Below the pieces are notes generated by a model. That model saw only the letters and a list, made by a program, of their open reading frames with translations. It was not told the DNA's origin and searched no databases. The position numbers and the translations under genes are program-made. This document shows positions 1 through 64,000 of a stretch of 64,000 nucleotides of DNA, in pieces. Numbering within the stretch: the stretch's first letter is position 1; each line of letters begins with the position of its first letter. The stretch is from contig NZ_JALGQH010000020.1 of assembly GCF_022810305.1 (NCBI RefSeq), positions 1 through 64,000 on the forward strand. The letters are read 5' to 3'. Source of the DNA: Rhodococcus sp. ARC_M6 (GTDB lineage: Bacteria; Actinomycetota; Actinomycetes; Mycobacteriales; Mycobacteriaceae).

Positions 1-6
1 CATAGA

Positions 7-125
7 GTTACGGCGGTCATAGCGAAGGGGAAACGCCCGGTCCCATTCCGAACCCGGAAGCTAAGCCCTTCAGCGCCGATGGTACTGCACTCGACAGGGT
101 GTGGGAGAGTAGGACACCGCCGAAC
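7..125 (+). rRNA. rrf: 5S ribosomal RNA
   Basis: The 5' and 3' ends can form helix I (CGGCGGT near 11-17 with ACCGCCG near 116-122). The internal sequence has the usual actinobacterial 5S landmarks, including CCCATTCCGAACCCGGAAG in the loop B/C region and GGGAGAGTAGG near the 3' end. It is the last gene of an rRNA operon whose 16S and 23S genes lie upstream of the window. Exact ends are uncertain by a few bases. Confidence 0.93.
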
Positions 126-135
126 ACCCGTTAAC

Positions 136-169
136 CGAAAGGGGACCCAACATACTGGGTCCCCTTTCG
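136..169 (+). terminator. rRNA operon terminator
   Basis: A near-perfect inverted repeat (CGAAAGGGGACCCA, 6-nt loop, TGGGTCCCCTTTCG) lies 11 nt after the 5S rRNA. It fits an intrinsic terminator for the rRNA operon. The next gene starts only about 24 nt later, so it must have its own promoter or rely on read-through. Confidence 0.85.
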
Positions 170-192
170 TGCGTTGTATGAAAGGAATGACT

Positions 193-1092
193 GTGTCGGA
201 GAATGGCGACGAGCGTCGGTCCTTCCGTGGGGGAGGAGCGCCTCAATCAGGTGGCCCCCGTCGTGACAACGACGGGCGAGGTCCCCGAAGCAGCGGTGGC
301 GGCGACCGCCGCGGCGGCAACGGAGGAGATAGGTCCGGCGGACAGCGTCGCGGCGGCGAGGGTGGATTCGCCCCTCGTGGACGCGAAGGCGACCGGAATT
401 CACGTCAGGCAGCGCGTCCTGACGAACCAGATCTACCCGATGATGTAGAGCCGACCGAATTGGACCCGGCTGTTCGTCGGGACCTGCTGAGCTTGGACAA
501 GGACAACGCCAACACTGTTGCGCGCCACCTCGTCATGGCCGGCAAATTGGTCGACGACGATCCAGAACTTGCGCTACTTCACGCGCGTGCTGCCCGTCAG
601 CGCGCCGGTCGAATCGCAGTTGTTCGTGAAGCCGCCGGCATCACCGCTTACCATGCCGGTGAGTGGGCCGAGGCTTTGTCCGAACTTCGTGCTGCCCGCC
701 GTATGGCTGGTGGCCCGGGTCTGATCGCCGTGATGGCTGACTGTGAACGTGGATTGGGTCGTCCCGAGCGGGCGATCGAACTCGGTCGCAGTGACGAAGC
801 TGCGCAGCTGTCAGGCGACGAGGCGTCGGAGCTTCGGATTGTCGTGGCGGGTGCTCGAATGGATCTCGGTCAGTTCGATCAGGCTGTCGTTACCTTGCAG
901 ACAGCCGATCTGGACGCATCGCGTACCGGATTGGCGGCAGCCCGGCTGTTCTACGCCTATGCCGACGCACTTGTTGCGGCCGGCCGTATCGAAGACGGTC
1001 TGAAGTGGTTCCTCAATGCAGCTGCTGCAGACCTCGAAGACGATACTGACGCGGAAGAGCGGGTTGCGGAGCTGTCCGGAGAAGATCAGTGA
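193..1092 (+). CDS. TPR-type protein with an RG-rich disordered N-terminus
   Basis: About 299 aa. The first ~90 residues are low complexity, dominated by R, G, D and S with several RGG-like clusters. The rest is alpha-helical with TPR-like periodicity ('ALLHARAARQRAGR', 'GEWAEALSELRAARRM', 'FDQAVVTLQTAD'). The position directly before the HAD phosphatase matches the Rv1691-type TPR protein of mycobacteria, whose function I do not know. The GTG at 193 is chosen because GAAAGGA sits 6 nt upstream; ATG at 178 or 187 is also in frame but badly spaced. The stop overlaps the next start by 4 nt (GTGA), suggesting translational coupling. TPR folds usually mediate protein contacts, and the RG-rich tail could bind RNA; the latter is inference. 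Confidence 0.85.
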   Translation: MSENGDERRSFRGGGAPQSGGPRRDNDGRGPRSSGGGDRRGGNGGDRSGGQRRGGEGGFAPRGREGDRNSRQAARPDEPDLPDDVEPTELDPAVRRDLLSLDKDNANTVARHLVMAGKLVDDDPELALLHARAARQRAGRIAVVREAAGITAYHAGEWAEALSELRAARRMAGGPGLIAVMADCERGLGRPERAIELGRSDEAAQLSGDEASELRIVVAGARMDLGQFDQAVVTLQTADLDASRTGLAAARLFYAYADALVAAGRIEDGLKWFLNAAAADLEDDTDAEERVAELSGEDQ

Positions 1093-2072
1093 CAGTGCTT
1101 CGTAGCCAATACGACGTACTTCTGCTGGATCTCGACGGGACACTCTATGCGGGTGCTCATGCGATTCCTGGTACCCAGAGTGCTCTGGGCCAGGGATCGC
1201 AAGCCCTGTATTACGTGACGAACAATGCAAGTCGATCACCGGCGGACGTCTCGGCGCATCTGACGGAACTCGGCTTCGATTCTGTTGAGGACCGCGTCGT
1301 CACCAGTTCTCAGACTGCGGCACGCCTGGTAGTCGAACGGGTCGCTCCCGGATCGGCTGTTCTGATTGTCGGTACGGAAGCATTGGCCGACGAGATCACT
1401 GCGGTCGGTTTGCGTCCCGTTCGAGCTTTTGCCGATTCGCCCGTCGCCGTCGTGCAGGGCCATTCGACGACAACTGACTGGTCGATCCTGGCGGAAGCAT
1501 GCCTCGCGATTCGTGGCGGAGCCCTATGGGTTGCTGCGAACCTCGACACCACGCTCCCGACCGAGCGCGGACTCGTTCTCGGAAACGGCTCGATGGTTGC
1601 CGCCTTGCGTGCTGCAACTCGTCAAGAACCACTGGTGGCGGGAAAGCCCGCAGCACCGTTGATGAATGATGCGCTGCGCCGAAGCGGCTGCGAAAAACCG
1701 TTGGTCGTCGGCGATCGTCTTGATACCGATATCGAAGGCGCGCAAGCAGTTTCGCTGGATTCGCTGTTGGTTCTGACCGGTGTCAGTACCGCAGCTGATG
1801 TCTTGCGCGCTCCGGCCCTCCAGCGCCCCACCTACATTTCCGCAACGTTGGATTCGTTGAACCAGCCGGCCGTCGAATCGTTAGTCGGTACCGATTCCAA
1901 GTGGGCCATATCCGTGCGTGGCACGGCGCTGTGTGTGGATGGCCCGATGGTGGGTGACGAGATGTCACTGCTACGAGCACTGTCTCCGGTTGCCTGGGCG
2001 CATCCGTCCTTCGCGACCATCGAAGCCGCCGACGCAGAAGTTCAACGCGTCGTAGATTCGTGGCAGCTATAA
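1089..2072 (+). CDS. HAD-superfamily sugar/nucleotide phosphatase (NagD-like)
   Basis: 327 aa. HAD motif I is DLDGT with nucleophile and acid D14 and D16. Motif III is G185-K186-P187, and motif IV is GDRLDTDI with D209, D212 and D214. The architecture (motif I, long C2-type cap, then GKPxxP and GDxxxTDI) is that of the NagD/phosphoglycolate-phosphatase-like subfamily IIA. The substrate cannot be read from sequence; a cytosolic phosphomonoesterase, possibly for metabolite repair, is likely. It corresponds to Rv1692 by position. The GTG start overlaps the upstream stop by 4 nt. The C-terminal ~80 residues after the HAD core are variable. Confidence 0.9.
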   Translation: MTVLRSQYDVLLLDLDGTLYAGAHAIPGTQSALGQGSQALYYVTNNASRSPADVSAHLTELGFDSVEDRVVTSSQTAARLVVERVAPGSAVLIVGTEALADEITAVGLRPVRAFADSPVAVVQGHSTTTDWSILAEACLAIRGGALWVAANLDTTLPTERGLVLGNGSMVAALRAATRQEPLVAGKPAAPLMNDALRRSGCEKPLVVGDRLDTDIEGAQAVSLDSLLVLTGVSTAADVLRAPALQRPTYISATLDSLNQPAVESLVGTDSKWAISVRGTALCVDGPMVGDEMSLLRALSPVAWAHPSFATIEAADAEVQRVVDSWQL

Positions 2073-2147
2073 CCCTCGATTGTGTGTTCGACTCGCGGGG
2101 GTATCGATGTATGCGCAACCAACAGTCATGCACTAGCGTTGTCCGCG

Positions 2148-2390
2148 ATGAGCACGCCGATACCTCAACCCGGAAATAGCAGCGCAGAATCTCCTGTGCC
2201 CGGGCCACCGCGCACCGTCGACCCGGACACGATTCGTTCCGACGTCGATTCTCTACTCGCGCGTCTCGGCGATATCGAACAGGGTCCGAACGATCAGCAC
2301 GGAGCAGGCGTGATTCCACACAAGGCGCACATATTGGAACAAGCACACGAAGTGCTGGTCCAAGCACTCGCTTCTGTGGACAGGGTCTGA
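2148..2390 (+). CDS. small conserved hypothetical (Rv1693-type)
   Basis: 80 aa from ATG 2148. It is hydrophilic, with a proline-rich N-terminus followed by a helical part ('VDSLLARLGDIEQG', 'AHILEQAHEVLVQALASVDRV') that could form a helical hairpin. It sits exactly between the HAD phosphatase and tlyA, where mycobacteria also carry a very small hypothetical gene, and it ends 1 nt before tlyA. I recognise no function. The reading frame stays open upstream to 2082, but that extension has no start supported by a ribosome site. Confidence 0.75.
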   Translation: MSTPIPQPGNSSAESPVPGPPRTVDPDTIRSDVDSLLARLGDIEQGPNDQHGAGVIPHKAHILEQAHEVLVQALASVDRV

Positions 2391-2391
2391 C

Positions 2392-3222
2392 ATGGCACGT
2401 AGAGCACGGGTGGACGCCGAACTGGTCCGTCGCGGACTGGCGCGTTCCCGCGATCACGCACAAGAGTTGATCGCAGCCAATCGAGTCCTGATCTCGGGGG
2501 CAGTCGCAACCAAGCCGGCCACCGCTATCGAAGCTGGAACACCGCTCCGAGTGATCGAGGTGGAGCAGGAAGTTTCCTGGGCTTCTCGCGGTGCCCACAA
2601 ACTGATCGGCGCCCTCGATGCTTTCGGTGAATCCGGACTCAGTGTGGCCGGTCGTCGTTGCCTGGATGCCGGTGCATCCACCGGCGGGTTCACCGACGTT
2701 TTGTTGACGCGTGGCGCCAAAGAGATTGTGGCGGTCGACGTCGGCTACGGACAGTTGGTGTGGCGCTTGCAGTCCGACGAACGAGTACATGTCATTGACC
2801 GCACCAATGTGCGCGCTATCGATGCCGAGACCATCGGCGGCCCAGTCGACCTGGTGGTTGCGGACCTCTCGTTCATCTCTCTCAAACTTGTATTACCGGC
2901 GTTTGTCGCGTGCACGGCCGACGGAGCCGATCTGGTGCCGATGGTGAAGCCACAATTCGAGGTCGGCAAGGACCGCGTCGGCGCCGGTGGCGTCGTACGT
3001 GACCCGGAGCTTCGAATCTCGACGGTGCTCGAAGTATCCGAAGCCGCGGCCAAGGTCGGGTTGAGGACACTCGGTGTTGTTGCGAGTCCGCTGCCGGGAC
3101 CGTCCGGAAATGTCGAGTACTTCCTCTGGCTGCGTAAAGAGAACGCTCCCGAGGAGCTGGTAGAAGGCTCGCCGTCGGTCGAGGATCTGATCCGCAAGGC
3201 TGTAGAGGAAGGGCCGCAGTGA
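2392..3222 (+). CDS. tlyA: 16S/23S rRNA 2'-O-methyltransferase TlyA
   Basis: 276 aa. An N-terminal S4 RNA-binding domain (about residues 1-60) is followed by an FtsJ/RrmJ-type SAM methyltransferase domain. The SAM motif is [10 protein letters not shown] at 91-100. The catalytic-tetrad positions look intact: K70 ('AHKLIGAL'), the aspartate in 'VADLSF', K186 ('MVKPQFE') and the glutamate in 'GNVEYFLWL'. In mycobacteria TlyA methylates C1409 of 16S and C1920 of 23S rRNA, and its loss gives capreomycin/viomycin resistance; it was originally described as a hemolysin. It starts 1 nt after the upstream gene, and its stop overlaps the nadK start by 4 nt. Confidence 0.96.
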
Positions 3223-4166
3223 CCGCAGCTTCTGGGGGCGAACCGCGTCAGATTTTGTTGGTGGCGCATCCCGGTCGACGGGAGATCGCTGAAACTGCCC
3301 GACGCGTCGGAAAGATTTTCGAGCGCGCCGGAATCGGTCTGCGTGTTCTGGTCGACGAAGCAGACAGTTCGCGCATCGAGGCGATGAATGCGCCCGAGGG
3401 TTTCTCGGCACCGGACCTCGATGTCACAGTTGTTCATCCGGGCCCGAACGCGGCAGTTGGCTGCGAATTGGTGCTCGTGCTCGGCGGCGACGGAACATTT
3501 TTGCGTGCAGCGGAATTGGCGCAGGAAGCGTCGATTCCCGTTCTCGGCATCAACTTGGGTCGAATCGGATTCCTTGCGGAAACCGAGGCCGAACATCTTG
3601 ACGAAGCACTCGCGCAGGTAGTGCGCAAGGAGTACCGCGTCGAACCCCGGATGACTTTGGATGTCGTGATCCGTGTTGATGACGAGATCATCGATCGCGG
3701 TTGGGCTCTGAACGAGGCCAGTATCGAAAACCGCTCGCGGCTCGGTGTTCTCGAAGTTGTTCTCGAAGTCGACGGTCGGCCGGTGTCCGCGTTCGGTTGC
3801 GACGGAGTTCTCGTATCCACACCGACCGGTTCGACGGCCTATGCGTTTTCGGCCGGCGGGCCCGTCGTGTGGCCGGAACTCGAAGCGCTGCTTGTTGTTC
3901 CGAGCAATGCACACGCGTTGTTCGCCCGTCCGTTGGTCACCAGCCCGGAATCGCTGATCGCAGTGGAAACCGTTGCCGGCAGTCATGAAGGTCTCGTATT
4001 TCTCGACGGCCGGCGCACATTGGAACTTCCAGCCGGTGGCCGTGTCGAGGTTGTTCGTGGTGCACAACCGGTCAAGTGGGTACGCCTCGACTCTGCGCCT
4101 TTCGCGGATCGGATGGTTCGAAAGTTCGAACTTCCGGTCACCGGTTGGCGAGGAAGGAAGCCTTAA
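3219..4166 (+). CDS. nadK: NAD kinase
   Basis: 315 aa, GTG start within a 4-nt overlap with tlyA. Diagnostic motifs are GGDGT at 89-93 (ATP/polyphosphate and NAD binding), '[11 protein letters not shown]', and the glycine-rich '[17 protein letters not shown]' segment of the family. It phosphorylates NAD to NADP in the cytosol, and actinobacterial enzymes typically accept polyphosphate as well as ATP. The tlyA-nadK-recN order is conserved across actinobacteria. The length is normal for the family. Confidence 0.97.
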
Positions 4167-4169
4167 ACA

Positions 4170-5945
4170 GTGCTCGCAGAGATTCGAATCGACAGCCTGG
4201 GAGTTATTTCCGAAGCGTCGGCCCAGTTTCACGAGGGTTTGACAGTCCTGACCGGTGAAACCGGCGCAGGTAAGACTATGGTCGTGACCAGCCTGCACCT
4301 GCTCAGCGGCGCTCGCGCCGATGCCGGCCGTGTGCGGCTTGGTGCGTCCCGCGCAGTAGTCGAGGGACGATTTGTCACCGACGTGTCGCCGGCGACTGAA
4401 CGCGAGATCGTGCGAATCCTCGAATCTTCCGGAGCCGAGCGTGACGAGGACGGCAGCATTATCGCCGTTCGAACCGTAGGCAGTGACGGTCGATCGCGTG
4501 CTCACCTCGGCGGTCGTAGTGTTCCGGCCGGTGTGTTGTCGGAGTTCACCGACCCCTTGCTGACGGTGCACGGTCAGAACGACCAGTTGCGTTTGCTGCG
4601 TCCCGACCAGCAGCGCAATGCGTTGGATCGTTTCGGCGACAAGACAATCGGCACTCTCCTGACGCGTTATCGGAAGCATCGTCGTGAGTGGCTCGACGCT
4701 CGATCGGAACTGATCGAGCGGACGTCGAAGGCCCGCGAACTTGCGCAAGAGGCAGATCAGCTGACCTTTGCGCTCAACGAAATCGACGGTGTAGCACCGG
4801 AACCCGGCGAAGATGCCTCGATCGTCGCCGAGGTTCGTCGGCTCAGCGATTTGGATTCGCTACGGTCGGCCGCGGAGGAAGCGCACGCGGCACTGGCCGG
4901 TAGTGATGATTTGTCGAGTGGTGAGGTTCGTGTGTCACCGGCTCTCGACTTGATGTCCGAGGCCCGGGCACGGATCGAGTCCGTGACCGATACAGATTTG
5001 GACGGTTTGGCTGCGCGGTTGGCCGATGCGATTGCCGTCGTCACCGATGTGGCCGGCGATCTCAATTCCTACCTCGCCGGATTGCCCGCTGATCCGGGTG
5101 CCTTGGATTCACTACTTTCGAGGCAATCCGAACTCAAGACCCTGACACGGAAATATGCCGCTGATGTCGACGGTGTTCTCGAATGGGCCGATACCGCTCG
5201 CGCACGCCTGTCCAAGCTCGATGTGTCGTCGGACGCTTTGGGGCTGCTGAGCAAGCAGGTCGAGGAAACCGCTGCTCTGACGGCTGACGCGGCCGCCAAA
5301 CTCAGCGCGGCGCGCGTGAAGTCGGCAGCAAAGCTGTCGAAATCCGTCAGCGCGGAACTGGCAGGACTGGCGATGGGTCGGGCCGGTTTGGAAGTGAGCG
5401 TCCGTCAGCAGGTTGCCGGCGCGCAGGATTCTGCTCCGCTCAATGTCGGGGGAGTGGAACTGCATGCCGGTTCCGGCGGTGTGGACGAGGTCGAGTTCCG
5501 GTTGTCCGCACACAGCGGCGCTCCGTCACTGCCGATCAGCAAGAGCGCCTCCGGCGGTGAACTCTCACGCGTGATGTTGGCGCTCGAAGTTGTGCTGGCC
5601 GGTAGCGATACCGGAGCGACCATGGTGTTCGACGAGGTGGACGCCGGCGTCGGCGGGCGCGCGGCCGTCGAGATCGGTCGACGACTGGCCAAGCTTGCTC
5701 GGACACACCAGGTAATCGTGGTGACGCACCTTCCTCAGGTTGCGGCCTTCGCAGACACTCACCTGGTGGTCGACAAGGTCGACGACAAGGGTGGGGTCGT
5801 GAGTAGCGGCGTTCGTACACTGTCGGACAGTGAGCGGGTCGTCGAACTAGCTCGAATGTTGGCCGGTTTGGACGACACTGAAACCGGCCGAGCGCACGCC
5901 GAGGAATTGCTGGAGATAGCAAGTGCGGCACGCGTCACAGATTGA
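4170..5945 (+). CDS. recN: DNA repair protein RecN
   Basis: 591 aa. An SMC-like ATPase: Walker A GETGAGKT at 29-36, ABC signature SGGELS from about residue 461, and Walker B with D488/E489. The two ATPase halves are separated by a long helical region (about 160-400), as expected for the coiled-coil arms of RecN. It acts in recombinational double-strand-break repair. The GTG start lies 3 nt after the nadK stop. The family is often SOS-controlled; I see no separate promoter, so transcription is probably with tlyA-nadK. Confidence 0.96.
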   Translation: MLAEIRIDSLGVISEASAQFHEGLTVLTGETGAGKTMVVTSLHLLSGARADAGRVRLGASRAVVEGRFVTDVSPATEREIVRILESSGAERDEDGSIIAVRTVGSDGRSRAHLGGRSVPAGVLSEFTDPLLTVHGQNDQLRLLRPDQQRNALDRFGDKTIGTLLTRYRKHRREWLDARSELIERTSKARELAQEADQLTFALNEIDGVAPEPGEDASIVAEVRRLSDLDSLRSAAEEAHAALAGSDDLSSGEVRVSPALDLMSEARARIESVTDTDLDGLAARLADAIAVVTDVAGDLNSYLAGLPADPGALDSLLSRQSELKTLTRKYAADVDGVLEWADTARARLSKLDVSSDALGLLSKQVEETAALTADAAAKLSAARVKSAAKLSKSVSAELAGLAMGRAGLEVSVRQQVAGAQDSAPLNVGGVELHAGSGGVDEVEFRLSAHSGAPSLPISKSASGGELSRVMLALEVVLAGSDTGATMVFDEVDAGVGGRAAVEIGRRLAKLARTHQVIVVTHLPQVAAFADTHLVVDKVDDKGGVVSSGVRTLSDSERVVELARMLAGLDDTETGRAHAEELLEIASAARVTD

Positions 5946-6034
5946 TGGATTAGTGGTGTGGTATGCGACCGATGTGGTAATTGATTCGGCGCGCCTCCAC
6001 CGATCACGGTGACTTCGGGTTCATCATCGAAGCC

Positions 6035-7219
6035 ATGAAGATGCCCGCATTGCTCTCCCGTAACACCGAGTCGTTGCCTGGGATCAGCGGCATCGCCAGG
6101 GTCGACCGGAATACGGCCAAGCTTTTACGCCGTGTCGGTCCCGGGGATATCGTCGTTCTGGACGAACTCGACATCGACCGTCGTACCGCCGACGCTCTGG
6201 TGAAAGCCGGAGTTCTGGCCGTCGTCAACGCGTCGCCGTCCATCTCCGGTAGGTACCCGAACCTCGGTCCCGAGGTGATGGTCGCCAACGGCATCGTTCT
6301 GATCGACGCGCCGGACAGCGAAGTCTTCAAGAACATCAAGGACGGCAGCAAGATCCGCCTGCACGAGGGCGAGGTTTTCAACGGTTCGAAGTCACTGGTC
6401 AAGGGCGAAGAGCAGTCCGAAGCCGAGATCTCGGACCGGATGATCGAAGCAAAGACCGGTTTGGTGGATCACCTCGAGGCATTCTCCGGCAACACAATCG
6501 AGTTCATCCGAACCGAGAGCCCGCTTCTCATCGACGGCATCGGTGTACCCGATGTCGACATCGAGCTCAAGGACCGCCACGTCGTGGTGGTGTCCGACGG
6601 ACCCGATCACGAACAGGATTTGAAGAACCTCAAGCCGTTCATCAAGGAGTACTCGCCGATTCTGATCGGTGTCGGCGCAGGTGCCGATGTACTGAGCCAA
6701 GCCGGATACCGCCCCGACCTGATCGTGGGCGACCCGGAAGAGATCACCAGCGCCACCCTCAAGTCCGGAGCCGAGGTGGTACTCCCGGCCGATCAGGACG
6801 GTCACGCCGCCGGCCTTTCGCGCATCCAGGATCTGGGTATCGGTGCCATGACGTTCCCGGCGACGGGCTCGCCGACCGATCTGGCGCTGTTGCTCGCCGA
6901 TCATCACGGGGCTTCGTTGATCGTCACGGTCGGCAATGTTGTCTCGCTCGACGAATTCTTCGATCGTGCCCGCCGGGAAAGTAATCCGTCGGCGTTCATG
7001 ACCAGACTGAAGGTCGGGCCGAAACTCGTCGACGCCAAGGCCGTCGCAACGCTGTATCGAAGTCGGGTGTCCGGCGGAGCGATCGCTCTGCTGGTCCTCG
7101 CCGCACTGGTCGCGGTTATCGTCGCGCTGGTCGTATCCAATGCCGGTAGTGAAGTTCTCGACTGGGCAATCGCAACATGGAACAGCTTCGCGCTGTGGGT
7201 TCAGGGGCTCTTCAAGTGA
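6035..7219 (+). CDS. steA: SteA-like cell-division/envelope membrane protein
   Basis: 394 aa from ATG 6035, which gives an N-terminus ('MKMPALLSRN') matching the mycobacterial Rv1697 type. The body resembles a thiamin-pyrophosphokinase-like fold ('VSDGPDHEQDL', 'DLIVGDPEEI'). It ends in one predicted transmembrane helix (about 350-375) and a short hydrophobic tail, so most of the protein is probably cytoplasmic and tethered. In Corynebacterium, SteA with its partner SteB acts in cell separation with cell-wall hydrolases. The next gene, overlapping by 4 nt, is the mctB/SteB-type protein, which supports the pairing. The TPK-like domain probably lacks true kinase function; that is inference. Confidence 0.88.
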   Translation: MKMPALLSRNTESLPGISGIARVDRNTAKLLRRVGPGDIVVLDELDIDRRTADALVKAGVLAVVNASPSISGRYPNLGPEVMVANGIVLIDAPDSEVFKNIKDGSKIRLHEGEVFNGSKSLVKGEEQSEAEISDRMIEAKTGLVDHLEAFSGNTIEFIRTESPLLIDGIGVPDVDIELKDRHVVVVSDGPDHEQDLKNLKPFIKEYSPILIGVGAGADVLSQAGYRPDLIVGDPEEITSATLKSGAEVVLPADQDGHAAGLSRIQDLGIGAMTFPATGSPTDLALLLADHHGASLIVTVGNVVSLDEFFDRARRESNPSAFMTRLKVGPKLVDAKAVATLYRSRVSGGAIALLVLAALVAVIVALVVSNAGSEVLDWAIATWNSFALWVQGLFK

Positions 7220-8166
7220 TTTCGATGCGTCAACATGCTATTTCCATAGCGGCAATTTTCCTGGCTCTCGCAATCGGCGTGGTTCTCGGTTCGGGGATGT
7301 TGTCCAGTGGGTTGCTTTCCGGTCTGCGCGACGACAAGGCGGACCTGCAGAACGAGATCGAAAATCTCAACGACCAGAAGAACGGTCTTGCGGAACAACT
7401 CAACTCCGCCGACGGCTTCGACGCCGCAGTCGGCGGACGCGTCGTCCGTGATTCTCTGGCGGGTCGCACCGTCGTCATCGTGACCGCGCCCGATACCGAT
7501 CCCGGCGACTTGGATGGTGTCACCCGCTTGATAACCGCCTCCGGTGGAGCGGTGACCGGACGCGTCTCGCTCACCGAGTCGTTTGTGGACGCCAGCGGCG
7601 GTGACCGTCTGCGTACCGTCGTCAACAACGTAATTCCTGCGGGCATCACCCTGAAGACCGGCGCTGTCGACCAGGGCAGTCTGGCGGGAGACCTACTCGG
7701 ATCCGTGCTCTTGCTGAACGGGACCACGAGTGAACCGCAAAGCACTCCGGATGAGCTGAACCTGGCGTTGGACACTTTGCGTAGCGCCGGATTCATCGCG
7801 TACGACGGCGCAGTCAAGCCCGCGCAACTCGCGGTGGTTCTCACTGGGGACAACAAGGCGGACGACGCCACAACTTCCGGAAACCGCGGGGCCGTCGTCG
7901 CACGCTTTGCCGGCGCTTTGGACGGACGCGGCGCAGGGACGGTTTTGGCGGGTCGACCAGGCTCGGCAGACGGCAATGGTCCGGTTGCCGTCGTACGTGC
8001 CGATGCGGCGCTCTCAGCCGGTCTGACGACCATCGACAATGTCGACCGCGAGTCAGGCAAGATCACGACCTCGCTGGCATTGCAAGAGCAGTTGAACGGC
8101 GGAGCCGGGCGGTACGGAACGGGCCCGGGAGCCGCTGCAATTACCGTCGGAGCACCCACGAGCTGA
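7216..8166 (+). CDS. mctB: copper transporter / SteB-type protein (MctB family)
   Basis: 316 aa. The GTG at 7216 overlaps the steA stop (GTGA) and gives an N-terminus 'MISMRQHAISIAAIFLALAIG' with one signal/anchor helix. A short coiled coil ('DKADLQNEIENLNDQKNGLAEQL') follows, then a large extracytoplasmic domain. This is the architecture of Rv1698, described as a mycobacterial copper-efflux channel protein (MctB), and of corynebacterial SteB. Copper export and division roles have both been reported for the family, and sequence alone does not choose between them. Coupling to steA favours joint action. Confidence 0.88.
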   Translation: MISMRQHAISIAAIFLALAIGVVLGSGMLSSGLLSGLRDDKADLQNEIENLNDQKNGLAEQLNSADGFDAAVGGRVVRDSLAGRTVVIVTAPDTDPGDLDGVTRLITASGGAVTGRVSLTESFVDASGGDRLRTVVNNVIPAGITLKTGAVDQGSLAGDLLGSVLLLNGTTSEPQSTPDELNLALDTLRSAGFIAYDGAVKPAQLAVVLTGDNKADDATTSGNRGAVVARFAGALDGRGAGTVLAGRPGSADGNGPVAVVRADAALSAGLTTIDNVDRESGKITTSLALQEQLNGGAGRYGTGPGAAAITVGAPTS

Positions 8167-8236
8167 TACGCCGGTCACATCGCGGGGCGAAAGTCGGCGC
8201 GCGGGAGGCGTCGACACCCGATTGGTGTTACCGTGA

Positions 8237-10066
<1,830 letters not shown>

Positions 10067-10072
10067 CCACAC

Positions 10073-10705
10073 ATGAGCGATCCCGGTCGGCACGAATTCG
10101 AGACCCTCGACTCCACCACGATCTACTCGGGGGCGATCATTGCGCTCCGGGTGGACTCCGTGATGATGCCGGGTAATCATCGTGCCGATCGGGAAGTCGT
10201 GGAACATCACGGCGCGGTAGCAGTAGTTGCTGTCGACGCCGACGACAACCTTGTTCTGATCCACCAGTACCGACATCCTCTCGGCCATCGGCTGTGGGAA
10301 ATCCCGGCTGGTCTGCTGGATGCACCCGGTGAGAATCCGGTGGACGCGGCCGCACGTGAGTTGGGCGAAGAGACCGGACTGGGCGCGGATCGCTGGTCGG
10401 TGCTCGTCGACGTTGCACTCTCACCGGGATTCACCGACGAAGCCGTTCGGGTATTCCTCGCCGAGGGCCTGCACGACGTCGACCGCGAAGATCCGGAACA
10501 TGAAGAAGCCGACCTGCAAATTGCCCGCGTGCCGTTGTCGGAGGCCGTCGACATGGCGCTACGCGGTGATCTGGTGAATGCCACGGCAGTAGCGGGCATC
10601 CTCGCCCTCGTTGCGGCGCGCTCTTCGGGCACGGCTTTGCGGGCTGCCGATGCACCGTGGCCGGATCGTCCGACAGCATTCGGGGAACGCAAGGCCCGGG
10701 CCTGA
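10073..10705 (+). CDS. NUDIX hydrolase, ADP-ribose pyrophosphatase type
   Basis: 210 aa, 6 nt after pyrG. The NUDIX box is present ('[10 protein letters not shown]...[14 protein letters not shown]') with one extra residue between the first glycine and the first glutamate, as I recall for actinobacterial ADP-ribose pyrophosphatases of the Rv1700 type. An 'EIPAG' upstream strand and a proline-containing substrate loop also fit. The enzyme would hydrolyse ADP-ribose to AMP and ribose-5-phosphate. The pyrG-NUDIX-xerD order is conserved with mycobacteria. Its stop is one base before the xerD GTG. Confidence 0.93.
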
Positions 10706-10706
10706 T

Positions 10707-11630
10707 GTGCTTGCCCGACAGGTGGATTCGTTTCTCGACCATCTAGCCGTCGAGCGAGGATCTGCTCGCAACACACTTCTCTCGTATCGGCGCGATCTGT
10801 ACCGGTACGTCGAATATCTCAACGCACTCGACATCGATGAGGTCTCGCGAGTCGGTGAAGCCGATGTCACGGAATTTGTGACGTCATTGCGCCGGGGCGA
10901 CAAGGAATCCGGCGTTGTCCCCTTGGCGTCGAGTTCTGCCGCACGCACCTTGATCGCGGTTCGCGGTTTCCATAAGTTCTGTGCCGCAGAAGGTCTGGTC
11001 GACGTCGACGTTGCCAGATCCGTGAAACCACCGACTCCGGGACGCAAACTGCCCAAGGCACTCTCACTCGACGACGTCATCGCACTGCTCGAGGCTTCCG
11101 GTGGTGGCGCTGCCGGCGACGGCCCACGTGACCTGCGAGATCGGGCGCTGTTGGAACTGCTGTACTCGACGGGCGCACGCATCACCGAAGCCGTCGACCT
11201 CGACGTCGACGACATCGACACCGAGTCCCGTTCAGTGCTCCTGAAGGGCAAGGGCGGAAAGCAACGGGTAGTCCCTATCGGTCGGCCCGCGATCGAAGCC
11301 GTCGACGCCTATCTGGTCCGAGGGCGACCCGCTCTGGCGACGCGGGGATTGCCGGCGCTCTTCCTCAATGCCCGTGGCGGACGATTGTCCCGTCAAAGCG
11401 CGTGGCAGATTCTCCACGACGCGGCTCTCTCCGCCGGAATCAAGGCCGACGTCTCGCCGCACACCATGCGGCACTCATTTGCCACCCACCTCCTCGACGG
11501 CGGAGCAGATGTTCGCGTCGTACAGGAACTTCTCGGTCACGCATCCGTGACCACGACGCAGATTTACACCCTGGTCACGGTCACTGCGCTGCGAGAAGTG
11601 TGGGCCCAGGCACATCCACGTGCGCGATAG
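10707..11630 (+). CDS. xerD: site-specific tyrosine recombinase XerD
   Basis: 307 aa from GTG 10707. An N-terminal SAM-like DNA-binding domain (about 1-90) is followed by the catalytic domain with all six expected residues: R158, K182, H252, R255, H278 and Y287. It works with XerC at the dif site to resolve chromosome dimers. The context (pyrG, NUDIX, then parA and scpA/B) is the conserved chromosomal one, so this is the housekeeping recombinase, not a phage integrase. The frame is open upstream into the NUDIX gene, but that extension is not homologous. Confidence 0.95.
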
Positions 11631-11771
11631 GCGCGTGTGAACAATGCGTGTCTGTGAGAGAAATCGGGCGTGGAAGCGGTAGCGTTCAAAGCGCGCGAGT
11701 GGTCCCTGAAGGGTTTTTCAGGGGTTGCGGCGCCGAGAGCAACCACCGAAAGAACAGGGGAGCATCGGACC

Positions 11772-12698
11772 GTGTCGACATCGCAGCCATCAGCGGCGGA
11801 GTCCGCGCCGCCGCATGTCACTATGCCCTCCCACGTCCCTTCCGGAGAATTAGAGCCAGAACTAGGTCCCACCGGCCGTCCGGTACGTGACGTACCGATG
11901 CCGACGCCGTTGGCGCACCACGGTCCCGGGATGATCATCGCGATGTGCAACCAGAAGGGTGGCGTCGGCAAGACGACGTCCACCATCAATTTGGGTGCTG
12001 CGCTGGCCGAATACGGGCGTCGAGTGTTGTTGGTGGACCTCGATCCGCAGGGAGCGTTGTCCGCCGGTCTGGGAGTTCAGCACCACGATCTCGAACTTAC
12101 TGTCCACAATCTTCTGGTCGAACCGCGTGTCCCCATCGACGACGTACTGATGCGCACCAGAATCGACGGACTGGACCTGCTGCCGAGCAATATCGACTTG
12201 TCCGCTGCAGAGATCCAACTTGTCACCGAGGTGGGGCGCGAGCAGACTCTGGGACGCGTCTTGCACCCAATTCTGGATCGCTACGACTACGTCCTCATCG
12301 ATTGCCAACCGTCACTCGGTTTGTTGACGGTCAACGCGCTGGCCTGCGCCGATTCCGTCATCATTCCGATGGAATGCGAGTACTTCAGTTTGCGCGGCCT
12401 GGCGTTGCTCAACGACACCGTGGAAAAGGTGCACGATCGGCTCAACTCCAAGCTCGAATTGGCCGGCATTGTCGTCACGATGTTCGATTCGCGAACGCTG
12501 CATGCCCGCGAGGTGATGGCCCGCGTCGTCGAGGTATTCGGCGATGTTGTCTACGACACGGTCATCAACCGAACGGTGCGGTTTCCCGAAACCAGTGTGG
12601 CGGGCGAACCGATTACCACCTGGGCGCCCAAATCGGCTGGGGCAGAGGCATATCGAGCATTGGCTCGTGAAGTGATCCACCGGTCTGGTCGTAAGTGA
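11772..12698 (+). CDS. ParA/Soj-family ATPase (Rv1708 type)
   Basis: 308 aa from GTG 11772, which has GGGGAG about 10 nt upstream. The first ~50 residues are proline-rich and probably disordered. The deviant Walker A motif KGGVGKT is at 62-68, followed by typical ParA segments ('LLVDLDPQGALSAGLG', 'DYVLIDCQPSLGLLTVNAL'). No parB is adjacent; instead scpA follows with a 4-nt overlap, so this paralogue is probably tied to condensin loading or segregation rather than being the oriC-proximal ParA. The frame stays open to 11670, and a longer N-terminus cannot be excluded. Confidence 0.92.
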   Translation: MSTSQPSAAESAPPHVTMPSHVPSGELEPELGPTGRPVRDVPMPTPLAHHGPGMIIAMCNQKGGVGKTTSTINLGAALAEYGRRVLLVDLDPQGALSAGLGVQHHDLELTVHNLLVEPRVPIDDVLMRTRIDGLDLLPSNIDLSAAEIQLVTEVGREQTLGRVLHPILDRYDYVLIDCQPSLGLLTVNALACADSVIIPMECEYFSLRGLALLNDTVEKVHDRLNSKLELAGIVVTMFDSRTLHAREVMARVVEVFGDVVYDTVINRTVRFPETSVAGEPITTWAPKSAGAEAYRALAREVIHRSGRK

Positions 12699-13510
12699 AA
12701 CTGATTACACCGCAAGAAGATTCGGCCGCTGTTTCAGAGTTTCGCGTAACACTTCGAAATTTCGAAGGGCCGTTCGATCTACTGTTGAACCTGATCAACC
12801 AACGTCAACTCGACCTCACCGAGGTTGCGCTGCACACGGTTACTGACGATTTCATCGCGTACACCAGAAAACTGGGGAGCGCGATGGGTCTGGACGAGAC
12901 CACCGAGTTTCTTGTCGTCGCAGCGACGCTTCTCGATCTGAAAGCCGCTCGACTCCTGCCCGCCGGCGAGGTTGAGGATTCCGAGGATCTGGCACTGCTG
13001 GAAGCGCGGGATTTGCTGTTTGCGCGGTTGCTTCAATATCGGGCCTACAAGCAAATGGCCGCTCTGTTCGGGGAGCTCGAGGACGCCGCGCTGAGGCGCT
13101 ATCCGCGGTCGGTATCCGTCGAAGATCAGTTCACGTCATTGCTGCCGGAAGTGTTGCTGGGGGTGAATCCGCAGCGCTTTGCGGAGATCGCTGCGACAGT
13201 GTTCACGCCTCGTCCGGTGCCCACTGTGGGCCTCGAGCACCTCCATGTGTCCAATATCTCGATACCAGAACAGGCCGATCGAATACTCGAACTTCTTCGC
13301 GAGCGCGGGGCAGGGGAGTGGACGCCGTTCTCCGACTTGGTTGACGATTGTGATGCCACCGTCGAAATCGTCGCGCGCTTTCTGGCGCTACTCGAGTTGT
13401 ATCGACGGAAAGTCATCGTTTTCGACCAGCCCGAAGCGCTGGGGCAACTCCGGGTGACATGGACCGGCGACGACGATATCGCACCGGTTACAGAAGAGGA
13501 TTACGGATGA
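12695..13510 (+). CDS. scpA: segregation and condensation protein A (kleisin)
   Basis: 271 aa. The start of the conserved kleisin region, 'VTLRNFEGPFDLLLNLINQRQLDLTEVAL', is characteristic. The C-terminal winged-helix part ('VEIVARFLALLELYRRKVIVFDQ') is also intact. It links the SMC heads in the SMC-ScpAB condensin. The GTG start overlaps parA by 4 nt, and the stop overlaps scpB by 4 nt (ATGA), so the three are translationally coupled. Confidence 0.95.
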   Translation: MKLITPQEDSAAVSEFRVTLRNFEGPFDLLLNLINQRQLDLTEVALHTVTDDFIAYTRKLGSAMGLDETTEFLVVAATLLDLKAARLLPAGEVEDSEDLALLEARDLLFARLLQYRAYKQMAALFGELEDAALRRYPRSVSVEDQFTSLLPEVLLGVNPQRFAEIAATVFTPRPVPTVGLEHLHVSNISIPEQADRILELLRERGAGEWTPFSDLVDDCDATVEIVARFLALLELYRRKVIVFDQPEALGQLRVTWTGDDDIAPVTEEDYG

Positions 13511-14226
13511 GTACCGAACCGGAAGATGTGACGTCTTCCCAGCTAGATGCTACAAACGAGGCCCCCAGCACGGAGGAGGTGTCTTCGCCGGATTTCGACC
13601 TGGACGACAACCGTCTCGACGCAGTATTGGAGTCACTACTCCTGGTCGTCGATTCGCCGGCGGAAGTATCTCAACTGGCCTCGGTGACCGGCACAAATCC
13701 GGCTCGCGTCGAAGAACGTCTCAAGCTGATGTCGGCTGCGCTGACCACGCGAGGCAGCGGAATGGACCTGCGATACGCCGGCGACGGCTGGCGTCTGTAC
13801 ACCCGGCAAGAGTTTGCTCCGTACGTGGAAATGCTGCTATTGGACGGCACCCGCACCAAATTGACGCGCGCAGCATTGGAAACTTTGGCGATAGTCGCAT
13901 ACCGTCAACCGTTGACTCGTGCGCGGATCAGTGCGGTACGAGGCGTCAACGTGGACGGGGTGGTACGCACACTCCTCGCCCGCGGACTGATCGCGGAAGC
14001 CGGGCCTGACCCGGACACCAACGCGACACGGTACTCCACCACCGAACTGTTCCTCGAACGGCTCGGACTGGCTTCGCTGAGCGAGCTTCCGGAGTTGGCA
14101 CCGCTCTTGCCCGATGTCGAATCGATCGACGACATCAGCGAAAGCCTGGAATCCGATCCGCGATTTGCGAGAATGAACAAGACGGAAGTGGCCACCGACG
14201 TAGTGGACACCGAAGTCGACGACTGA
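13507..14226 (+). CDS. scpB: segregation and condensation protein B
   Basis: 239 aa from ATG 13507. An acidic, probably disordered N-terminus (~35 aa) precedes two winged-helix domains: 'LDAVLESLLLVVDSPAEVSQLA' begins the first, and 'ALETLAIVAYRQPLTRARISAVRGVNVDGVVRTLLARGLI' is the signature of the second. It is the partner of ScpA in the SMC complex. The C-terminal ~40 residues are acidic and family-specific. The scpB-rluB-cmk-der order is widely conserved. Confidence 0.95.
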   Translation: MSTEPEDVTSSQLDATNEAPSTEEVSSPDFDLDDNRLDAVLESLLLVVDSPAEVSQLASVTGTNPARVEERLKLMSAALTTRGSGMDLRYAGDGWRLYTRQEFAPYVEMLLLDGTRTKLTRAALETLAIVAYRQPLTRARISAVRGVNVDGVVRTLLARGLIAEAGPDPDTNATRYSTTELFLERLGLASLSELPELAPLLPDVESIDDISESLESDPRFARMNKTEVATDVVDTEVDD

Positions 14227-14272
14227 CCGGGCATCCCCGCGTCGGCCGTCAGCGCAGAAGAAAGACCCGACG

Positions 14273-15970
14273 ATGCTCGGGAAACAAAGAAAAACTGACA
14301 GGAAAAAAGTGAACAATCCCGCTCGCCGAGATGGCACACCGGACCGTAACAACTCCCGCGACTCGCGTGGTGGCCGCAACGACGCCCCACGTGGTGGTCG
14401 TAGCGAAGCTCCCCGTGGAGCCCGTGGCGACAATTCGTACGGCGCACGCAGCGACGCCCCTCGTGGTGGACGCAGTGAAGCTCCCCGCGGAGCTCGCAGC
14501 GACAATTCCTACGGATCGCGCAATGACGCACCGCGCGGTGCACGCAGCGAAGCCCCTCGTGGTGGACGTAGCGAAAACACCTACGGATCGCGCAATGATG
14601 CTCCCCGCGGAGCCCGTGGCGACAATTCGTACGGTGCACGCAGCGAAGCCCCTCGTGGTGGACGTAGCGAAAACACCTACGGATCACGTGGTGACGCTCC
14701 CCGCGGAGCGCGCTCTGACGCTCCTCGTGGAGGACGTTCAGATGCTCCCCGTGGCGCACGCTCTGATGCACCCCGTGGTGGACGCGACAATTCGTACAAC
14801 GCACGCAGTGAAGCTCCCCGTGGTCGCTTTGATGCGCCTCGCGGAGCTCGTAGCGAAGCCCCCCGTGGCGGTCGCTCCAACACGCCGCGCTCTGACGACC
14901 GTCGCACTCCTCGTGCCGATGACCGTCGCACTCCCCACGTCGACGTTCGTCGCGCACCGTACGGAACGCGCCCGGACGATCGCAACGCTCCCCGTGAAGA
15001 GCAGCGTCCCGCGGCTCCTCGTGGCGGTGCCTGGTCGAATGCGCCGCGCGGATCCAAGTTCGACGGACCTCCGCGCAAGCGTCCGGCAGCGCCGACGCCG
15101 CCGGCAGTCAACAAGCACGGCAAGGTGAAGTCTGAAAAGCCGCAGCGCGCAGTCACCCAGAACCCGTTGGTATCCAACGCAAAGCCTGCTCGTCATCAGC
15201 ACGCCGAGGTCGGGCAGCAGGACGGCCCGCCCAAGGGTGATGGCGTCCGCTTGCAGAAGGTGCTGGCTCAGGCCGGTGTCGCTTCGCGTCGTGCAGCCGA
15301 AGAGCTGATCGACCAGGGCCGTGTCGAGGTCGACGGTCGCATCGTTCGTGAGCAGGGTCTGCGCGTCGACCCCGAGAACGCGGTTGTTCGCGTCGACGGT
15401 GTTCGCGTCGTCGTCCAGAAGGACCTCGTCTACTTGGCAATGAACAAGCCGCGTGGATGGCAGTGCACCATGTCCGACGACCTCGGTCGCCCGTGCGTCG
15501 GTGACATCGTCTCCGAGCGCGTCCAGTCGGGTCAGCGTCTCTTCCACGTCGGACGTCTCGATGCGGATACCGAAGGCTTGCTTCTCCTCACCAACGACGG
15601 CGATCTGGCTCACCGCCTGATGCACCCGTCGTTCGAGGTCCCGAAGACGTACCTCGCGACGGTTCACGGCGTGCTCGAGCGCAGCACCGCCAAGCAGCTA
15701 CGTGAGGGTGTCACCCTCGATGACGGTCCGGCCAAGGTCGACTTGGTTACCGTCCTCGAGATCAACGAGGGCAAGACCCTCGTCAAGCTTGTTCTGCACG
15801 AAGGCCGCAAGCACATCGTCCGTCGTCTCCTCGATTCCGTCGGCCACCCCGTGGTCCGTCTGGTTCGTACCAACGTCGGAGTTGTCTCCCTTGGCGATCA
15901 GCGTCCGGGAACGCAGCGCGTCCTCGGTCGTAGCGAGGTCGGTGGGCTGTACGAGGCGGTCGGCCTGTGA
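14273..15970 (+). CDS. rluB: RluB-type pseudouridine synthase with octapeptide-repeat N-terminus
   Basis: 565 aa, about twice the usual ~250 aa. The last ~240 residues are a standard RsuA/RluB enzyme: S4 domain from about residue 324 ('[22 protein letters not shown]') and a synthase domain with catalytic D430 in '[18 protein letters not shown]'. It would isomerise a uridine in 23S rRNA helix 89/90 or a related site. Residues ~37-250 consist of at least 16 copies of an APRG-(G/A)-R-(S/G)-(D/E) octad, with interspersed NSYGxR spacers, and look disordered and strongly basic. The start is ATG 14273; GTG 14309 is an alternative that keeps the repeats. The stop overlaps cmk by 4 nt. Confidence 0.93.
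14375..14890 (+). repeat. in-frame coding repeats (APRGxRxx octads) in rluB
   Basis: The 24-nt unit coding for APRG(G/A)R(S/G)(D/E) recurs about 16 times, partly as 45-51-nt composite units with a spacer encoding NSYGxR or NTYGxR. Sequence between units is close to identical in places (for example CCCCTCGTGGTGGACG occurs repeatedly), which points to recent expansion by slippage or unequal crossing-over. Degenerate R-rich units continue to about 15070. Expect copy-number variation between strains and possible assembly trouble. Confidence 0.9.
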
Positions 15971-16662
15971 CCGACCAATCGGTGCCACTGGTTGTCGCAA
16001 TGGACGGACCGTCCGGAACAGGCAAGTCCAGTGTCTCCCGTGCGTTGGCGCAGAAGCTGGGCGCCCGCTACCTCGACACCGGAGCCATCTACCGGATCGC
16101 GACCCTGCACGTTCTTCGCAGCGGAATCGATCTGACGGATTCCGCAGCGATCACCGCTGCTGTGGCGTCGTTGCCTTGGTCTATCGGTACCGACCCGTCC
16201 AGCGAGCAGGTTTTGCTCGACGGCGCGGATGTCAGTGAAGAGATACGCGGCGACGCGGTGACCAAGGCTGTGTCCGCAGTGTCCGCAGTGTCGGAGGTTC
16301 GGGACTTGCTCGTCGCAACTCAGCGTGAGTTGGCGTCGAGTGCGGATCGCATCGTCGTCGAGGGTCGAGACATCGGAACCGTCGTACTTCCGGATGCCGA
16401 CGTCAAGATCTTCCTGACGGCATCCGCGGAAACTCGTGCGGCACGGCGCAATGCGCAGAACATCGGCCACGGCCGTGAAGACAATTACGAAGCGGTGTTA
16501 GCCGACGTGCAACGCCGTGACCATCTCGATTCGACTCGGGCAGTGTCGCCGTTGCGCCCTGCCGAGGATTCCGTACTGGTGGATACCAGCGAATTGGGCA
16601 TAGAGGATGTGATCGCCAGGCTGGTGCTGGTGGTCAGCGACAGAACTGGAGCAGTGCAGTGA
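15967..16662 (+). CDS. cmk: cytidylate kinase
   Basis: 231 aa, GTG start in a 4-nt overlap with rluB. P-loop GPSGTGKSS at 14-22, '[16 protein letters not shown]' in the NMP-binding part, and '[25 protein letters not shown]' typical of Cmk. It phosphorylates CMP and dCMP to the diphosphates, complementing PyrG upstream in pyrimidine supply. A small in-frame duplication is visible in '[13 protein letters not shown]' (codons near 16264-16296). The stop overlaps der by 4 nt. Confidence 0.96.
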
Positions 16663-18086
16663 GCGACGATCTGGTAACCGAATTTGCCGGCGACGGCGTG
16701 TGGAACGAGGAGTCCGAGTGGGACTACCTCGATCTCGAAGCAGACGCTGAAGGCGAGGCGTATGTCGCCGTCCCCACACTCGCTGTGGTGGGACGACCGA
16801 ACGTCGGTAAGTCGACACTCGTCAACCGCATCATCGGCCGCCGCGAAGCGGTAGTCGAGGATGTTCCCGGCGTCACCCGTGACCGTGTTTCGTACGAGGC
16901 GAACTGGAGCGGTCGACGCTTCCTCGTCCAGGACACGGGTGGATGGGAGCCCGACGCGAAGGGCCTTCAGCAGGCTGTGGCTCGTCAGGCCGAGTTGGCC
17001 ATGTCGACGGCCGACGCGATCCTTCTGGTCGTCGACGCTGTTGTCGGCGCTACCGCCACGGACGAGGCTGTAGCGCGCGTGCTGCGTCGCTCCAAGACTC
17101 CGGTCATCCTCGTCGCCAACAAGGTGGACGACGGACGCACCGAGTCCGAGGTGGCAGCACTGTGGTCCTTGGGCCTCGGTCAGCCGTACTCCGTGAGTGC
17201 GACGCACGGCCGCGGTACCGGAGATCTCCTCGACGAGGTTTTGGCAAAGCTGCCGGAAACCCCGCGTGAAGGTATCCCCGGCGGCGGCCCCCGCCGTGTT
17301 GCACTAGTCGGAAAGCCGAACGTCGGAAAGTCCAGCTTGCTCAACAAGCTGTCCGGTGACGAGCGTTCCGTTGTGCACGATGTTGCCGGCACCACTGTTG
17401 ACCCCGTCGACTCGATCGTCGAATTGGGCGGACGCCCTTGGCGTTTCGTTGACACGGCTGGTCTGCGCAAGCGCGTCAGCCATGCCAGCGGTGCCGAGTT
17501 CTACGCGTCGCTGCGTACAAAGAGTGCGATCGAGGCCGCTGAGGTCGCGATCCTGCTGATCGACGCACACGAGCCGCTCACCGAGCAGGACCTGCGCGTC
17601 CTGAGCATGGTGGCCGACACCGGTCGCGCTTTGGTGATTGCGTTCAACAAGTGGGACCTCGTCGACGAAGACCGTCGACTCATGTTGGACAAGGAAATCG
17701 ACCGCGACCTGGTTCGTGTTCCCTGGGCTTCACGAGTCAACATCTCGGCCCGCACGGGTCGCGCTGTACAGAAGCTCGTGCCGGCTCTCGACACGGCTCT
17801 GGAGTCGTGGGACAAGCGCATCCCGACGGGTCGCTTGAACACCTGGCTCAAGGAAGTTGTGGCGGCCACCCCGCCGCCGATGCGTGGCGGTCGTTTGCCC
17901 CGCATCATGTTTGCGACGCAGGCAAGCTCGCGTCCGCCGACCTTCGTTCTCTTCACCACAGGCTTCCTCGAAGCCGGCTACCGCCGGTTCCTCGAGCGTC
18001 GTCTGCGTGAAGAGTTCAACTTCGACGGAAGTCCGATTCGTGTTTCCGTGCGAGTTCGAGAGAAGCGCGACCGCAAGAACCGCTAG
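16659..18086 (+). CDS. der: ribosome biogenesis GTPase Der (EngA)
   Basis: 475 aa. Two tandem GTPase domains: the first P-loop is GRPNVGKS at 45-52, the second GKPNVGKS at 218-225. Both have NKxD motifs ('VANKVDDG', 'AFNKWDLVD'), and a C-terminal KH-like domain follows ('[12 protein letters not shown]' end). The ~40-residue acidic N-terminal extension is common in actinobacteria. It acts in 50S subunit assembly. It is the last gene of the long co-directional run; tRNA-Pro follows about 100 nt later. Confidence 0.97.
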
Positions 18087-18187
18087 TTTGCCGCCAAAAA
18101 GGTACTAAAACGGCCCTGACCAGCCGATTGGTACTTCAGCCCGTCTCTGATGTAATCTTTCCAAGCGCCCGAAACAAGGGCGCGGGA

Positions 18188-18264
<77 letters not shown>

Positions 18265-18303
18265 AAGAAGAACCCGGTGAGAATTTCTCACCGGGTTCTT
18301 CTT
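18265..18303 (+). terminator. terminator after tRNA-Pro
   Basis: A perfect 18-bp inverted repeat (arms 18265-18282 and 18286-18303) with a 3-nt loop begins immediately after the tRNA CCA and ends in a short T-rich stretch. It is a strong intrinsic terminator for the tRNA transcript. Confidence 0.9.
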
Positions 18304-18359
18304 GTTTGTGCGTCATCGGTGAGTTAGTGCGTGTGCCAAGATTGGAGGGCATGTGGGGT

Positions 18360-18737
18360 ATGAATTCGCAAGATCTGCTCGGGCTTACCGTTTCTCTGTC
18401 GGGTGGGACAGCGTTGCTGGTCGTCGCAGTGGTCCTGGTGCAACGGATTGTCGGTGACACCCCGAACGAGTTGGTGGGGATTCGGACGCGCGCAACGATG
18501 TCGAGTCCTGCGGCGTGGCAGTTGGCGCACCGGACTGCGGCGCCTGCGCTGCGACGTACATCGCGAATGGCGTTGGCTGGGTTAGCGATACAGCTGGTCA
18601 TCGGGTTGTGGTGGGGATTCGGCGCTCCGGCATCCGCGCTGTTCTCGATAATCGTGTTCGTCGTAGTGACGGGGATGTTGGTGCACGCATCACTTCTCGG
18701 GGACCGGGCTGCCAAAAACTTTCAGGCCGGAAGGTAG
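18360..18737 (+). CDS. SdpI-like membrane protein
   Basis: 125 aa. Three hydrophobic segments (about 8-28, 70-90 and 95-115 from ATG 18360) surround the motif 'NELVGIRTRAT...AWQLAHRTAA', which resembles the SdpI/YhfL family signature (GIRTxxT followed by WxxxHR). SdpI of Bacillus is an immunity protein against the SdpC toxin, but many family members have no known role. ATG 18360 is preferred since GGAGGG at 18344-18349 is about 10 nt upstream; ATG 18351 lies too close to it. No SdpC-like partner is visible nearby. Confidence 0.8.
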   Translation: MNSQDLLGLTVSLSGGTALLVVAVVLVQRIVGDTPNELVGIRTRATMSSPAAWQLAHRTAAPALRRTSRMALAGLAIQLVIGLWWGFGAPASALFSIIVFVVVTGMLVHASLLGDRAAKNFQAGR

Positions 18738-18877
18738 TTGGTCTACTAGCGTGGCCGTTAAACGAGATCGACTTAGCGTCAGTCAGATGGAGTGCCTCGA
18801 TCCGCAGCGGATGCTTTCAACAGTCGGTGATGTCGTTTAGCCAATTACTGGACTGAATGGTCTGGTTTGATTGTTTA

Positions 18878-19335
18878 ATGCGGCGTACCGATGCAGTTCT
18901 AGCAATCCCAGTAATCTTATTTGTGGCGTCGTGCGCCTCGAATCGAGATAGCGGAGTCGAAACCGTCGACGTTGCCGCGCGAGTTTCGTCAGAAGTAGCG
19001 ATGTCGGCGGTGTCGACAGAGGCTACTCGGTCGAGGATCGCAGGGAACGCCGACTACTGCTCCGTGGGGGACGGATGCCAGCTGCATTTTGTCACCGCTT
19101 TGAGGCCGTGGGGCGCCCATACTACGTGCAATTCGTGAACCCGAAGGATCGAGCCAACCTGGGCCCGTGCACGTACGGTGAAGCGCTGACACAAGAGGAG
19201 TTCACCGAACTTGATCTCGAACGGCAATGCGTACTTGCCGATGATGCGTCCATCGCGCTGCGTGGCGGAACAGTTTCGTACTACGCCGATAAAAGCTCTG
19301 GCAGGGTAGCTGCTGCGGAGGAACAGTGTGGTTAA
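18878..19335 (+). pseudogene. lipoprotein gene, apparently frameshifted
   Basis: The first frame (18878-19138) encodes a signal peptide with lipobox 'FVASC' (Cys19), a Ser/Thr/Ala-rich linker and 'DYCSVGDGCQLHFVT'. It then stops shortly after reading 'RPWGAHTTCNS'. A second frame, open from 19075 to 19335, continues with a soluble domain ('RPYYVQFVNPKDRANLGPCTYGEAL ... EEQCG') that lacks any secretion signal but is rich in cysteines like a secreted domain. The simplest reading is one secreted lipoprotein broken by a single-base indel between about 19085 and 19120. Two overlapping genes, or a sequencing error, are alternatives. Function unknown. Confidence 0.5.
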
Positions 19336-19468
19336 TAGTTCGAGGCGAACGCACTCTCTAGCTATTCTCGCTTAGCGCGGTGCCAAAATCTTCCACGTGG
19401 TCTGTTTTGTCGGCGTAGCGCGTTAGGGTGTGACCAAATAGGGGTTCGGGGATCAAGGGGAGTGGAAG

Positions 19469-20737
19469 ATGGCCAAGCGGCGCGGATTCTTTGCTGAGAT
19501 GCAATATCAGGCTCGACTGAACGAGCAACGTCAACGTCAGCAGGAACGGGCTTCGGCTCAAGCGCACGCTCGTGCGGTGCGCGAGGCGGATCGATCCCGT
19601 CGGGAGTGGGAACGTGCACGCACTGCTGACGCGCGTCACACCGCGGCGATGTCGGCCTACAACGCGAAAGAACAGGCGCGTCTCCACCACGAAGCACGAC
19701 TGGCGGAGGTCGAACTCCTCAATGCAGAGTTAGCTGAAAAGCTCGAGTCGATCGATGGCATTCTCGCCGCCACACTCGATGTTGACGATTATGTCGATCT
19801 CGAATTGCTCCGCCAGAAGCTCGAACATCCGCCGTTCGACCGGCCGGATCTGACGGCAGTAACTCCGATTCAGGATTTGCTGCCGTTCCCCCCCGAACCG
19901 GTGTACATCGAGCCTCCGGCACCCGTGGGGCTCAGCTCCATGCTGGGCGGGAGGAAGCGACACGCCGCAGCGATTGCGGATGCCCAGACGGCGCATTGGC
20001 AGCAGAGACAGGGCTGGGAATATGCAGTGGCGCAACGCAATGAGGCGCAGCACCGTAGCGAGGTGGCGCATCGAGACATGGAAGCGCGTCGTATGCAGAA
20101 CCTGGTAGCCGCGCAGGCGACCTACGAAGCTGAGTGCGTTCACCGCCGTACCGAGGTTTTTGCCGCGAATGTTCGTCTCGAAAAACTTATGATGGGTTTG
20201 CAAGACCGAAAGCCGGATGCGTTAGAAGAGTACGTATCGATAGTGCTCGGCAATTCGGTATATCCGGACTGCTTCGAGGTGGAACATGATTTTCAGTTCA
20301 ATGGGGTCGAACGAGAGTTGACCTTGATGGTGATCGTGCCGCACCCAGAAGCGTTGCCGTCAGAGAAAGCGTTCAAATACGTCAAGTCCAGTGACACGAT
20401 TTCAAGTACTCAACTGCCGGTGAAGGCCCGTAAGGATCGCTATGCCGCTGCAGTATCACAGGTCGCGATCCGCACTGCGCATGAGATATTCGAGGCTGAT
20501 CGGGACGCGGTTGTGTCGACTCTGTCGATGACAGTCGGGGTGAGCACCGTTGATTCGGGGACCGGACTGGACACCTTTGTCCCCTTGGTGCAGCTAGCCA
20601 CCGATCGGGAGAGTTTTTCTTGTCTTGATCTTTCCCGTGTAGAGGCCCGCGCAACCCTTGATCACTTGAGGGCCGGTGTGTCGAAGAACCCGTACGACCT
20701 TGTTCCAGTTGGCAATGCATTCGGGGTGCGAGGCTGA
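19469..20737 (+). CDS. coiled-coil protein of unknown function, cassette gene A
   Basis: 422 aa, ATG preceded by GGGGAGTGGAAG. Residues ~5-85 and ~165-240 are long, charged, Q/R/A-rich coiled-coil segments separated by a proline-rich stretch (about 130-155, 'LLPFPPEPVYIEPPAPVGL'). The last ~170 residues form a folded alpha/beta domain ('FEVEHDFQFNGVERELTLMVIVPHPEALPSEKAFKYVKSSD', ending 'LRAGVSKNPYDLVPV'). From memory, this C-terminal domain resembles one found in actinobacterial proteins loosely annotated as restriction endonucleases; I see no PD-(D/E)xK or other nuclease motif here. It starts a two-gene unit with the DUF4041/MUG113 gene 36 nt downstream. G+C looks lower than in the flanking core genes. 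Confidence 0.85.
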   Translation: MAKRRGFFAEMQYQARLNEQRQRQQERASAQAHARAVREADRSRREWERARTADARHTAAMSAYNAKEQARLHHEARLAEVELLNAELAEKLESIDGILAATLDVDDYVDLELLRQKLEHPPFDRPDLTAVTPIQDLLPFPPEPVYIEPPAPVGLSSMLGGRKRHAAAIADAQTAHWQQRQGWEYAVAQRNEAQHRSEVAHRDMEARRMQNLVAAQATYEAECVHRRTEVFAANVRLEKLMMGLQDRKPDALEEYVSIVLGNSVYPDCFEVEHDFQFNGVERELTLMVIVPHPEALPSEKAFKYVKSSDTISSTQLPVKARKDRYAAAVSQVAIRTAHEIFEADRDAVVSTLSMTVGVSTVDSGTGLDTFVPLVQLATDRESFSCLDLSRVEARATLDHLRAGVSKNPYDLVPVGNAFGVRG

Positions 20738-20773
20738 TGCCGATTCTCGGTCGAAGGTCAGCTGGTAGCGGTT

Positions 20774-21997
20774 GTGAATGATCCGAATGTGACGATCCGG
20801 GCGTTGCGTACGGCTCTGGTAGCCAAGGAGCGCGAGCTTAACTCCCTGCTTGATAGTCTCGCCGAAGTAACCAGGGAACGTGATAGTGCAATCCGCGACG
20901 CTACGGCTGCAAGCATTGCGGTGGCAACTCGCATGTTGGTGACACCAGATGGAGTTGTCGAAACAGATGACCGTTTGGTGCTGCAGGAAGTGGGCATCTA
21001 TACCTACCAACACCCTTTGCAGAACGCAGAACAGTATAGGGAACGGCTAGGAGAGATTCGGGACCAGGTAAAGGCATCAATCACGTCGGGTTCGGCAATC
21101 ATTGCCGCGGACATGTTCAGCTTCAACAACTCTTTGGCCAAGGGCCGAAAGATGACAGCAGATCTATCGAAGTTGATGCTCCGCGCATACAACGCTGAGG
21201 CCGAGAACTGTGTGCGGACGATGAAAGCTGGCAATCTCACGACTGCAGTGAGTCGACTGCAGAAGGCATCCGCGGCCATCGCCAAACTCGGCACCATGAT
21301 GGAAATGCACGTTGCCGAGGATTATCACGGCCTGCGTGTCGCAGAGTTAGAGCTGACAGCAGACTATTTGATGAAGGTGCAAGAAGAGAAGCTTGCTCAA
21401 CGTGAGGAACGTGAACGACTGCGTGAGGAACGCAAAGTCGAGCAGGAGTTGGCCGCGCAGAGAGAGAAACTCGCCAAAGAACGGTCCCACTACCAAAACG
21501 TTCTCGACTCTCTGGGTGACCGGAATGACCATGAGGCAGGTCGGATTCGAGAGAAGTTGGCTCAGGTTGAGTCTGCAATTGAGCAAAACGACTATCGACG
21601 AGCAAACATTCGTGCAGGTTATGTCTATGTCATCAGCAACCAGGGCGCGTTCGGCCCGAATGTTGTCAAGATCGGGATGACTCGAAGACTTGAACCGATG
21701 GACCGGGTCAAAGAGCTTGGCAGCGCGTCAGTGCCATTCCCGTTTGATGTACATGCCTTGTATTTTTCCGACGATGCGGTCAGTCTTGAAGCAGCGCTAC
21801 ATGCTTCATTTACAACGAGGCGACTCAATCATGCCAACTTACGGCGCGAGTTCTTCTTTGCACGGCCGTCCCAAGTGCGGACGGTACTCGCCCAACAAGT
21901 TGGGAATCTCATGGAATATGCCGAGGAACCCGACGCGACTCAGTACTTTCAGAGTCGCGGAAAGTGGCCGCAGGAGATTGCGTCGCATTGGAGCTAG
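20774..21997 (+). CDS. DUF4041/MUG113 GIY-YIG-like protein, cassette gene B
   Basis: 407 aa, GTG start. Residues ~5-45 form a short coiled coil; ~50-215 match my memory of DUF4041 ('ISLGSAIIAADMF'-like region, 'AYNAEAENCVRTMKAGN'); ~195-275 is a strong charged coiled coil. From residue ~282 there is a MUG113/T5orf172-type GIY-YIG-related domain: 'GYVYVISN', 'VVKIGMTRR', 'DRVKELG', 'LEAALHASF' and 'RREFFF'. Members occur in phages, mobile islands and defence neighbourhoods, and nuclease activity is expected but rarely shown. Pairing with gene A and the tRNA-proximal location suggest a nucleic-acid-targeting defence or conflict module; that is inference. One 60-nt sample (21061-21120) is 33/60 G+C, against 40/60 in a pyrG sample (9241-9300). 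Confidence 0.85.
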   Translation: MNDPNVTIRALRTALVAKERELNSLLDSLAEVTRERDSAIRDATAASIAVATRMLVTPDGVVETDDRLVLQEVGIYTYQHPLQNAEQYRERLGEIRDQVKASITSGSAIIAADMFSFNNSLAKGRKMTADLSKLMLRAYNAEAENCVRTMKAGNLTTAVSRLQKASAAIAKLGTMMEMHVAEDYHGLRVAELELTADYLMKVQEEKLAQREERERLREERKVEQELAAQREKLAKERSHYQNVLDSLGDRNDHEAGRIREKLAQVESAIEQNDYRRANIRAGYVYVISNQGAFGPNVVKIGMTRRLEPMDRVKELGSASVPFPFDVHALYFSDDAVSLEAALHASFTTRRLNHANLRREFFFARPSQVRTVLAQQVGNLMEYAEEPDATQYFQSRGKWPQEIASHWS

Positions 21998-22061
21998 CGA
22001 TGTCCCGCAGTGCCACATTGCCTGGGCAACCGCGATACCTGCCTCGTCGGCCGCCGGCGTC

Positions 22062-22163
22062 ATGCGTAAGTCCGTGCACTATCTCTCGCCGACTCAGTTC
22101 GCCGAGAGAATCGGCGAGCAGTTCGACGCGTTGTCGAAGTTCAAGGTGCGGCACCCGATGTGA
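22062..22163 (+). pseudogene. possible remnant of an HTH/excisionase-like gene
   Basis: The frame encodes 'MRKSVHYLSPTQFAERIGEQ' and 'DALSKFKVRHPM' before a stop. The pattern YLSPTQFAERIG...ALSKFK is close to the N-terminal helix-turn-helix of small AlpA/excisionase-like proteins of actinobacterial mobile elements. In another frame the same DNA then reads 'PDVIVGLGR', which is what such proteins often have next, so a one-base shift is suspected. Too short to be certain. Confidence 0.3.
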
Positions 22164-22199
22164 TCGTGGGGCTCGGACGGATCAGCCCGGTAGCCGGAC

Positions 22200-22355
22200 C
22201 TATACCAGGCGAAGATGAGTTTTCATGCTGGCGGCCTGCTTGACCAACAGTTCTCGGTACTCGGAGAATCGCCGGACTGCATCGTCATCACCGGCAAGCC
22301 GGGCTCGCGCCAGCAGGTACTGACAGTTATCCAATTGATCTTTGAGGGTCGTCAT
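22200..22355 (-). CDS. small hypothetical protein
   Basis: 51 aa on the minus strand from ATG at 22355 ('MTTLKDQLDNCQYLL ... KTHLRLV'); an upstream in-frame start at 22403 would give 67 aa. The sequence is amphipathic and helical throughout with balanced charge, which is more protein-like than the usual antisense frames in this DNA. No ribosome site of note. Function unknown; it may be a stand-alone accessory gene or part of the decayed mobile stretch. Confidence 0.4.
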   Translation of the reverse strand: MTTLKDQLDNCQYLLARARLAGDDDAVRRFSEYRELLVKQAASMKTHLRLV

Positions 22356-22643
22356 CGCAACCACATCCGATCGGTCTGTGTAGGTACTCCTTGACCGTCG
22401 CACTCAGGGGAGTTGCACACATCGGTCGAAGTACCTGCGCGGGTACCTATCTCTTCTCTCTGGATCAATACGTCACCGCGCAGACTCACACTCGCTCAGT
22501 CCAGTTGCACAGGTGCAAAAAGGGAACGATCGGTATCACCGGGCTCGGCACCGCACTGCGTTGACGGCCATGCGCGAAGGGAACATTATCGAGAAGTAGC
22601 GCAATGGTGCGTCGCCAGCGATTCTGCAGAATCGAAGTAGCTC

Positions 22644-25600
22644 ATGGTCGAAGACGATCAACTCCACACGCGTCGCGATCTGCTTCCATTCATCGTGGAT
22701 GAGCTGGGAGCGGCGGGATTCGACGACGCGCGGGAGATCGGGCGCGGTGGTTTCGGTGTTGTCTACCGCTGCACCCAGCTCGGGCTTGACCGCACAGTGG
22801 CGGTGAAGGTACTGACCGCTGACTTGGACGAGGAAAACCGGGCACGTTTTTTCCGGGAACAGCGGGCAATGGGGCGCTTGACCGGCCACCCGAACATCGT
22901 GGGCGTTTTGGAAGTCGGTGTCACCGACACCGGGCGCCCCTACCTGGTGATGCCGTACCAGTCGCACGGCTCAGTCGATGCCCGGATCCGCCGGCAGGGG
23001 CCGTTCTCCGTGGAGGAAGTACTCCGGCTCGGGGTGAAGATGGCAGGCGCGCTCGAGACGGCGCACTTGCTCGGCATTCTGCATCGCGACGTCAAACCGG
23101 CAAACATTCTGCTTACCGACTACGGTGAACCGGCTCTGACAGATTTCGGGATCGCGCACATCGCAGACGGTTTCAAGACTGCGACCGGAACGGTCACGGG
23201 TTCGCCTGCCTTCACTGCGCCGGAGGTACTCGGCGGTGAGCCGCCGAGTACGGCCTCAGATGTCTACGGGCTCGGAGCCACCTTGTTCAGCGTGCTCACC
23301 GGTCACGCGGCATTCGAGCGCCGCAGCGGCGAGCAGGTTGTGGCCCAATTTTTGCGGATCACCGCACAACAGGTGCCCGACTTGCGGGAGAACGGCTTTC
23401 CCGACGACGTATGTGGGGTCGTGGAGAAGGCAATGTCCCGAGACCCAGCCGACCGACAATCTGCGTCGGCGCTGGGCGAGGACCTGCGGCAACTTCAGTT
23501 CCGCCACGGGTTCCCCGTCGATGAGATGGCGCTGCGCGCCGAACACGAAGTTGAACGGCAGGATCCACAACCACCGTCGCGAAGATGGAGTCCGCCTACC
23601 TCACCGTCCGGTCAGGGAGTCGAGAGAAACTTGCCGCTGGAGCTGACCAGCTTCGTTGGCCGGCGTGCTGAGCTGGCCGAGGCGAAGAACTTGTTGTCGG
23701 TGTCTCGTCTGGTCACCTTGACCGGAATCGGTGGTGTTGGCAAGACACGTCTCGCGTTGCAGGTTGCGGCGAAGGCGCAGAGGGACTTTGCCGACGGCGT
23801 ATGGCTGGTCGAGTTGGGCGAGCTGCACGAAGAGCCGCTTGTGGTGGTCGCGGTGGCGGCCGCACTCGGAGTGCGCGACCAGTCGGCACGGCCGTTGCAG
23901 GACATTGTGGTGGAGTTTCTGGCCACTCGAACGTTATTGCTGGTCCTCGACAACTGTGAGCAGGTCGTTGATGCGGTAGCCGGTCTAGTCGAAGCGCTGC
24001 TGCGAGCGTGCCCACAGTTGAAAATCCTGACGACCACGCGCGAGCCTCTCGGGATTGGCGGGGAATCCGTACTGCGGGTGTCTCCGTTGGCGGTCCCCGA
24101 TCCTGACCAAGAGCCATCGCTCCGTGTGTTGCCCCGATACGACGCGGTGACGTTGTTCGTCGAACGGGCCGCTGCCGCGGTGCCGGGATTCGAACTCACC
24201 GAAGAGAACAGGGCTGTGGTCACCCGGATTTGCCAGCGGCTGGACGGGCTGCCACTGGCGATCGAGTTGGCGGCGGCGAGGTTGCGGGCTATGTCGCCCG
24301 AACAGATCTTGGAGCGGCTCGACGATCGCTATGCGCTTCTGACCCGAGGTAGCCGGGCTGCGCCCACCCGGCAGCAGACCCTGCGATGGAGTATCGACTG
24401 GAGCTACGACCTGTGTACTGCCGAAGAACAGCAGCTGTGGGGCAGGCTGGCTGTGTTCGCGGGAAGTTTCGAACTCGATGCGGCGGAGGAGGTCTGCGGC
24501 GTCGACGCGGCGCAGGAGGGCCTGCTGGACTCGCTGAGCTCACTGGTGGACAAATCGATCCTGATCCGAGAGGAGTTCGACACCGCGGTCCACTTCCGAT
24601 TGCTCGAGACACTTCGCGATTACGGACGGGAGAAAATCCAGCAGGCCGGTGAGTATGAGGTGTTCCGCGGTCGACACCTGGACTGGTACCGGCAGTTGGC
24701 GCTTGACGCGGAAGCCGGATGGATCAGCCCGAGGCAACTCGAGTGGATTGATCGTCTCGATCGGGAGCTGCCGAATATGCGGGAAGCGCTGGAATACGGC
24801 CTCTCCGCCGATGAATCGGGCGTCCAGGCCGGCCTGCAGATGGCTACCGCGCTGTATCCCTTCTCGCTGACCCGCGGTCTGTACAGCGAGAGCCGACATT
24901 GGCTCGACAGTTTCCTCGCCCGCGATGCCGGAAAGCCGACATCGGGACGCATTCGAGCGATCCACGCGGACAGTCTGTTGGCAGCAGTGCAGGGCGACCT
25001 ACTGGCAGCGACTGCCCTGATGGAGGAGGGACGCGCGCTTGCTGCTCAGCTCACCGACCCCCTTGCCCAAGCACTGGTCGACCATGCCGACGGCATGCTG
25101 GCGCTGTATCGGGACGATCTACCGCGCGCAGTCTCCCGCTTGGAAAACGCTCTGGAGGTGTTCGACGCACGTGGTGATCTCACACGTGAAGTGAGCGTAT
25201 TGCAGATACTCGGGTTGGTCTACGAACTGCTCGGCGAATCGCAGCGGTCGATTGGCTGTTACGAAAAGGCGCTCGCAATCACCGAATCTCACGGGGAATC
25301 GGTGTATCACTCCTACACGCTGTGGGCCATGAGCGTTGCGATGTGGCGACAGGGTGACCAGGGGAGAGCCGTTGGGCTGCTCGAGCAGGCGCTACAGCTC
25401 ACCGAGCAGGTCAATGATCCGCTCACCTGCGCGGCGTGCCTGGAGGTGTTGGCGTGGATTGCTGCGGCAGAGGGGAATTCGCGGCGTGCCGCCGTACTGA
25501 TAGGCGCCGCGGAAGAGTTGGGGCACTCCGTAGGCAGCGTCACGATCGTATTCCCCACTCTGCAGCCGTACCAGGAGGAATGCGAAGCGTTGACGCGGCA

Positions 25601-25937
25601 AACCCTCGGCGAGAGGGCATTCGGGGCGGCCCGCAGACAGGGACGGCTCATGGGTATGGATGGGGCAGTCGCGTATGCGCTCGGCCGGCAATCCCCGGAC
25701 CCGACTCGCACGGCTGGTCAGTCAGGGGACTTGACCAAGCGTGAGCGTGAGGTTGCGGACCTCGTCGCTCAGGGTCTCACCAACAAACAGATCGCGGCCA
25801 AATTGGTGATCTCGCTACGCACCGCGCAGGGCCATGTGGAGCACGTCCTCACAAAACTTGGTTTCACTTCGCGCGCGCAGATCGCTGCCTGGGTGGTCGA
25901 GCAGTCCCAGAACGAGCCCCGTGGACCGGGCGAGTAG
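22644..25937 (+). CDS. Ser/Thr kinase / NB-ARC ATPase / TPR / LuxR regulator (PknK-like)
   Basis: 1097 aa, four modules. (1) Ser/Thr kinase, ~28-290: glycine loop GRGGFGVV, K55, HRDVKPAN with D149, DFG with D167, APE. (2) STAND/NB-ARC ATPase from ~330: P-loop GIGGVGKT at 361-368, 'LLLVLDNCE', 'GLPLAIELAA'. (3) TPR-like helical repeats, ~690-990. (4) LuxR-type HTH from ~1030 ('LTKREREVADLVAQGLTNKQIAAKL'). The kinase half strongly resembles mycobacterial PknK, but PknK has a MalT-like ATPase, so this is a related design, not a strict orthologue. It is probably cytoplasmic, with phosphorylation and ligand or partner sensing controlling DNA binding. ATG 22644 has only a weak ribosome site. Confidence 0.9.
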   Translation: MVEDDQLHTRRDLLPFIVDELGAAGFDDAREIGRGGFGVVYRCTQLGLDRTVAVKVLTADLDEENRARFFREQRAMGRLTGHPNIVGVLEVGVTDTGRPYLVMPYQSHGSVDARIRRQGPFSVEEVLRLGVKMAGALETAHLLGILHRDVKPANILLTDYGEPALTDFGIAHIADGFKTATGTVTGSPAFTAPEVLGGEPPSTASDVYGLGATLFSVLTGHAAFERRSGEQVVAQFLRITAQQVPDLRENGFPDDVCGVVEKAMSRDPADRQSASALGEDLRQLQFRHGFPVDEMALRAEHEVERQDPQPPSRRWSPPTSPSGQGVERNLPLELTSFVGRRAELAEAKNLLSVSRLVTLTGIGGVGKTRLALQVAAKAQRDFADGVWLVELGELHEEPLVVVAVAAALGVRDQSARPLQDIVVEFLATRTLLLVLDNCEQVVDAVAGLVEALLRACPQLKILTTTREPLGIGGESVLRVSPLAVPDPDQEPSLRVLPRYDAVTLFVERAAAAVPGFELTEENRAVVTRICQRLDGLPLAIELAAARLRAMSPEQILERLDDRYALLTRGSRAAPTRQQTLRWSIDWSYDLCTAEEQQLWGRLAVFAGSFELDAAEEVCGVDAAQEGLLDSLSSLVDKSILIREEFDTAVHFRLLETLRDYGREKIQQAGEYEVFRGRHLDWYRQLALDAEAGWISPRQLEWIDRLDRELPNMREALEYGLSADESGVQAGLQMATALYPFSLTRGLYSESRHWLDSFLARDAGKPTSGRIRAIHADSLLAAVQGDLLAATALMEEGRALAAQLTDPLAQALVDHADGMLALYRDDLPRAVSRLENALEVFDARGDLTREVSVLQILGLVYELLGESQRSIGCYEKALAITESHGESVYHSYTLWAMSVAMWRQGDQGRAVGLLEQALQLTEQVNDPLTCAACLEVLAWIAAAEGNSRRAAVLIGAAEELGHSVGSVTIVFPTLQPYQEECEALTRQTLGERAFGAARRQGRLMGMDGAVAYALGRQSPDPTRTAGQSGDLTKREREVADLVAQGLTNKQIAAKLVISLRTAQGHVEHVLTKLGFTSRAQIAAWVVEQSQNEPRGPGE

Positions 25938-26032
25938 TCGCGGAAAAGCTGCACGGTCAATATTGATAAACTCACCTCCGGCATTCGCGGGTATCCGTGG
26001 ATGATGTCGAAGCCCTAAGAGGAGTTAGTACC

Positions 26033-26833
26033 GTGGTTGACCTTGCCTACGTCATCGCTGGATCCGAATCCACCGGTGGTGCCGGCCTACAGGTAGACCT
26101 CAAGACTTTCCAGGCCCGCGGCGTCTACGGCATCGCGACGACGACGTGCATCGTGTCCTTCGATCCCAAGAACAATTGGGGCCATCGGTTTGTCCCCATC
26201 GCACCCGAGGTCATTGCAGACCAGATCGAAGCGGCAACCGCGGCGCACGATCTCGAGGTCGTGAAGATCGGCATGCTGGGCACTCCGGCCACCATCGAGG
26301 TTGTCGCCGAGGGACTTCGTCGACAGTCCTGGCGCCACGTCGTTCTTGATCCGGTTCTGATCTGCAAGGGTCAGGAGCCCGGCGCAGCGCTCGATACCGA
26401 TACAGCACTTCGCGATTCGATCCTCCCGCTCGCGACGGTCGTCACGCCCAACCTCTTCGAGGCACGCACGCTCGCCGGTATGGACAGCATCTCCAGCGTC
26501 GAGGAACTGATCGAAGCTGCTCGTCGCATTCACGATCTGGGACCGAAGTACGTTCTCGCCAAGGGCGGCGTCGAATTGGCCGGAGACGACGCCGTCGACG
26601 TGCTGTTCGACGGTACGGATGTGACCATTCTTTCTGCTCCCAAGGTCGGCCAGGAGCGCGTCTCGGGTGCCGGTTGCACCCTTGCTGCCGCTGTCACGGC
26701 GGAGTTGGCAAAGGGCGTCGACGTGGATGAGGCTGTTGCGCTCGCGAAGAAGTTCGTCACCGCCGGTATCGAAGCTCGCGTGTCTGCTCACACCCCGTTC
26801 GACACTGTCTGGCAGGGCGCTTTCACCGGCTAG
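26033..26833 (+). CDS. ThiD/PdxK-family (pyrimidine or pyridoxal) kinase
   Basis: 266 aa from GTG 26033, preceded by AGAGGAG 10 nt upstream. The family signatures are 'AGSESTGGAGLQVDLKTF', 'VLDPVLICKGQ', 'TPNLFEARTLAG' and the ribokinase-type anion hole 'VSGAGCTLAAAVTAELAKG'. It could phosphorylate hydroxymethylpyrimidine or, like the Bacillus ThiD-like PdxK, pyridoxal/pyridoxine. The stand-alone location, away from thiamine genes, and the GAGC (not GTGD) anion hole favour the PdxK-like type; this is inference. An in-frame GTG at 25997 is less well supported. Confidence 0.88.
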   Translation: MVDLAYVIAGSESTGGAGLQVDLKTFQARGVYGIATTTCIVSFDPKNNWGHRFVPIAPEVIADQIEAATAAHDLEVVKIGMLGTPATIEVVAEGLRRQSWRHVVLDPVLICKGQEPGAALDTDTALRDSILPLATVVTPNLFEARTLAGMDSISSVEELIEAARRIHDLGPKYVLAKGGVELAGDDAVDVLFDGTDVTILSAPKVGQERVSGAGCTLAAAVTAELAKGVDVDEAVALAKKFVTAGIEARVSAHTPFDTVWQGAFTG

Positions 26834-26869
26834 GCGACCAACGCGGTGCGGCCTGGCAGGATCAAGTGG

Positions 26870-29356
26870 GTGAGCACCGCGAATTTGAGTCGAAGCGAAG
26901 TTGCCGGACGATCATCTGCTGTATCGGTGACCGGGTATCGAGTGGAGTTGGATCTTCGGTCCGCGACGGATGCGGCTGTGGCAACCTTCAGGTCGGTGAC
27001 CACACTCGAAATGCAATCGACAACAGACTCGACGTGGCTTGATTTCATCGGTGCTGCAGTTGAATCCGTGGAGTTGAACGGTCGTCGGATTCCGTTCGAG
27101 TACGACGGCGCCCGGATCAGGCTCAGCGGTATATCGGGCTCGAGTGTCATTCGGGTTAGTGCCCTTGCCGAGTACAGCCGTTCCGGCGAGGGTTTACACC
27201 GATTTGTCGACGACGCCGACGGGCAGACGTACCTGTACACGCAGTACGAACCGGCGGATGCACGTCGTGTGTTTGCCTGCTTCGAGCAGCCGGACATGAA
27301 GGCGCCGTTCACTTTTGTGGTGACGGCGCCGAACTCCTGGGAAGTGTTGTCGAACCAGGCTCCGGTGCAAACAGATTTGTCTGACACCGGCAGCAAGACT
27401 GTGAAATTTGCTCCGACACTGCCGATTTCGACGTACATCACGGCGATCGCTGCCGGTCCCTACCATCGAGTGACTTCGCAGTGGTCTCGTGGCGATCTCA
27501 CCGTCGATCTGGCTGTGCTGTGCCGGGCTTCGCTGGCCGAGTACCTCGACGCCGACGACGTTTTCGAGGTGACCCGGCAAGGTCTCGATTTTTATGCCGA
27601 GGCTTTCGACTACCCGTACCCGTTCGGCAAGTACGACCAAATTTTTGTTCCCGAATACAACCTCGGGGCAATGGAGAATCCAGGACTCGTCACATTCACC
27701 GAGGCCTACGTATTCCGGGGAAAAGCCACGGATGCGCAGTACCAGAGCCGTGCGAACACGATCCTGCACGAGATGGCGCACATGTGGTTCGGCGACCTCG
27801 TGACGATGGTGTGGTGGGACGACCTGTGGCTCAAGGAGTCGTTCGCAGATTTCATGGGGGCACTGGTCAGCGTCGAGGCCACAAGATTCACTGATGCGTG
27901 GGTGGCCTTCACGATCAAGCGGAAAGCCTGGGCTTACCTGCAGGATCAGCTGCCAACTACTCATCCCATCGTCGCCGACATCGTTGACCTCGAGGCCGCA
28001 AAACTGAATTTCGACGGCATTACCTACGCCAAGGGCGCCAGCGTCCTCAAACAGTTGGTGGCGTTTGTCGGCCGCGACGCATTCTTCGAGGCAGCGCGAC
28101 GGTACTTCCGGACGCACGCATTCGGGAACACTCGACTGGTCGATTTCCTCGACGCGTTGAGCGCGACCTCCGGCCGCGACATGCGAGATTGGGCGCGTGC
28201 GTGGTTGCAGACCGCCGGTGTGTCCATGTTGACCTTGGAAGGCGGCGAGTTGGTGCAGACCGATCCGCGGCCACACCGACTGGCAGTCGGTGTTTACGAC
28301 TACAACGAGACTGGCGACTTGGTCCGCACAGCCCGGGTCGAGGTCGATATCGCGGCCGCGCGGACACCGATCGATCTCCCGGCCGGCCGGTTGATCCTGC
28401 TCAACGACGACGACCTGACGTACGCCAAGGTTCGACTCGATGCCGCGTCGCTCGAGACCGTCGACAATTCGCTCGATCGGATTGTCGATCCTCTGGCACG
28501 CGGGGTTGTGTGGTCATCGTTGTGGAACTCGGTACGGGACGGTGAACTGTCGGTGTTCCGCTACTTGGCGATGGTGGAACGGTTCGGCCCCGCAGAGTCC
28601 GACCTCGCGATGCTCAGCGCCGTACTGACCGACGCGCAGTACGCGATTGTTCACTACGTTCCGGAGCACCTTCGCCCGCCGGCTGCGGCGGGTTGGTTGG
28701 CGACCACCTGGAAGGCAATGTTCGAGAGCGAGCCGGAATCCGGCCGTCAGCTGGCCTGGGCCCGTGCGTGCGCGGCCGCGGCCGCGATCGACGACACGTA
28801 CGCCGAAGCGCTTCGATCGATACTGCTCGGCGAGAGCCCGGGTCCGGTCGGGTTGGCCCTCGATCCTGATCTCCGCTGGGCGTTGTGGATTGCATTGGCT
28901 GCCAACGGTTTTGCCGATCCCGATGATCTCGATCAGGAATTGGAACGTGATGGCACCTCGGCCGGAAAAATTGCGCATGCTCGCGCTCTCGCATCTCTAC
29001 CGACGGCGGACACGAAGGCAAAAGTGTGGACGGCCGCAACAACTGACCGAACACTCTCGAACGATTACCTCGACGCAATGATCGGCGGCTTCCGGGCCGG
29101 CGCCGACGGGACGCTGACCGAGGGCTATGCAACCGACTATTTTGCGTCGTTGCTGGCGTGGTGGTCCGAGCGCAGTATCGAGATAGCCCGGCGACTGGTC
29201 AACGGTTTGTTCCCGGCTGCCGGAGATCTGGGCGCGGTCGATCAGTGGCTCGCGACAAACGACGATGCGCCGGCGTCGTTGCGCCGGTTGGTGCTCGAGA
29301 AGCGAGACAACCTGGCCCGTGATCTCCGGGTCCAGGACGCCAACGCAACGCTGTGA
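26870..29356 (+). CDS. pepN: aminopeptidase N (M1 family)
   Basis: About 828 aa from GTG 26870 (GGCAGG nine nt upstream); a GTG at 26846 is also in frame. M1 hallmarks are the exopeptidase motif GAMEN at 266-270 and the zinc site HEMAH at 300-304 with the distal glutamate in 'LKESFADF'. A C-terminal ERAP1-like helical domain follows. It is a cytosolic zinc enzyme removing N-terminal residues from peptides. The length fits the actinobacterial PepN group. Its stop is 2 nt from the stop of the convergent DUF2254 gene. Confidence 0.95.
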   Translation: MSTANLSRSEVAGRSSAVSVTGYRVELDLRSATDAAVATFRSVTTLEMQSTTDSTWLDFIGAAVESVELNGRRIPFEYDGARIRLSGISGSSVIRVSALAEYSRSGEGLHRFVDDADGQTYLYTQYEPADARRVFACFEQPDMKAPFTFVVTAPNSWEVLSNQAPVQTDLSDTGSKTVKFAPTLPISTYITAIAAGPYHRVTSQWSRGDLTVDLAVLCRASLAEYLDADDVFEVTRQGLDFYAEAFDYPYPFGKYDQIFVPEYNLGAMENPGLVTFTEAYVFRGKATDAQYQSRANTILHEMAHMWFGDLVTMVWWDDLWLKESFADFMGALVSVEATRFTDAWVAFTIKRKAWAYLQDQLPTTHPIVADIVDLEAAKLNFDGITYAKGASVLKQLVAFVGRDAFFEAARRYFRTHAFGNTRLVDFLDALSATSGRDMRDWARAWLQTAGVSMLTLEGGELVQTDPRPHRLAVGVYDYNETGDLVRTARVEVDIAAARTPIDLPAGRLILLNDDDLTYAKVRLDAASLETVDNSLDRIVDPLARGVVWSSLWNSVRDGELSVFRYLAMVERFGPAESDLAMLSAVLTDAQYAIVHYVPEHLRPPAAAGWLATTWKAMFESEPESGRQLAWARACAAAAAIDDTYAEALRSILLGESPGPVGLALDPDLRWALWIALAANGFADPDDLDQELERDGTSAGKIAHARALASLPTADTKAKVWTAATTDRTLSNDYLDAMIGGFRAGADGTLTEGYATDYFASLLAWWSERSIEIARRLVNGLFPAAGDLGAVDQWLATNDDAPASLRRLVLEKRDNLARDLRVQDANATL

Positions 29357-29357
29357 A

Positions 29358-31592
29358 CTACCGGGCGTCCGGCCGGCCGACGATCAGGGGATGAACTCGG
29401 CCGCTGGAACCGGCCTCCGAACCGAGGCCTTGGGGATCGGCGGCACCGGCCAGGCGAATGTCGAGGTCGCCCGTCCACTCCCGGGTCAACTGCTGGTCCA
29501 TCGCGTCGAGGCGTTCCAGTAGTGGTGCGTGCTGATCGGGGGGACAAGCCGCGATCAAGGTGGTGAAGACGGCACGTAGGCGTCGTTGCACCTGCGCGGA
29601 GTTGGTACTGAAGTGCCGAATCTCGTCGGTCGCGATAGACACGTAGTCGGTCCAGGTTCGCTGCTGCCCGCGGATCCGCGACAACGTGGACGTCGCGGTG
29701 TCGCCGTGCACCCGGGGCGCAAGGATAACGAGTAGGTCCTCGATGTAATCCAGGGCTTGGACCGCTCGGCCCGGGTCGTTGATAGCAGGGGACAGGGCCT
29801 TCAAGGAGATATCGACGATGGACTGGATGGCCGCGGCCGGGCCGGCCATTGGGCTGTGTGTGTCACCGAAGAGCAGACAGGACGTGAGTGATTCGGGACG
29901 GACGCTCGACGAGTTTCCCCGAACTTCGAAGATCGGAGCGTTCTGGGCAACGAACTCGCCGATACCGGGAACGACCTCGATGCTGACGCCCCAGATGGAG
30001 GAAAGCCGTTGCAGTCGCGGCAGGTTGATTGCCAGCAGCACGCGTCCGTCGGGCGAGAGATGTCGCAATCGGATCACCAATAGTTCGCGTGATTCGTCGA
30101 CGGGTAGCAGGACGTCGGCTGCCTGAAGAGCGGGACCGGAAGTGGCCTCAGTGGAGAATTCGTTGTAGAGCGGGTAGGCGCGAACGATTGCTCGTCGCCC
30201 TTCCGACGCGATCCACCGGAGAAGTTGACTCGAATTGAGGATCGAGCCGACTTTGGCAACAAGTGCGATGAAGAGTATTGCGCTGACAATCGCGAGAAAC
30301 AGTGCTGTGTACGTAGAAATCTGGGGAGCGGAATGTTGCGTGTTAAGTGCCAGATCGAGAGCGACGATAATCGAGTAGACAAACGTCGCGAGGAACATTC
30401 CGATCGACCAGCGCATCACTCGCTGCTGAGCCAGTAGCGGGACCACCCGGACTGAAATCTGCGATGCCCCGAATTGCATGGCAAGGGTGATCGCGGTGAA
30501 CACGAGACCGGTGAGGGTGATCATTCCGCCGGCGATGACACTGAGTAGCGTCGCGGTGGCGCCTGGATCCACGGCGTACTCATTGGAATCCGCACCGAAT
30601 CCGTCGAACAACGTGCTGTCGACGTCGATGAGCGTGTCCGCCAGAAAGAACGCCGCGACCACCAGTAGGACGGGCAGTCGCCAGACGGGGACGGTGCGAA
30701 GGCGTCGGCGGGTGCGACGCCACCGCAGTGCGTCGGAAATTCGCCATTTAGGGGTCACGATCGGCGGCTGGAGCGGCAAGGCCAGGGAGAGTTCAGGCTT
30801 GAGTGCGTCGAGCTTGACTGGGTTGGCTTCCGGTAGTCCGAAACTTCCCGACACACTTTCCTGGAACCGAATCTTTGCCCGGATCAATGGTTCCCGAATA
30901 CGTTGTTCGCGGGCTACGGCACGACTCATCTTCGTCGGCTTGTCGCGGTATCGCGACCGAGCCCACGGCGCACCTGGTCGGCTGAGGCGGATTGCGCCGA
31001 CGATGAGTAGTGGTGGGAAGAACAATCCGATCAGCCCGGTCCACAGTTTGCCTTTGAGTAGCGTGATCATCGCGATCGCCAGTGCAATCAGGATTGAAAT
31101 GATGATCCCGATGAGGGTCCCGATACTGCGATCTTGCTCGTACGGATTGAAATCGCCGGCAAATCCGATCGGATGGACTCCGAACAGGAATAGAAGCACG
31201 ATGGCGATCGCAACGAACACCGCATCGATCGATGAACGACCTTCTTCTGCCCAGTAGACGTCGCGAAGATGAAGTACCAGGGCGTATTCGTCGAGAACGA
31301 GTGCACTTCCGATTCCGAACACCGACGCCAGGACACAATTTGCCACTGGAGTCTGATAATCGGCCAGTGCGATGAACGCAAATCCGGATACGAGCATCAT
31401 GATCAGGCCGAAAACCATGTGATGGATGTGCATTCCGCCGGGCGTGACGTTGCCCGGCCACCACGAAACTTCGGCGCGGATCATGCGGACGCTGAATCTG
31501 ATGAACAGAAAGGCCAGCAGAAACGAGACCAGCAGGAAAAACAGCGGTAGTCGGCCGGTATCGACGACGGATTCCACGAACCATGCCTTCAC
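29358..31592 (-). CDS. membrane protein: N-terminal TM domain fused to DUF2254
   Basis: 744 aa. Residues ~1-215 form a separate domain of about six transmembrane helices with a conserved-looking 'GGMHIHHMVFGL' near the second helix. A basic cytosolic linker (~215-300) leads to a DUF2254 region: four TM helices (~315-335, 355-375, 405-430, 440-460) and a large soluble C-terminal part ('MITLTGLVFTAITLAMQFGASQISVRVVPLL', 'SIVDISLKALSPAINDPGRAVQALD'). DUF2254 proteins are uncharacterised; the C-terminal segment is the conserved core. The histidine cluster may bind a metal or heme; speculative. It is a single gene, divergent from the NUDIX gene. Confidence 0.85.
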   Translation of the reverse strand: MKAWFVESVVDTGRLPLFFLLVSFLLAFLFIRFSVRMIRAEVSWWPGNVTPGGMHIHHMVFGLIMMLVSGFAFIALADYQTPVANCVLASVFGIGSALVLDEYALVLHLRDVYWAEEGRSSIDAVFVAIAIVLLFLFGVHPIGFAGDFNPYEQDRSIGTLIGIIISILIALAIAMITLLKGKLWTGLIGLFFPPLLIVGAIRLSRPGAPWARSRYRDKPTKMSRAVAREQRIREPLIRAKIRFQESVSGSFGLPEANPVKLDALKPELSLALPLQPPIVTPKWRISDALRWRRTRRRLRTVPVWRLPVLLVVAAFFLADTLIDVDSTLFDGFGADSNEYAVDPGATATLLSVIAGGMITLTGLVFTAITLAMQFGASQISVRVVPLLAQQRVMRWSIGMFLATFVYSIIVALDLALNTQHSAPQISTYTALFLAIVSAILFIALVAKVGSILNSSQLLRWIASEGRRAIVRAYPLYNEFSTEATSGPALQAADVLLPVDESRELLVIRLRHLSPDGRVLLAINLPRLQRLSSIWGVSIEVVPGIGEFVAQNAPIFEVRGNSSSVRPESLTSCLLFGDTHSPMAGPAAAIQSIVDISLKALSPAINDPGRAVQALDYIEDLLVILAPRVHGDTATSTLSRIRGQQRTWTDYVSIATDEIRHFSTNSAQVQRRLRAVFTTLIAACPPDQHAPLLERLDAMDQQLTREWTGDLDIRLAGAADPQGLGSEAGSSGRVHPLIVGRPDAR

Positions 31593-31727
31593 GATGCGGT
31601 TTCCTTACGCGCTGATGGGTAGTGCCGTCGAATCAGCATGACAGTAGGCCGCTTCGATAATCTGGCAAAACGATCAAATGGGTCGGGCTGCACCCGAGTT
31701 TCTTGCGCTCCACGCTAATGTCGAGAA

Positions 31728-32342
31728 ATGGTGAACGCAGATTTACTTGATCGGACTCACGTCGAATCGGCCTTCGCGACGTTCGAACCGAAGTCCGTCG
31801 ATCCCGATGGCCGCCGGTTGGCTTCCGTTGTCTTTGCGTTGATGCGCGACGCCGACGGAACCTCGGTCTTTCCCCTGACCAAACGTCCCAGCAAGATGCG
31901 CGCACACCCCGGTCAGTTTGCACTGCCCGGCGGCAGCGTCGACCCCGGTGAGACACCCGAAGAGGGCGCAGTGCGGGAACTGTCCGAAGAACTCGGGCTG
32001 ACGACGACTCCGGCGGACATCATCGGACGACTCGATGATTACGTCACTCGATCAGGGTTTGTGATCCGGCCATTTGTCGTCTGGTCGGGTGTCGATTTCG
32101 ATCAACTCGTTCCCAACCCGGACGAGGTTGCATCGCTGTATGCCGTCACCTCGGCGGAACTCGATGTGGAACCGCGTTTCGTATCGATCGAAGAGTCGCC
32201 GAACCCCGTGGTGCAGTGGCCGTTTCGAACCAGTCTCGTTCATGCGCCGACCGGGGCCGTCGTCTACCAGCTTCGTGAGGTTTTGAGTGGGCGGCATACC
32301 CGGATCGACGACCTCGAACAACCCGTCTTCGCGTGGCGGTAA
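31728..32342 (+). CDS. NUDIX hydrolase, CoA-pyrophosphatase type
   Basis: 204 aa. The NUDIX box is canonical (GSVDPGETPEEGAVRELSEELG), preceded by 'LTKRPSKMRAHPGQFALPGG', which matches the extra motif of the CoA-diphosphohydrolase (NudL/PCD1) group. It would hydrolyse CoA or oxidised CoA to phosphopantetheine and ADP, a housecleaning role. ATG 31728 is placed after a 135-nt divergent intergenic region shared with the DUF2254 gene. Confidence 0.88.
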   Translation: MVNADLLDRTHVESAFATFEPKSVDPDGRRLASVVFALMRDADGTSVFPLTKRPSKMRAHPGQFALPGGSVDPGETPEEGAVRELSEELGLTTTPADIIGRLDDYVTRSGFVIRPFVVWSGVDFDQLVPNPDEVASLYAVTSAELDVEPRFVSIEESPNPVVQWPFRTSLVHAPTGAVVYQLREVLSGRHTRIDDLEQPVFAWR

Positions 32343-32440
32343 CGTCCTCGACACGCGCGAACTCTGCGCACAGGAGACCGTGATCAGAATGTCGCGCTCC
32401 CTGTGGAAGGCTTGCACCACGGAGTGACGGACTACGCGAG

Positions 32441-33049
32441 GTGTGTGCAGTGAAATCAGGTGAACAAGAACTTGTCATGACGGACCGAGTTCTGACAGTT
32501 CCCAACATCCTCAGCATGGTGCGACTACTGGCGCTCCCGCTGTTCGCCTATCTGCTTCTGGTGACGCACTCCGACGGCTGGGCCTTGGCTCTGCTGATGC
32601 TCAGCGGATTCACGGATTGGCTCGACGGCAAGCTGGCGCGCATTCTCAATCAGACATCCCGGTTGGGCGCTGTGCTGGACCCTCTGGTCGATCGTCTGTA
32701 CGTCGTCACCACCCTGGTCACTTTTGTGGCGCGCGATTTCATTCCCTGGTGGGTTGCCGCAATCCTGATCGGCCGCGATCTGATTCTGGCCCTCACCTTG
32801 CCGATTTATCGCCGGCGTGGGCTCCCGCCTCCGGAAGTCGTCTACCTCGGCAAGGCCGCAACCTTCCTGCTGATGTTCGCGCTTCCGTTGATTCTGGCCG
32901 GGCAGGGCGATTGGGCGATTGCCGCGTTCACTCACACGTTCGGCTTCGCATTCTTGATCTGGGGAACCGTCCTGTACGTGTGGACCGCAGTCATCTACAT
33001 TCTCAAAGCTGCTGAGGTTGCTCGAACCTACGAGGTCACGCCCCGATGA
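32441..33049 (+). CDS. CDP-alcohol phosphatidyltransferase (PgsA2-like)
   Basis: 202 aa. The complete family motif is present: D59, D62, G63, A66, R67, G76, D80 and D84. About five TM helices make it an integral membrane enzyme. The position ahead of the DUF881-Sbp-DUF881-gcvH-garA block equals Rv1822 (PgsA2), thought to make phosphatidylglycerophosphate or cardiolipin; the acceptor alcohol is not readable from sequence. The start is uncertain: GTG at 32441 or 32450 and ATG at 32477 are all in frame. The stop overlaps the next gene by 4 nt (ATGA). Confidence 0.9.
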   Translation: MCAVKSGEQELVMTDRVLTVPNILSMVRLLALPLFAYLLLVTHSDGWALALLMLSGFTDWLDGKLARILNQTSRLGAVLDPLVDRLYVVTTLVTFVARDFIPWWVAAILIGRDLILALTLPIYRRRGLPPPEVVYLGKAATFLLMFALPLILAGQGDWAIAAFTHTFGFAFLIWGTVLYVWTAVIYILKAAEVARTYEVTPR

Positions 33050-33912
33050 AAAGAACCGGGGAGGATGTGCGCCGCAATCCGGTGCCGTCGCTACTCCGGT
33101 CGATGATGACCGAACACCTCGACCCCGGCTATGAAGCAGCAGCACTCGAACGCGAACATGATCACAGCCGGAACGGCATGCCGCGCACCGGACCATGGCT
33201 GGCCGTTGGTGCTGTTCTCATCGGGTTCGTTCTCAGTGTGTCCGCAGTCTCCGCGGCCCGTCAGATAACGGGTACCGAGGATCTGCGCGCAGACCTCGTC
33301 GCCAAGGTCCGTGAGACACAAGACCACATCGATGCTTTGGATGCGACGCGTAATTCGCTCACCGAATCGGTCGACGACGCCCGAGGGTCGGCACTCGTCG
33401 GAGATGCCCGCGGAAGCCAGGTGCTCGGACAACTTCGAGCCGTCGAATCCGAGGCGGGAACCGAAACTGTGCACGGGGAGGGCATAACCGTCACGCTTAC
33501 CGATCCGGCCAGCCGACCAAATCTTTCGGATGCCTCGCAGCGGAGCGTCGGCGGAAAGTCCGTAGTTCTCGATCGAGACCTTCAAACCGTGGTTAATGCA
33601 CTGTGGGTGGGAGGCGCTGAGGCTGTTTCGGTTGGCGGTGTGCGCATCGGTCCGGCCGTGACAATCCGTCAGGCCGGCGGCGCGATGTTGGTCGACAACC
33701 AACCCGTCTTCTCGCCGTACGTCGTCAGAGCGATCGGTGACAGTCGCAGTCTGCAACGAAAGTTCGTCGTCAGCGATGCGTATCTCAGGATGTCGAGCCT
33801 CACGCAGTTGTACGGAGTCGGTTTTGCTGTCGCCGAGAATGATTCGCTGACCCTTCCGCCCGCGATTCCGCGCCCCGTGCGTGTCGCGACCCCACCGAGT
33901 GAACCCAAATGA
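33046..33912 (+). CDS. DUF881 membrane-anchored protein (first copy)
   Basis: 288 aa. A cytoplasmic N-terminus of ~45 residues, one TM helix (~46-68), a short coiled coil ('DLVAKVRETQDHIDALDATRNSL') and the DUF881 domain with 'HGEGITVTLTDPA' and 'VVNALWVGGAEAVSVGGVRIG'. DUF881 proteins occur in Firmicutes and actinobacteria near division and envelope genes. Here two copies flank the small basic protein, the Rv1823-Rv1825 arrangement. Function unknown; a role in envelope or division complexes is inferred from distribution. Confidence 0.88.
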   Translation: MKRTGEDVRRNPVPSLLRSMMTEHLDPGYEAAALEREHDHSRNGMPRTGPWLAVGAVLIGFVLSVSAVSAARQITGTEDLRADLVAKVRETQDHIDALDATRNSLTESVDDARGSALVGDARGSQVLGQLRAVESEAGTETVHGEGITVTLTDPASRPNLSDASQRSVGGKSVVLDRDLQTVVNALWVGGAEAVSVGGVRIGPAVTIRQAGGAMLVDNQPVFSPYVVRAIGDSRSLQRKFVVSDAYLRMSSLTQLYGVGFAVAENDSLTLPPAIPRPVRVATPPSEPK

Positions 33913-33925
33913 CAGAAGGAGTTCG

Positions 33926-34276
33926 ATGAAGGCCGGTTCCGCCCTGTACGGACTCGCAGCGCTTGTGATCGGCATCGTGTTGGGCGTCGTCTTCAGCCCG
34001 CAGGTGCCCGACGTGATTCAGCCGTACCTGCCGATCGCCGTTGTCGCTGCCCTCGACGCAGTCTTCGGCGGATTACGCGCTTACCTGGACGAAATCTTCG
34101 ACGCCAAAGTGTTTGTCGTCTCGTTTGTCTTCAATGTTCTGGTGGCCTCACTGATCGTCTGGTTGGGCGATCAGTTGGGCGTCGGCACGCAGCTTTCGAC
34201 GGCAATCGTCGTGGTTCTCGGTATCCGAATCTTCGGCAACGCAGCGGCATTGCGTCGACGTCTGTTCGGAGCGTGA
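33926..34276 (+). CDS. small basic membrane protein (DUF1290/Sbp)
   Basis: 116 aa from ATG 33926, with AAGGAG five nt upstream. Three to four hydrophobic helices with the family-type segment 'LPIAVVAALDAVFGGLRAYLDEIFDAKVFVVSFVFNVLVA'. Sbp proteins are encoded next to ftsZ-region genes in Bacillus and between DUF881 genes in actinobacteria (Rv1824). Function unknown. Confidence 0.9.
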   Translation: MKAGSALYGLAALVIGIVLGVVFSPQVPDVIQPYLPIAVVAALDAVFGGLRAYLDEIFDAKVFVVSFVFNVLVASLIVWLGDQLGVGTQLSTAIVVVLGIRIFGNAAALRRRLFGA

Positions 34277-34279
34277 GTC

Positions 34280-35032
34280 ATGGCTGAAACGGGCGGCGGT
34301 CCGCACGAAGGGCGACACGAACTTCGCCCCGTATCGAAACATCGCTCCAATGTCGTATTCGCGATCCTCGCTGCAGTTCTCCTCGGTGTGCTCGGGATAG
34401 CAATTGCGACGCAAGTGCGCAGTACCGTTGCGGGCGACTCGCTCGATTCGGCCAGGCCCGCTGACCTGCTGGTCGTCCTCGACAACCTCAACCGTCGTGA
34501 AGCCGCTCTGCGGCAAGAAGTATCCGACCTCGACGATTCGTTGGCGACGCTACGACGTAGCGGTAGCACCGACGCCGCGCTCGCCGAAGCGCAGGCGCGA
34601 CTGATGGCGTTGTCCATCCAGGTGGGGACGGCGCCCGCAACCGGTCCCGGCGTAACGATGACGTTGACGGACCCGGCCGGCGGAGTCGGATCCGAGGTCA
34701 TGCTCGATTTGATCCAGGAACTCCGCGCCGCCGGGGCCGAGGCCATTCAGATTGCCGGGGCTACAGGCGAACCGATCCGGATCGGTGTCAACTCGTGGGT
34801 TGCCGGACGAGGCGGGGCACTCGAGTTGGACTCCGTGAAGATCTCAGCGCCGTACACTGTGAGCGCGATCGGCGATCCGCCGACTTTGGCAGCGGCGCTG
34901 AACATTCCCGGTGGAGTGTTCGACAACGTTTCACGCAATGGAGGAAGTTTCTCGCTCGAGCAATCGCAGCAGGTCACGATCTCCGCCTTGCGACAATTGA
35001 ATCCGCGCCAATACGCTCAACCTGGAAATTGA
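34280..35032 (+). CDS. DUF881 membrane-anchored protein (second copy)
   Basis: 250 aa, 3 nt after the Sbp gene. One TM helix (~24-46), a coiled coil ('LLVVLDNLNRREAALRQEVSDLDDSLATLR'), then DUF881 with 'TGPGVTMTLTDPAGG' and 'ELRAAGAEAIQIAG'. It is a paralogue of the protein two genes upstream and corresponds to Rv1825. The same topology suggests the two could form a complex around the Sbp protein; that is inference. Confidence 0.88.
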   Translation: MAETGGGPHEGRHELRPVSKHRSNVVFAILAAVLLGVLGIAIATQVRSTVAGDSLDSARPADLLVVLDNLNRREAALRQEVSDLDDSLATLRRSGSTDAALAEAQARLMALSIQVGTAPATGPGVTMTLTDPAGGVGSEVMLDLIQELRAAGAEAIQIAGATGEPIRIGVNSWVAGRGGALELDSVKISAPYTVSAIGDPPTLAAALNIPGGVFDNVSRNGGSFSLEQSQQVTISALRQLNPRQYAQPGN

Positions 35033-35077
35033 ATTTTTGCGTCCGGAATTTCGGACGGCATGTGAAAGGAAGCCACT

Positions 35078-35482
35078 GTGAGTGAGCTCGATACGCCTAC
35101 AGATCTGCGTTACACCGCGGAACACGAGTGGGTGAAGCGAACCGGCCCGACCTCTGTTCGAGTTGGCATCACCGACTTCGCTCAGTCACAGCTCGGAGAC
35201 GTGGTGTTCGTCCAGCTTCCCGCTGAAGGCGAAGCAGTCACCGCTGGTGAATCACTCGGCGAGGTCGAATCCACCAAGAGCGTTTCCGACATCTTCGCGC
35301 CGTTCACCGCGAAAGTGCTTGCAGCCAACGGTGAATTGGATGGTCAGCCGGAACTGGTCAACACCGACCCATACAGCAACGGCTGGTTGGTCGATCTCGA
35401 GGTCGCCGACGAAGCCGCCTTGGACAGCGCACTTTCGGAGACGATGGACGCTGCCGGATACACAGAACTCACGTCCAGCTAG
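35078..35482 (+). CDS. gcvH: glycine cleavage system H protein
   Basis: 134 aa from GTG 35078 with AAAGGA upstream. A lipoyl-domain fold with the lipoylated lysine K67 in 'GEVESTKSVSDIFAP'. It shuttles the aminomethyl group between the P, T and L proteins. gcvP lies 3.3 kb downstream; gcvT and lpd are not in this window. The Rv1826-Rv1827 order (gcvH then garA) is kept. Confidence 0.97.
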   Translation: MSELDTPTDLRYTAEHEWVKRTGPTSVRVGITDFAQSQLGDVVFVQLPAEGEAVTAGESLGEVESTKSVSDIFAPFTAKVLAANGELDGQPELVNTDPYSNGWLVDLEVADEAALDSALSETMDAAGYTELTSS

Positions 35483-35497
35483 GACGGAAATGCCGGT

Positions 35498-35533
35498 CCG
35501 TTGTGTCGCGGCCAGTCTCGCTGCACACAACGG
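35498..35533 (+). terminator. possible terminator after gcvH
   Basis: An inverted repeat CCGTTGTGT ... ACACAACGG with an 18-nt GC-rich loop lies 16 nt after gcvH and before garA. It has no T-tract, so its strength as a terminator is doubtful, but it fits garA having its own promoter in the remaining ~150 nt. Confidence 0.4.
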
Positions 35534-35683
35534 TCCGCGCAGGGTACGGTCGTTAGGTACGCATGTGCCAAGTCGGGGTGCAAGGCCGTATCTGAGTGTG
35601 ACTGTGAAAGATGCTCGTCAAAACAAGTGCACTGCGTAGTCCAGTGATTTCTGATCTGGATGATTGATCGAGGAGGAGAAACA

Positions 35684-36175
35684 GTGAGCGAGAACGGTAA
35701 CGACGCGGGCTACGGGGAGTCTCCGGCGGAGACCACATCGGTATTCCGCGCAGATTTCCTCAATGAGCTCGACAACTCCTCAGCAGCACCGGCCGCCGAG
35801 CAGCCGGTATCGGGTGTCGAAGGTCTACCGACCGGCGCCGCATTGCTCGTAGTCAAACGAGGACCCAACGCCGGTTCGCGTTTCCTGCTGGATCAGCCGA
35901 CCACCTCTGCGGGTCGCCATCCTGACAGCGACATCTTCCTCGACGACGTGACTGTCAGCCGTCGCCATGCGGAGTTCCGCCAGGAAGATGCTGAGTTCCA
36001 CGTTGTCGACGTCGGCAGCCTCAACGGTACGTACGTCAACCGTGAGCCCGTCGATTCGGCTGTATTGGCCAACGGCGACGAGGTCCAGATCGGAAAGTTC
36101 CGTCTGGTCTTCCTCACCGGCCCGCGTGCCGGTGGTTCGCAGGTGGGCGAGACGTCAGCAGGTGCGGGTAGCTAA
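35684..36175 (+). CDS. garA: FHA-domain metabolic switch protein GarA
   Basis: 163 aa from GTG 35684, preceded by GAGGAGGAG. The N-terminal phospho-motif ETTS is at 16-19 (T17/T18 match the PknG/PknB sites T21/T22 of mycobacterial GarA). The C-terminal FHA domain has 'GRHPDSDIFLDDVTVSRRHAEF' and 'GSLNGTYVNREP'. In mycobacteria and corynebacteria (as OdhI) the unphosphorylated protein binds and inhibits 2-oxoglutarate dehydrogenase and regulates glutamate enzymes. Phosphorylation makes the FHA domain bind its own tail and releases them. The stop overlaps the ftsR start by one base. Confidence 0.96.
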   Translation: MSENGNDAGYGESPAETTSVFRADFLNELDNSSAAPAAEQPVSGVEGLPTGAALLVVKRGPNAGSRFLLDQPTTSAGRHPDSDIFLDDVTVSRRHAEFRQEDAEFHVVDVGSLNGTYVNREPVDSAVLANGDEVQIGKFRLVFLTGPRAGGSQVGETSAGAGS

Positions 36176-36912
36176 TGACGGCCTTGCGGCAGCAGAGCCA
36201 GCCCGGAATGTCTATCGGTTCCGTGCTGGATCGGTTGCGTCCAGATTTTCCCGACGTGACGATTTCGAAGATTCGTTTCCTCGAGTCCGAGGGCTTGATC
36301 AGCCCCCAACGGACGCCGTCGGGATACCGCAGGTTCTCCGTCGAGGACTGCGAGCGTCTCCGCTATGTACTGACCGCTCAACGCGATCAGTACCTGCCGC
36401 TGAAAGTGATCAAGGAACAACTCGAGGCGATCGACAGTGGCGCCGCGACGGTCAGTGCAGAGACTTCTGCGCCTCGACGTCCGCGGGTCCTGTCGATCGC
36501 TCCCGGGGAAGTGTCACCCGAGGTATTCCGGGTCGACCGCGAAGTGCGTGTGGGGCGGGCGGATTTGCTGGCCCGCGCCGACGTTGAGGACCGCTTCTTG
36601 ACTGAGCTGATTCGCACCGGGCTGATCGTGCCGGGGGCCGCCGGTTTCTTCGACGAAGATGCGGTCACTTTGGCTCGGACGGCCAAGGCAATGGCTGAAT
36701 ATGGTTTGGAAGTGCGGCATTTGCGCGCGTTCAAGTTGGCTGCAGATCGCGAAGCCGGGTTGGTGACTCAGATTGCGGGCCCGGTCGCCAAGGGGCGCGA
36801 CGCTGGTGCTCGTGATCGAGCCGAGGAAATGGTGCGGGAACTCGCGGCGTTGTCGTTGACATTGCATACATGCTTGGTCAAATCAGCGGTCCGCGGAAGC
36901 CTTGATCGCTGA
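36175..36912 (+). CDS. ftsR: MerR-type transcriptional regulator FtsR
   Basis: 245 aa. An N-terminal MerR winged HTH ('MSIGSVLDRLRPDFPDVTISKIRFLESEGLISPQRTPSGYRRFSVEDCERLRYVLTAQ') is followed by a long actinobacteria-specific C-terminal region rather than a short metal-sensing tail. It corresponds to Rv1828 and corynebacterial FtsR, described as an activator of ftsZ. It starts one base into the garA stop (TAATG), so expression is coupled to garA. Confidence 0.92.
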   Translation: MTALRQQSQPGMSIGSVLDRLRPDFPDVTISKIRFLESEGLISPQRTPSGYRRFSVEDCERLRYVLTAQRDQYLPLKVIKEQLEAIDSGAATVSAETSAPRRPRVLSIAPGEVSPEVFRVDREVRVGRADLLARADVEDRFLTELIRTGLIVPGAAGFFDEDAVTLARTAKAMAEYGLEVRHLRAFKLAADREAGLVTQIAGPVAKGRDAGARDRAEEMVRELAALSLTLHTCLVKSAVRGSLDR

Positions 36913-37012
36913 GTTCTCGATCATCTCGCTCGACGCGAATAGAATCCGAATAGAATCTCAGTACGGCCGTGAATTCGGCCGTCAGGGTCACATCAGGTTG
37001 GAGGCAAGCTCG

Positions 37013-37486
37013 ATGGGCGAAATGCGTGTGATCGGAGTTCGTGTCGAGCAGCCCCAGAATCAACCGGTTTTGTTGCTTCGTGAATCCGACGGCGATCGGT
37101 ATCTGCCGATCTGGATCGGGCAGACGGAAGCCACGGCGATCGTTCTGGAGCAGCAGGGCGTCGAGCCGGCTCGGCCTCTCACACATGATCTGATCAAGAT
37201 ACTGATCGAGTCCTTCGGCCGGAGCCTGCAGGAAGTCCGCATCGTGGACCTGCAGGAAGGGACGTTCTACGCTGATCTGGTTTTCGACGAGCAGACCACG
37301 GTGTCGGCGCGTCCGTCGGATTCGATTGCGTTGGCACTTCGGATCGGGGTGCCGATCTTTGCGTCGGAGGCCGTTCTCGCCGAGGCTGGCCTGATTATTC
37401 CGGACGAGCGCGAGGACGAGGTGGAGAAGTTCAAGGAATTCCTGGACACAATTTCTCCGGACGACTTCAAAGCCACTGACGGATAG
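37013..37486 (+). CDS. DUF151 bifunctional-nuclease-type protein
   Basis: 157 aa from ATG 37013 (GGAGG about 10 nt upstream); the frame is open to 36902, but homologues start at 'MGEMRVIGVRVEQPQNQPVLLLRE'. The family (Pfam DUF151, bifunctional nuclease) is named for a plant enzyme with RNase/DNase activity; the bacterial role is unknown. The central 'LPIWIGQTEATAI' and 'RPSDSIALALRIGVPIF' segments are conserved. It corresponds to Rv1829 and sits between two MerR genes in all relatives I recall. Confidence 0.9.
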   Translation: MGEMRVIGVRVEQPQNQPVLLLRESDGDRYLPIWIGQTEATAIVLEQQGVEPARPLTHDLIKILIESFGRSLQEVRIVDLQEGTFYADLVFDEQTTVSARPSDSIALALRIGVPIFASEAVLAEAGLIIPDEREDEVEKFKEFLDTISPDDFKATDG

Positions 37487-37810
37487 TCGAAACGACCGTT
37501 AGCTGGCATTAGTCCGAAAGTCTCAAGTAGAGCTTTAGTCTCGGTACGGCGTGTTGCATTGACCGTAGTTCGACCGGGTCTTAGCGTAGCGGGCGGTGAA
37601 GATCTTCTCGCCTTGCATGTCGAGGCTGGTCGAGGCGCTCACTCGGGCGTACTCTGGGTAAGTCCACTCATGGAATTACGTGCCTCGAATTCACTGTTCG
37701 GGATCGGTTGACCAAGATTTCTGGTATCCCAGAATTTCTTCTTCGGTTGACGGCGGAGCTGTTCATCGAGCGGCTCGGTTACATGATGGCGCAGCGAGAA
37801 GGAGACGGCA
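37487..37810. other. 324-nt intergenic region with a MerR-like promoter
   Basis: There is no credible gene here. The only structure seen is the perfect palindrome at 37719-37734 between -35- and -10-like elements (listed separately). The 5' part (37487-37700) has no recognisable signal and may include the leader or the end of the upstream transcript. Confidence 0.6.
37708..37736 (+). promoter_or_regulatory. candidate MerR-type promoter/operator
   Basis: TTGACC at 37708-37713 and AGAATT at 37731-37736 are separated by 17 bp. A perfect inverted repeat TTCTGG-TATC-CCAGAA (37719-37734) sits across the spacer and the first -10 bases, the usual place for a MerR-family operator. The downstream gene encodes a MerR-type regulator, so autoregulation is likely. 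Confidence 0.5.
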
Positions 37811-38416
37811 GTGGAAGAACAGTCGAGCGTAGGCAATGCAGGTATCACCGGCAGTGTCGGTCTGACTTCCGAAGAACTGCAACCCGGACTCTTTCCGGAC
37901 GACTCCATTCCTGACGACCTGGTCGGATACCGTGTTCCGATCGCCTGCCAGATCGCCGGCATTACCTACCGTCAACTCGACTACTGGGCACGTACCTCGT
38001 TGGTCGTCCCGTCGATCCGCGGTGCCGCAGGATCCGGCAGCCAACGTTTGTATTCATTCAAGGACATTCTGGTCCTGAAAATCGTCAAGCGTTTACTCGA
38101 TACCGGAATTTCTCTGCAGAATATTCGCGTCGCAGTTGATCACCTTCGCAACCGTGGGGTTCGCGACCTCGCCAACATCACTCTTTTCTCGGATGGCACG
38201 AGCGTTTACGAATGCACGTCGCCCGAAGAGGTTGTCGATCTACTTCAAGGCGGGCAGGGCGTATTCGGTATCGCGGTCAGCGGTGCGATGCGCGAACTCA
38301 CCGGAACCATCGCAGATTTCCCGGCTGAGCGCGCCGATGGCGGTGAAAGCGACCCAAACCCCGAAGATGAATTGGCCTCGCGACGTGCGAATCGGGTGTC
38401 CCGCAAGACGGGATAA
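37811..38416 (+). CDS. MerR-family transcriptional regulator (Rv1830 type)
   Basis: 201 aa from GTG 37811 with AAGGAG nine nt upstream. After a ~45-residue acidic N-terminus comes a MerR-type HTH ('VGYRVPIACQIAGITYRQLDYWARTSLVVPSI', 'SGSQRLYSFKDILVLKIVKRLLDTGISLQNIRVAVDHL'). The C-terminal part is variable. It is the orthologue by position of Rv1830 (McdR), linked to mycobacterial cell-division control. It faces the glycine riboswitch-gcvP unit 80 nt downstream. Confidence 0.92.
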   Translation: MEEQSSVGNAGITGSVGLTSEELQPGLFPDDSIPDDLVGYRVPIACQIAGITYRQLDYWARTSLVVPSIRGAAGSGSQRLYSFKDILVLKIVKRLLDTGISLQNIRVAVDHLRNRGVRDLANITLFSDGTSVYECTSPEEVVDLLQGGQGVFGIAVSGAMRELTGTIADFPAERADGGESDPNPEDELASRRANRVSRKTG

Positions 38417-38495
38417 CCATCGTCACACCGATTCGGACAAGATCACGGTCACTCGAGGTCGATCAGTCAACTAGACTAGGCCTCGCGTCGCCGGC

Positions 38496-38705
38496 GTACG
38501 GGAGAGCCTCGGGTATTGCCTCACAGTTTTGGCTGTGAACACTGCTTGGGCGCCGAAGGAGCAATACCTCCCCGTCAATCTCTCAGGCACAAAGGACCGT
38601 ACGGGCTCCGACGCCTCTGGAAAGCGGTGGGATAACCCACCCGCCGACGGGGAAAGGCTGTGATCCCCGGTACCGGAGGGTCTCTACCGAATCTCTCAGG
38701 CGCTC
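38496..38705 (+). promoter_or_regulatory. tandem glycine riboswitch
   Basis: Two aptamers in series. The first (~38496-38602) starts CGTACGGGAGAGCC and ends 'CAATCTCTCAGGCACAAAGGACCGTACG', its ends pairing. The second (~38612-38705) repeats the GGAAAG ... GGTCTCTACCG ... AATCTCTCAGGC core. This is the classic cooperative glycine riboswitch layout. It lies directly upstream of gcvP, whose start is ~80 nt later, so glycine would switch on glycine cleavage. The expression platform probably includes the short CACCTAGAGGTG hairpin before the gcvP ribosome site. Confidence 0.95.
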
Positions 38706-38786
38706 GGTCTATCGAGCATGCGACAGAGGGGGAGGAACGCACCTAGAGGTGTGTGTCCTGATCCTCCGATCTGTCTGGGAGTTGTC

Positions 38787-41645
38787 GTGATCGACGCTGC
38801 AAGCCGTATTTTTGCCGACCGCCATGTCGGTCCGAACGCCGCGGAACTCGCGCGCATCCTTGAACTGATCGGGGTCGATTCTCTCGACGATCTCGCTACC
38901 AAGGCCGTTCCCGCTGTCATCCTCGACGCCGCCCCCGGCGGAATTGCCGATGGGCTCGATGCGCTTCCGCTTCCCGTCGGTGAGCACGAAGCCCTGGCAG
39001 AGCTGACGGCCCTCGCCGCTCAGAACACCGTGGCCACCTCGATGATCGGTCTCGGCTACTTCGACACTCTCACCCCGCCGGTGTTGCTGCGCAACATCAT
39101 CGAGAACCCGGCCTGGTACACCGCGTACACGCCGTATCAGCCCGAGATCAGCCAGGGCCGCCTCGAAGCCCTCCTCAACTTCCAGACGATGGTGTCCGAC
39201 CTGTCGGGCATGGAACTCGCAAACTCGTCGATGCTCGACGAGGCCACCGCAGCAGCTGAAGCAATGACGTTGCTTCGTCGCGCGAACCGCAGCAAGTCGC
39301 CCCGATTTGTTGTCGACACCGACATCTACCCGCAGACGTTGGCTGTCATCGAGACGCGCGCCGAGCCGCTCGGCATCGAGATCGTCTCCGCCGACCTCAC
39401 CCAGGGCCTGCCCGAAGGTGAGTTCTTCGGAATTATCGCTCAGATCCCGGGTGCATCGGGCCGCGTCGTCGATTACACCGCGATCATCGCCGAGGCTCAC
39501 GAGCGCGGCGCGCTGGTTGCCGTCGGCGCTGATCTTCTTGCGATGACGTTGATTACCTCGCCCGGTGAACTCGGCGCGGACGCGTGCTTCGGCACGACCC
39601 AGCGTTTCGGTGTTCCCATGGGTTACGGCGGACCGCACGCCGGCTACCTGGCCGTGCACGCAAAGCATGCACGTCAGCTGCCCGGCCGTTTGGTCGGTGT
39701 CTCCATCGACGCCGACGGAGACAAGGCATACCGCCTCGCGCTGCAGACTCGTGAACAGCACATCCGTCGCGAAAAGGCGACGTCCAACATCTGTACCGCC
39801 CAGGTGCTCCTCGCCATCCTCGCGGCGATGTACGCGAGCTACCACGGCGCCGAGGGCCTCAAGGCGATTGCGTTGCGCGTCGCTGCGCAGGCGAATGCAC
39901 TGGCCACCGGCCTGCGTGAGGGCGGCGTGACCGTCGTTCACGATTCGTTCTTCGACACCGTTCTGGCGCAGGTCCCGGGCAAGGCCGCCGATGTCGTTGC
40001 TGCTGCCAAGGAATCCGGTATCAATCTGCGACTGGTGGACGCCGACCATGTCGGAATCTCCTGCGACGAAGCAACCACGGCAGATCACGTACTCGCAGTC
40101 CTCGACGCATTCGGAATCGACGACGCTGTTGTCGCCATCGACGCCGAAGGTAACTCTGTTCCGGTCGCTCAGGAGCGTACGTCGGACTACCTGCAGCATG
40201 AGGCATTCACCCGTTACCGTACGGAAACAGCAATGCTCCGCTACCTGCGTGCGTTGTCCGACAAGGATATTGCGCTCGACCGCAGCATGATCCCACTCGG
40301 ATCCTGCACCATGAAGCTCAACGCGACCGCCGAGATGGAATCAATCACCTGGCCCGCATTCAATGCCATTCACCCGTTTGCGCCCACCTCCGACGCACCC
40401 GGACTGCTCAAGATCATCAAGGACCTCGAAGACTGGCTGGTTGCGGTCACCGGCTACGACAACGTGAGCCTGCAGCCTAACGCCGGCAGCCAGGGGGAGT
40501 ACGCGGGTCTGCTCGCAATCCGCAACTACCACCTCAGCCGCGGCGACGATCACCGCGACACCTGCCTGATCCCGTCCAGCGCCCACGGCACCAACGCCGC
40601 TTCCGCCGTCATGGCCGGAATGCGCGTCGAGGTTGTCGCGTGCCGTCCCAACGGTGACGTCGACGTCGACGATCTGCGTGCCAAGATTGCCGATCACGCC
40701 GAGCGTCTTGCCGCGATCATGATCACGTACCCGTCCACCCATGGCGTGTACGAGCACGAGATCTCCGACATCTGCGCCGCAGTGCACGATGCCGGCGGAC
40801 AGGTATACGTCGACGGCGCGAACCTCAATGCTCTTGTCGGCCTTGCTCGTCCGGGTCGTTTCGGGGGCGACGTCAGCCACCTGAACCTGCACAAGACTTT
40901 CTGCATCCCGCACGGTGGCGGTGGCCCCGGCGTCGGACCCATCGGCGTTCGCTCACACCTCGCACCGTTCATGCCCGGACATCCGATGGCGCCTGAACTG
41001 GGCGGCCGGGGAACAATCTCCGCCGCGCCGTACGGCAGCGCATCCATCCTGCCCATCACCTGGACTTACATCCGAATGATGGGAGCACAGGGCTTGCGCC
41101 GCGCGAGCCTGACAGCTATCGCGTCCGCCAACTACATCGCTCGTCGTCTCGACGAGTACTTCCCGGTGCTCTACACCGGAGAAAACGGCATGGTCGCGCA
41201 CGAGTGCATCCTCGACCTGCGCGGTCTGACCAAGGACACCGGAGTTACCGTCGACGACGTCGCAAAGCGTCTGGCCGACTACGGTTTCCATGCCCCGACC
41301 ATGAGCTTCCCCGTGGTCGGCACCCTCATGGTCGAGCCCACCGAGAGCGAAAACCTCGAAGAAATCGACGAGTTCTGCGAAGCGATGATTGCCATTCGCG
41401 GCGAGATTGATCGCGTCGCAGCCGGCGAATGGACCGTTGAGGACAACCCGCTGCGCGGTGCGCCGCACACCGCCGGAAGCATTGCAGCCGAGTGGGATCA
41501 CCCCTACTCGCGTGAGATCGCAGTGTTCCCGCGTGGCAAGGCTCGGCCCAAGGTATGGCCGGCAGTGCGTCGTATCGACGGTGCTCATGGCGACCGCAAC
41601 CTGGTCTGCTCATGCCCGCCGATCGAAGCGTTCGCGGGTAACTAG
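38787..41645 (+). CDS. gcvP: glycine dehydrogenase (decarboxylating), P protein
   Basis: 952 aa from GTG 38787 (GGGA about 6 nt upstream); the open frame before it belongs to the riboswitch leader. It is the fused P1-P2 form: an N-terminal half '[19 protein letters not shown]' and a C-terminal half with the PLP lysine K703 in '[20 protein letters not shown]'. It decarboxylates glycine and loads the aminomethyl group on GcvH. The length is standard for the fused type (~950 aa). Confidence 0.97.
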
Positions 41646-41666
41646 TTTCTCACCCGCCGCTGGAGG

Positions 41667-42815
41667 TCACGGTTCGCGAATCAGTTCGAGAACGGTGATC
41701 TCCGGCGGTGCACCCACCCGCACCGGTGGTCCCCACGCTCCGGCACCGCGGGTCGTGTACAGAACGGTATTACCGATCTTGTCCAGGCCGTGCACCGAAG
41801 GTTGTTGCAGCGGAACTAGGTAACGCAGCGGCCACATCTGCCCGTCATGGGTGTGGCCGGACAGTTGTAGGTCGATACCCAGCTCGGATGCTTCAATCGC
41901 TTGACGCGGTTCGTGCGCCAGGAGCAGGGCAAATATTTCGGGGTTGCGGCCCTCCAGGGCTTTGCCGAGGTTCGGCTCGTACGGTTCGGGCGACGTGTAG
42001 TCGTGAATTCCGACGATATCGATGGAGGTGCCTCCGCGCTCGATCGAAGATCGACTGTTACGAAGTGTGGTGACTCCCAGACTGTCCCACACGTCGAGCC
42101 ACTTTCCGCCGTCGTCGGCGTAGAACTCGTGATTGCCACTGACACCGAAAACTCCATCCGGCGCACGAAGATCGGCGAGGGGCGCCAGGTCCGGAGCGAC
42201 CTTGGCTACGGTTCCGTCCACCAGATCACCGGCGATCGCGATCAGGTCCGCATCCTGTGAGTTCACCAAGTCGACGACCTTGCGAGTGAAATCAACTCCA
42301 CGCGCCGGGCCGACATGCAGGTCCGTGATCAGGGCGATCCGATAACCGTCGAAAGCTTCCGGTAGACGAGCGAGCGGCACGCGCACACGCGTGACCCGGG
42401 GATTAGACGCCTCGAGCACTCCGTATCCAGCGGTTCCGAAAGCAGCGAGAGCGACTGTTGTCGTGGCCAACTGCAAGGTACGACGCTTGGCCGGATCTAC
42501 CGCGGTGGGTTGACCGCCGCGTCGGCGCACCAGGCGGTTGATCCCGGTGATCAGTCCGATAATCAGTAATCCCGGGATCAGATAAAGCCACGACGCCAAC
42601 CAGACCCAGCCGAGAAATCCGACCGGGCGTGCCCACGACGTCGGGAAAATCTCGCCGCTGCCCATCCCGATAAGCGTCAGCACACCCAACAGCACCAACA
42701 ATGCATCGGTGATGCGAGCCCAGCGCGTCGACATCCCGGTGGCGCGGACAAGCCTGCGGTGCAGGAACCAGGTCAAGAGGGTAAGTACTACTGCAAATAC
42801 AGCGAGACGTGCCAT
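41667..42815 (-). CDS. membrane metallophosphoesterase
   Basis: 382 aa. Four to five N-terminal TM helices (~1-115) carry a cytosolic or external calcineurin-type phosphoesterase domain with all metal motifs: 'TDLHVG' (DxH), 'AGDLVDG' (GDxxD), 'GNHE' and 'GHTHDGQ'. It belongs to the YkuE-like membrane phosphoesterases, some of which act on UDP-diacylglucosamine (LpxH-related) or lipids; the substrate here is unknown. The start codon overlaps the stop of the upstream VWA gene by one base. It converges on gcvP. Confidence 0.9.
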   Translation of the reverse strand: MARLAVFAVVLTLLTWFLHRRLVRATGMSTRWARITDALLVLLGVLTLIGMGSGEIFPTSWARPVGFLGWVWLASWLYLIPGLLIIGLITGINRLVRRRGGQPTAVDPAKRRTLQLATTTVALAAFGTAGYGVLEASNPRVTRVRVPLARLPEAFDGYRIALITDLHVGPARGVDFTRKVVDLVNSQDADLIAIAGDLVDGTVAKVAPDLAPLADLRAPDGVFGVSGNHEFYADDGGKWLDVWDSLGVTTLRNSRSSIERGGTSIDIVGIHDYTSPEPYEPNLGKALEGRNPEIFALLLAHEPRQAIEASELGIDLQLSGHTHDGQMWPLRYLVPLQQPSVHGLDKIGNTVLYTTRGAGAWGPPVRVGAPPEITVLELIREP

Positions 42816-44491
42816 CAGGACAGCAGTTTCGCGACAGCGGCGGGCAATGCGGGGTCGGCGGTCGAATCCACGCGAATCAACGTTCCACCGGTCCGGTCCG
42901 ATACGTCTTGGAGAGTAGAGATGTCATTGCCGGCACCGACAACCAGAATGTCCACATGAACCGGGCGAGCAGGGTTGCCCGCCGCAGCTATTGCGCTGAG
43001 CAATTCGGCTCGGGTCATCGTGGATTCGTCCGTGGAACTCGAGGTGACGAGGAGAACCGAGTTGGTACGACCTGAGTCGTACCCGTCTACCGCCGCCTTG
43101 TACGCCGCTGACAGTGCCGGATATTTGGCGGACTTTCCTTCGGCGCGTAACCCGTTCAAGGCAGCAGTGAGCGCGCCGCGATGAGCGGGTGCGGACAGGG
43201 GAGCGCCCGGAACCAGCATTCGCTCAGTGGTGTTGAACGCGGCCAGTCCGACGTCCGACGCGTCGGGACTGCGGCCGAGTTGAGCTTCGAGTGCCGTGAC
43301 GATATTGGCCAGACGCGATCGACCGCCGTCATCGACGCCCATCGGAGTCGACGTGTCCATCACGATGCTTGCACTGCGCACCGAGACCGGATTGGCCACC
43401 ACATTGCCGAGAACCGCTGCGGTCTCTGCGGAGGCCGGCACCAGTGTGGATGCGATTCGCGTCAGCGGCAGCGCTCCCAGATTGGGGTCGCTGTGACCTT
43501 CCACTCGAAAGCCGGAGTCCACGAAGATCTTCGACGACTCGGACTCACGCATGTACTCCGAGAATTGGGCTGCCGCGCGCGAGGACGTCTCGTCGATACC
43601 GGCGCCGGCAACAACGACGGCCGGGTAGTCGGCGACGGGCGTAGAACCGATCGGGGAGTACGCCGTCATAGCGGGGTTCGCGGATTGTGCGATCGACTGT
43701 TCTGTTGTGGGAACAGCTTTGACAGTATCCAGCGCTCCGCTGGACAAGGCAGCCAGTGCGTCGGCGGTGGTGGCCGGCGGGTTCGGCAGAGTCTGGAAGC
43801 GAAGCGCAAGGGTGGTCAACGCGGAGGTTACCTGGCTGGAGCGAGCCTGCTCAGTGGTGACCGGACCTGCTCCGGCTCCGGATACGTCCGCGGCGACGGC
43901 TTGTGTTGCCATGACGGTTTCGGTACTGCCGACGGGAAGTGCCATTGTCAGATCGGACGGCAGCGATTTCCAGGAAGCCCCGGTGGATTTCAAGGCGGCA
44001 GCCGTATCAGGACTGACCGCCAGCACGAGTGGCGACATTGCGAGTGATCGCGGCTCGCCGTTCATTACCGACTGTCCGGCCAGTGGAGCTGTATCGAACG
44101 AACTCTGGGCGACCCACAGGCCGGGGCGGGGTCCGAGGGCCGCGTCATCCCAGGTCGATTGAGCACCTGCTGCGAGCGCAGCACCGACAGCAGGCGTCGG
44201 CGCACCGTGTACGGCAACGGTGATGCAATGGTCGCGAACCACGGGAGAGGTCTGGGTGTACCGCTTTCCCAACTCTTCGATCTGCGGGGCAATGGACGGA
44301 TCGGCGGTGACATCGAGTGTCTTGCCACCCTCGACGCACGTCCCCGCGGCCTGCTCGCCCTGATCGGCGATGCGACTGCCGAGCGCTTTCCACCCGAAAA
44401 AACCCGCCACGATCAGCACAATCAGTGCGACCACGAAGATCGGACCCTTGCTGATACCTCTGGCGCTTGAACCGCCGCGATGTTCGCCCAC
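42815..44491 (-). CDS. membrane-anchored protein with solute-binding-like and VWA domains
   Basis: 558 aa. One N-terminal TM anchor (~18-38), then a periplasmic-binding-like region (~50-330, 'TAYSPIGSTPVADYPAVVVAGAGIDE') and a C-terminal von Willebrand A domain from ~370 with MIDAS-like 'MDTSTPMG'. The expected DxSxS third position is a proline (DTSTP), so metal binding may be altered. It corresponds to the Rv1836c type. It is exposed outside the membrane; function unknown. Confidence 0.85.
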   Translation of the reverse strand: MGEHRGGSSARGISKGPIFVVALIVLIVAGFFGWKALGSRIADQGEQAAGTCVEGGKTLDVTADPSIAPQIEELGKRYTQTSPVVRDHCITVAVHGAPTPAVGAALAAGAQSTWDDAALGPRPGLWVAQSSFDTAPLAGQSVMNGEPRSLAMSPLVLAVSPDTAAALKSTGASWKSLPSDLTMALPVGSTETVMATQAVAADVSGAGAGPVTTEQARSSQVTSALTTLALRFQTLPNPPATTADALAALSSGALDTVKAVPTTEQSIAQSANPAMTAYSPIGSTPVADYPAVVVAGAGIDETSSRAAAQFSEYMRESESSKIFVDSGFRVEGHSDPNLGALPLTRIASTLVPASAETAAVLGNVVANPVSVRSASIVMDTSTPMGVDDGGRSRLANIVTALEAQLGRSPDASDVGLAAFNTTERMLVPGAPLSAPAHRGALTAALNGLRAEGKSAKYPALSAAYKAAVDGYDSGRTNSVLLVTSSSTDESTMTRAELLSAIAAAGNPARPVHVDILVVGAGNDISTLQDVSDRTGGTLIRVDSTADPALPAAVAKLLS

Positions 44492-44553
44492 GTACGTTGC
44501 CCGCCTCGGTAGCTCGAAGATTGTGTTCAGGCCAGTCTAGTGATGATCAAACG

Positions 44554-44592
44554 CGAACGGCCTCGACACCACTTCGGTGTCGAGGCCGTTCG
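44554..44592 (-). terminator. terminator after glcB
   Basis: A perfect 17-bp inverted repeat (44554-44570 with 44576-44592) and a 5-nt loop, starting 18 nt after the glcB stop on the minus strand. It separates glcB from the VWA gene. Confidence 0.9.
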
Positions 44593-44609
44593 GAATGCGT
44601 CGTGAGCTA

Positions 44610-46793
44610 TCAGGCGTTGGCGGCCTTGTACTCGCGGCGACGACGGTGCAGGATCGGCTCTGTGTACCCGCTGGGCTGCTTTGCGCCCTCGAGGATTAGT
44701 TCCTTGGCTGCCTGGAATGCAATGTTGGAACCGAAATCCGGTGCCATGTTGCGGTATTCGGCGTCGCCGTCGTTCTGACGGTCGACGACCGGCGCCATGC
44801 GCTCGAGTGCAGACACGACGTCCGTCTCACTGACGATGCCGTGACGCAACCAGTTGGCGAGCAACTGGCTCGAGATGCGCAGGGTCGCGCGGTCCTCCAT
44901 GAGTGCGACATCGTGGATGTCGGGAACCTTGGAGCAGCCGACGCCGGCGTCGATCCAGCGGACGACGTAGCCGAGGATGGACTGGCAGTTGTTGTCGAGT
45001 TCTTCCTTCTTCTCCGCGTCCGACCAGTCGGTGCTGGGTGCGAGCGGGATGGTCAGGATGTCGTCGACGGTGGCGCGAGGCTTGCCCTTCAACTCGTCCT
45101 GAACAGCGAAGACGTCGACGCGGTGGTAGTGCGTCGCATGCAGGGTTGCGCCGGTGGGTGAGGGAACCCACGCGGTGTTGGCTCCGGCCTTGGGATGGCC
45201 GATCTTCTGCTCGAGCATGTCGGCCATCAGTTCGGTCATGGCCCACATGCCCTTGCCGATTTGAGCCTTGCCCTGCAGGCCACAGGCCAAGCCGGTATCG
45301 ACGTTCCAGTCCTCGTAGGCGCCGATCCACTTCTGCTTCTTCATTTCGCCCTTGCGCACCATCGCGCCGGCTTCCATGGAGGTGTGGATCTCGTCGCCGG
45401 TGCGGTCGAGGAAGCCGGTGTTGATGAACACAACACGGTCGCTGGCTTCCTTGATGCAGGCAGCGAGGTTGACTGTCGTACGACGCTCTTCGTCCATGAT
45501 GCCGACCTTGAGCGTGTTCTCGGGCAAGCCGAGGACCTGCTCGACACGACCGAACAGTTCGGTGGTGAAGGCAACTTCCTCGGGACCGTGCTGCTTGGGC
45601 TTGACGATGTAGATCGAGCCCGTGCGACTGTTGTCGTGCGGGCCGTTGGCGTCGCTGATCGTCAGGCCGTGAACAGCGCAGGCGCTGGTGATCAGGGCGT
45701 CGAGGATGCCTTCGGGGACCTCGTTGCCTTCGGCGTCGAGGATTGCGGGGTTGGTCATGAGGTGTCCGACGTTGCGGACGAACAGGAGTGAACGGCCATG
45801 CAGGCTGAGTTCGCTGCCGTCGACGGCCGTGTACTTACGGTCACCGTTGAGGGTGCGGGTGAAGGACTTGGCGCCCTTCTTGATCTCCTCGGACAGATCA
45901 CCGCGGTTGAGGCCCAACCAGTTGCGGTAACCGACAACCTTGTCGTCGGCGTCGACAGCGGCGACCGAATCCTCGAAGTCCATGATCGTGGTGACAGCAG
46001 ACTCGAGTACGACGTCCTTGACGCCGGCTGCGTCCGTGCTGCCGATCGGGGAAGTCGCGTCGATCTGGATCTCGGCGTGCAAACCATTGTTGAGGAGGAG
46101 AACGCTGGTAGGTGCGTCCTTCTCACCGAGGTAGCCGACAAGCTTCTCCGGCTGAGCCAATGTCGTGACCGTGCCGTCGGCGAGAGTGACCTTCAGTTCG
46201 CCGCCGTCGATCAGGTACTTCGTGGAATCGGCGTGCGAGCCCGACGCGAGAGGTGCTGCAGCGTCGAGGAATTCACGAGCCCACGCGATGACCTTGTCGC
46301 CGCGAACCTTGTTGTAGCCCGAACCCTTTTCGGCGCCGTTCTCCTCGGAGATGGCATTGGTGCCGTACAACGCGTCGTACAACGAACCCCAACGGGCGTT
46401 GGACGCGTTGAGTGCGAAGCGCGCGTTGAGAATCGGGACAACCAACTGCGGGCCGGCCGTCGACGTGATTTCGGTATCCACATTTGCTGTGGTGACCGAG
46501 AACGGTGCCGGGGTCGGCAGGAGGTAGCCGATTTCCTGGAGGAAAGCCTTGTAGGCGGCGGCGTCGAGGGGAGCACCGGAGTGGTCGCGGTGCCACTGAT
46601 CGATCTTCGCCTGCAGATCGTCACGCTTGGCAAGCAGCGCACGGTTCTTCGGGGCGAGCTCGGTGATGACCTTGTCGGCGCCGGCCCAGAACGTCTCGGC
46701 GTTTACACCGGTGCCGGGAAGTACCTCTTCGACAACGAAGTCGTAGAGAACCTTCGCAACCTGCAGACTGCCGACCTGAACGCGCTCAGTCAT
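44610..46793 (-). CDS. glcB: malate synthase G
   Basis: 727 aa from ATG at 46793 ('[19 protein letters not shown]'); an extra in-frame ATG at 46805 would add four residues. It is near-collinear with mycobacterial GlcB, including '[14 protein letters not shown]', '[18 protein letters not shown]', '[11 protein letters not shown]' and '[13 protein letters not shown]'. It condenses glyoxylate with acetyl-CoA to malate in the glyoxylate shunt. Isocitrate lyase is not nearby. The gene is monocistronic, with its own terminator. Confidence 0.97.
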
Positions 46794-46898
46794 GAATAGC
46801 CTCACTTTTCCGAAATCGGAGCACCGCGACGGGTGCCATGAACCGCAATCAATGTTACTCGTGAGTATTTCGCGGGGGCACAGAGCCTCGATGGATCA

Positions 46899-47100
46899 TC
46901 ACACTCGGCCCGCGAAGACCTCGAAATCTGCACGACACAAACGTTCGACCAGGACATCTCCCCGGCTGTGGCCGGGGTGAGGACGTCCGCAGCGTTGGGT
47001 AATGCTGCGTTTTCGGGGCAATTCTGTGTTGTTGACAGCAGCACTCGGCACTGATTCGCCGAGCATTACTGCCGAGAACTATATCCCGAGTCGCAGCGGA
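46899..47100 (-). pseudogene. 3' fragment of a second saccharopine-dehydrogenase-like gene
   Basis: This stretch aligns, at a constant offset of 224 nt at both ends, with 47123-47324, the last ~200 nt of the intact neighbour on the same strand. The stop codon (TCA on the + strand, 46899-46901) is retained, and shared blocks include 'GACCAGGACATCTCC' and 'CCGAGCAT'. One base is missing near 46963 and one is gained further on, so the frame is broken and restored. About 1 kb of the 5' part is absent. It is a truncated, decaying paralogue, not a gene. Confidence 0.8.
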
Positions 47101-47122
47101 CGCAGGCATCGAAGTTGTCCGG

Positions 47123-48379
47123 TCAGAGTTTCTTGGCCGATACTTCGAAACCTGCGCTACGCAGTCGCTCGACCAGGACATCTCCCAACGCCGTGGCCGG
47201 GGTCAGAACGCCGGCGGCGTCGGGTAGTGATGTGCCGGCGGGTAATTCAGCACTGTCGACTGCCAGGCTCAACGCTGATTCACCGAGCATCACTGCCGTT
47301 GCGCTGTATCCGGGGTCGCCTTGCGCGCGGACGCGTGATCGGTACCGGGCTCCGGTGGTGGTGACGGTGAAGACGTCGAGCGTGAAATGCCCCTTCTTCT
47401 GCGCGTCCTCGCTCGGACCTTCGCCGGGCGCGGGGAGCACCTTGTCGAGGAGGAATCGCGTCGGGGGAAGCGCCAGCCCGGCAATCAGAGCGCCGAGTCC
47501 GAGCGCCACGCCGCCGGCAACCACTGGTGAGATGACGGAAGATCCGACGCTCATCACCTCGCTGTACTTGAATTTCTTGCCGTAGGACCAATCCCGAAGC
47601 GCATTGCTGCGCCGGACGACGCGGGTGTTGTAGGACGCCATGAAGAACGGCGCCTTCCACCCCTTCAACGAGGGGCTGATCTTCCGGCCGTCGACGACCG
47701 TCACGTCGCTCTGGCGCCCGAGATCCGGCTCACGCTCGCGGTCAGGGCTCAGCGAGTACGGCGACGCGGCCAATTTCCTCAGGCGCGCATCATCTTTCGA
47801 CACGTCGATCTGATTGCGGAGTGAATCGATGGTGCCGCCGCTGATGCCACCCCGCAGTGAGGTCACGACCAACGTGGTGTCGGTCATCTCGCCGGCATCA
47901 TCGGCCTGGACCAACTTGTGCAGGACGTGAACGCCGAGATCCGAAGGGATGGAATCGAATCCACACGAGTGGACGATGCGGGCACCGGTGGACACCGCAA
48001 GGTCATGATTGGCGTCGATGCTGTCCCGATGAAAGAGGACCTCGCCGGTGAGATCGACGTAGTCGGTGCCGGCAGCAGCGCAGGCGTGAGCCAGTGCATG
48101 TCCGTACTTTGCGTACGGACCCACGGTCGTGGCAACGACGCGGGTTCGCGTCGCAAGAACCTTCAGCGCGGTCGGGTCGTCGGCGTCGGCAATGACCAGG
48201 GGGAGTTCAGTTGCAGCGGCACCGAGCGTCGCCCGGACGGCAGCCAGCTTTTCGATCGAGCGACCACCGAGACCGATCTTGATGCCGGCCGGCGAATTTT
48301 TCACCAGATACTCGGCCAGGAGTTTTCCGACGAAGCCGCTGGCTCCGTAGACGATGATGTCGAGCTCAGGTTCAGACAT
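47123..48379 (-). CDS. saccharopine dehydrogenase-like / trans-acting enoyl reductase family
   Basis: 418 aa. An N-terminal Rossmann motif ('IIVYGASGFVGKLLAEYLV', ~8-26) and the family body 'TGEVLFHRDSIDANHDLAVSTGARIVHSCGFDSIPSDLGVHVL'. A hydrophobic helix (~285-305) may associate with membrane. Mycobacterial relatives (Rv2449c, Rv2953) include the trans-acting enoyl reductase of phthiocerol/phenolglycolipid synthesis, but most have no assigned role. No polyketide genes are near, so the substrate is open. It has a truncated copy of its own 3' end just downstream. Confidence 0.88.
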   Translation of the reverse strand: MSEPELDIIVYGASGFVGKLLAEYLVKNSPAGIKIGLGGRSIEKLAAVRATLGAAATELPLVIADADDPTALKVLATRTRVVATTVGPYAKYGHALAHACAAAGTDYVDLTGEVLFHRDSIDANHDLAVSTGARIVHSCGFDSIPSDLGVHVLHKLVQADDAGEMTDTTLVVTSLRGGISGGTIDSLRNQIDVSKDDARLRKLAASPYSLSPDREREPDLGRQSDVTVVDGRKISPSLKGWKAPFFMASYNTRVVRRSNALRDWSYGKKFKYSEVMSVGSSVISPVVAGGVALGLGALIAGLALPPTRFLLDKVLPAPGEGPSEDAQKKGHFTLDVFTVTTTGARYRSRVRAQGDPGYSATAVMLGESALSLAVDSAELPAGTSLPDAAGVLTPATALGDVLVERLRSAGFEVSAKKL

Positions 48380-48423
48380 GGCACCAGCCTACAAACGAGC
48401 ACTCCGATCCGATGTGATGGAGC

Positions 48424-48837
48424 TCACTCTTCGGGTAGGGGGTCTTTGACGACGAGGATCGGTACCTCGACTTCGAGGAGGAGTCGCTGGAGCGGCCGTT
48501 CCAAGAGAAACTTGCCAATGGGGGACATACGACGCGTTCCGACGATCAAGAGCCCCGCACCGGTGGACTCGGTCAGCTGGACCAACGCAGTGACCGGGTC
48601 ACCGTCATGCTCCGTCGTACGTAGTTCCCACGGTGTCTCGGAGAATCCGCCGGCGTCAAGCGCTGATTGGACCTCTCCGCGCAATGCCGCGTTGTCTTCG
48701 TCGGTTTCTGCGAGATTGATGTCGTCGATGACATGCAGAACCAGAAGTTGTTCGCGTCGATTCACGGACTCGCGTGCGCCGGCGACGATGGCAGCCCGGC
48801 CCTCCGGGCTGTCCTTGTGTACGACAGCGATCGCCAT
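48424..48837 (-). CDS. universal stress protein family protein
   Basis: 137 aa from ATG at 48837, with GGAGG spaced 5 nt before it; the frame stays open upstream, but this start fits the family. Typical UspA ends are 'MAIAVVHKDSPEGRAAIVAGARESVNR' and 'GLLIVGTRRMSPIGKFLLE', closing with 'PILVVKDP'. The ATP-binding tail G(x2)G(x9)G(S/T) is degraded ('LLERPLQ' instead of LLGSVS), so it probably does not bind ATP. Role in stress survival is generic. Confidence 0.88.
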   Translation of the reverse strand: MAIAVVHKDSPEGRAAIVAGARESVNRREQLLVLHVIDDINLAETDEDNAALRGEVQSALDAGGFSETPWELRTTEHDGDPVTALVQLTESTGAGLLIVGTRRMSPIGKFLLERPLQRLLLEVEVPILVVKDPLPEE

Positions 48838-48992
48838 GGTTCCTCCGAATTGATTGCCGGTGCCCAGTCGATGGCAGGGTCGTAGACCATTATCGCCTGC
48901 AATTGCGTTCGGCTGCCGGAATGCGGGACTCGACACGGCGCTGCGGCAGTGTCGAAATTGCCACATCCAGGCGACGAGGTGGGTGCAGTCAC

Positions 48993-49044
48993 CTCGGTGG
49001 TCACCTCACCACGGTGGACGCTCGGTGGTCACCTCACCACGGTG
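48993..49044. repeat. 24-bp direct repeat at the 3' end of the SDR gene
   Basis: Two copies of a 24-bp sequence beginning CTCGGTGGTCACCTCACC (48993-49016 and 49021-49044) separated by 4 nt. Each contains internal CACC/GGTG symmetry. The second copy covers the stop codon of the SDR gene on the minus strand, so the repeat probably arose by a small tandem duplication of the gene end. It may also form a stem that helps transcription end. Confidence 0.8.
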
Positions 49045-50533
49045 AGGGCTTGTAGTCCTTGAGGAAGCAGCCGTGGATGTCGACGCCCAGTTCGCCCTGG
49101 ACGATGGGGTCGTACACGCGGGCTGCACCGTCGACCAGGTCGAGGGGTGCATGGAAGCCTTCGTCAGCCAGACGCATCTTGGTGAAATGCGGCCGTTCGT
49201 CGGTGATCCACCCGGTGTCGACGGCAGTCATGAGGATGCCGTCTTCGAGCATTTCCTTGGAACTGGTGCGGGTCAGCATGTTCAGTGCGGCCTTGGCCAT
49301 GTTGGTGTGAGGGTGGCCAGGCCCCTTGTACGCGCGGCTGAACTGGCCTTCCATTGCGGAGACGTTCACGACGTACTTGCGACGCGCATCGGATGCGGCC
49401 ATCGACGGACGCAGGCGCGAGACGAGGATGAACGGGGCAACCGAATTGCAGAGTTGGACTTCGAGAAGCTCGATCGGGTCGACCTCTTCGACGGTCTGAA
49501 CCCAGCTGTTGCTGTGCGCGAGGTCGGGGAGGAGTCCGCCGGCGTCGATAGCGATTCCCTGTTCGATGCGATCGGGTGAAGCGGACTTTGCGACCAGGGC
49601 AAGCGAGCTGACGGCGTCGGCCGAAAGATTGCCGGTTGTGAGGGCAGCAACGTCCGAGAGTGAACCGGCCAGCGCAGCCGGGTGGGCGTCGCTGGTCTTA
49701 CCGAACGTGACGACGTCCGGGAGTTCGCCCGCGGGAAGCGCACTGGCCTCGGCGTCGACCAAAGCGCCGTAAGCGCCGGGGGACCGACGTACGGTCTGGG
49801 CTGCATTGTTGATCAAGATGTCGAGAGGGCCTTGTGCCGCAACGGAATCCGCGAGCGCTACTACCTGCGCCGGATCGCGGAGATCGATGCCGACGATGCG
49901 CAGACGGTGAATCCAGTCGGCGCTGTCTTCCATCGCCTTGAACCGGCGAATCGCGTCGTTCGGGAAGCGCGTGGTGATGGTCAGATGAGCGCCGTCGCGC
50001 AGCAGACGCAGAGCGATGTACATGCCGATCTTGGCGCGGCCACCGGTAAGGAGCGCGCGGCGTCCCGTCAGATCGGTACTGGCGTCGCGCTTGCTGCGGC
50101 TCATCAAGGCGCAGTCCGGGCACAACTGGTGATAGAAGGCGTCGACCTGTGTGTAGCGCTGCTTGCAGATGTAGCAGGGGCGCGCCTTGATGAGGGTGCC
50201 TGCGATGGAACCGGCAGTGTTGGACTTGATCGCGATGCCGGCGGTCTCGTCGTCGATGCGGTCGGGTGAACCGGTTGCCGTAGCAGCGACGACCTCACGG
50301 TCGGCTTCGTTGACGGCCGCGCGGGAGGCCAGTCGACGCTTCTTCTTGAGTCGCTTGAACAGATGGCCGACGGCACGCTGCATCGTGACGGAGTCTGGAT
50401 GTTCGTCGTCGAGTTCGGCGGCTTCGCGCAGAACCTTCAAACAGATCGCGAGTTCTGCGGGGTCGAGTCCGGTCAGTTCTGCCAAGGCAGATTCTGAAAC
50501 TATTACGTCGGACTGCCGTGTATCTGTATCCAC
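49034..50533 (-). CDS. atypical SDR-family oxidoreductase with a zinc ribbon
   Basis: About 499 aa from GTG at 50533. An N-terminal helical part is followed by a CxxC-x14-CxxC zinc-ribbon segment (cysteines near residues 120-141, 'CYICKQRYTQ...CPDC') and an SDR Rossmann domain with 'LLTGGRAKIGMYIALRLLRDGA' and 'ILINNAAQT'. Where SDRs have YxxxK, the sequence is 'HTNMAKAALNM', with Thr in place of Tyr, so classical dehydrogenase chemistry is doubtful. A longer start (ATG 50599) is in frame but sits against the tRNA-Leu terminator at 50607-50639, leaving no room for a promoter, so I prefer the shorter one. Function unknown. Confidence 0.8.
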   Translation of the reverse strand: MDTDTRQSDVIVSESALAELTGLDPAELAICLKVLREAAELDDEHPDSVTMQRAVGHLFKRLKKKRRLASRAAVNEADREVVAATATGSPDRIDDETAGIAIKSNTAGSIAGTLIKARPCYICKQRYTQVDAFYHQLCPDCALMSRSKRDASTDLTGRRALLTGGRAKIGMYIALRLLRDGAHLTITTRFPNDAIRRFKAMEDSADWIHRLRIVGIDLRDPAQVVALADSVAAQGPLDILINNAAQTVRRSPGAYGALVDAEASALPAGELPDVVTFGKTSDAHPAALAGSLSDVAALTTGNLSADAVSSLALVAKSASPDRIEQGIAIDAGGLLPDLAHSNSWVQTVEEVDPIELLEVQLCNSVAPFILVSRLRPSMAASDARRKYVVNVSAMEGQFSRAYKGPGHPHTNMAKAALNMLTRTSSKEMLEDGILMTAVDTGWITDERPHFTKMRLADEGFHAPLDLVDGAARVYDPIVQGELGVDIHGCFLKDYKPSPW

Positions 50534-50606
50534 TTGAACTTCTGTTCCATCTCGATCGCCGCTCGCGCGGACTGCTCCCCGGTGTGGGAACGTTGCCATC
50601 TTACGA

Positions 50607-50639
50607 GAAAAGCTCCGGTTCAATGAACCGGAGCTTTTC
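50607..50639 (-). terminator. terminator after tRNA-Leu (first copy)
   Basis: A perfect 15-bp inverted repeat (GAAAAGCTCCGGTTC, 3-nt loop) with an A/T-rich outer end, placed 21 nt after the tRNA 3' end on the minus strand. Confidence 0.9.
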
Positions 50640-50656
50640 CTGTCTGTCTCAACACA

Positions 50657-50784
50657 GAGTGTCCGAGGGGGGACTTGAACCCCCACGTCCGTTAATAGGA
50701 CACTAGCACCTCAAGCTAGCGCGTCTGCCATTCCGCCACTCGGACTCGGCACCGATTTCGCGGTGCAGGGAAAGAGTATCCGAT
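50657..50784. repeat. 128-bp direct repeat, left copy (contains tRNA-Leu)
   Basis: Matches 54059-54186 with three mismatches, all outside the tRNA. It includes the tRNA and the upstream flank with the presumed -10 element. A more weakly matching tail (CCCAAATCGC) continues to about 50807. The two copies border the MHS/NadX/IclR islet. Confidence 0.9.
50660..50745 (-). tRNA. tRNA-Leu (anticodon GAG), copy 1
   Basis: 86 nt with the long class-II variable arm. Acceptor GTCCGAG/CTCGGAC, anticodon stem GCTAGC/GCTAGT, loop TTGAGGT giving anticodon GAG, T-arm GGTTCAAGTCC. CCA is not encoded. It is identical over all 86 nt to the copy at 54062-54147. A promoter-like TTGGGA/GATACT pair lies upstream. 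Confidence 0.96.
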
Positions 50785-50853
50785 GCCTGCCCAGTCTCCC
50801 AAATCGCATGCCTAGCGCGGGTGTTGGGAGACTGGGAATCGTGTGATCCGGTC

Positions 50854-52203
50854 CTACTTGACCAGTGCTGCGGCTTCGGTTTCCGCTGCTACTGCGGCAA
50901 GTTCGTCCTTGCGGCGCCCGGTGTTGGGCAGGCTGAGGAGGCACACGAGGCTGACAACTGCTGCGGCAGCGAGGTATAGCGACACGGGCACAGTGCTCTT
51001 GTTCATAGCGAAGAGCGCAGTCGCGACGACCGGGGCAAGTCCGCCGCCGAGGACGTTGCCGATTTGATAGCCCAACGAGATTCCGCTGTAGCGGACGCCG
51101 GTTCCGAAGAGTTCGGCGAAGAATGCGGCCATCGGTGCGTGGATTGCCGCTGCCCCGTTGTATCCGAGGATGAGTGTCAGGAATATGACGGTGGTGTTCT
51201 CGGTGCGGATCAGCGGGAACAGAGCGAAGGAGAAGAACAGTAGGGATAGGCCGCCAATGAGCATGACTGGTTTGCGGCCGATCCGATCAGACAGTGCCGC
51301 CCAGGCCGGAATGCAGATGATCTGGATTGCGAGACCCACCATCGACGCGTTCAGCAGCAGGCTTCGTGAGAGTCCTACTTCCTTGGTTCCGTAGGTGAGG
51401 AGGAAGGTGAACACGACGTAGACGAATGTCGAGTAACCGATCAAGGTGCCCGCTGAGAGAATGATCGCCCGCGGGTGATCACGAATGACCTGGAGGAACG
51501 GGAGTTTCTTGGGCTTTTCGGTCTTCTTTTCGGCTTCCTGTTCTTCCAGGAATTCGGGGGTTTCCTCGATGCCGAATCGAACCAAGAGACCGACAGCCCC
51601 GATCAGGATGCTGGCAAGGAAAGGCAGTCGCCAACCCCAACTCAAGAACTGGTCGCTGTCCAGGCGTCCGAGAAGCGCAAAGGCGCCGGTGGCGAGAAGC
51701 GCGCCTGCGGACACGCCCAAGATTGTCCAGCTACCGTAGAAGCCTTTCCGTCCTGGCGGAGCGTGTTCGATGGCGATCAGTGCAGCACCGGCGAACTCGC
51801 CACCGGCGGCAAACCCCTGAATCAAGCGAAGGACGATCAGGAGGATCGGGGCCCAGATTCCGATCTGCGCGTACGTCGGCAGTAGTCCGATGAGTACGGT
51901 TCCGGCCCCCATCATGAGGAGGGTCAGGACCAGCATCTTCTTGCGACCCAAGCGGTCACCGAAGTGGCCGATCACGATTCCGCCTAACGGACGGACGATG
52001 AAGCCCGTGCCGAAAGTGGCCAGGGCGAGAAGTGTTCCTGTCAGCGGATCTGCCGTGGGAAAGAATACGACGTTGAAGACGGTGGCTGCAGCGATTGCAT
52101 ACGCGAGGAAATCGTAGTACTCGATCGCTGTTCCGGCGCACGATGCGATTGCCAGCCGCTTGAGCGACGGCGCAGTTGGAGCTTGCGTTTCAGTGCTGTT
52201 CAC
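50854..52203 (-). CDS. MFS transporter, metabolite:H+ symporter (MHS) family
   Basis: 449 aa from GTG at 52203 (GAGG upstream); the frame is open to 52233. Twelve predicted TM helices. The family-specific start 'RLAIASCAGTAIEYYDFLAYAIAAA' and loop 2-3 'GHFGDRLGRKKMLVLTLLMMG' mark it as a ShiA/ProP/KgtP-type proton symporter for organic acids or amino-acid-like solutes. It lies next to the aspartate-dehydrogenase-like gene and IclR regulator inside the tRNA-Leu repeat, so it probably imports the substrate of that pathway. Confidence 0.9.
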   Translation of the reverse strand: MNSTETQAPTAPSLKRLAIASCAGTAIEYYDFLAYAIAAATVFNVVFFPTADPLTGTLLALATFGTGFIVRPLGGIVIGHFGDRLGRKKMLVLTLLMMGAGTVLIGLLPTYAQIGIWAPILLIVLRLIQGFAAGGEFAGAALIAIEHAPPGRKGFYGSWTILGVSAGALLATGAFALLGRLDSDQFLSWGWRLPFLASILIGAVGLLVRFGIEETPEFLEEQEAEKKTEKPKKLPFLQVIRDHPRAIILSAGTLIGYSTFVYVVFTFLLTYGTKEVGLSRSLLLNASMVGLAIQIICIPAWAALSDRIGRKPVMLIGGLSLLFFSFALFPLIRTENTTVIFLTLILGYNGAAAIHAPMAAFFAELFGTGVRYSGISLGYQIGNVLGGGLAPVVATALFAMNKSTVPVSLYLAAAAVVSLVCLLSLPNTGRRKDELAAVAAETEAAALVK

Positions 52204-52315
52204 AATGCAAACCTCGGTTTCTTTGCTGGACAAGGTAGTTGATGTCAGGTCCGCTCCCGATGTGTAGTGCCGGGTGCGGTTCGCGACGTTGGGTTGCTGG
52301 CACGGGTGCTCGTCG

Positions 52316-53071
52316 TTACCCGAAGATCAGTCCCGATCGTTTCTCGATAGCGGATTGAAGGCTGCTCAGTACGGAACTGGCCATTTCAGTTCCGGATACA
52401 CCGTTCATGGGCTGCTGTTTGAAAACCTCGAGGCAGGATCCGTCGAGGCCGATTGCCTTGGTGCTGAGCTGTCCGAGCACTGCTGCAGGATCGCTGATGA
52501 GTCGGGCGCGGCATTCATCGAGTCCGACGGTGGCGAGCGCGAACGTCACCATTGCGTTGACGTTGCGTGGATACAGGGCAGCGATGCCCCGCACCGGTCC
52601 GTCGTAGATGACCAGCCGCTCGCTTGTATCAGCTGGAACCGGTTCCAGGCTGAACGGAGACTTGACGAATTCGATTGTTGCCGAGGCCCATTTGCCGGGA
52701 GAGGACAGGTAACTCTCGACGCCGGCCAAGGCGCCGTGCGGGACGATCAGGCTGGTACCGCAGTCAGCGGAGAGTTTTGTCAGCCGGTCGCGGAGAGAGT
52801 CGTCGACGAGTGCAGCGCACGAGAGGATCATGAGGTCGCACGTCAGCAGTACCTGTTCGCTGAACTTTGCGACGGCGTCGGGATGCGCAGCTTCGATCAC
52901 GATGTCGGTTTCGTGCAGCATCTGATCGGTGATTTGTGTGGCGGTGACAAATTCTGTTTCGTCCAACTCTCGACCTTGGACGAAAGACAGGCTATGTATG
53001 TCACTGGAAGCGATGTACGAAGCGATGCTGCGTGCGATGCCACCGCTGCCGATAATTCCAATTCTTGCCAT
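52316..53071 (-). CDS. nadX: aspartate dehydrogenase family protein (NadX-like)
   Basis: 251 aa. Rossmann start 'ARIGIIGSGGIARSIASYI' and the C-terminal DUF108 hallmark 'YPRNVNAMVTFALATVGLDECRARLISDPA'. Family members oxidise L-aspartate to iminoaspartate with NAD(P), feeding NAD synthesis or amino-acid catabolism. There is no nadA/nadC nearby; the IclR and MHS neighbours favour a catabolic role, so the true substrate could be another amino acid. The symbol is tentative. Probably co-transcribed with the MHS gene. Confidence 0.85.
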   Translation of the reverse strand: MARIGIIGSGGIARSIASYIASSDIHSLSFVQGRELDETEFVTATQITDQMLHETDIVIEAAHPDAVAKFSEQVLLTCDLMILSCAALVDDSLRDRLTKLSADCGTSLIVPHGALAGVESYLSSPGKWASATIEFVKSPFSLEPVPADTSERLVIYDGPVRGIAALYPRNVNAMVTFALATVGLDECRARLISDPAAVLGQLSTKAIGLDGSCLEVFKQQPMNGVSGTEMASSVLSSLQSAIEKRSGLIFG

Positions 53072-53230
53072 TTGTCTGATTCCATACCTTTGTCGCCGGA
53101 TTTCAATGACCAGAAATAGTGATCTCCGTCTCGATGTGCATGTTCAAGAAGTTAGCATCAAATTCCTTTTATAGGAATGGCTTAGTGTTAGATTCCTGTA
53201 TGCGGGAAATTATGCGACATTGGAGGGGAA
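53072..53230. promoter_or_regulatory. divergent promoter region with two IclR-like palindromes
   Basis: Two similar inverted repeats, ATTCC-N7-GGAAT at 53162-53178 and ATTCC-N7-GGGAAAT at 53192-53210, about 30 bp apart between centres. They lie between the nadX-MHS unit (minus) and the iclR gene (plus), where an IclR-type regulator normally binds. The AT-rich sequence stands out from the surroundings. Confidence 0.6.
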
Positions 53231-54001
53231 ATGAGCGACACTCTGAGTTCGGTGAGACAAGCACTGCGAGTACTCGATGCGTTGCAGGATCACGAGGAAC
53301 TGGGCATTACCGAGATCGCTCAGGCGCTGGATTGTGCGACTTCCACGGCACATCGCCTGGCGGCAACTCTGCTCGAAGCGACCTATGTGATGAAGAGTCC
53401 CGGGGGACGGAAGTACCGACTTGGGCCGGCAATGTCGGGGACGAGGAATGCTGCGGCTGTGGCGCACTGTGTCGACGTGGCCCTGCCGCACATGGAGGCC
53501 CTGCGAAATTTGACGGGGGAGACCATTCAATTGGCCGTACTGCAGAACATTTCGATCAAGTTCGTGGCTGCTGTCGAGTCCGAACAGATCATGCGGGTTA
53601 CCAGCAGGATCGGTGGGTTGATGCCGGCTCACGCCACTGCCGCCGGAAAGGTGCTCCTGTCCTACCTGAGTGAGACGGAGTTGGCCGCACGATACGGCGA
53701 TGGTCTGCCGCCGCCGATAACGCAGTTCGGTATCAGCTCACTGGAGGAACTCGAGATCCAATTGCGGCTCGCACGCGTCAATGGTTTCAGCCAGAATCTG
53801 GCCGAGATGGAACTGGGTGTTGCAGCGCTTGCGGTTCCAGTCATCCGGCCGACCGGCCAGGTTCTGTGCGCATTGACTCTGAGCGGGCCACTCTCTCGGT
53901 TCGACCCGAAGCGACTCGGCGTCGAATCCAGTCATGAAAGCAAGCTTCGACAGCAACTCCAACATCAGGCGCACCTGATTTCAGCGCAACTCACGGTGTA
54001 G
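53231..54001 (+). CDS. IclR-family transcriptional regulator
   Basis: 256 aa from ATG 53231 with GGAGGGG upstream. N-terminal winged HTH ('SVRQALRVLDALQDHEELGITEIAQALDCATSTAHRLAATLLEATYVMKSPGGRKYRLG') and the C-terminal effector-binding domain ('RIGGLMPAHATAAGKVLLSYLSETELAARYG', 'FSQNLAEMELGVAALAVPV'). It most likely controls the divergent nadX-MHS operon in response to a pathway metabolite. It lies inside the tRNA-Leu repeat-bounded islet. Confidence 0.93.
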   Translation: MSDTLSSVRQALRVLDALQDHEELGITEIAQALDCATSTAHRLAATLLEATYVMKSPGGRKYRLGPAMSGTRNAAAVAHCVDVALPHMEALRNLTGETIQLAVLQNISIKFVAAVESEQIMRVTSRIGGLMPAHATAAGKVLLSYLSETELAARYGDGLPPPITQFGISSLEELEIQLRLARVNGFSQNLAEMELGVAALAVPVIRPTGQVLCALTLSGPLSRFDPKRLGVESSHESKLRQQLQHQAHLISAQLTV

Positions 54002-54010
54002 CACACATCA

Positions 54011-54045
54011 AAAATGACCCCAGCCTGTTCGGCTGGGGTCATTTT
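54011..54045. terminator. bidirectional terminator between iclR and tRNA-Leu copy 2
   Basis: A perfect 15-bp inverted repeat (AAAATGACCCCAGCC, loop TGTTC) with A/T-rich ends on both sides. It can end the iclR transcript (plus) and the tRNA-Leu transcript (minus). Confidence 0.92.
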
Positions 54046-54058
54046 CTTTATGTATTTC

Positions 54059-54186
54059 GAGTGTCCGAGGGGGGACTTGAACCCCCACGTCCGTTAATAG
54101 GACACTAGCACCTCAAGCTAGCGCGTCTGCCATTCCGCCACTCGGACTCGGCCCCGATTTCTCGGTGCTGGGAAAGAGTATCCGAT
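54059..54186. repeat. 128-bp direct repeat, right copy (contains tRNA-Leu)
   Basis: Right-hand partner of 50657-50784 (offset 3402 nt, three mismatches in the flank). Same orientation, so recombination between the copies would delete the islet between them. Confidence 0.9.
54062..54147 (-). tRNA. tRNA-Leu (anticodon GAG), copy 2
   Basis: Identical in all 86 positions to the copy at 50660-50745, with the same promoter-like upstream sequence in slightly diverged form. Both copies look functional. Confidence 0.96.
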
Positions 54187-54264
54187 CCCACGGGTAGTCC
54201 CAAATCGCCAGGTGAGAACGATTTCAGTCTGCCATCTCGGGTGATTCGATGGTAGGAAAGTGAT

Positions 54265-55617
54265 ATGTCTTCATCTCCGAAAGATTCAGGTCCCAGCCGT
54301 TCACAAGCAGAAGTCGTCGATCTTGTCAGCTCTCTGATTCGTTTCGACACGTCCAACACCGGAGAACTCGAAACGACCAAAGGTGAACGTGCGTGCGCGG
54401 AGTGGGTTGGTGCGCAGCTGCAAGAGGTCGGGTACGAGACCGAATATGTCGAGTCGGGTGCTCCTGGCCGCGGAAATGTGTTCGCGCGTTTGAAGGGTAA
54501 AGATTCCGGACGCGGTGCCCTGATGCTGCACGGACACCTCGACGTAGTTCCGGCTGAGCCGGCCGACTGGAGTGTCCACCCCTTCTCCGGGGCCGTTCAG
54601 GACGGATACATCTGGGGTCGCGGCGCTGTCGATATGAAAGACATGGTCGGGATGATCCTGGCGCTCGCCCGCCAGTTCAAGGCCGAGGGAACTGTTCCGC
54701 CGCGTGACCTGGTGTTCGCATTTGTCGCCGACGAAGAAGCGGGCGGCAAATACGGATGCCAGTGGCTGGTCGAGCACCGACCGGATTTGTTCGACGGTGT
54801 GACCGAGGCTGTCGGCGAAGTGGGCGGATTCTCGTTGACCGTTCCGCGTCCGGACGGAACCGATCGCCGTCTGTATCTGGTGGAGACGGCGGAGAAGGGC
54901 CTCGGCTGGATGAGGCTGACGGCCAAAGGCCGGGCCGGACATGGTTCCTTCCTTCACGACGACAATGCCGTGGCGACCTTGGCGGGGGCAGTCGCGAGGT
55001 TGAGTGCCCATCAGTTCCCGATCGTGATTTCAGATTCGGTCGCGGAATTCCTCACCGCGGTGGGTGAAGAGACGGGCCTCGATTTCGATCCGACGTCGCC
55101 TGATATCGACGGAACCTTGGCCAAGCTGGGCACTATTGCCAACATCATCGGCGCGACATTCCGGGACACCGCCAATCCCACGATGCTCAAGGCCGGATAC
55201 AAGGCAAACGTCATTCCGCAGACTGCGGAAGCCGTCTTCGACTGCCGTGTGCTTCCCGGACGCCAAGCCGAGTTCGAGCGCACCGTCGACCAATTGATCG
55301 GCCCCGACGTGACCCGCGAGTGGATCACCAAACTCGACTCGTACGAAACAACATTCGACGGCCATCTGGTCGATGCGATGAACAACGCGATCCTCGCTCA
55401 CGACCCCGATGCGCGCACCGTTCCGTACATGCTCTCGGGCGGGACCGACGCGAAAGCGTTTGCGAAACTGGGTATTCGGTGCTTCGGCTTCGCGCCGTTG
55501 CAGTTGCCGCCCGAACTCGATTTCAGTGCGTTGTTCCATGGCGTCGACGAGAGGGTGCCGGTGGACGCCGTACTGTTCGGAACACGTGTTCTGGAAAATT
55601 TCTTGCTCAATTCCTGA
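54265..55617 (+). CDS. M20-family metallopeptidase/amidohydrolase
   Basis: 450 aa. Complete di-zinc site: H91 and D93 ('LHGHLDVVP'), D123 ('[10 protein letters not shown]') and catalytic E157 with E158 ('ADEEAGG'); a dimerisation domain is inserted at ~205-320. It belongs to the ArgE/DapE/CPG2-like group of cytosolic peptidases or deacylases. It corresponds by position and type to Rv2141c. The substrate is unknown. The PEBP gene follows 43 nt later. Confidence 0.92.
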
Positions 55618-55660
55618 ACACGCAGCAGCCTTGAACATCAGTCACACGAAAGGATTTCGC

Positions 55661-56197
55661 ATGGCTTACGATCCGTACGAACCATTGCCGAAGTTGCCGA
55701 GCTTCGAGCTGACCAGCGACGACATCACGGCGGGTCAACCGCTGAAACTCGCTCAGGCCAGCGGTGCCTTCGGTGTTCCCGGCGGTGAGGACATCTCGCC
55801 GCAGCTCTCCTGGTCGGGATTCCCCGCCGAGACCAAGAGCTTTGTTGTCACAGTGTTGGATCCTGATGCCCCCACCGCGTCGGGATTCTGGCACTGGGAA
55901 GTGGCGAACATCCCCGCTTCTGTCACTGAACTTCCGGCCGGCGCGGGCGCTGCGGACAGTTCGGCTCTGCCTGAGGGCACGGTGACTCTCCGCCACGACG
56001 GCGGAGGCTTCGGCTACATCGGTGCCGGCCCGCCTCCCGGACACGGACCGCATCGATACATCGTGGCCGTTCATGCACTGGATGTAGACAAGCTCGACGG
56101 CGTTACCGCCGACTCGTCACCCGCGTTCCTGGGGTTCAACGTGTTCCATCACGCGATCGCACGCGCAACGCTGACAGGTACGTTCGAGGTCAAGTAA
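55661..56197 (+). CDS. YbhB/YbcL-family PEBP protein
   Basis: 178 aa from ATG 55661 with AAAGGA 9 nt upstream. The phosphatidylethanolamine-binding-protein fold is shown by '[45 protein letters not shown]' and '[23 protein letters not shown]'. It corresponds to Rv2140c. Bacterial PEBPs bind small anionic ligands; the cellular role is not settled. A strong terminator follows. Confidence 0.93.
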
Positions 56198-56205
56198 GGC
56201 CAGAC

Positions 56206-56258
56206 CAACGGCAGCGGCCGGTTTCCTTCGTGATGAAGGAAACCGGCCGCTGCCGTTG
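56206..56258. terminator. strong bidirectional terminator
   Basis: A perfect 24-bp inverted repeat (CAACGGCAGCGGCCGGTTTC...) with a 5-nt loop separates the PEBP gene (plus) from pyrD (minus). Confidence 0.93.
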
Positions 56259-56271
56259 AGGCGCTTAGTGG

Positions 56272-57342
56272 CTAGCGCGGGTTCTCGGCGCCCACGGCTT
56301 GGCTGATCGAGGAGAATCCGGCAGCCCGCACCTTCTTGGCGATGCCCTTGTGAATGCTGCGAGCCCAGAACGGTCCGCCGTAGATGAAGCCGGTGTAGCC
56401 CTGAACCAGGGTTGCGCCGGCCAGAATGCGCTCCCAGGCCTGATCGGCTGTTTCGATACCGCCGACAGAGATGATGGTCAGTTTGTTGCCGACACGACCG
56501 TACAACCGGCGAAGCACCTCGAGTGAGCGATCCGCAACGGGCGCCCCGGACAGTCCGCCCGCACCGATCGCCGCGACCTCGGCGTCGGGCGTCTTCAATC
56601 CGTCGCGACGAATCGTGGTGTTGGTGGCCACAATGCCGGCCAATCCGAGCTCGACGGCCAGATCCGCGACAGCGTCGACGTCGTCGTCGGACAGGTCCGG
56701 AGCAATCTTCACGAGAACCGGAACATGAACGGTGTCGAGGACTGCCTGAAGTAGCGGGCGCAGTGATTCGACCGCCTGCAGATCGCGGAGTCCGGGAGTG
56801 TTGGGGGAGCTGACGTTGACCACCATGAAGTCGGCCAGGGGGCCGAGCAGTTGTGCACTGGCCGTGTAATCGGCAGGCGCGTCGGCGGCGTCGACGATCT
56901 TGGTCTTCCCGATGTTGGCGCCGATCGGTACGGTGACGCGGCGCTGGCGCAAGAAGTTCGCCGCATGTCCGGCACCGTGATTGTTGAAACCCATCCGGTT
57001 GATCAGAGCGCGATCAGCGGGCAGACGGAACAGTCGTGGAGCTGGATTGCCGGGCTGCGCCTGCGCCGTGACGGTTCCGATTTCTGCGAATCCGAATCCG
57101 AGCGGACCCCACGCGTCGACTCCGGTGGCGTCCTTGTCGAAGCCGGCCGCCAATCCGAGCGGAGCGGGAAACGTCAGCCCGAAAGCCTGGCTCCGAAGGA
57201 CCGGATCGTCGACCACGAGGACCTTCGCGACGAGCCATCGGATCGGCGCAAATCTCGTCACCAGACGCATGGCGGCAAACGCCAGATGATGGATGCGCTC
57301 CGGGGGAACGCGGAACATCAGGCTCAACAGCAGCTGGTACAC
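56272..57342 (-). CDS. pyrD: dihydroorotate dehydrogenase (quinone)
   Basis: 356 aa, class-2 type: an N-terminal membrane-associating segment ('[27 protein letters not shown]') followed by a FMN-binding TIM barrel with '[14 protein letters not shown]', 'NRMGFNNHG', '[15 protein letters not shown]' (catalytic serine region) and '[28 protein letters not shown]'. It oxidises dihydroorotate with electrons passed to menaquinone. Equivalent to Rv2139. The DUF5703-like gene is upstream with a 57-nt gap. Confidence 0.96.
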
Positions 57343-57399
57343 AATTCTCCTGCTTTTCTTCGGTGTGAACTTCGTGGTGTGAACGTCGAGGTGGGCGAA

Positions 57400-57654
57400 T
57401 CAGTGGATGATGCCGTCCGGATTTTCCACATGTAGCGGTGTTTTCTTACGTTTGAGCAGAACACGTCGGGTGCCGTCCGGATACAGACGCACCTGGGAAA
57501 GCTCCCAGCCACCGAACTCCGCGGAGATCGACAGGCGCATCGACGCGGTTATTCGCGAGACATGTGGCGGAAGGTGCAGCGGCAGATAGTCGAACACGTC
57601 GTCGGATGTGTCCCAGGGAGTCTGTGCCGAGGAAGGCCTCTGCCGCTGCGCCAT
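57400..57654 (-). CDS. small conserved protein (DUF5703 / Rv2137c type)
   Basis: 84 aa from ATG at 57654, which overlaps the stop of the upstream lipoprotein gene by one base (TGATG). Conserved-looking core 'WDTSDDVFDYLPLHLPPHVSR' and 'GWELSQVRLYPDGTRRVLLKRKK'. The longer open frame upstream lies inside the lipoprotein gene and is not real. Function unknown; the assignment to DUF5703 is from memory. Confidence 0.8.
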   Translation of the reverse strand: MAQRQRPSSAQTPWDTSDDVFDYLPLHLPPHVSRITASMRLSISAEFGGWELSQVRLYPDGTRRVLLKRKKTPLHVENPDGIIH

Positions 57655-58679
57655 CAGCTGATCCGCGTGGGAATGCTCTGGAGTCCGTCCCCGGTTGCGG
57701 ACCCGACGATCAGGGTGCCGGTGCTGGAATCGACTGCGAGCGAGTTGGGCTGACGTACGGTGCGGAACCGGGCGGTTTCGACGGGGATGCCCGAGGAGAG
57801 GTCCAGGCCGACAACTTCGTTGGTGCCTGTCAGAGTCACCCACACCCGGTCTGCGCCCTCGTCGTAGGCCACTGCGTACGGCGAGTCACCGACGGGGAAG
57901 CGCTGGCGCATCAGGAGCGGATCAGCTGTGAAGACCAGAAGTTCGTCTCCGGTGGTATCGGTGACGAGGATGCGACCGAAATGGTCCGTCGCGAGATGTG
58001 TTGCGCCTTCGCCGGCCCTCAAGGCGGCACCGAGACGGTCTTCGTCCAAGTTGATTGCTGTCAGTGAGGTTTGCTGGTGATCGAGCGCGCTGAGATTCTC
58101 GCCCGTCACCGCAAGTTCGTCGACCGATGCAAAACCTGAAATCGTTTGTGACTGATCGGTCTTCGGGTCGACAATGTGAATTGAACCATCGTCTGTTCCG
58201 ATTGCGATGCGGCCATCGGCAAGTTCGACTGCCGAGTTGGCCACTCCCGGGGAGGGGGTAATGCTCTGCTCGCCAGTGACCAGATTCAGCGTCACGACCT
58301 TGCCGTCCATGGACAGCAAGGCTTTTCCGTCCGAGGCGATCGATACGTCGCGGACGTCTCCGTCGAGGCTGATATCTCGGCCGGCTACCGCTGTATCCGC
58401 AGACTTCAGCGAATCGGCCGGAACGATCCGAACCGAACGTGGATCCTGCGTCACGACGAGAGTGTTGCGCGTGACCGGATCGAATGTGATGGAATCGATT
58501 CGGCCGGTGTACGGACGAACGACGCCGTCGAGAGAAGTTGTGGTGGCCGGCGAAACTACCGCGGTAGCCGGGTCGATAGTTTGGAGTTTGTCGCCACCCT
58601 CACCGGAAGAACATCCAGTGACAAGCAGAAGAGCCGCTCCCATCGCTGCTGTGGTGGTGCGGATCCCAAGGCGAGTCAT
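57654..58679 (-). CDS. lppL: LppL-like beta-propeller lipoprotein
   Basis: 341 aa from ATG at 58679, with GAGG about 9 nt before it. Signal peptide with lipobox 'LLVTGC' (Cys23), then repeated ~40-residue beta-propeller blades of the YncE/SMP-30-like type ('ISLDGDVRDVSIASDGKALLSMDG', 'ADHFGRILVTDTTGDELLVF', 'EGADRVWVTLTGTNEVVGLDL'). Exported and lipid-anchored. It lies in the same place as mycobacterial lppL (Rv2138). Role unknown. Confidence 0.88.
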   Translation of the reverse strand: MTRLGIRTTTAAMGAALLLVTGCSSGEGGDKLQTIDPATAVVSPATTTSLDGVVRPYTGRIDSITFDPVTRNTLVVTQDPRSVRIVPADSLKSADTAVAGRDISLDGDVRDVSIASDGKALLSMDGKVVTLNLVTGEQSITPSPGVANSAVELADGRIAIGTDDGSIHIVDPKTDQSQTISGFASVDELAVTGENLSALDHQQTSLTAINLDEDRLGAALRAGEGATHLATDHFGRILVTDTTGDELLVFTADPLLMRQRFPVGDSPYAVAYDEGADRVWVTLTGTNEVVGLDLSSGIPVETARFRTVRQPNSLAVDSSTGTLIVGSATGDGLQSIPTRIS

Positions 58680-58889
58680 GTGTCGGTTCCTCGTTTTCTT
58701 TTCAAAACTTGTCTTCACTTGATATCTCGAAATGACTGCTGACGCTCTACGTCTGCTCTCGATCATCCCTGATCGACGCACAACGGTTTTCACCGCATTG
58801 GACTACGGCAGACCATTCCGCCCGGTGCACCGCCGCGATACCGTACGAACAACGATTGTGGCTGACACGCAATCTCTGAGGAGCTCATC

Positions 58890-59288
58890 GTGATTCCTGT
58901 CGAACCCTCCGGATCCGGAGAGGATTGTGGCGACTACGAGCGCGGCAATTTCGAGATCGAAGATGTCTCCGTGGGTGCACACGCGCATGGTTTCGGCAGG
59001 TCAGCGGGTAGGACATTTGCATTCCGCGTGCGCAAAAGCATCCTGTACGTCGAGGTGTATCGGGACTATTGCGAGCGAAGTGTCCCAAGCCCGGACGACG
59101 TGATTGCGACTGCGGAGCGGTCGGTCCGGGACATCGACTTAACGGACGTTCGGAGCATTTCTGCTGTGGTCCGCGACGCAGTCGCCTCGGCTGAGACAGA
59201 TTCATCACAGCCGTCGGGGAGTGAGGGAGTTACGACGCTACGCGCAGTACTTGATCGACTCGGTGCGATCATCGATTCCGTTCGCTGA
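58890..59288 (+). CDS. hypothetical protein
   Basis: 132 aa from GTG 58890 with GAGGAG 6 nt upstream, a good ribosome site. Soluble, acidic, no signal peptide or TM helix. A central beta-rich part ('RTFAFRVRKSILYVEVYRDYCERSVPSPDDVIATAERSVRDIDLTDVRS') precedes a helical tail ('LRAVLDRLGAIIDSVR'). No family recognised. Its 3' end overlaps the convergent hmuV gene by 20 nt. Confidence 0.7.
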   Translation: MIPVEPSGSGEDCGDYERGNFEIEDVSVGAHAHGFGRSAGRTFAFRVRKSILYVEVYRDYCERSVPSPDDVIATAERSVRDIDLTDVRSISAVVRDAVASAETDSSQPSGSEGVTTLRAVLDRLGAIIDSVR

Positions 59289-60165
59289 CACCGGACCCTG
59301 ACCGACTTGCTGCGGGTGTGAAGTCGCGACGCGGAACGACCAAGGTCGCCCCGGTCTTCGGGTGCTCGAAAACTTCGACCGGATAACCGTAAACCCGAGT
59401 GAGTAGTTCCTCGTGCAAAACCGACTCCGGAGGTCCGTCGGCGGCGATGCGGCCGTCCTCGAGGACAACGATCCGGTCTGCATAGGCCGCGGCCAAAGCC
59501 AGATCGTGGAGAACGACCACCACAGCGCCGCCCTCGGCGGCCCGGGCCCTCGCGACTGACATGACTGCTTCTTGGTGACCGAGGTCGAGAGCGGCGGTCG
59601 GTTCGTCGAGCAGTACCGTCGACGTTTCCTGTGCGAGTACACGTGCAAGTGCTACGCGGGCCTGCTCGCCGCCTGACAGAGCTGCAAACGGACGCTGCGC
59701 GAACGCTTCGACATCACACGTTTTCATGGCGTCGACAACGGCGTCACCGTCACGATCCTCACGTGCGGTCCCGGCCCAGGGGGCGCGACCCATCGTGACG
59801 ACCTGGTGGGCGGTGAACGAGAAGCCGATGGTGTGTTTCTGGGGGAGTACTGCACGCCGACGTGCCATGTCGATCGCGGACCACGATAGGAGATCGGTTC
59901 CTTCGACCTCGACGCGTCCACTGACTACCGGTTGGTCACCGGAGAGGGCGGCGAGAAGAGTCGACTTTCCCGCGCCGTTCGGACCTACGAGAACAAGCAC
60001 CTCGCCGACGCGTACGTCGACGCTGACGTTGTCGAGGATTTTCCGCCCACCGCGTTCGACGGTGATGTCGAGTGCTCGCAGTGTGGTGTCCCCGACGAGG
60101 GGGCTCTGCGGTTCGACGGGAGTGCGTCCGAACAGTTCACGCCAGTTGCGTGCGATGCTGCTCAT
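59269..60165 (-). CDS. hmuV: heme ABC transporter ATP-binding protein
   Basis: 298 aa from ATG at 60165, in an ATGA overlap with hmuU. Walker A GPNGAGKST at 61-69, signature LSGGEQ at 164-169, Walker B LLDEP at 186-190. The 'PQKHTIGFSFTAHQVVTMGRAPW' Q-loop is of the HmuV/BhuV kind. It energises heme import. The open frame continues upstream inside hmuU and is not used. Last gene of the hmuO-T-U-V operon. Confidence 0.93.
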   Translation of the reverse strand: MSSIARNWRELFGRTPVEPQSPLVGDTTLRALDITVERGGRKILDNVSVDVRVGEVLVLVGPNGAGKSTLLAALSGDQPVVSGRVEVEGTDLLSWSAIDMARRRAVLPQKHTIGFSFTAHQVVTMGRAPWAGTAREDRDGDAVVDAMKTCDVEAFAQRPFAALSGGEQARVALARVLAQETSTVLLDEPTAALDLGHQEAVMSVARARAAEGGAVVVVLHDLALAAAYADRIVVLEDGRIAADGPPESVLHEELLTRVYGYPVEVFEHPKTGATLVVPRRDFTPAASRSGSGVSERNR

Positions 60166-61256
60166 GCCCAACCACCTTGCCTTGCACGGGTGCGGCGCAA
60201 CAACCAGAAGAAGAAGGGTCCACCGACGAGTGCGGTCAGCATTCCGAGCGGGAGGTCGGCATTGGCGACCAGGGACCGTGATCCCAGGTCTGCGAGTAGC
60301 AGAACCAGGCCGCCGCCGAGGGCACTGGCCGGGATCAAGGCGCGATGCCCGGGGCCGACCACGATGCGCATCAGATGGGGAACTACCAGTCCGACGAACA
60401 TGATGATGCCGGTGAACGCGACGCTGGCCGACACCAGCAAGGCGACGATCAGGACTGCCACTTGGCGCAGCCGTTCGACATTGACGCCCAAGTGCCGCGC
60501 CGCATGTTCGCCGAGAGCGAGTAGGTCGAGCCGGGGCGCGATCATCATGGTTGCGGCGATGCCGATGACGGCCATCGGCGCTACGACCATCACCGAGCTC
60601 CACGTTGCGCCGTTGAGGCTGCCGAGTTGCCAGAAGACAATCTGATCACGAGCCGAAGGGCTGGCGATGAATGTGAAGAAAGCGATCAGCCCGCCGGCAA
60701 ACGCATTGACGGCCACACCGGTCAGAATGAGCGTGACTACTTCGGTTCGGCCTTCGTGCCGGGCAAGGAGATACACCGCGGCGGTCGTGATCAGACCGGC
60801 GACAAATGCGGCGGCGGCGACGGTCCAACCGGCGACAAAGGTTCCGCCGACGACGATGACGGCGCTCGCGCCGACAGCCGCTCCGGCGGATACGCCGATC
60901 ACTCCGGGTTCGGCCAGGGGGTTGGAAAACACTCCCTGGAGCAATGCGCCTGAACAACCCAGTGCCGCGCCGACACAGATGGCGAGAACTACCCGGGGAA
61001 AGCGCACTTCCCAGAGCGTGACCTCACCGCTCGGGTGGGCCGGCAAGGGGCCGATATCGAGGCCGATTCGATGCATGATGCTGCCCAGAACCTCGAGTGC
61101 CGAGGTAGGAACTTGTCCGATGCAGGCCGAGAGCAGCGCGACAATCACCAAAGCAACGGAAAGGCTTATGAGAACTATGCTCACCCGCGAGCGCGACGCT
61201 GCGGGGGTTGCCGACGGGTCAGCAGCCCCAACGTGTTCTTCTGTCTCGGTACTCAC
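60162..61256 (-). CDS. hmuU: heme ABC transporter permease (FecCD family)
   Basis: 364 aa. Nine to ten TM helices with typical FecCD segments ('LWEVRFPRVVLAICVGAALGCSGALLQGVFSNPLAEPGVIGVSAGAAVGA', 'IMFVGLVVPHLMRIVVGPGHRALIPASALGGG'). It forms the heme channel with HmuV. Overlaps hmuT and hmuV by 4 nt each. Confidence 0.94.
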   Translation of the reverse strand: MSTETEEHVGAADPSATPAASRSRVSIVLISLSVALVIVALLSACIGQVPTSALEVLGSIMHRIGLDIGPLPAHPSGEVTLWEVRFPRVVLAICVGAALGCSGALLQGVFSNPLAEPGVIGVSAGAAVGASAVIVVGGTFVAGWTVAAAAFVAGLITTAAVYLLARHEGRTEVVTLILTGVAVNAFAGGLIAFFTFIASPSARDQIVFWQLGSLNGATWSSVMVVAPMAVIGIAATMMIAPRLDLLALGEHAARHLGVNVERLRQVAVLIVALLVSASVAFTGIIMFVGLVVPHLMRIVVGPGHRALIPASALGGGLVLLLADLGSRSLVANADLPLGMLTALVGGPFFFWLLRRTRARQGGWA

Positions 61257-62260
61257 GAATCTGCAGGTCCGTAGATGGCTTCGGCCAACACCTGCATGAC
61301 GCGGCCGGTGTTCGGACCGAAGCTGAGGATGACGCCGTCTTCCATGTCGACGACGCGCTGATTCTTGCCCGCTGGTGTCTGTGCGATTCCGGGAATCTTC
61401 TCGAGGCCGTCGATCCCGCCGATGGAGGCGAGTCCGTCCGTCATCAGTAGAAACGCGTCGGGAGCGGCCGCGATGAGTGCCTCGCTGGTTATCGCGACAA
61501 AATTCGACGTGATTCCGGAGGCTGTTCCCGCGTCGACGGCGCCGAGTGCTTCGATGAGTGAATCGGCTCCGGAACCGTCGCCGCCGATCATCGTGATGGC
61601 GGTCCCGCGAAGATAGAGGAACGCGATCTTCAGTTGTTCGGCGTTATCGGGCACCAGATCGCGGGCAGTCGCGATCTCGCTTTCGGTTCGATCGACCAGC
61701 GCCTTGCCTTGCTCGGGCACTCCGAGTGCGTCGGCGACGGCTTGAATCTGGCTCGGGACACCTTCGAGGGTTCGGGTGGGGTCTAAGAACACGACCGGAA
61801 TTCCCGCTGCGCGCAGTTGGTCCTGCACGCTCTGCGGTCCGATGCTCGTATCGGTGAGAATGACCGTCGGGTTGAGATTGAGGATCGCTTCCGCGCTGAG
61901 TGATTGTCCACCCACCGTGACGACGGGGACGTCGGCTACAGCCGGGAACTTGGCGGAGGTGTCTCGGCCGACCAGGTTGTCGCCGAGTCCGAGCGCGACG
62001 GTGGTCGCGGCGTACGTTCCGTACCGGTCAGCCGCGATGATCCGACTGTTGTCGGTGATCGTGACCGGAACCCCGTCGAAGCCTGTGACCGTGGTCGGCA
62101 AGCTTGCGACGGGGTTTTCCGATACCGGTGTCGGGCTGGAATCTTCGAGTACGGCGGTTCGTGCTTGATGTGTCGAACCGGGCTGCTCGTTCGATCCGCA
62201 CGCGACGAGACCGAACCCGGCGATCACGACCAATGCTGCCGCGGTCCAACGCTTACTCAT
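61253..62260 (-). CDS. hmuT: heme-binding lipoprotein HmuT
   Basis: 335 aa. Lipoprotein signal with 'GFGLVAC' (Cys21). The body is a class-III solute-binding protein (PBP with a single linking helix): 'RIIAADRYGTYAATTVALGLGDNLVGRDTSAKFPAVADVP' and 'LNLNPTVILTDTSIGPQSVQDQLRAAGIPVVFLDP'. It captures heme outside the membrane for HmuUV. Overlaps hmuO and hmuU by 4 nt. Confidence 0.93.
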   Translation of the reverse strand: MSKRWTAAALVVIAGFGLVACGSNEQPGSTHQARTAVLEDSSPTPVSENPVASLPTTVTGFDGVPVTITDNSRIIAADRYGTYAATTVALGLGDNLVGRDTSAKFPAVADVPVVTVGGQSLSAEAILNLNPTVILTDTSIGPQSVQDQLRAAGIPVVFLDPTRTLEGVPSQIQAVADALGVPEQGKALVDRTESEIATARDLVPDNAEQLKIAFLYLRGTAITMIGGDGSGADSLIEALGAVDAGTASGITSNFVAITSEALIAAAPDAFLLMTDGLASIGGIDGLEKIPGIAQTPAGKNQRVVDMEDGVILSFGPNTGRVMQVLAEAIYGPADS

Positions 62261-62940
62261 TTGACGAGGTAGCTCTCGATGTTGCCCTCGAGGTCGGAAA
62301 ACAGGTCGCCGTTGAGGCGGTACGCGATATTGACCTCGTCGATGAACTTCTGCTGTTCCTCAGCTGTGATGTCGAGGGCATCGAGGTTGGCGCGGTAGGC
62401 GTCCTTGAACGGCTTGGGCTTGGGAATGCCGTCGAAGGTGTAGAAACGGAGGCCGTCGGTTTGGAGGCCGTAGGCGCGCTCGAGCATCCGGCGGATGATC
62501 TGTCCGCCGGAGAGGTCGCCCATGTAGCGCAGGTAATGGTGAGCGACGAAGCCGGCCGGCCAGTCGACGCCAACTTCCTGCAGGCGCGCTACGTAGCGTT
62601 CGGTGGCCGGCATTGCTTCGAGACCCTCACGCCAGTTCTCGCCGATCAGGAATTCCAGATCGGCTTCGAGTGCGGCAACGCGCAGGAGATCGTCGGAGAG
62701 GAAGGGGCTGACCAGTGCGTTATCAGCATGGGTGCGGCCGGCTTCTTCGAGGCTTGTGTAAACGAGGTACGTCTGGCCGAGTAGTGCTGCCAACGCGGCC
62801 TGCGTCAGTTTGCCGCCGAGGAGCGCTCCGACGAATCCGGACTGCTCCGTCTCGCGGTGAGCGGCATCGGTTTCCGCTTTGAGGCGCTCGGAGAATGCTG
62901 GTGCATTGGCGGAACTGTGGTCTACGTCAAGCGTTGTCAT
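62257..62940 (-). CDS. hmuO: heme oxygenase (biliverdin-producing)
   Basis: 227 aa, with AGGAG before ATG at 62940. Canonical HO-1-type fold: proximal heme ligand H28 in 'TDAAHRETE' and distal helix 'YMGDLSGGQIIRRMLERAYGL'. It cleaves imported heme to biliverdin, CO and iron. It leads the operon and overlaps hmuT by 4 nt, so uptake and degradation are made together. An iron-box-like sequence lies upstream. Confidence 0.96.
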   Translation of the reverse strand: MTTLDVDHSSANAPAFSERLKAETDAAHRETEQSGFVGALLGGKLTQAALAALLGQTYLVYTSLEEAGRTHADNALVSPFLSDDLLRVAALEADLEFLIGENWREGLEAMPATERYVARLQEVGVDWPAGFVAHHYLRYMGDLSGGQIIRRMLERAYGLQTDGLRFYTFDGIPKPKPFKDAYRANLDALDITAEEQQKFIDEVNIAYRLNGDLFSDLEGNIESYLVK

Positions 62941-62975
62941 GGATTCTCCTGTGGGCTACGGACGTGCGTTGCTCA

Positions 62976-62994
62976 CTAGGTTAGCCTGTCCTCT
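62976..62994 (-). promoter_or_regulatory. DtxR/IdeR-like iron box before hmuO
   Basis: CTAGGTTAGCCTGTCCTCT matches the 19-bp IdeR/DtxR consensus TTAGGTTAGSCTAACCTAA at 14 of 19 positions, with a complete left half-site. It lies about 36 nt before the hmuO ATG, the expected operator position. Iron-loaded repressor would shut off the operon. Confidence 0.75.
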
Positions 62995-63036
62995 GCTGGT
63001 CGTCTGTCCGGGTATTCGGTTCAGCCAGATCGAGAG

Positions 63037-63972
63037 TTACGCGCTCACATCGTCCAATGCCGCGGCAATCGCTTTCGGCAATTCCAATTCCTCGGCAACC
63101 AGCACTCCGGTGAGCTGAGCGAGATCACGTGTGCCGACCACAGCGCTGGCAACCCCGGGTCGATCCCGGGCCCAGGCAAGTGCCACGGCCAAAGGTGAGG
63201 TACCCAATCCGTCGGCCGCTGTAACGACCGCATCGACCACGCGCACCGACGAATCCGTGAGGTAGCTCTGCACGTGGCGCGAATGCGTGTCGTCGGCACC
63301 TCGTGAATCGACGGGAATGCCGTCGCGGTACTTCCCGGTCAGGACGCCGCCGGCAAGCGGAACAGCGGCGAAGACACCGACGCCGTGATGCGAAGCCGCT
63401 GCGAACAATTCTTCTTCGACTCCGCGTGCGAGCAAGGAATACTCGGCCTGAGTTGCGGTGAGAGTTGTTGCGCCACATGACCCGACGGCTGTAGCCAACT
63501 GCCATCCGAGGTACCCGCGCACACCGACGTAGCGAACCTTGCCGCTCGAGACGGCGTAGTCGAGGGTTGCCGCGACTTCGTAGACCGGGGTCATTGGGTC
63601 CCAGGTCGCGACCTGCCACATATCCAGATAGTCGGTGCCGAGTTCGCGGAGGGTGGCGTCCAACTGGCGCAGTAATCCGCGTCGTGAGCAGTCGACCCGA
63701 TCCGTTCCGATCGGCTTGGGATCGATCCCGGCGCTGGAACTGATGATCAGCTCGTCGCGGGGGACGACGTCGTTGAGAAGTTCGGCCAGAATCCGTTGCG
63801 CCGCGCCGTCGCCGTACGCGGGCGAAGTGTCCACCAACGTTCCGCCGGCCTCCGCGAAAGCCAGGATCTGAGCCGCCGCTTCATCGCCGTCGGTATCGCG
63901 CCCCCAGGTCAGTGTGCCGAGTCCAAGTCGCGAGACTCGAAGTCCGCTCGTTCCGACTGATCTGTGCTTCAT
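63037..63972 (-). CDS. aldo/keto reductase homologue with altered catalytic site
   Basis: 311 aa. The AKR barrel is clear: 'LGLGTLTWGRDTDG', 'LVDTSPAYGDGAAQRIL', 'LDATLRELGTDYLDMWQ', 'VRYVGVRGYLGWQLA', 'AWARDRPGVASAVVGTRDLAQL'. D48 and Y53 of the tetrad are present. The Lys position reads 'IISSSAG' (Ser79/Ser80 instead of TK) and the His position reads 'QVATW' (Ala122 instead of His). It is therefore a probable pseudo-enzyme or uses a different mechanism. It ends 97 nt before hmuO and is transcribed the same way, but the iron box lies between them. Confidence 0.9.
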   Translation of the reverse strand: MKHRSVGTSGLRVSRLGLGTLTWGRDTDGDEAAAQILAFAEAGGTLVDTSPAYGDGAAQRILAELLNDVVPRDELIISSSAGIDPKPIGTDRVDCSRRGLLRQLDATLRELGTDYLDMWQVATWDPMTPVYEVAATLDYAVSSGKVRYVGVRGYLGWQLATAVGSCGATTLTATQAEYSLLARGVEEELFAAASHHGVGVFAAVPLAGGVLTGKYRDGIPVDSRGADDTHSRHVQSYLTDSSVRVVDAVVTAADGLGTSPLAVALAWARDRPGVASAVVGTRDLAQLTGVLVAEELELPKAIAAALDDVSA

Positions 63973-64000
63973 AGCCGCCCTGCATCTCCCGCGCCTGATT

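Follow-up and report, generated by a model that had tools for sequence, protein, structure and literature searches.

A conserved two-gene cassette in Rhodococcus pairs a SNIPE-family nuclease homologue with a candidate targeting subunit

The closest described relative of the locus analyzed here is SNIPE, a single-gene, membrane-bound nuclease that defends against siphoviruses at the stage of injection. A functional selection in E. coli brought the family to light (PMC9519451), and the system named PD-lambda-1 was later renamed SNIPE (PMC13190303). In this protein the DUF4041 domain promotes the binding of DNA and is probably also where tape measure proteins bind, mutation of E414 abolishes defence, and removal of the transmembrane segment yields a toxic form that cuts host DNA (PMC13190303). 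SNIPE is a published example of a nuclease that separates phage DNA from self by location. The homologues differ in their anchors, as 59% have one transmembrane segment, 7% have two and 34% have none (PMC13190303). The terms two-gene, co-occur and downstream gene are absent from the main text of that paper, its available passages name no partner gene, and neither do those of a review in which SNIPE is described (PMC12904381). Among the open-access titles and abstract openings listed in our searches, we found no two-gene SNIPE. Here we describe a cassette, known from its sequence alone, in which a SNIPE homologue constantly follows a second gene. From the observed pairing and anatomy we infer that this cassette is probably a SNIPE anti-phage nuclease in a two-component form.

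The cassette lies in a window of 64,000 nt (the whole stretch of DNA that was analyzed, from the soil bacterium Rhodococcus sp. ARC_M6) and consists of gene A (19469..20737, 422 aa) and gene B (20774..21997, 407 aa, GTG start), both on the plus strand and separated by a spacer of 36 nt (20738-20773). The ORF list agrees with the first-pass annotation on the position, strand, length and spacing of the two genes. Gene B was identified as a SNIPE/PD-lambda-1 homologue by PADLOC, PHROG, Pfam and alignment. The PADLOC model PD-Lambda-1 matches residues 56-395 with an E-value of 3e-103, and PHROG 1847 matches with 1e-105. Pfam places DUF4041 (PF13250) at residues 133-188 (21170..21337, E 5.5e-18) and a GIY-YIG-type T5orf172/MUG113 nuclease domain at residues 282-373 (21617..21892). 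The DUF4041, MUG113 and T5orf172 matches all lie far above the Pfam cut-offs, in line with the domains that had been read from the sequence before. As SNIPE reference sequence we used the coliphage record L093, annotated PD-lambda-1, to which gene B is 33% identical over 339 aa. In the alignment the Glu339 codon (21788..21790) falls on the catalytic Glu414 of E. coli SNIPE, and E339 is invariant among 22 paired B proteins (alignment A2). Judged by the presence of DUF4041, the C-terminal GIY-YIG domain and the catalytic Glu, gene B belongs to the SNIPE/PD-lambda-1 defence family, with which it also shares a helical linker. It differs from SNIPE in having no transmembrane anchor, a short coil next to DUF4041 and a constant upstream partner gene. 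No transmembrane-like segment was detected in gene B by hydropathy (maximum over the sliding window 1.12, compared to 3.37 for the E. coli form). The short coil-like stretch was recognized by eye at residues ~8-40 (20795..20893), and a linker lies between it and the DUF4041 core, at the place where unpaired homologues carry a long stalk. Gene B is thus predicted to be without the canonical SNIPE anchor anatomy, and its family membership stands, as the 34% of published homologues mentioned above are also without a transmembrane segment. The cassette is real and conserved, and its gene B half is already known. The earlier claim of an undescribed defence system therefore holds only in part: the B family has been published as PD-lambda-1/SNIPE (PMC13190303), whereas the A+B architecture, the single clade of paired B proteins and the exchange of a nuclease in cis for one in trans appear to be new.

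Gene A, a candidate partner or targeting subunit with coiled coils (ORF, PADLOC and alignment evidence), is related to a different group of enzymes. In the AF2 models two long helices span residues 3-96 (19475..19756) and 155-245 (19931..20203) and are followed by an alpha/beta domain at residues ~249-415 (20213..20713; AF2 models and fold searches), which bears out the two long coiled coils and the folded C-terminal domain proposed for this gene. The first helix opens with a conserved M(A/G)RRRGFFAE.Q.Q-like motif in the alignments, and a membrane segment was found in none of 21 A proteins. Fold searches gave no confident PDB match for the C-terminal domain, and its fold points to no ligand; the CamS-like C-terminal fold (3ib5, 2qx2) is a tentative candidate for a structural match over the domain. 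In PADLOC, residues 16-414 of gene A align to positions 8-380 of the 544 positions of mREase_IV PDLC03663 (E 4e-33), and the N-terminal coiled-coil and alpha/beta region of this family is present in gene A (PADLOC; alignment with the Mrr fusion L003). The likeness is confined to this common region: gene A ends where Mrr_cat begins, and a GIY-YIG nuclease follows instead as a separate gene. Because the C-terminal Mrr_cat nuclease is absent from gene A, in which no Pfam nuclease was found, we did not file the gene as an mREase_IV member. By alignment it corresponds to the N-terminal ~400 aa of the PDLC03663 family minus the Mrr nuclease. Among the long A-type proteins, Mrr_cat was found in all 12 that were tested by Pfam (one of them partial); L033, L035, L038, L040, L042 and L043 stood outside this test. 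The statement in the first-pass annotation that the C-terminal region of gene A occurs in actinobacterial restriction endonucleases is thus confirmed by the Mrr fusions.

In a tree of A proteins the 29 stand-alone A form one clade (support 100/100), the 18 Mrr-type long proteins fall outside it, and the nearest outgroup is the Mrr fusion L003 (94/87). The tree was built without L026, L104 and L186; L184, L185 and L191 share their genomes with the window, L088 and L089. In L026, a plasmid, and in L104 gene A is broken, and L004/L092 is a degraded pair. The topology, of which the root is not fixed, is compatible with the loss of an Mrr domain and the adoption of a SNIPE nuclease.

The relationship of gene A to mREase_IV raises another explanation, namely that the cassette is a split modification-dependent (type IV-like) restriction system in which A reads modified bases, B is an exchanged nuclease and cutting takes place in the cytoplasm and not at injection. 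The PADLOC model matched by A, and also by the Mrr-fused homologues, is filed as type IV methyl-directed, and with CMoRE a GIY-YIG type IV enzyme has been published (PMC12923530). CMoRE resembles the cassette in coupling a GIY-YIG nuclease to a sensing domain for phage defence, but it is a single protein with an N-terminal nuclease; this comparison is by published description only (PMC12923530). However, the type IV label of the PADLOC model may rest on the Mrr domain alone, the C-terminal domain of A has no confident match to a solved fold, and B keeps DUF4041, a domain with a role in the DNA binding of SNIPE and probably in its contact with tape measure proteins (PMC13190303). We therefore consider a modification-dependent system rather unlikely.

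Next, we surveyed the pairing of the two genes starting from gene A. A scan of a collection of 84,980 species gave 22 loci, and in 21 of them B lies directly downstream on the same strand; the single exception, L028, is an A-Mrr fusion. Among 396 genomes of the phylum, 23 had a match to A. Full-length stand-alone A was present in three of them (G000, G364 and G368), each time with B as the next gene, and the short matches in G240, G249, G080, G193 and G224 were left unclassed. One plasmid record (Kocuria rosea) carries full-length A, annotated as hypothetical protein, followed by B, and among the viral contig matches listed there is one A+B pair beside an integrase gene, with A split over two ORFs. 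Close relatives of A that have no Mrr domain are thus followed by B in every examined locus, be it in Actinomycetota, a planctomycete, a plasmid or a provirus contig. Near Mrr-fused or long A, no B was found in the fetched stretches (some of them ~1-1.5 kb on each side) of L031-L050, L003, L028, L097 and L101-L103. Two distant A-like genes, L090 and L091 (26% identity), lack both B and a long Mrr-type extension and are exceptions to the pairing rule. By eye, the neighbours of these two look metabolic.

As most of the 27 paired B proteins analyzed below were gathered via A, a set collected from gene B is the fairer test. A B search of 393 genomes of the class gave a match in 36 and loci from 30. 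In 8 of these 30 loci A is located upstream of B; in the other 22 no A was found within the ~1.5 kb fetched on each side. Split or partial B matches in G621, G692, G734, G593, G463 and G570 were outside the check for A. The B search of the phylum matched 20 genomes, of which 13 with full-length B were used. For the B-first tree we combined the 30 class loci with seven full-length B from the phylum, for which no A was found even in wider loci. All of the 8 paired sequences among these 37 fall into one clade (100/97). The same was observed in a larger tree, where 27 of 27 paired B form one clade (100/96); its 67 sequences comprise these 27, 14 unpaired B of Actinomycetota, a sample of 25 out of 79 viral B and 1 from an E. 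coli phage. This clade covers many actinobacterial families and one planctomycete (L020), and within it the pairing has no exception in the sets examined. The conserved pairing that the first-pass annotation had suggested looking for is therefore present (21 of 22 A-first loci and 8 B-first loci), and its idea of a split nuclease system stands as far as a conserved two-gene unit is concerned, with A as a candidate sensor or scaffold and B as a putative nuclease of a known family. The pairwise distances of A and B are correlated (r 0.77, n=27 pairs, L027 and L187 not included; none of 2000 permutations was as high). Such a correlation is expected of any old co-inherited operon and is no proof of contact.

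Paired and unpaired B proteins differ next to the DUF4041 core. In the B-first set a proline-free run that abuts the core and is 47 residues long or longer was found in 1 of 8 paired B compared to 27 of 29 unpaired B (Fisher p 2.6e-5), although this p-value overstates independence, since the paired B form one clade, in which the loss of the stalk counts as a single event and not as eight. By eye, the run of the unpaired B looks coiled-coil-like. In the larger set the paired B have a median run of 21 residues (maximum 46) and the unpaired actinobacterial B one of 74 (range 0-148), while the E. coli form has 122 and the viral B 59, with at least 60 in 28 of 78 (among 80 of 499 viral relatives listed). 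Against the contrast are two unpaired plasmid B, L098 and L099, with runs of 0 and 3, and outside the B-first set the contrast is weaker. An N-terminal W/P repeat with a loose linker occurs in 17 of 27 paired B and in 2 of 14 unpaired ones. In the B-first set the repeat is present in 6 of the 8 paired B and also in 7 of the 29 unpaired ones, so it is not specific to pairing; the B of the window and its Rhodococcus kin carry the short coil in its place. A transmembrane-like segment (hydropathy of at least 1.6) was observed in none of 27 paired B, in 1 of 14 unpaired actinobacterial B and in 9 of 79 viral B (among 80 of 499 viral relatives listed), while the E. coli form was positive. The mark of the paired clade is thus the loss of the stalk and not the missing anchor. 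We also considered whether A replaces the anchor on the strength of the missing transmembrane segment, but this does not follow, as 13 of 14 unpaired actinobacterial B also have no clear transmembrane segment.

The missing anchor of B bears on a further explanation, in which the cassette is a toxin-antitoxin or abortive module: anchorless B would cut host DNA, A would neutralise it, and infection would free B and lead to cell death. Anchorless SNIPE is indeed toxic to E. coli, an effect of its nuclease (PMC13190303), B is here without an anchor, and A is encoded first, with stop and start codons overlapping in 14 of 27 pairs. Three observations make such a module improbable: published SNIPE is a direct defence in which the infected cells are not lost; the fusion of A homologues to a nuclease domain is easier to reconcile with targeting than with inhibition; and B persists where there is neither A nor a clear membrane segment, as in 13 of the 14 unpaired actinobacterial B measured.

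For a two-component SNIPE, which we favour, the following course of events may be proposed. A and B would form a complex, in which A, pictured as a long hairpin of helices that ends in a recognition domain, would hold B off the chromosome and bring it to infecting DNA, either in response to an infection cue or by way of a membrane site. The DNA would then be contacted by DUF4041 of B and cut by the GIY-YIG domain. Candidates for the cue that A would respond to are a membrane or injection cue, modified DNA and a phage protein. Restraint and delivery by A would in this way stand in for the membrane anchor, on which the discrimination of self and non-self depends in E. coli SNIPE. That A targets B rather than plainly inhibiting it is suggested by the A family being built elsewhere onto a nuclease of another fold; A, a targeting module acting in cis with Mrr in those proteins, would act here in trans with a GIY-YIG nuclease. 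As B has neither the anchor nor the stalk found in E. coli SNIPE it may need A, and because the stalk is short or missing in the paired B, A may supply a stalk rather than pair with one, in contrast to the joining of A and B through their coiled coils that the first-pass annotation had proposed. More tentatively, the A family could be a nuclease-independent targeting module for different cutters (Mrr in cis, SNIPE in trans), and the localisation and self/non-self discrimination of SNIPE, which ordinarily reside in its anchor and stalk, could have passed to a partner protein; the outcome would be a soluble two-component SNIPE that follows an infection cue of its own. This wider reading is possible, though we would not call it probable. 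A natural variant with a fixed partner but no anchor or stalk offers a ready test of how a chromosome is protected from such a nuclease, and the fusion of the A region to an unrelated nuclease elsewhere suggests an exchange of sensing and cutting parts among defence systems. Annotation by single genes misses half of the system, as PADLOC labels only B as PD-Lambda-1.

Finally, we analyzed the neighbourhood of the cassette. An in-frame candidate start codon of B overlaps the stop codon of A by 1 or 4 nt in the 14 of 27 pairs mentioned above, which suggests that the two genes may be translationally coupled. When the 376 predicted genes of 24 loci were clustered, A and B alone were widely recurrent; the next clusters occurred in 3 loci, and no third recurrent gene was found in the 24 loci. 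An association with defence islands, for which the first-pass annotation had suggested a survey, is seen only as a weak enrichment of defence genes among the neighbours. In the window the cassette is part of an insertion of 3430 bp (18736..22165), delimited by blastn of sister loci, the junctions and GC content. A query of der and tRNA-Pro matched all 28 genomes of the genus, and the stretch to its right was taken from nine of them for comparison. The sister species G003 and G004 (~94% and 91-93% identical) are without the cassette insertion by blastn: their alignments stop at 18735 and restart at 22170 and 22165, respectively, with 35 and 31 other bases in place of the 3430 bp, which identifies the cassette as an insertion. 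Of the remaining seven genomes, two have the left side in common with the window, along with a right gene that is ~70% identical, and five align on the left only. The insertion sits between an SdpI-like gene and a kinase/NB-ARC/LuxR gene, both common to G003 and G004, and no repeats of 8 or more bases were found that are shared by the 80-bp stretches across its two ends. Gene A matches 2 of 28 genus genomes, at full length in the source genome alone and as a fragment in G006, where the match comprises only the last 75 residues and gene B matches in three pieces. The locus is thus accessory, neither universal nor syntenic in the genus, and the finding that the first-pass annotation named as speaking against its reading was not obtained. 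That A and B are neighbours merely because they travel together on mobile DNA, each acting alone, would agree with this insertion, with the plasmid and provirus copies and with the many unpaired B, which presumably act alone. Such co-travel is nevertheless very improbable in view of a linkage that has no exception within one B clade in the sets examined, of the stop/start overlap in just over half of the pairs together with the absence of any other shared neighbour, and of the lack of the long stalk in 7 of the 8 paired B of the B-first set.

The lower G+C noted for the cassette was recovered, with 56.4% in the 3430-bp insert compared to 61.8% in the remaining window, and 58.4% and 53.9% for genes A and B, respectively. 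Its surroundings had been described as a tRNA on one side and decayed mobile DNA on the other. The fragment at 22041-22160 to the right has no Pfam match, so that the latter is not borne out. ARAGORN places a tRNA-Pro(ggg) at 18188..18264 on the plus strand, a landmark to the left of the insertion, but the insertion begins only ~470 bp past it, and the stretch in between, with the SdpI-like gene, is common to the two sister species. To the left of the cassette, 18857-19335 contains two overlapping ORFs in different frames, which by eye look like a broken lipoprotein gene.

Copies of the gene pair, made up of gene A (the coiled-coil candidate partner) and gene B (the SNIPE homologue), were also observed in other DNA. 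On the viral contig IMGVR_UViG_2841536245_000005 (L104/L100) the pair adjoins a phage integrase gene, and its A is broken into two ORFs. A decayed copy occurs in another genome of the same genus as the window (L092 = G006:C5:124700-135000), where the match to A comprises the last 75 residues only and the match to B is found in pieces. Among the relatives of gene A, the fused proteins L039 and L041, which come from two genomes of a single genus (g35) in the same class as the window, show the domain order A region, Mrr_cat and TerD domain. In two further loci, distant A-like genes (L090, 3878-5077; L091, 3967-5043) are unaccompanied by B and lack a long Mrr-type extension; these are possibly solitary regulators or remnants, and a Pfam scan of the L005 copy of the L090 gene gave no domain.

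Regarding the N termini of the gene B relatives, we observed a W/P repeat resembling RFNPPPGWPxPPxGWxPPxGWxPDPxWP in many B proteins with A directly upstream (paired), in some unpaired ones, and in several further proteins which match the B profile in this part only (noted for the B proteins of L010-L027, L078 and L082, and also in L067-L070, L074, L076 and L077). No Pfam domain was found in the repeat region of the two repeat-bearing B proteins scanned, L010 and L012. In two actinobacterial SNIPE homologues that are unpaired, the N terminus bears a different domain: DUF4429 in L083 and DUF2510 in L086.

Within the window, the left part of the insertion carrying the pair contains two overlapping ORFs in different frames (18857-19335), which by eye look like a single broken lipoprotein gene; no Pfam match was found for the second ORF piece. 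A neighbour of the insertion is a single ORF of 1097 aa (22644-25940) in which a Ser/Thr kinase domain is found together with an NB-ARC ATPase, with TPRs and with a DNA-binding domain of the LuxR type; this ORF is shared with two sister species. Two copies of tRNA-Leu(gag) are located on the minus strand at 50659-50745 and 54061-54147, and the 3.3-kb stretch between these duplicated genes, with a lower GC content of about 56-60%, is a possible second island in the window. Elsewhere in the window, an ORF named by eye as an RluB-like pseudouridine synthase (14273-15100) starts with a long run of low complexity, made up of [18 protein letters not shown] repeats.
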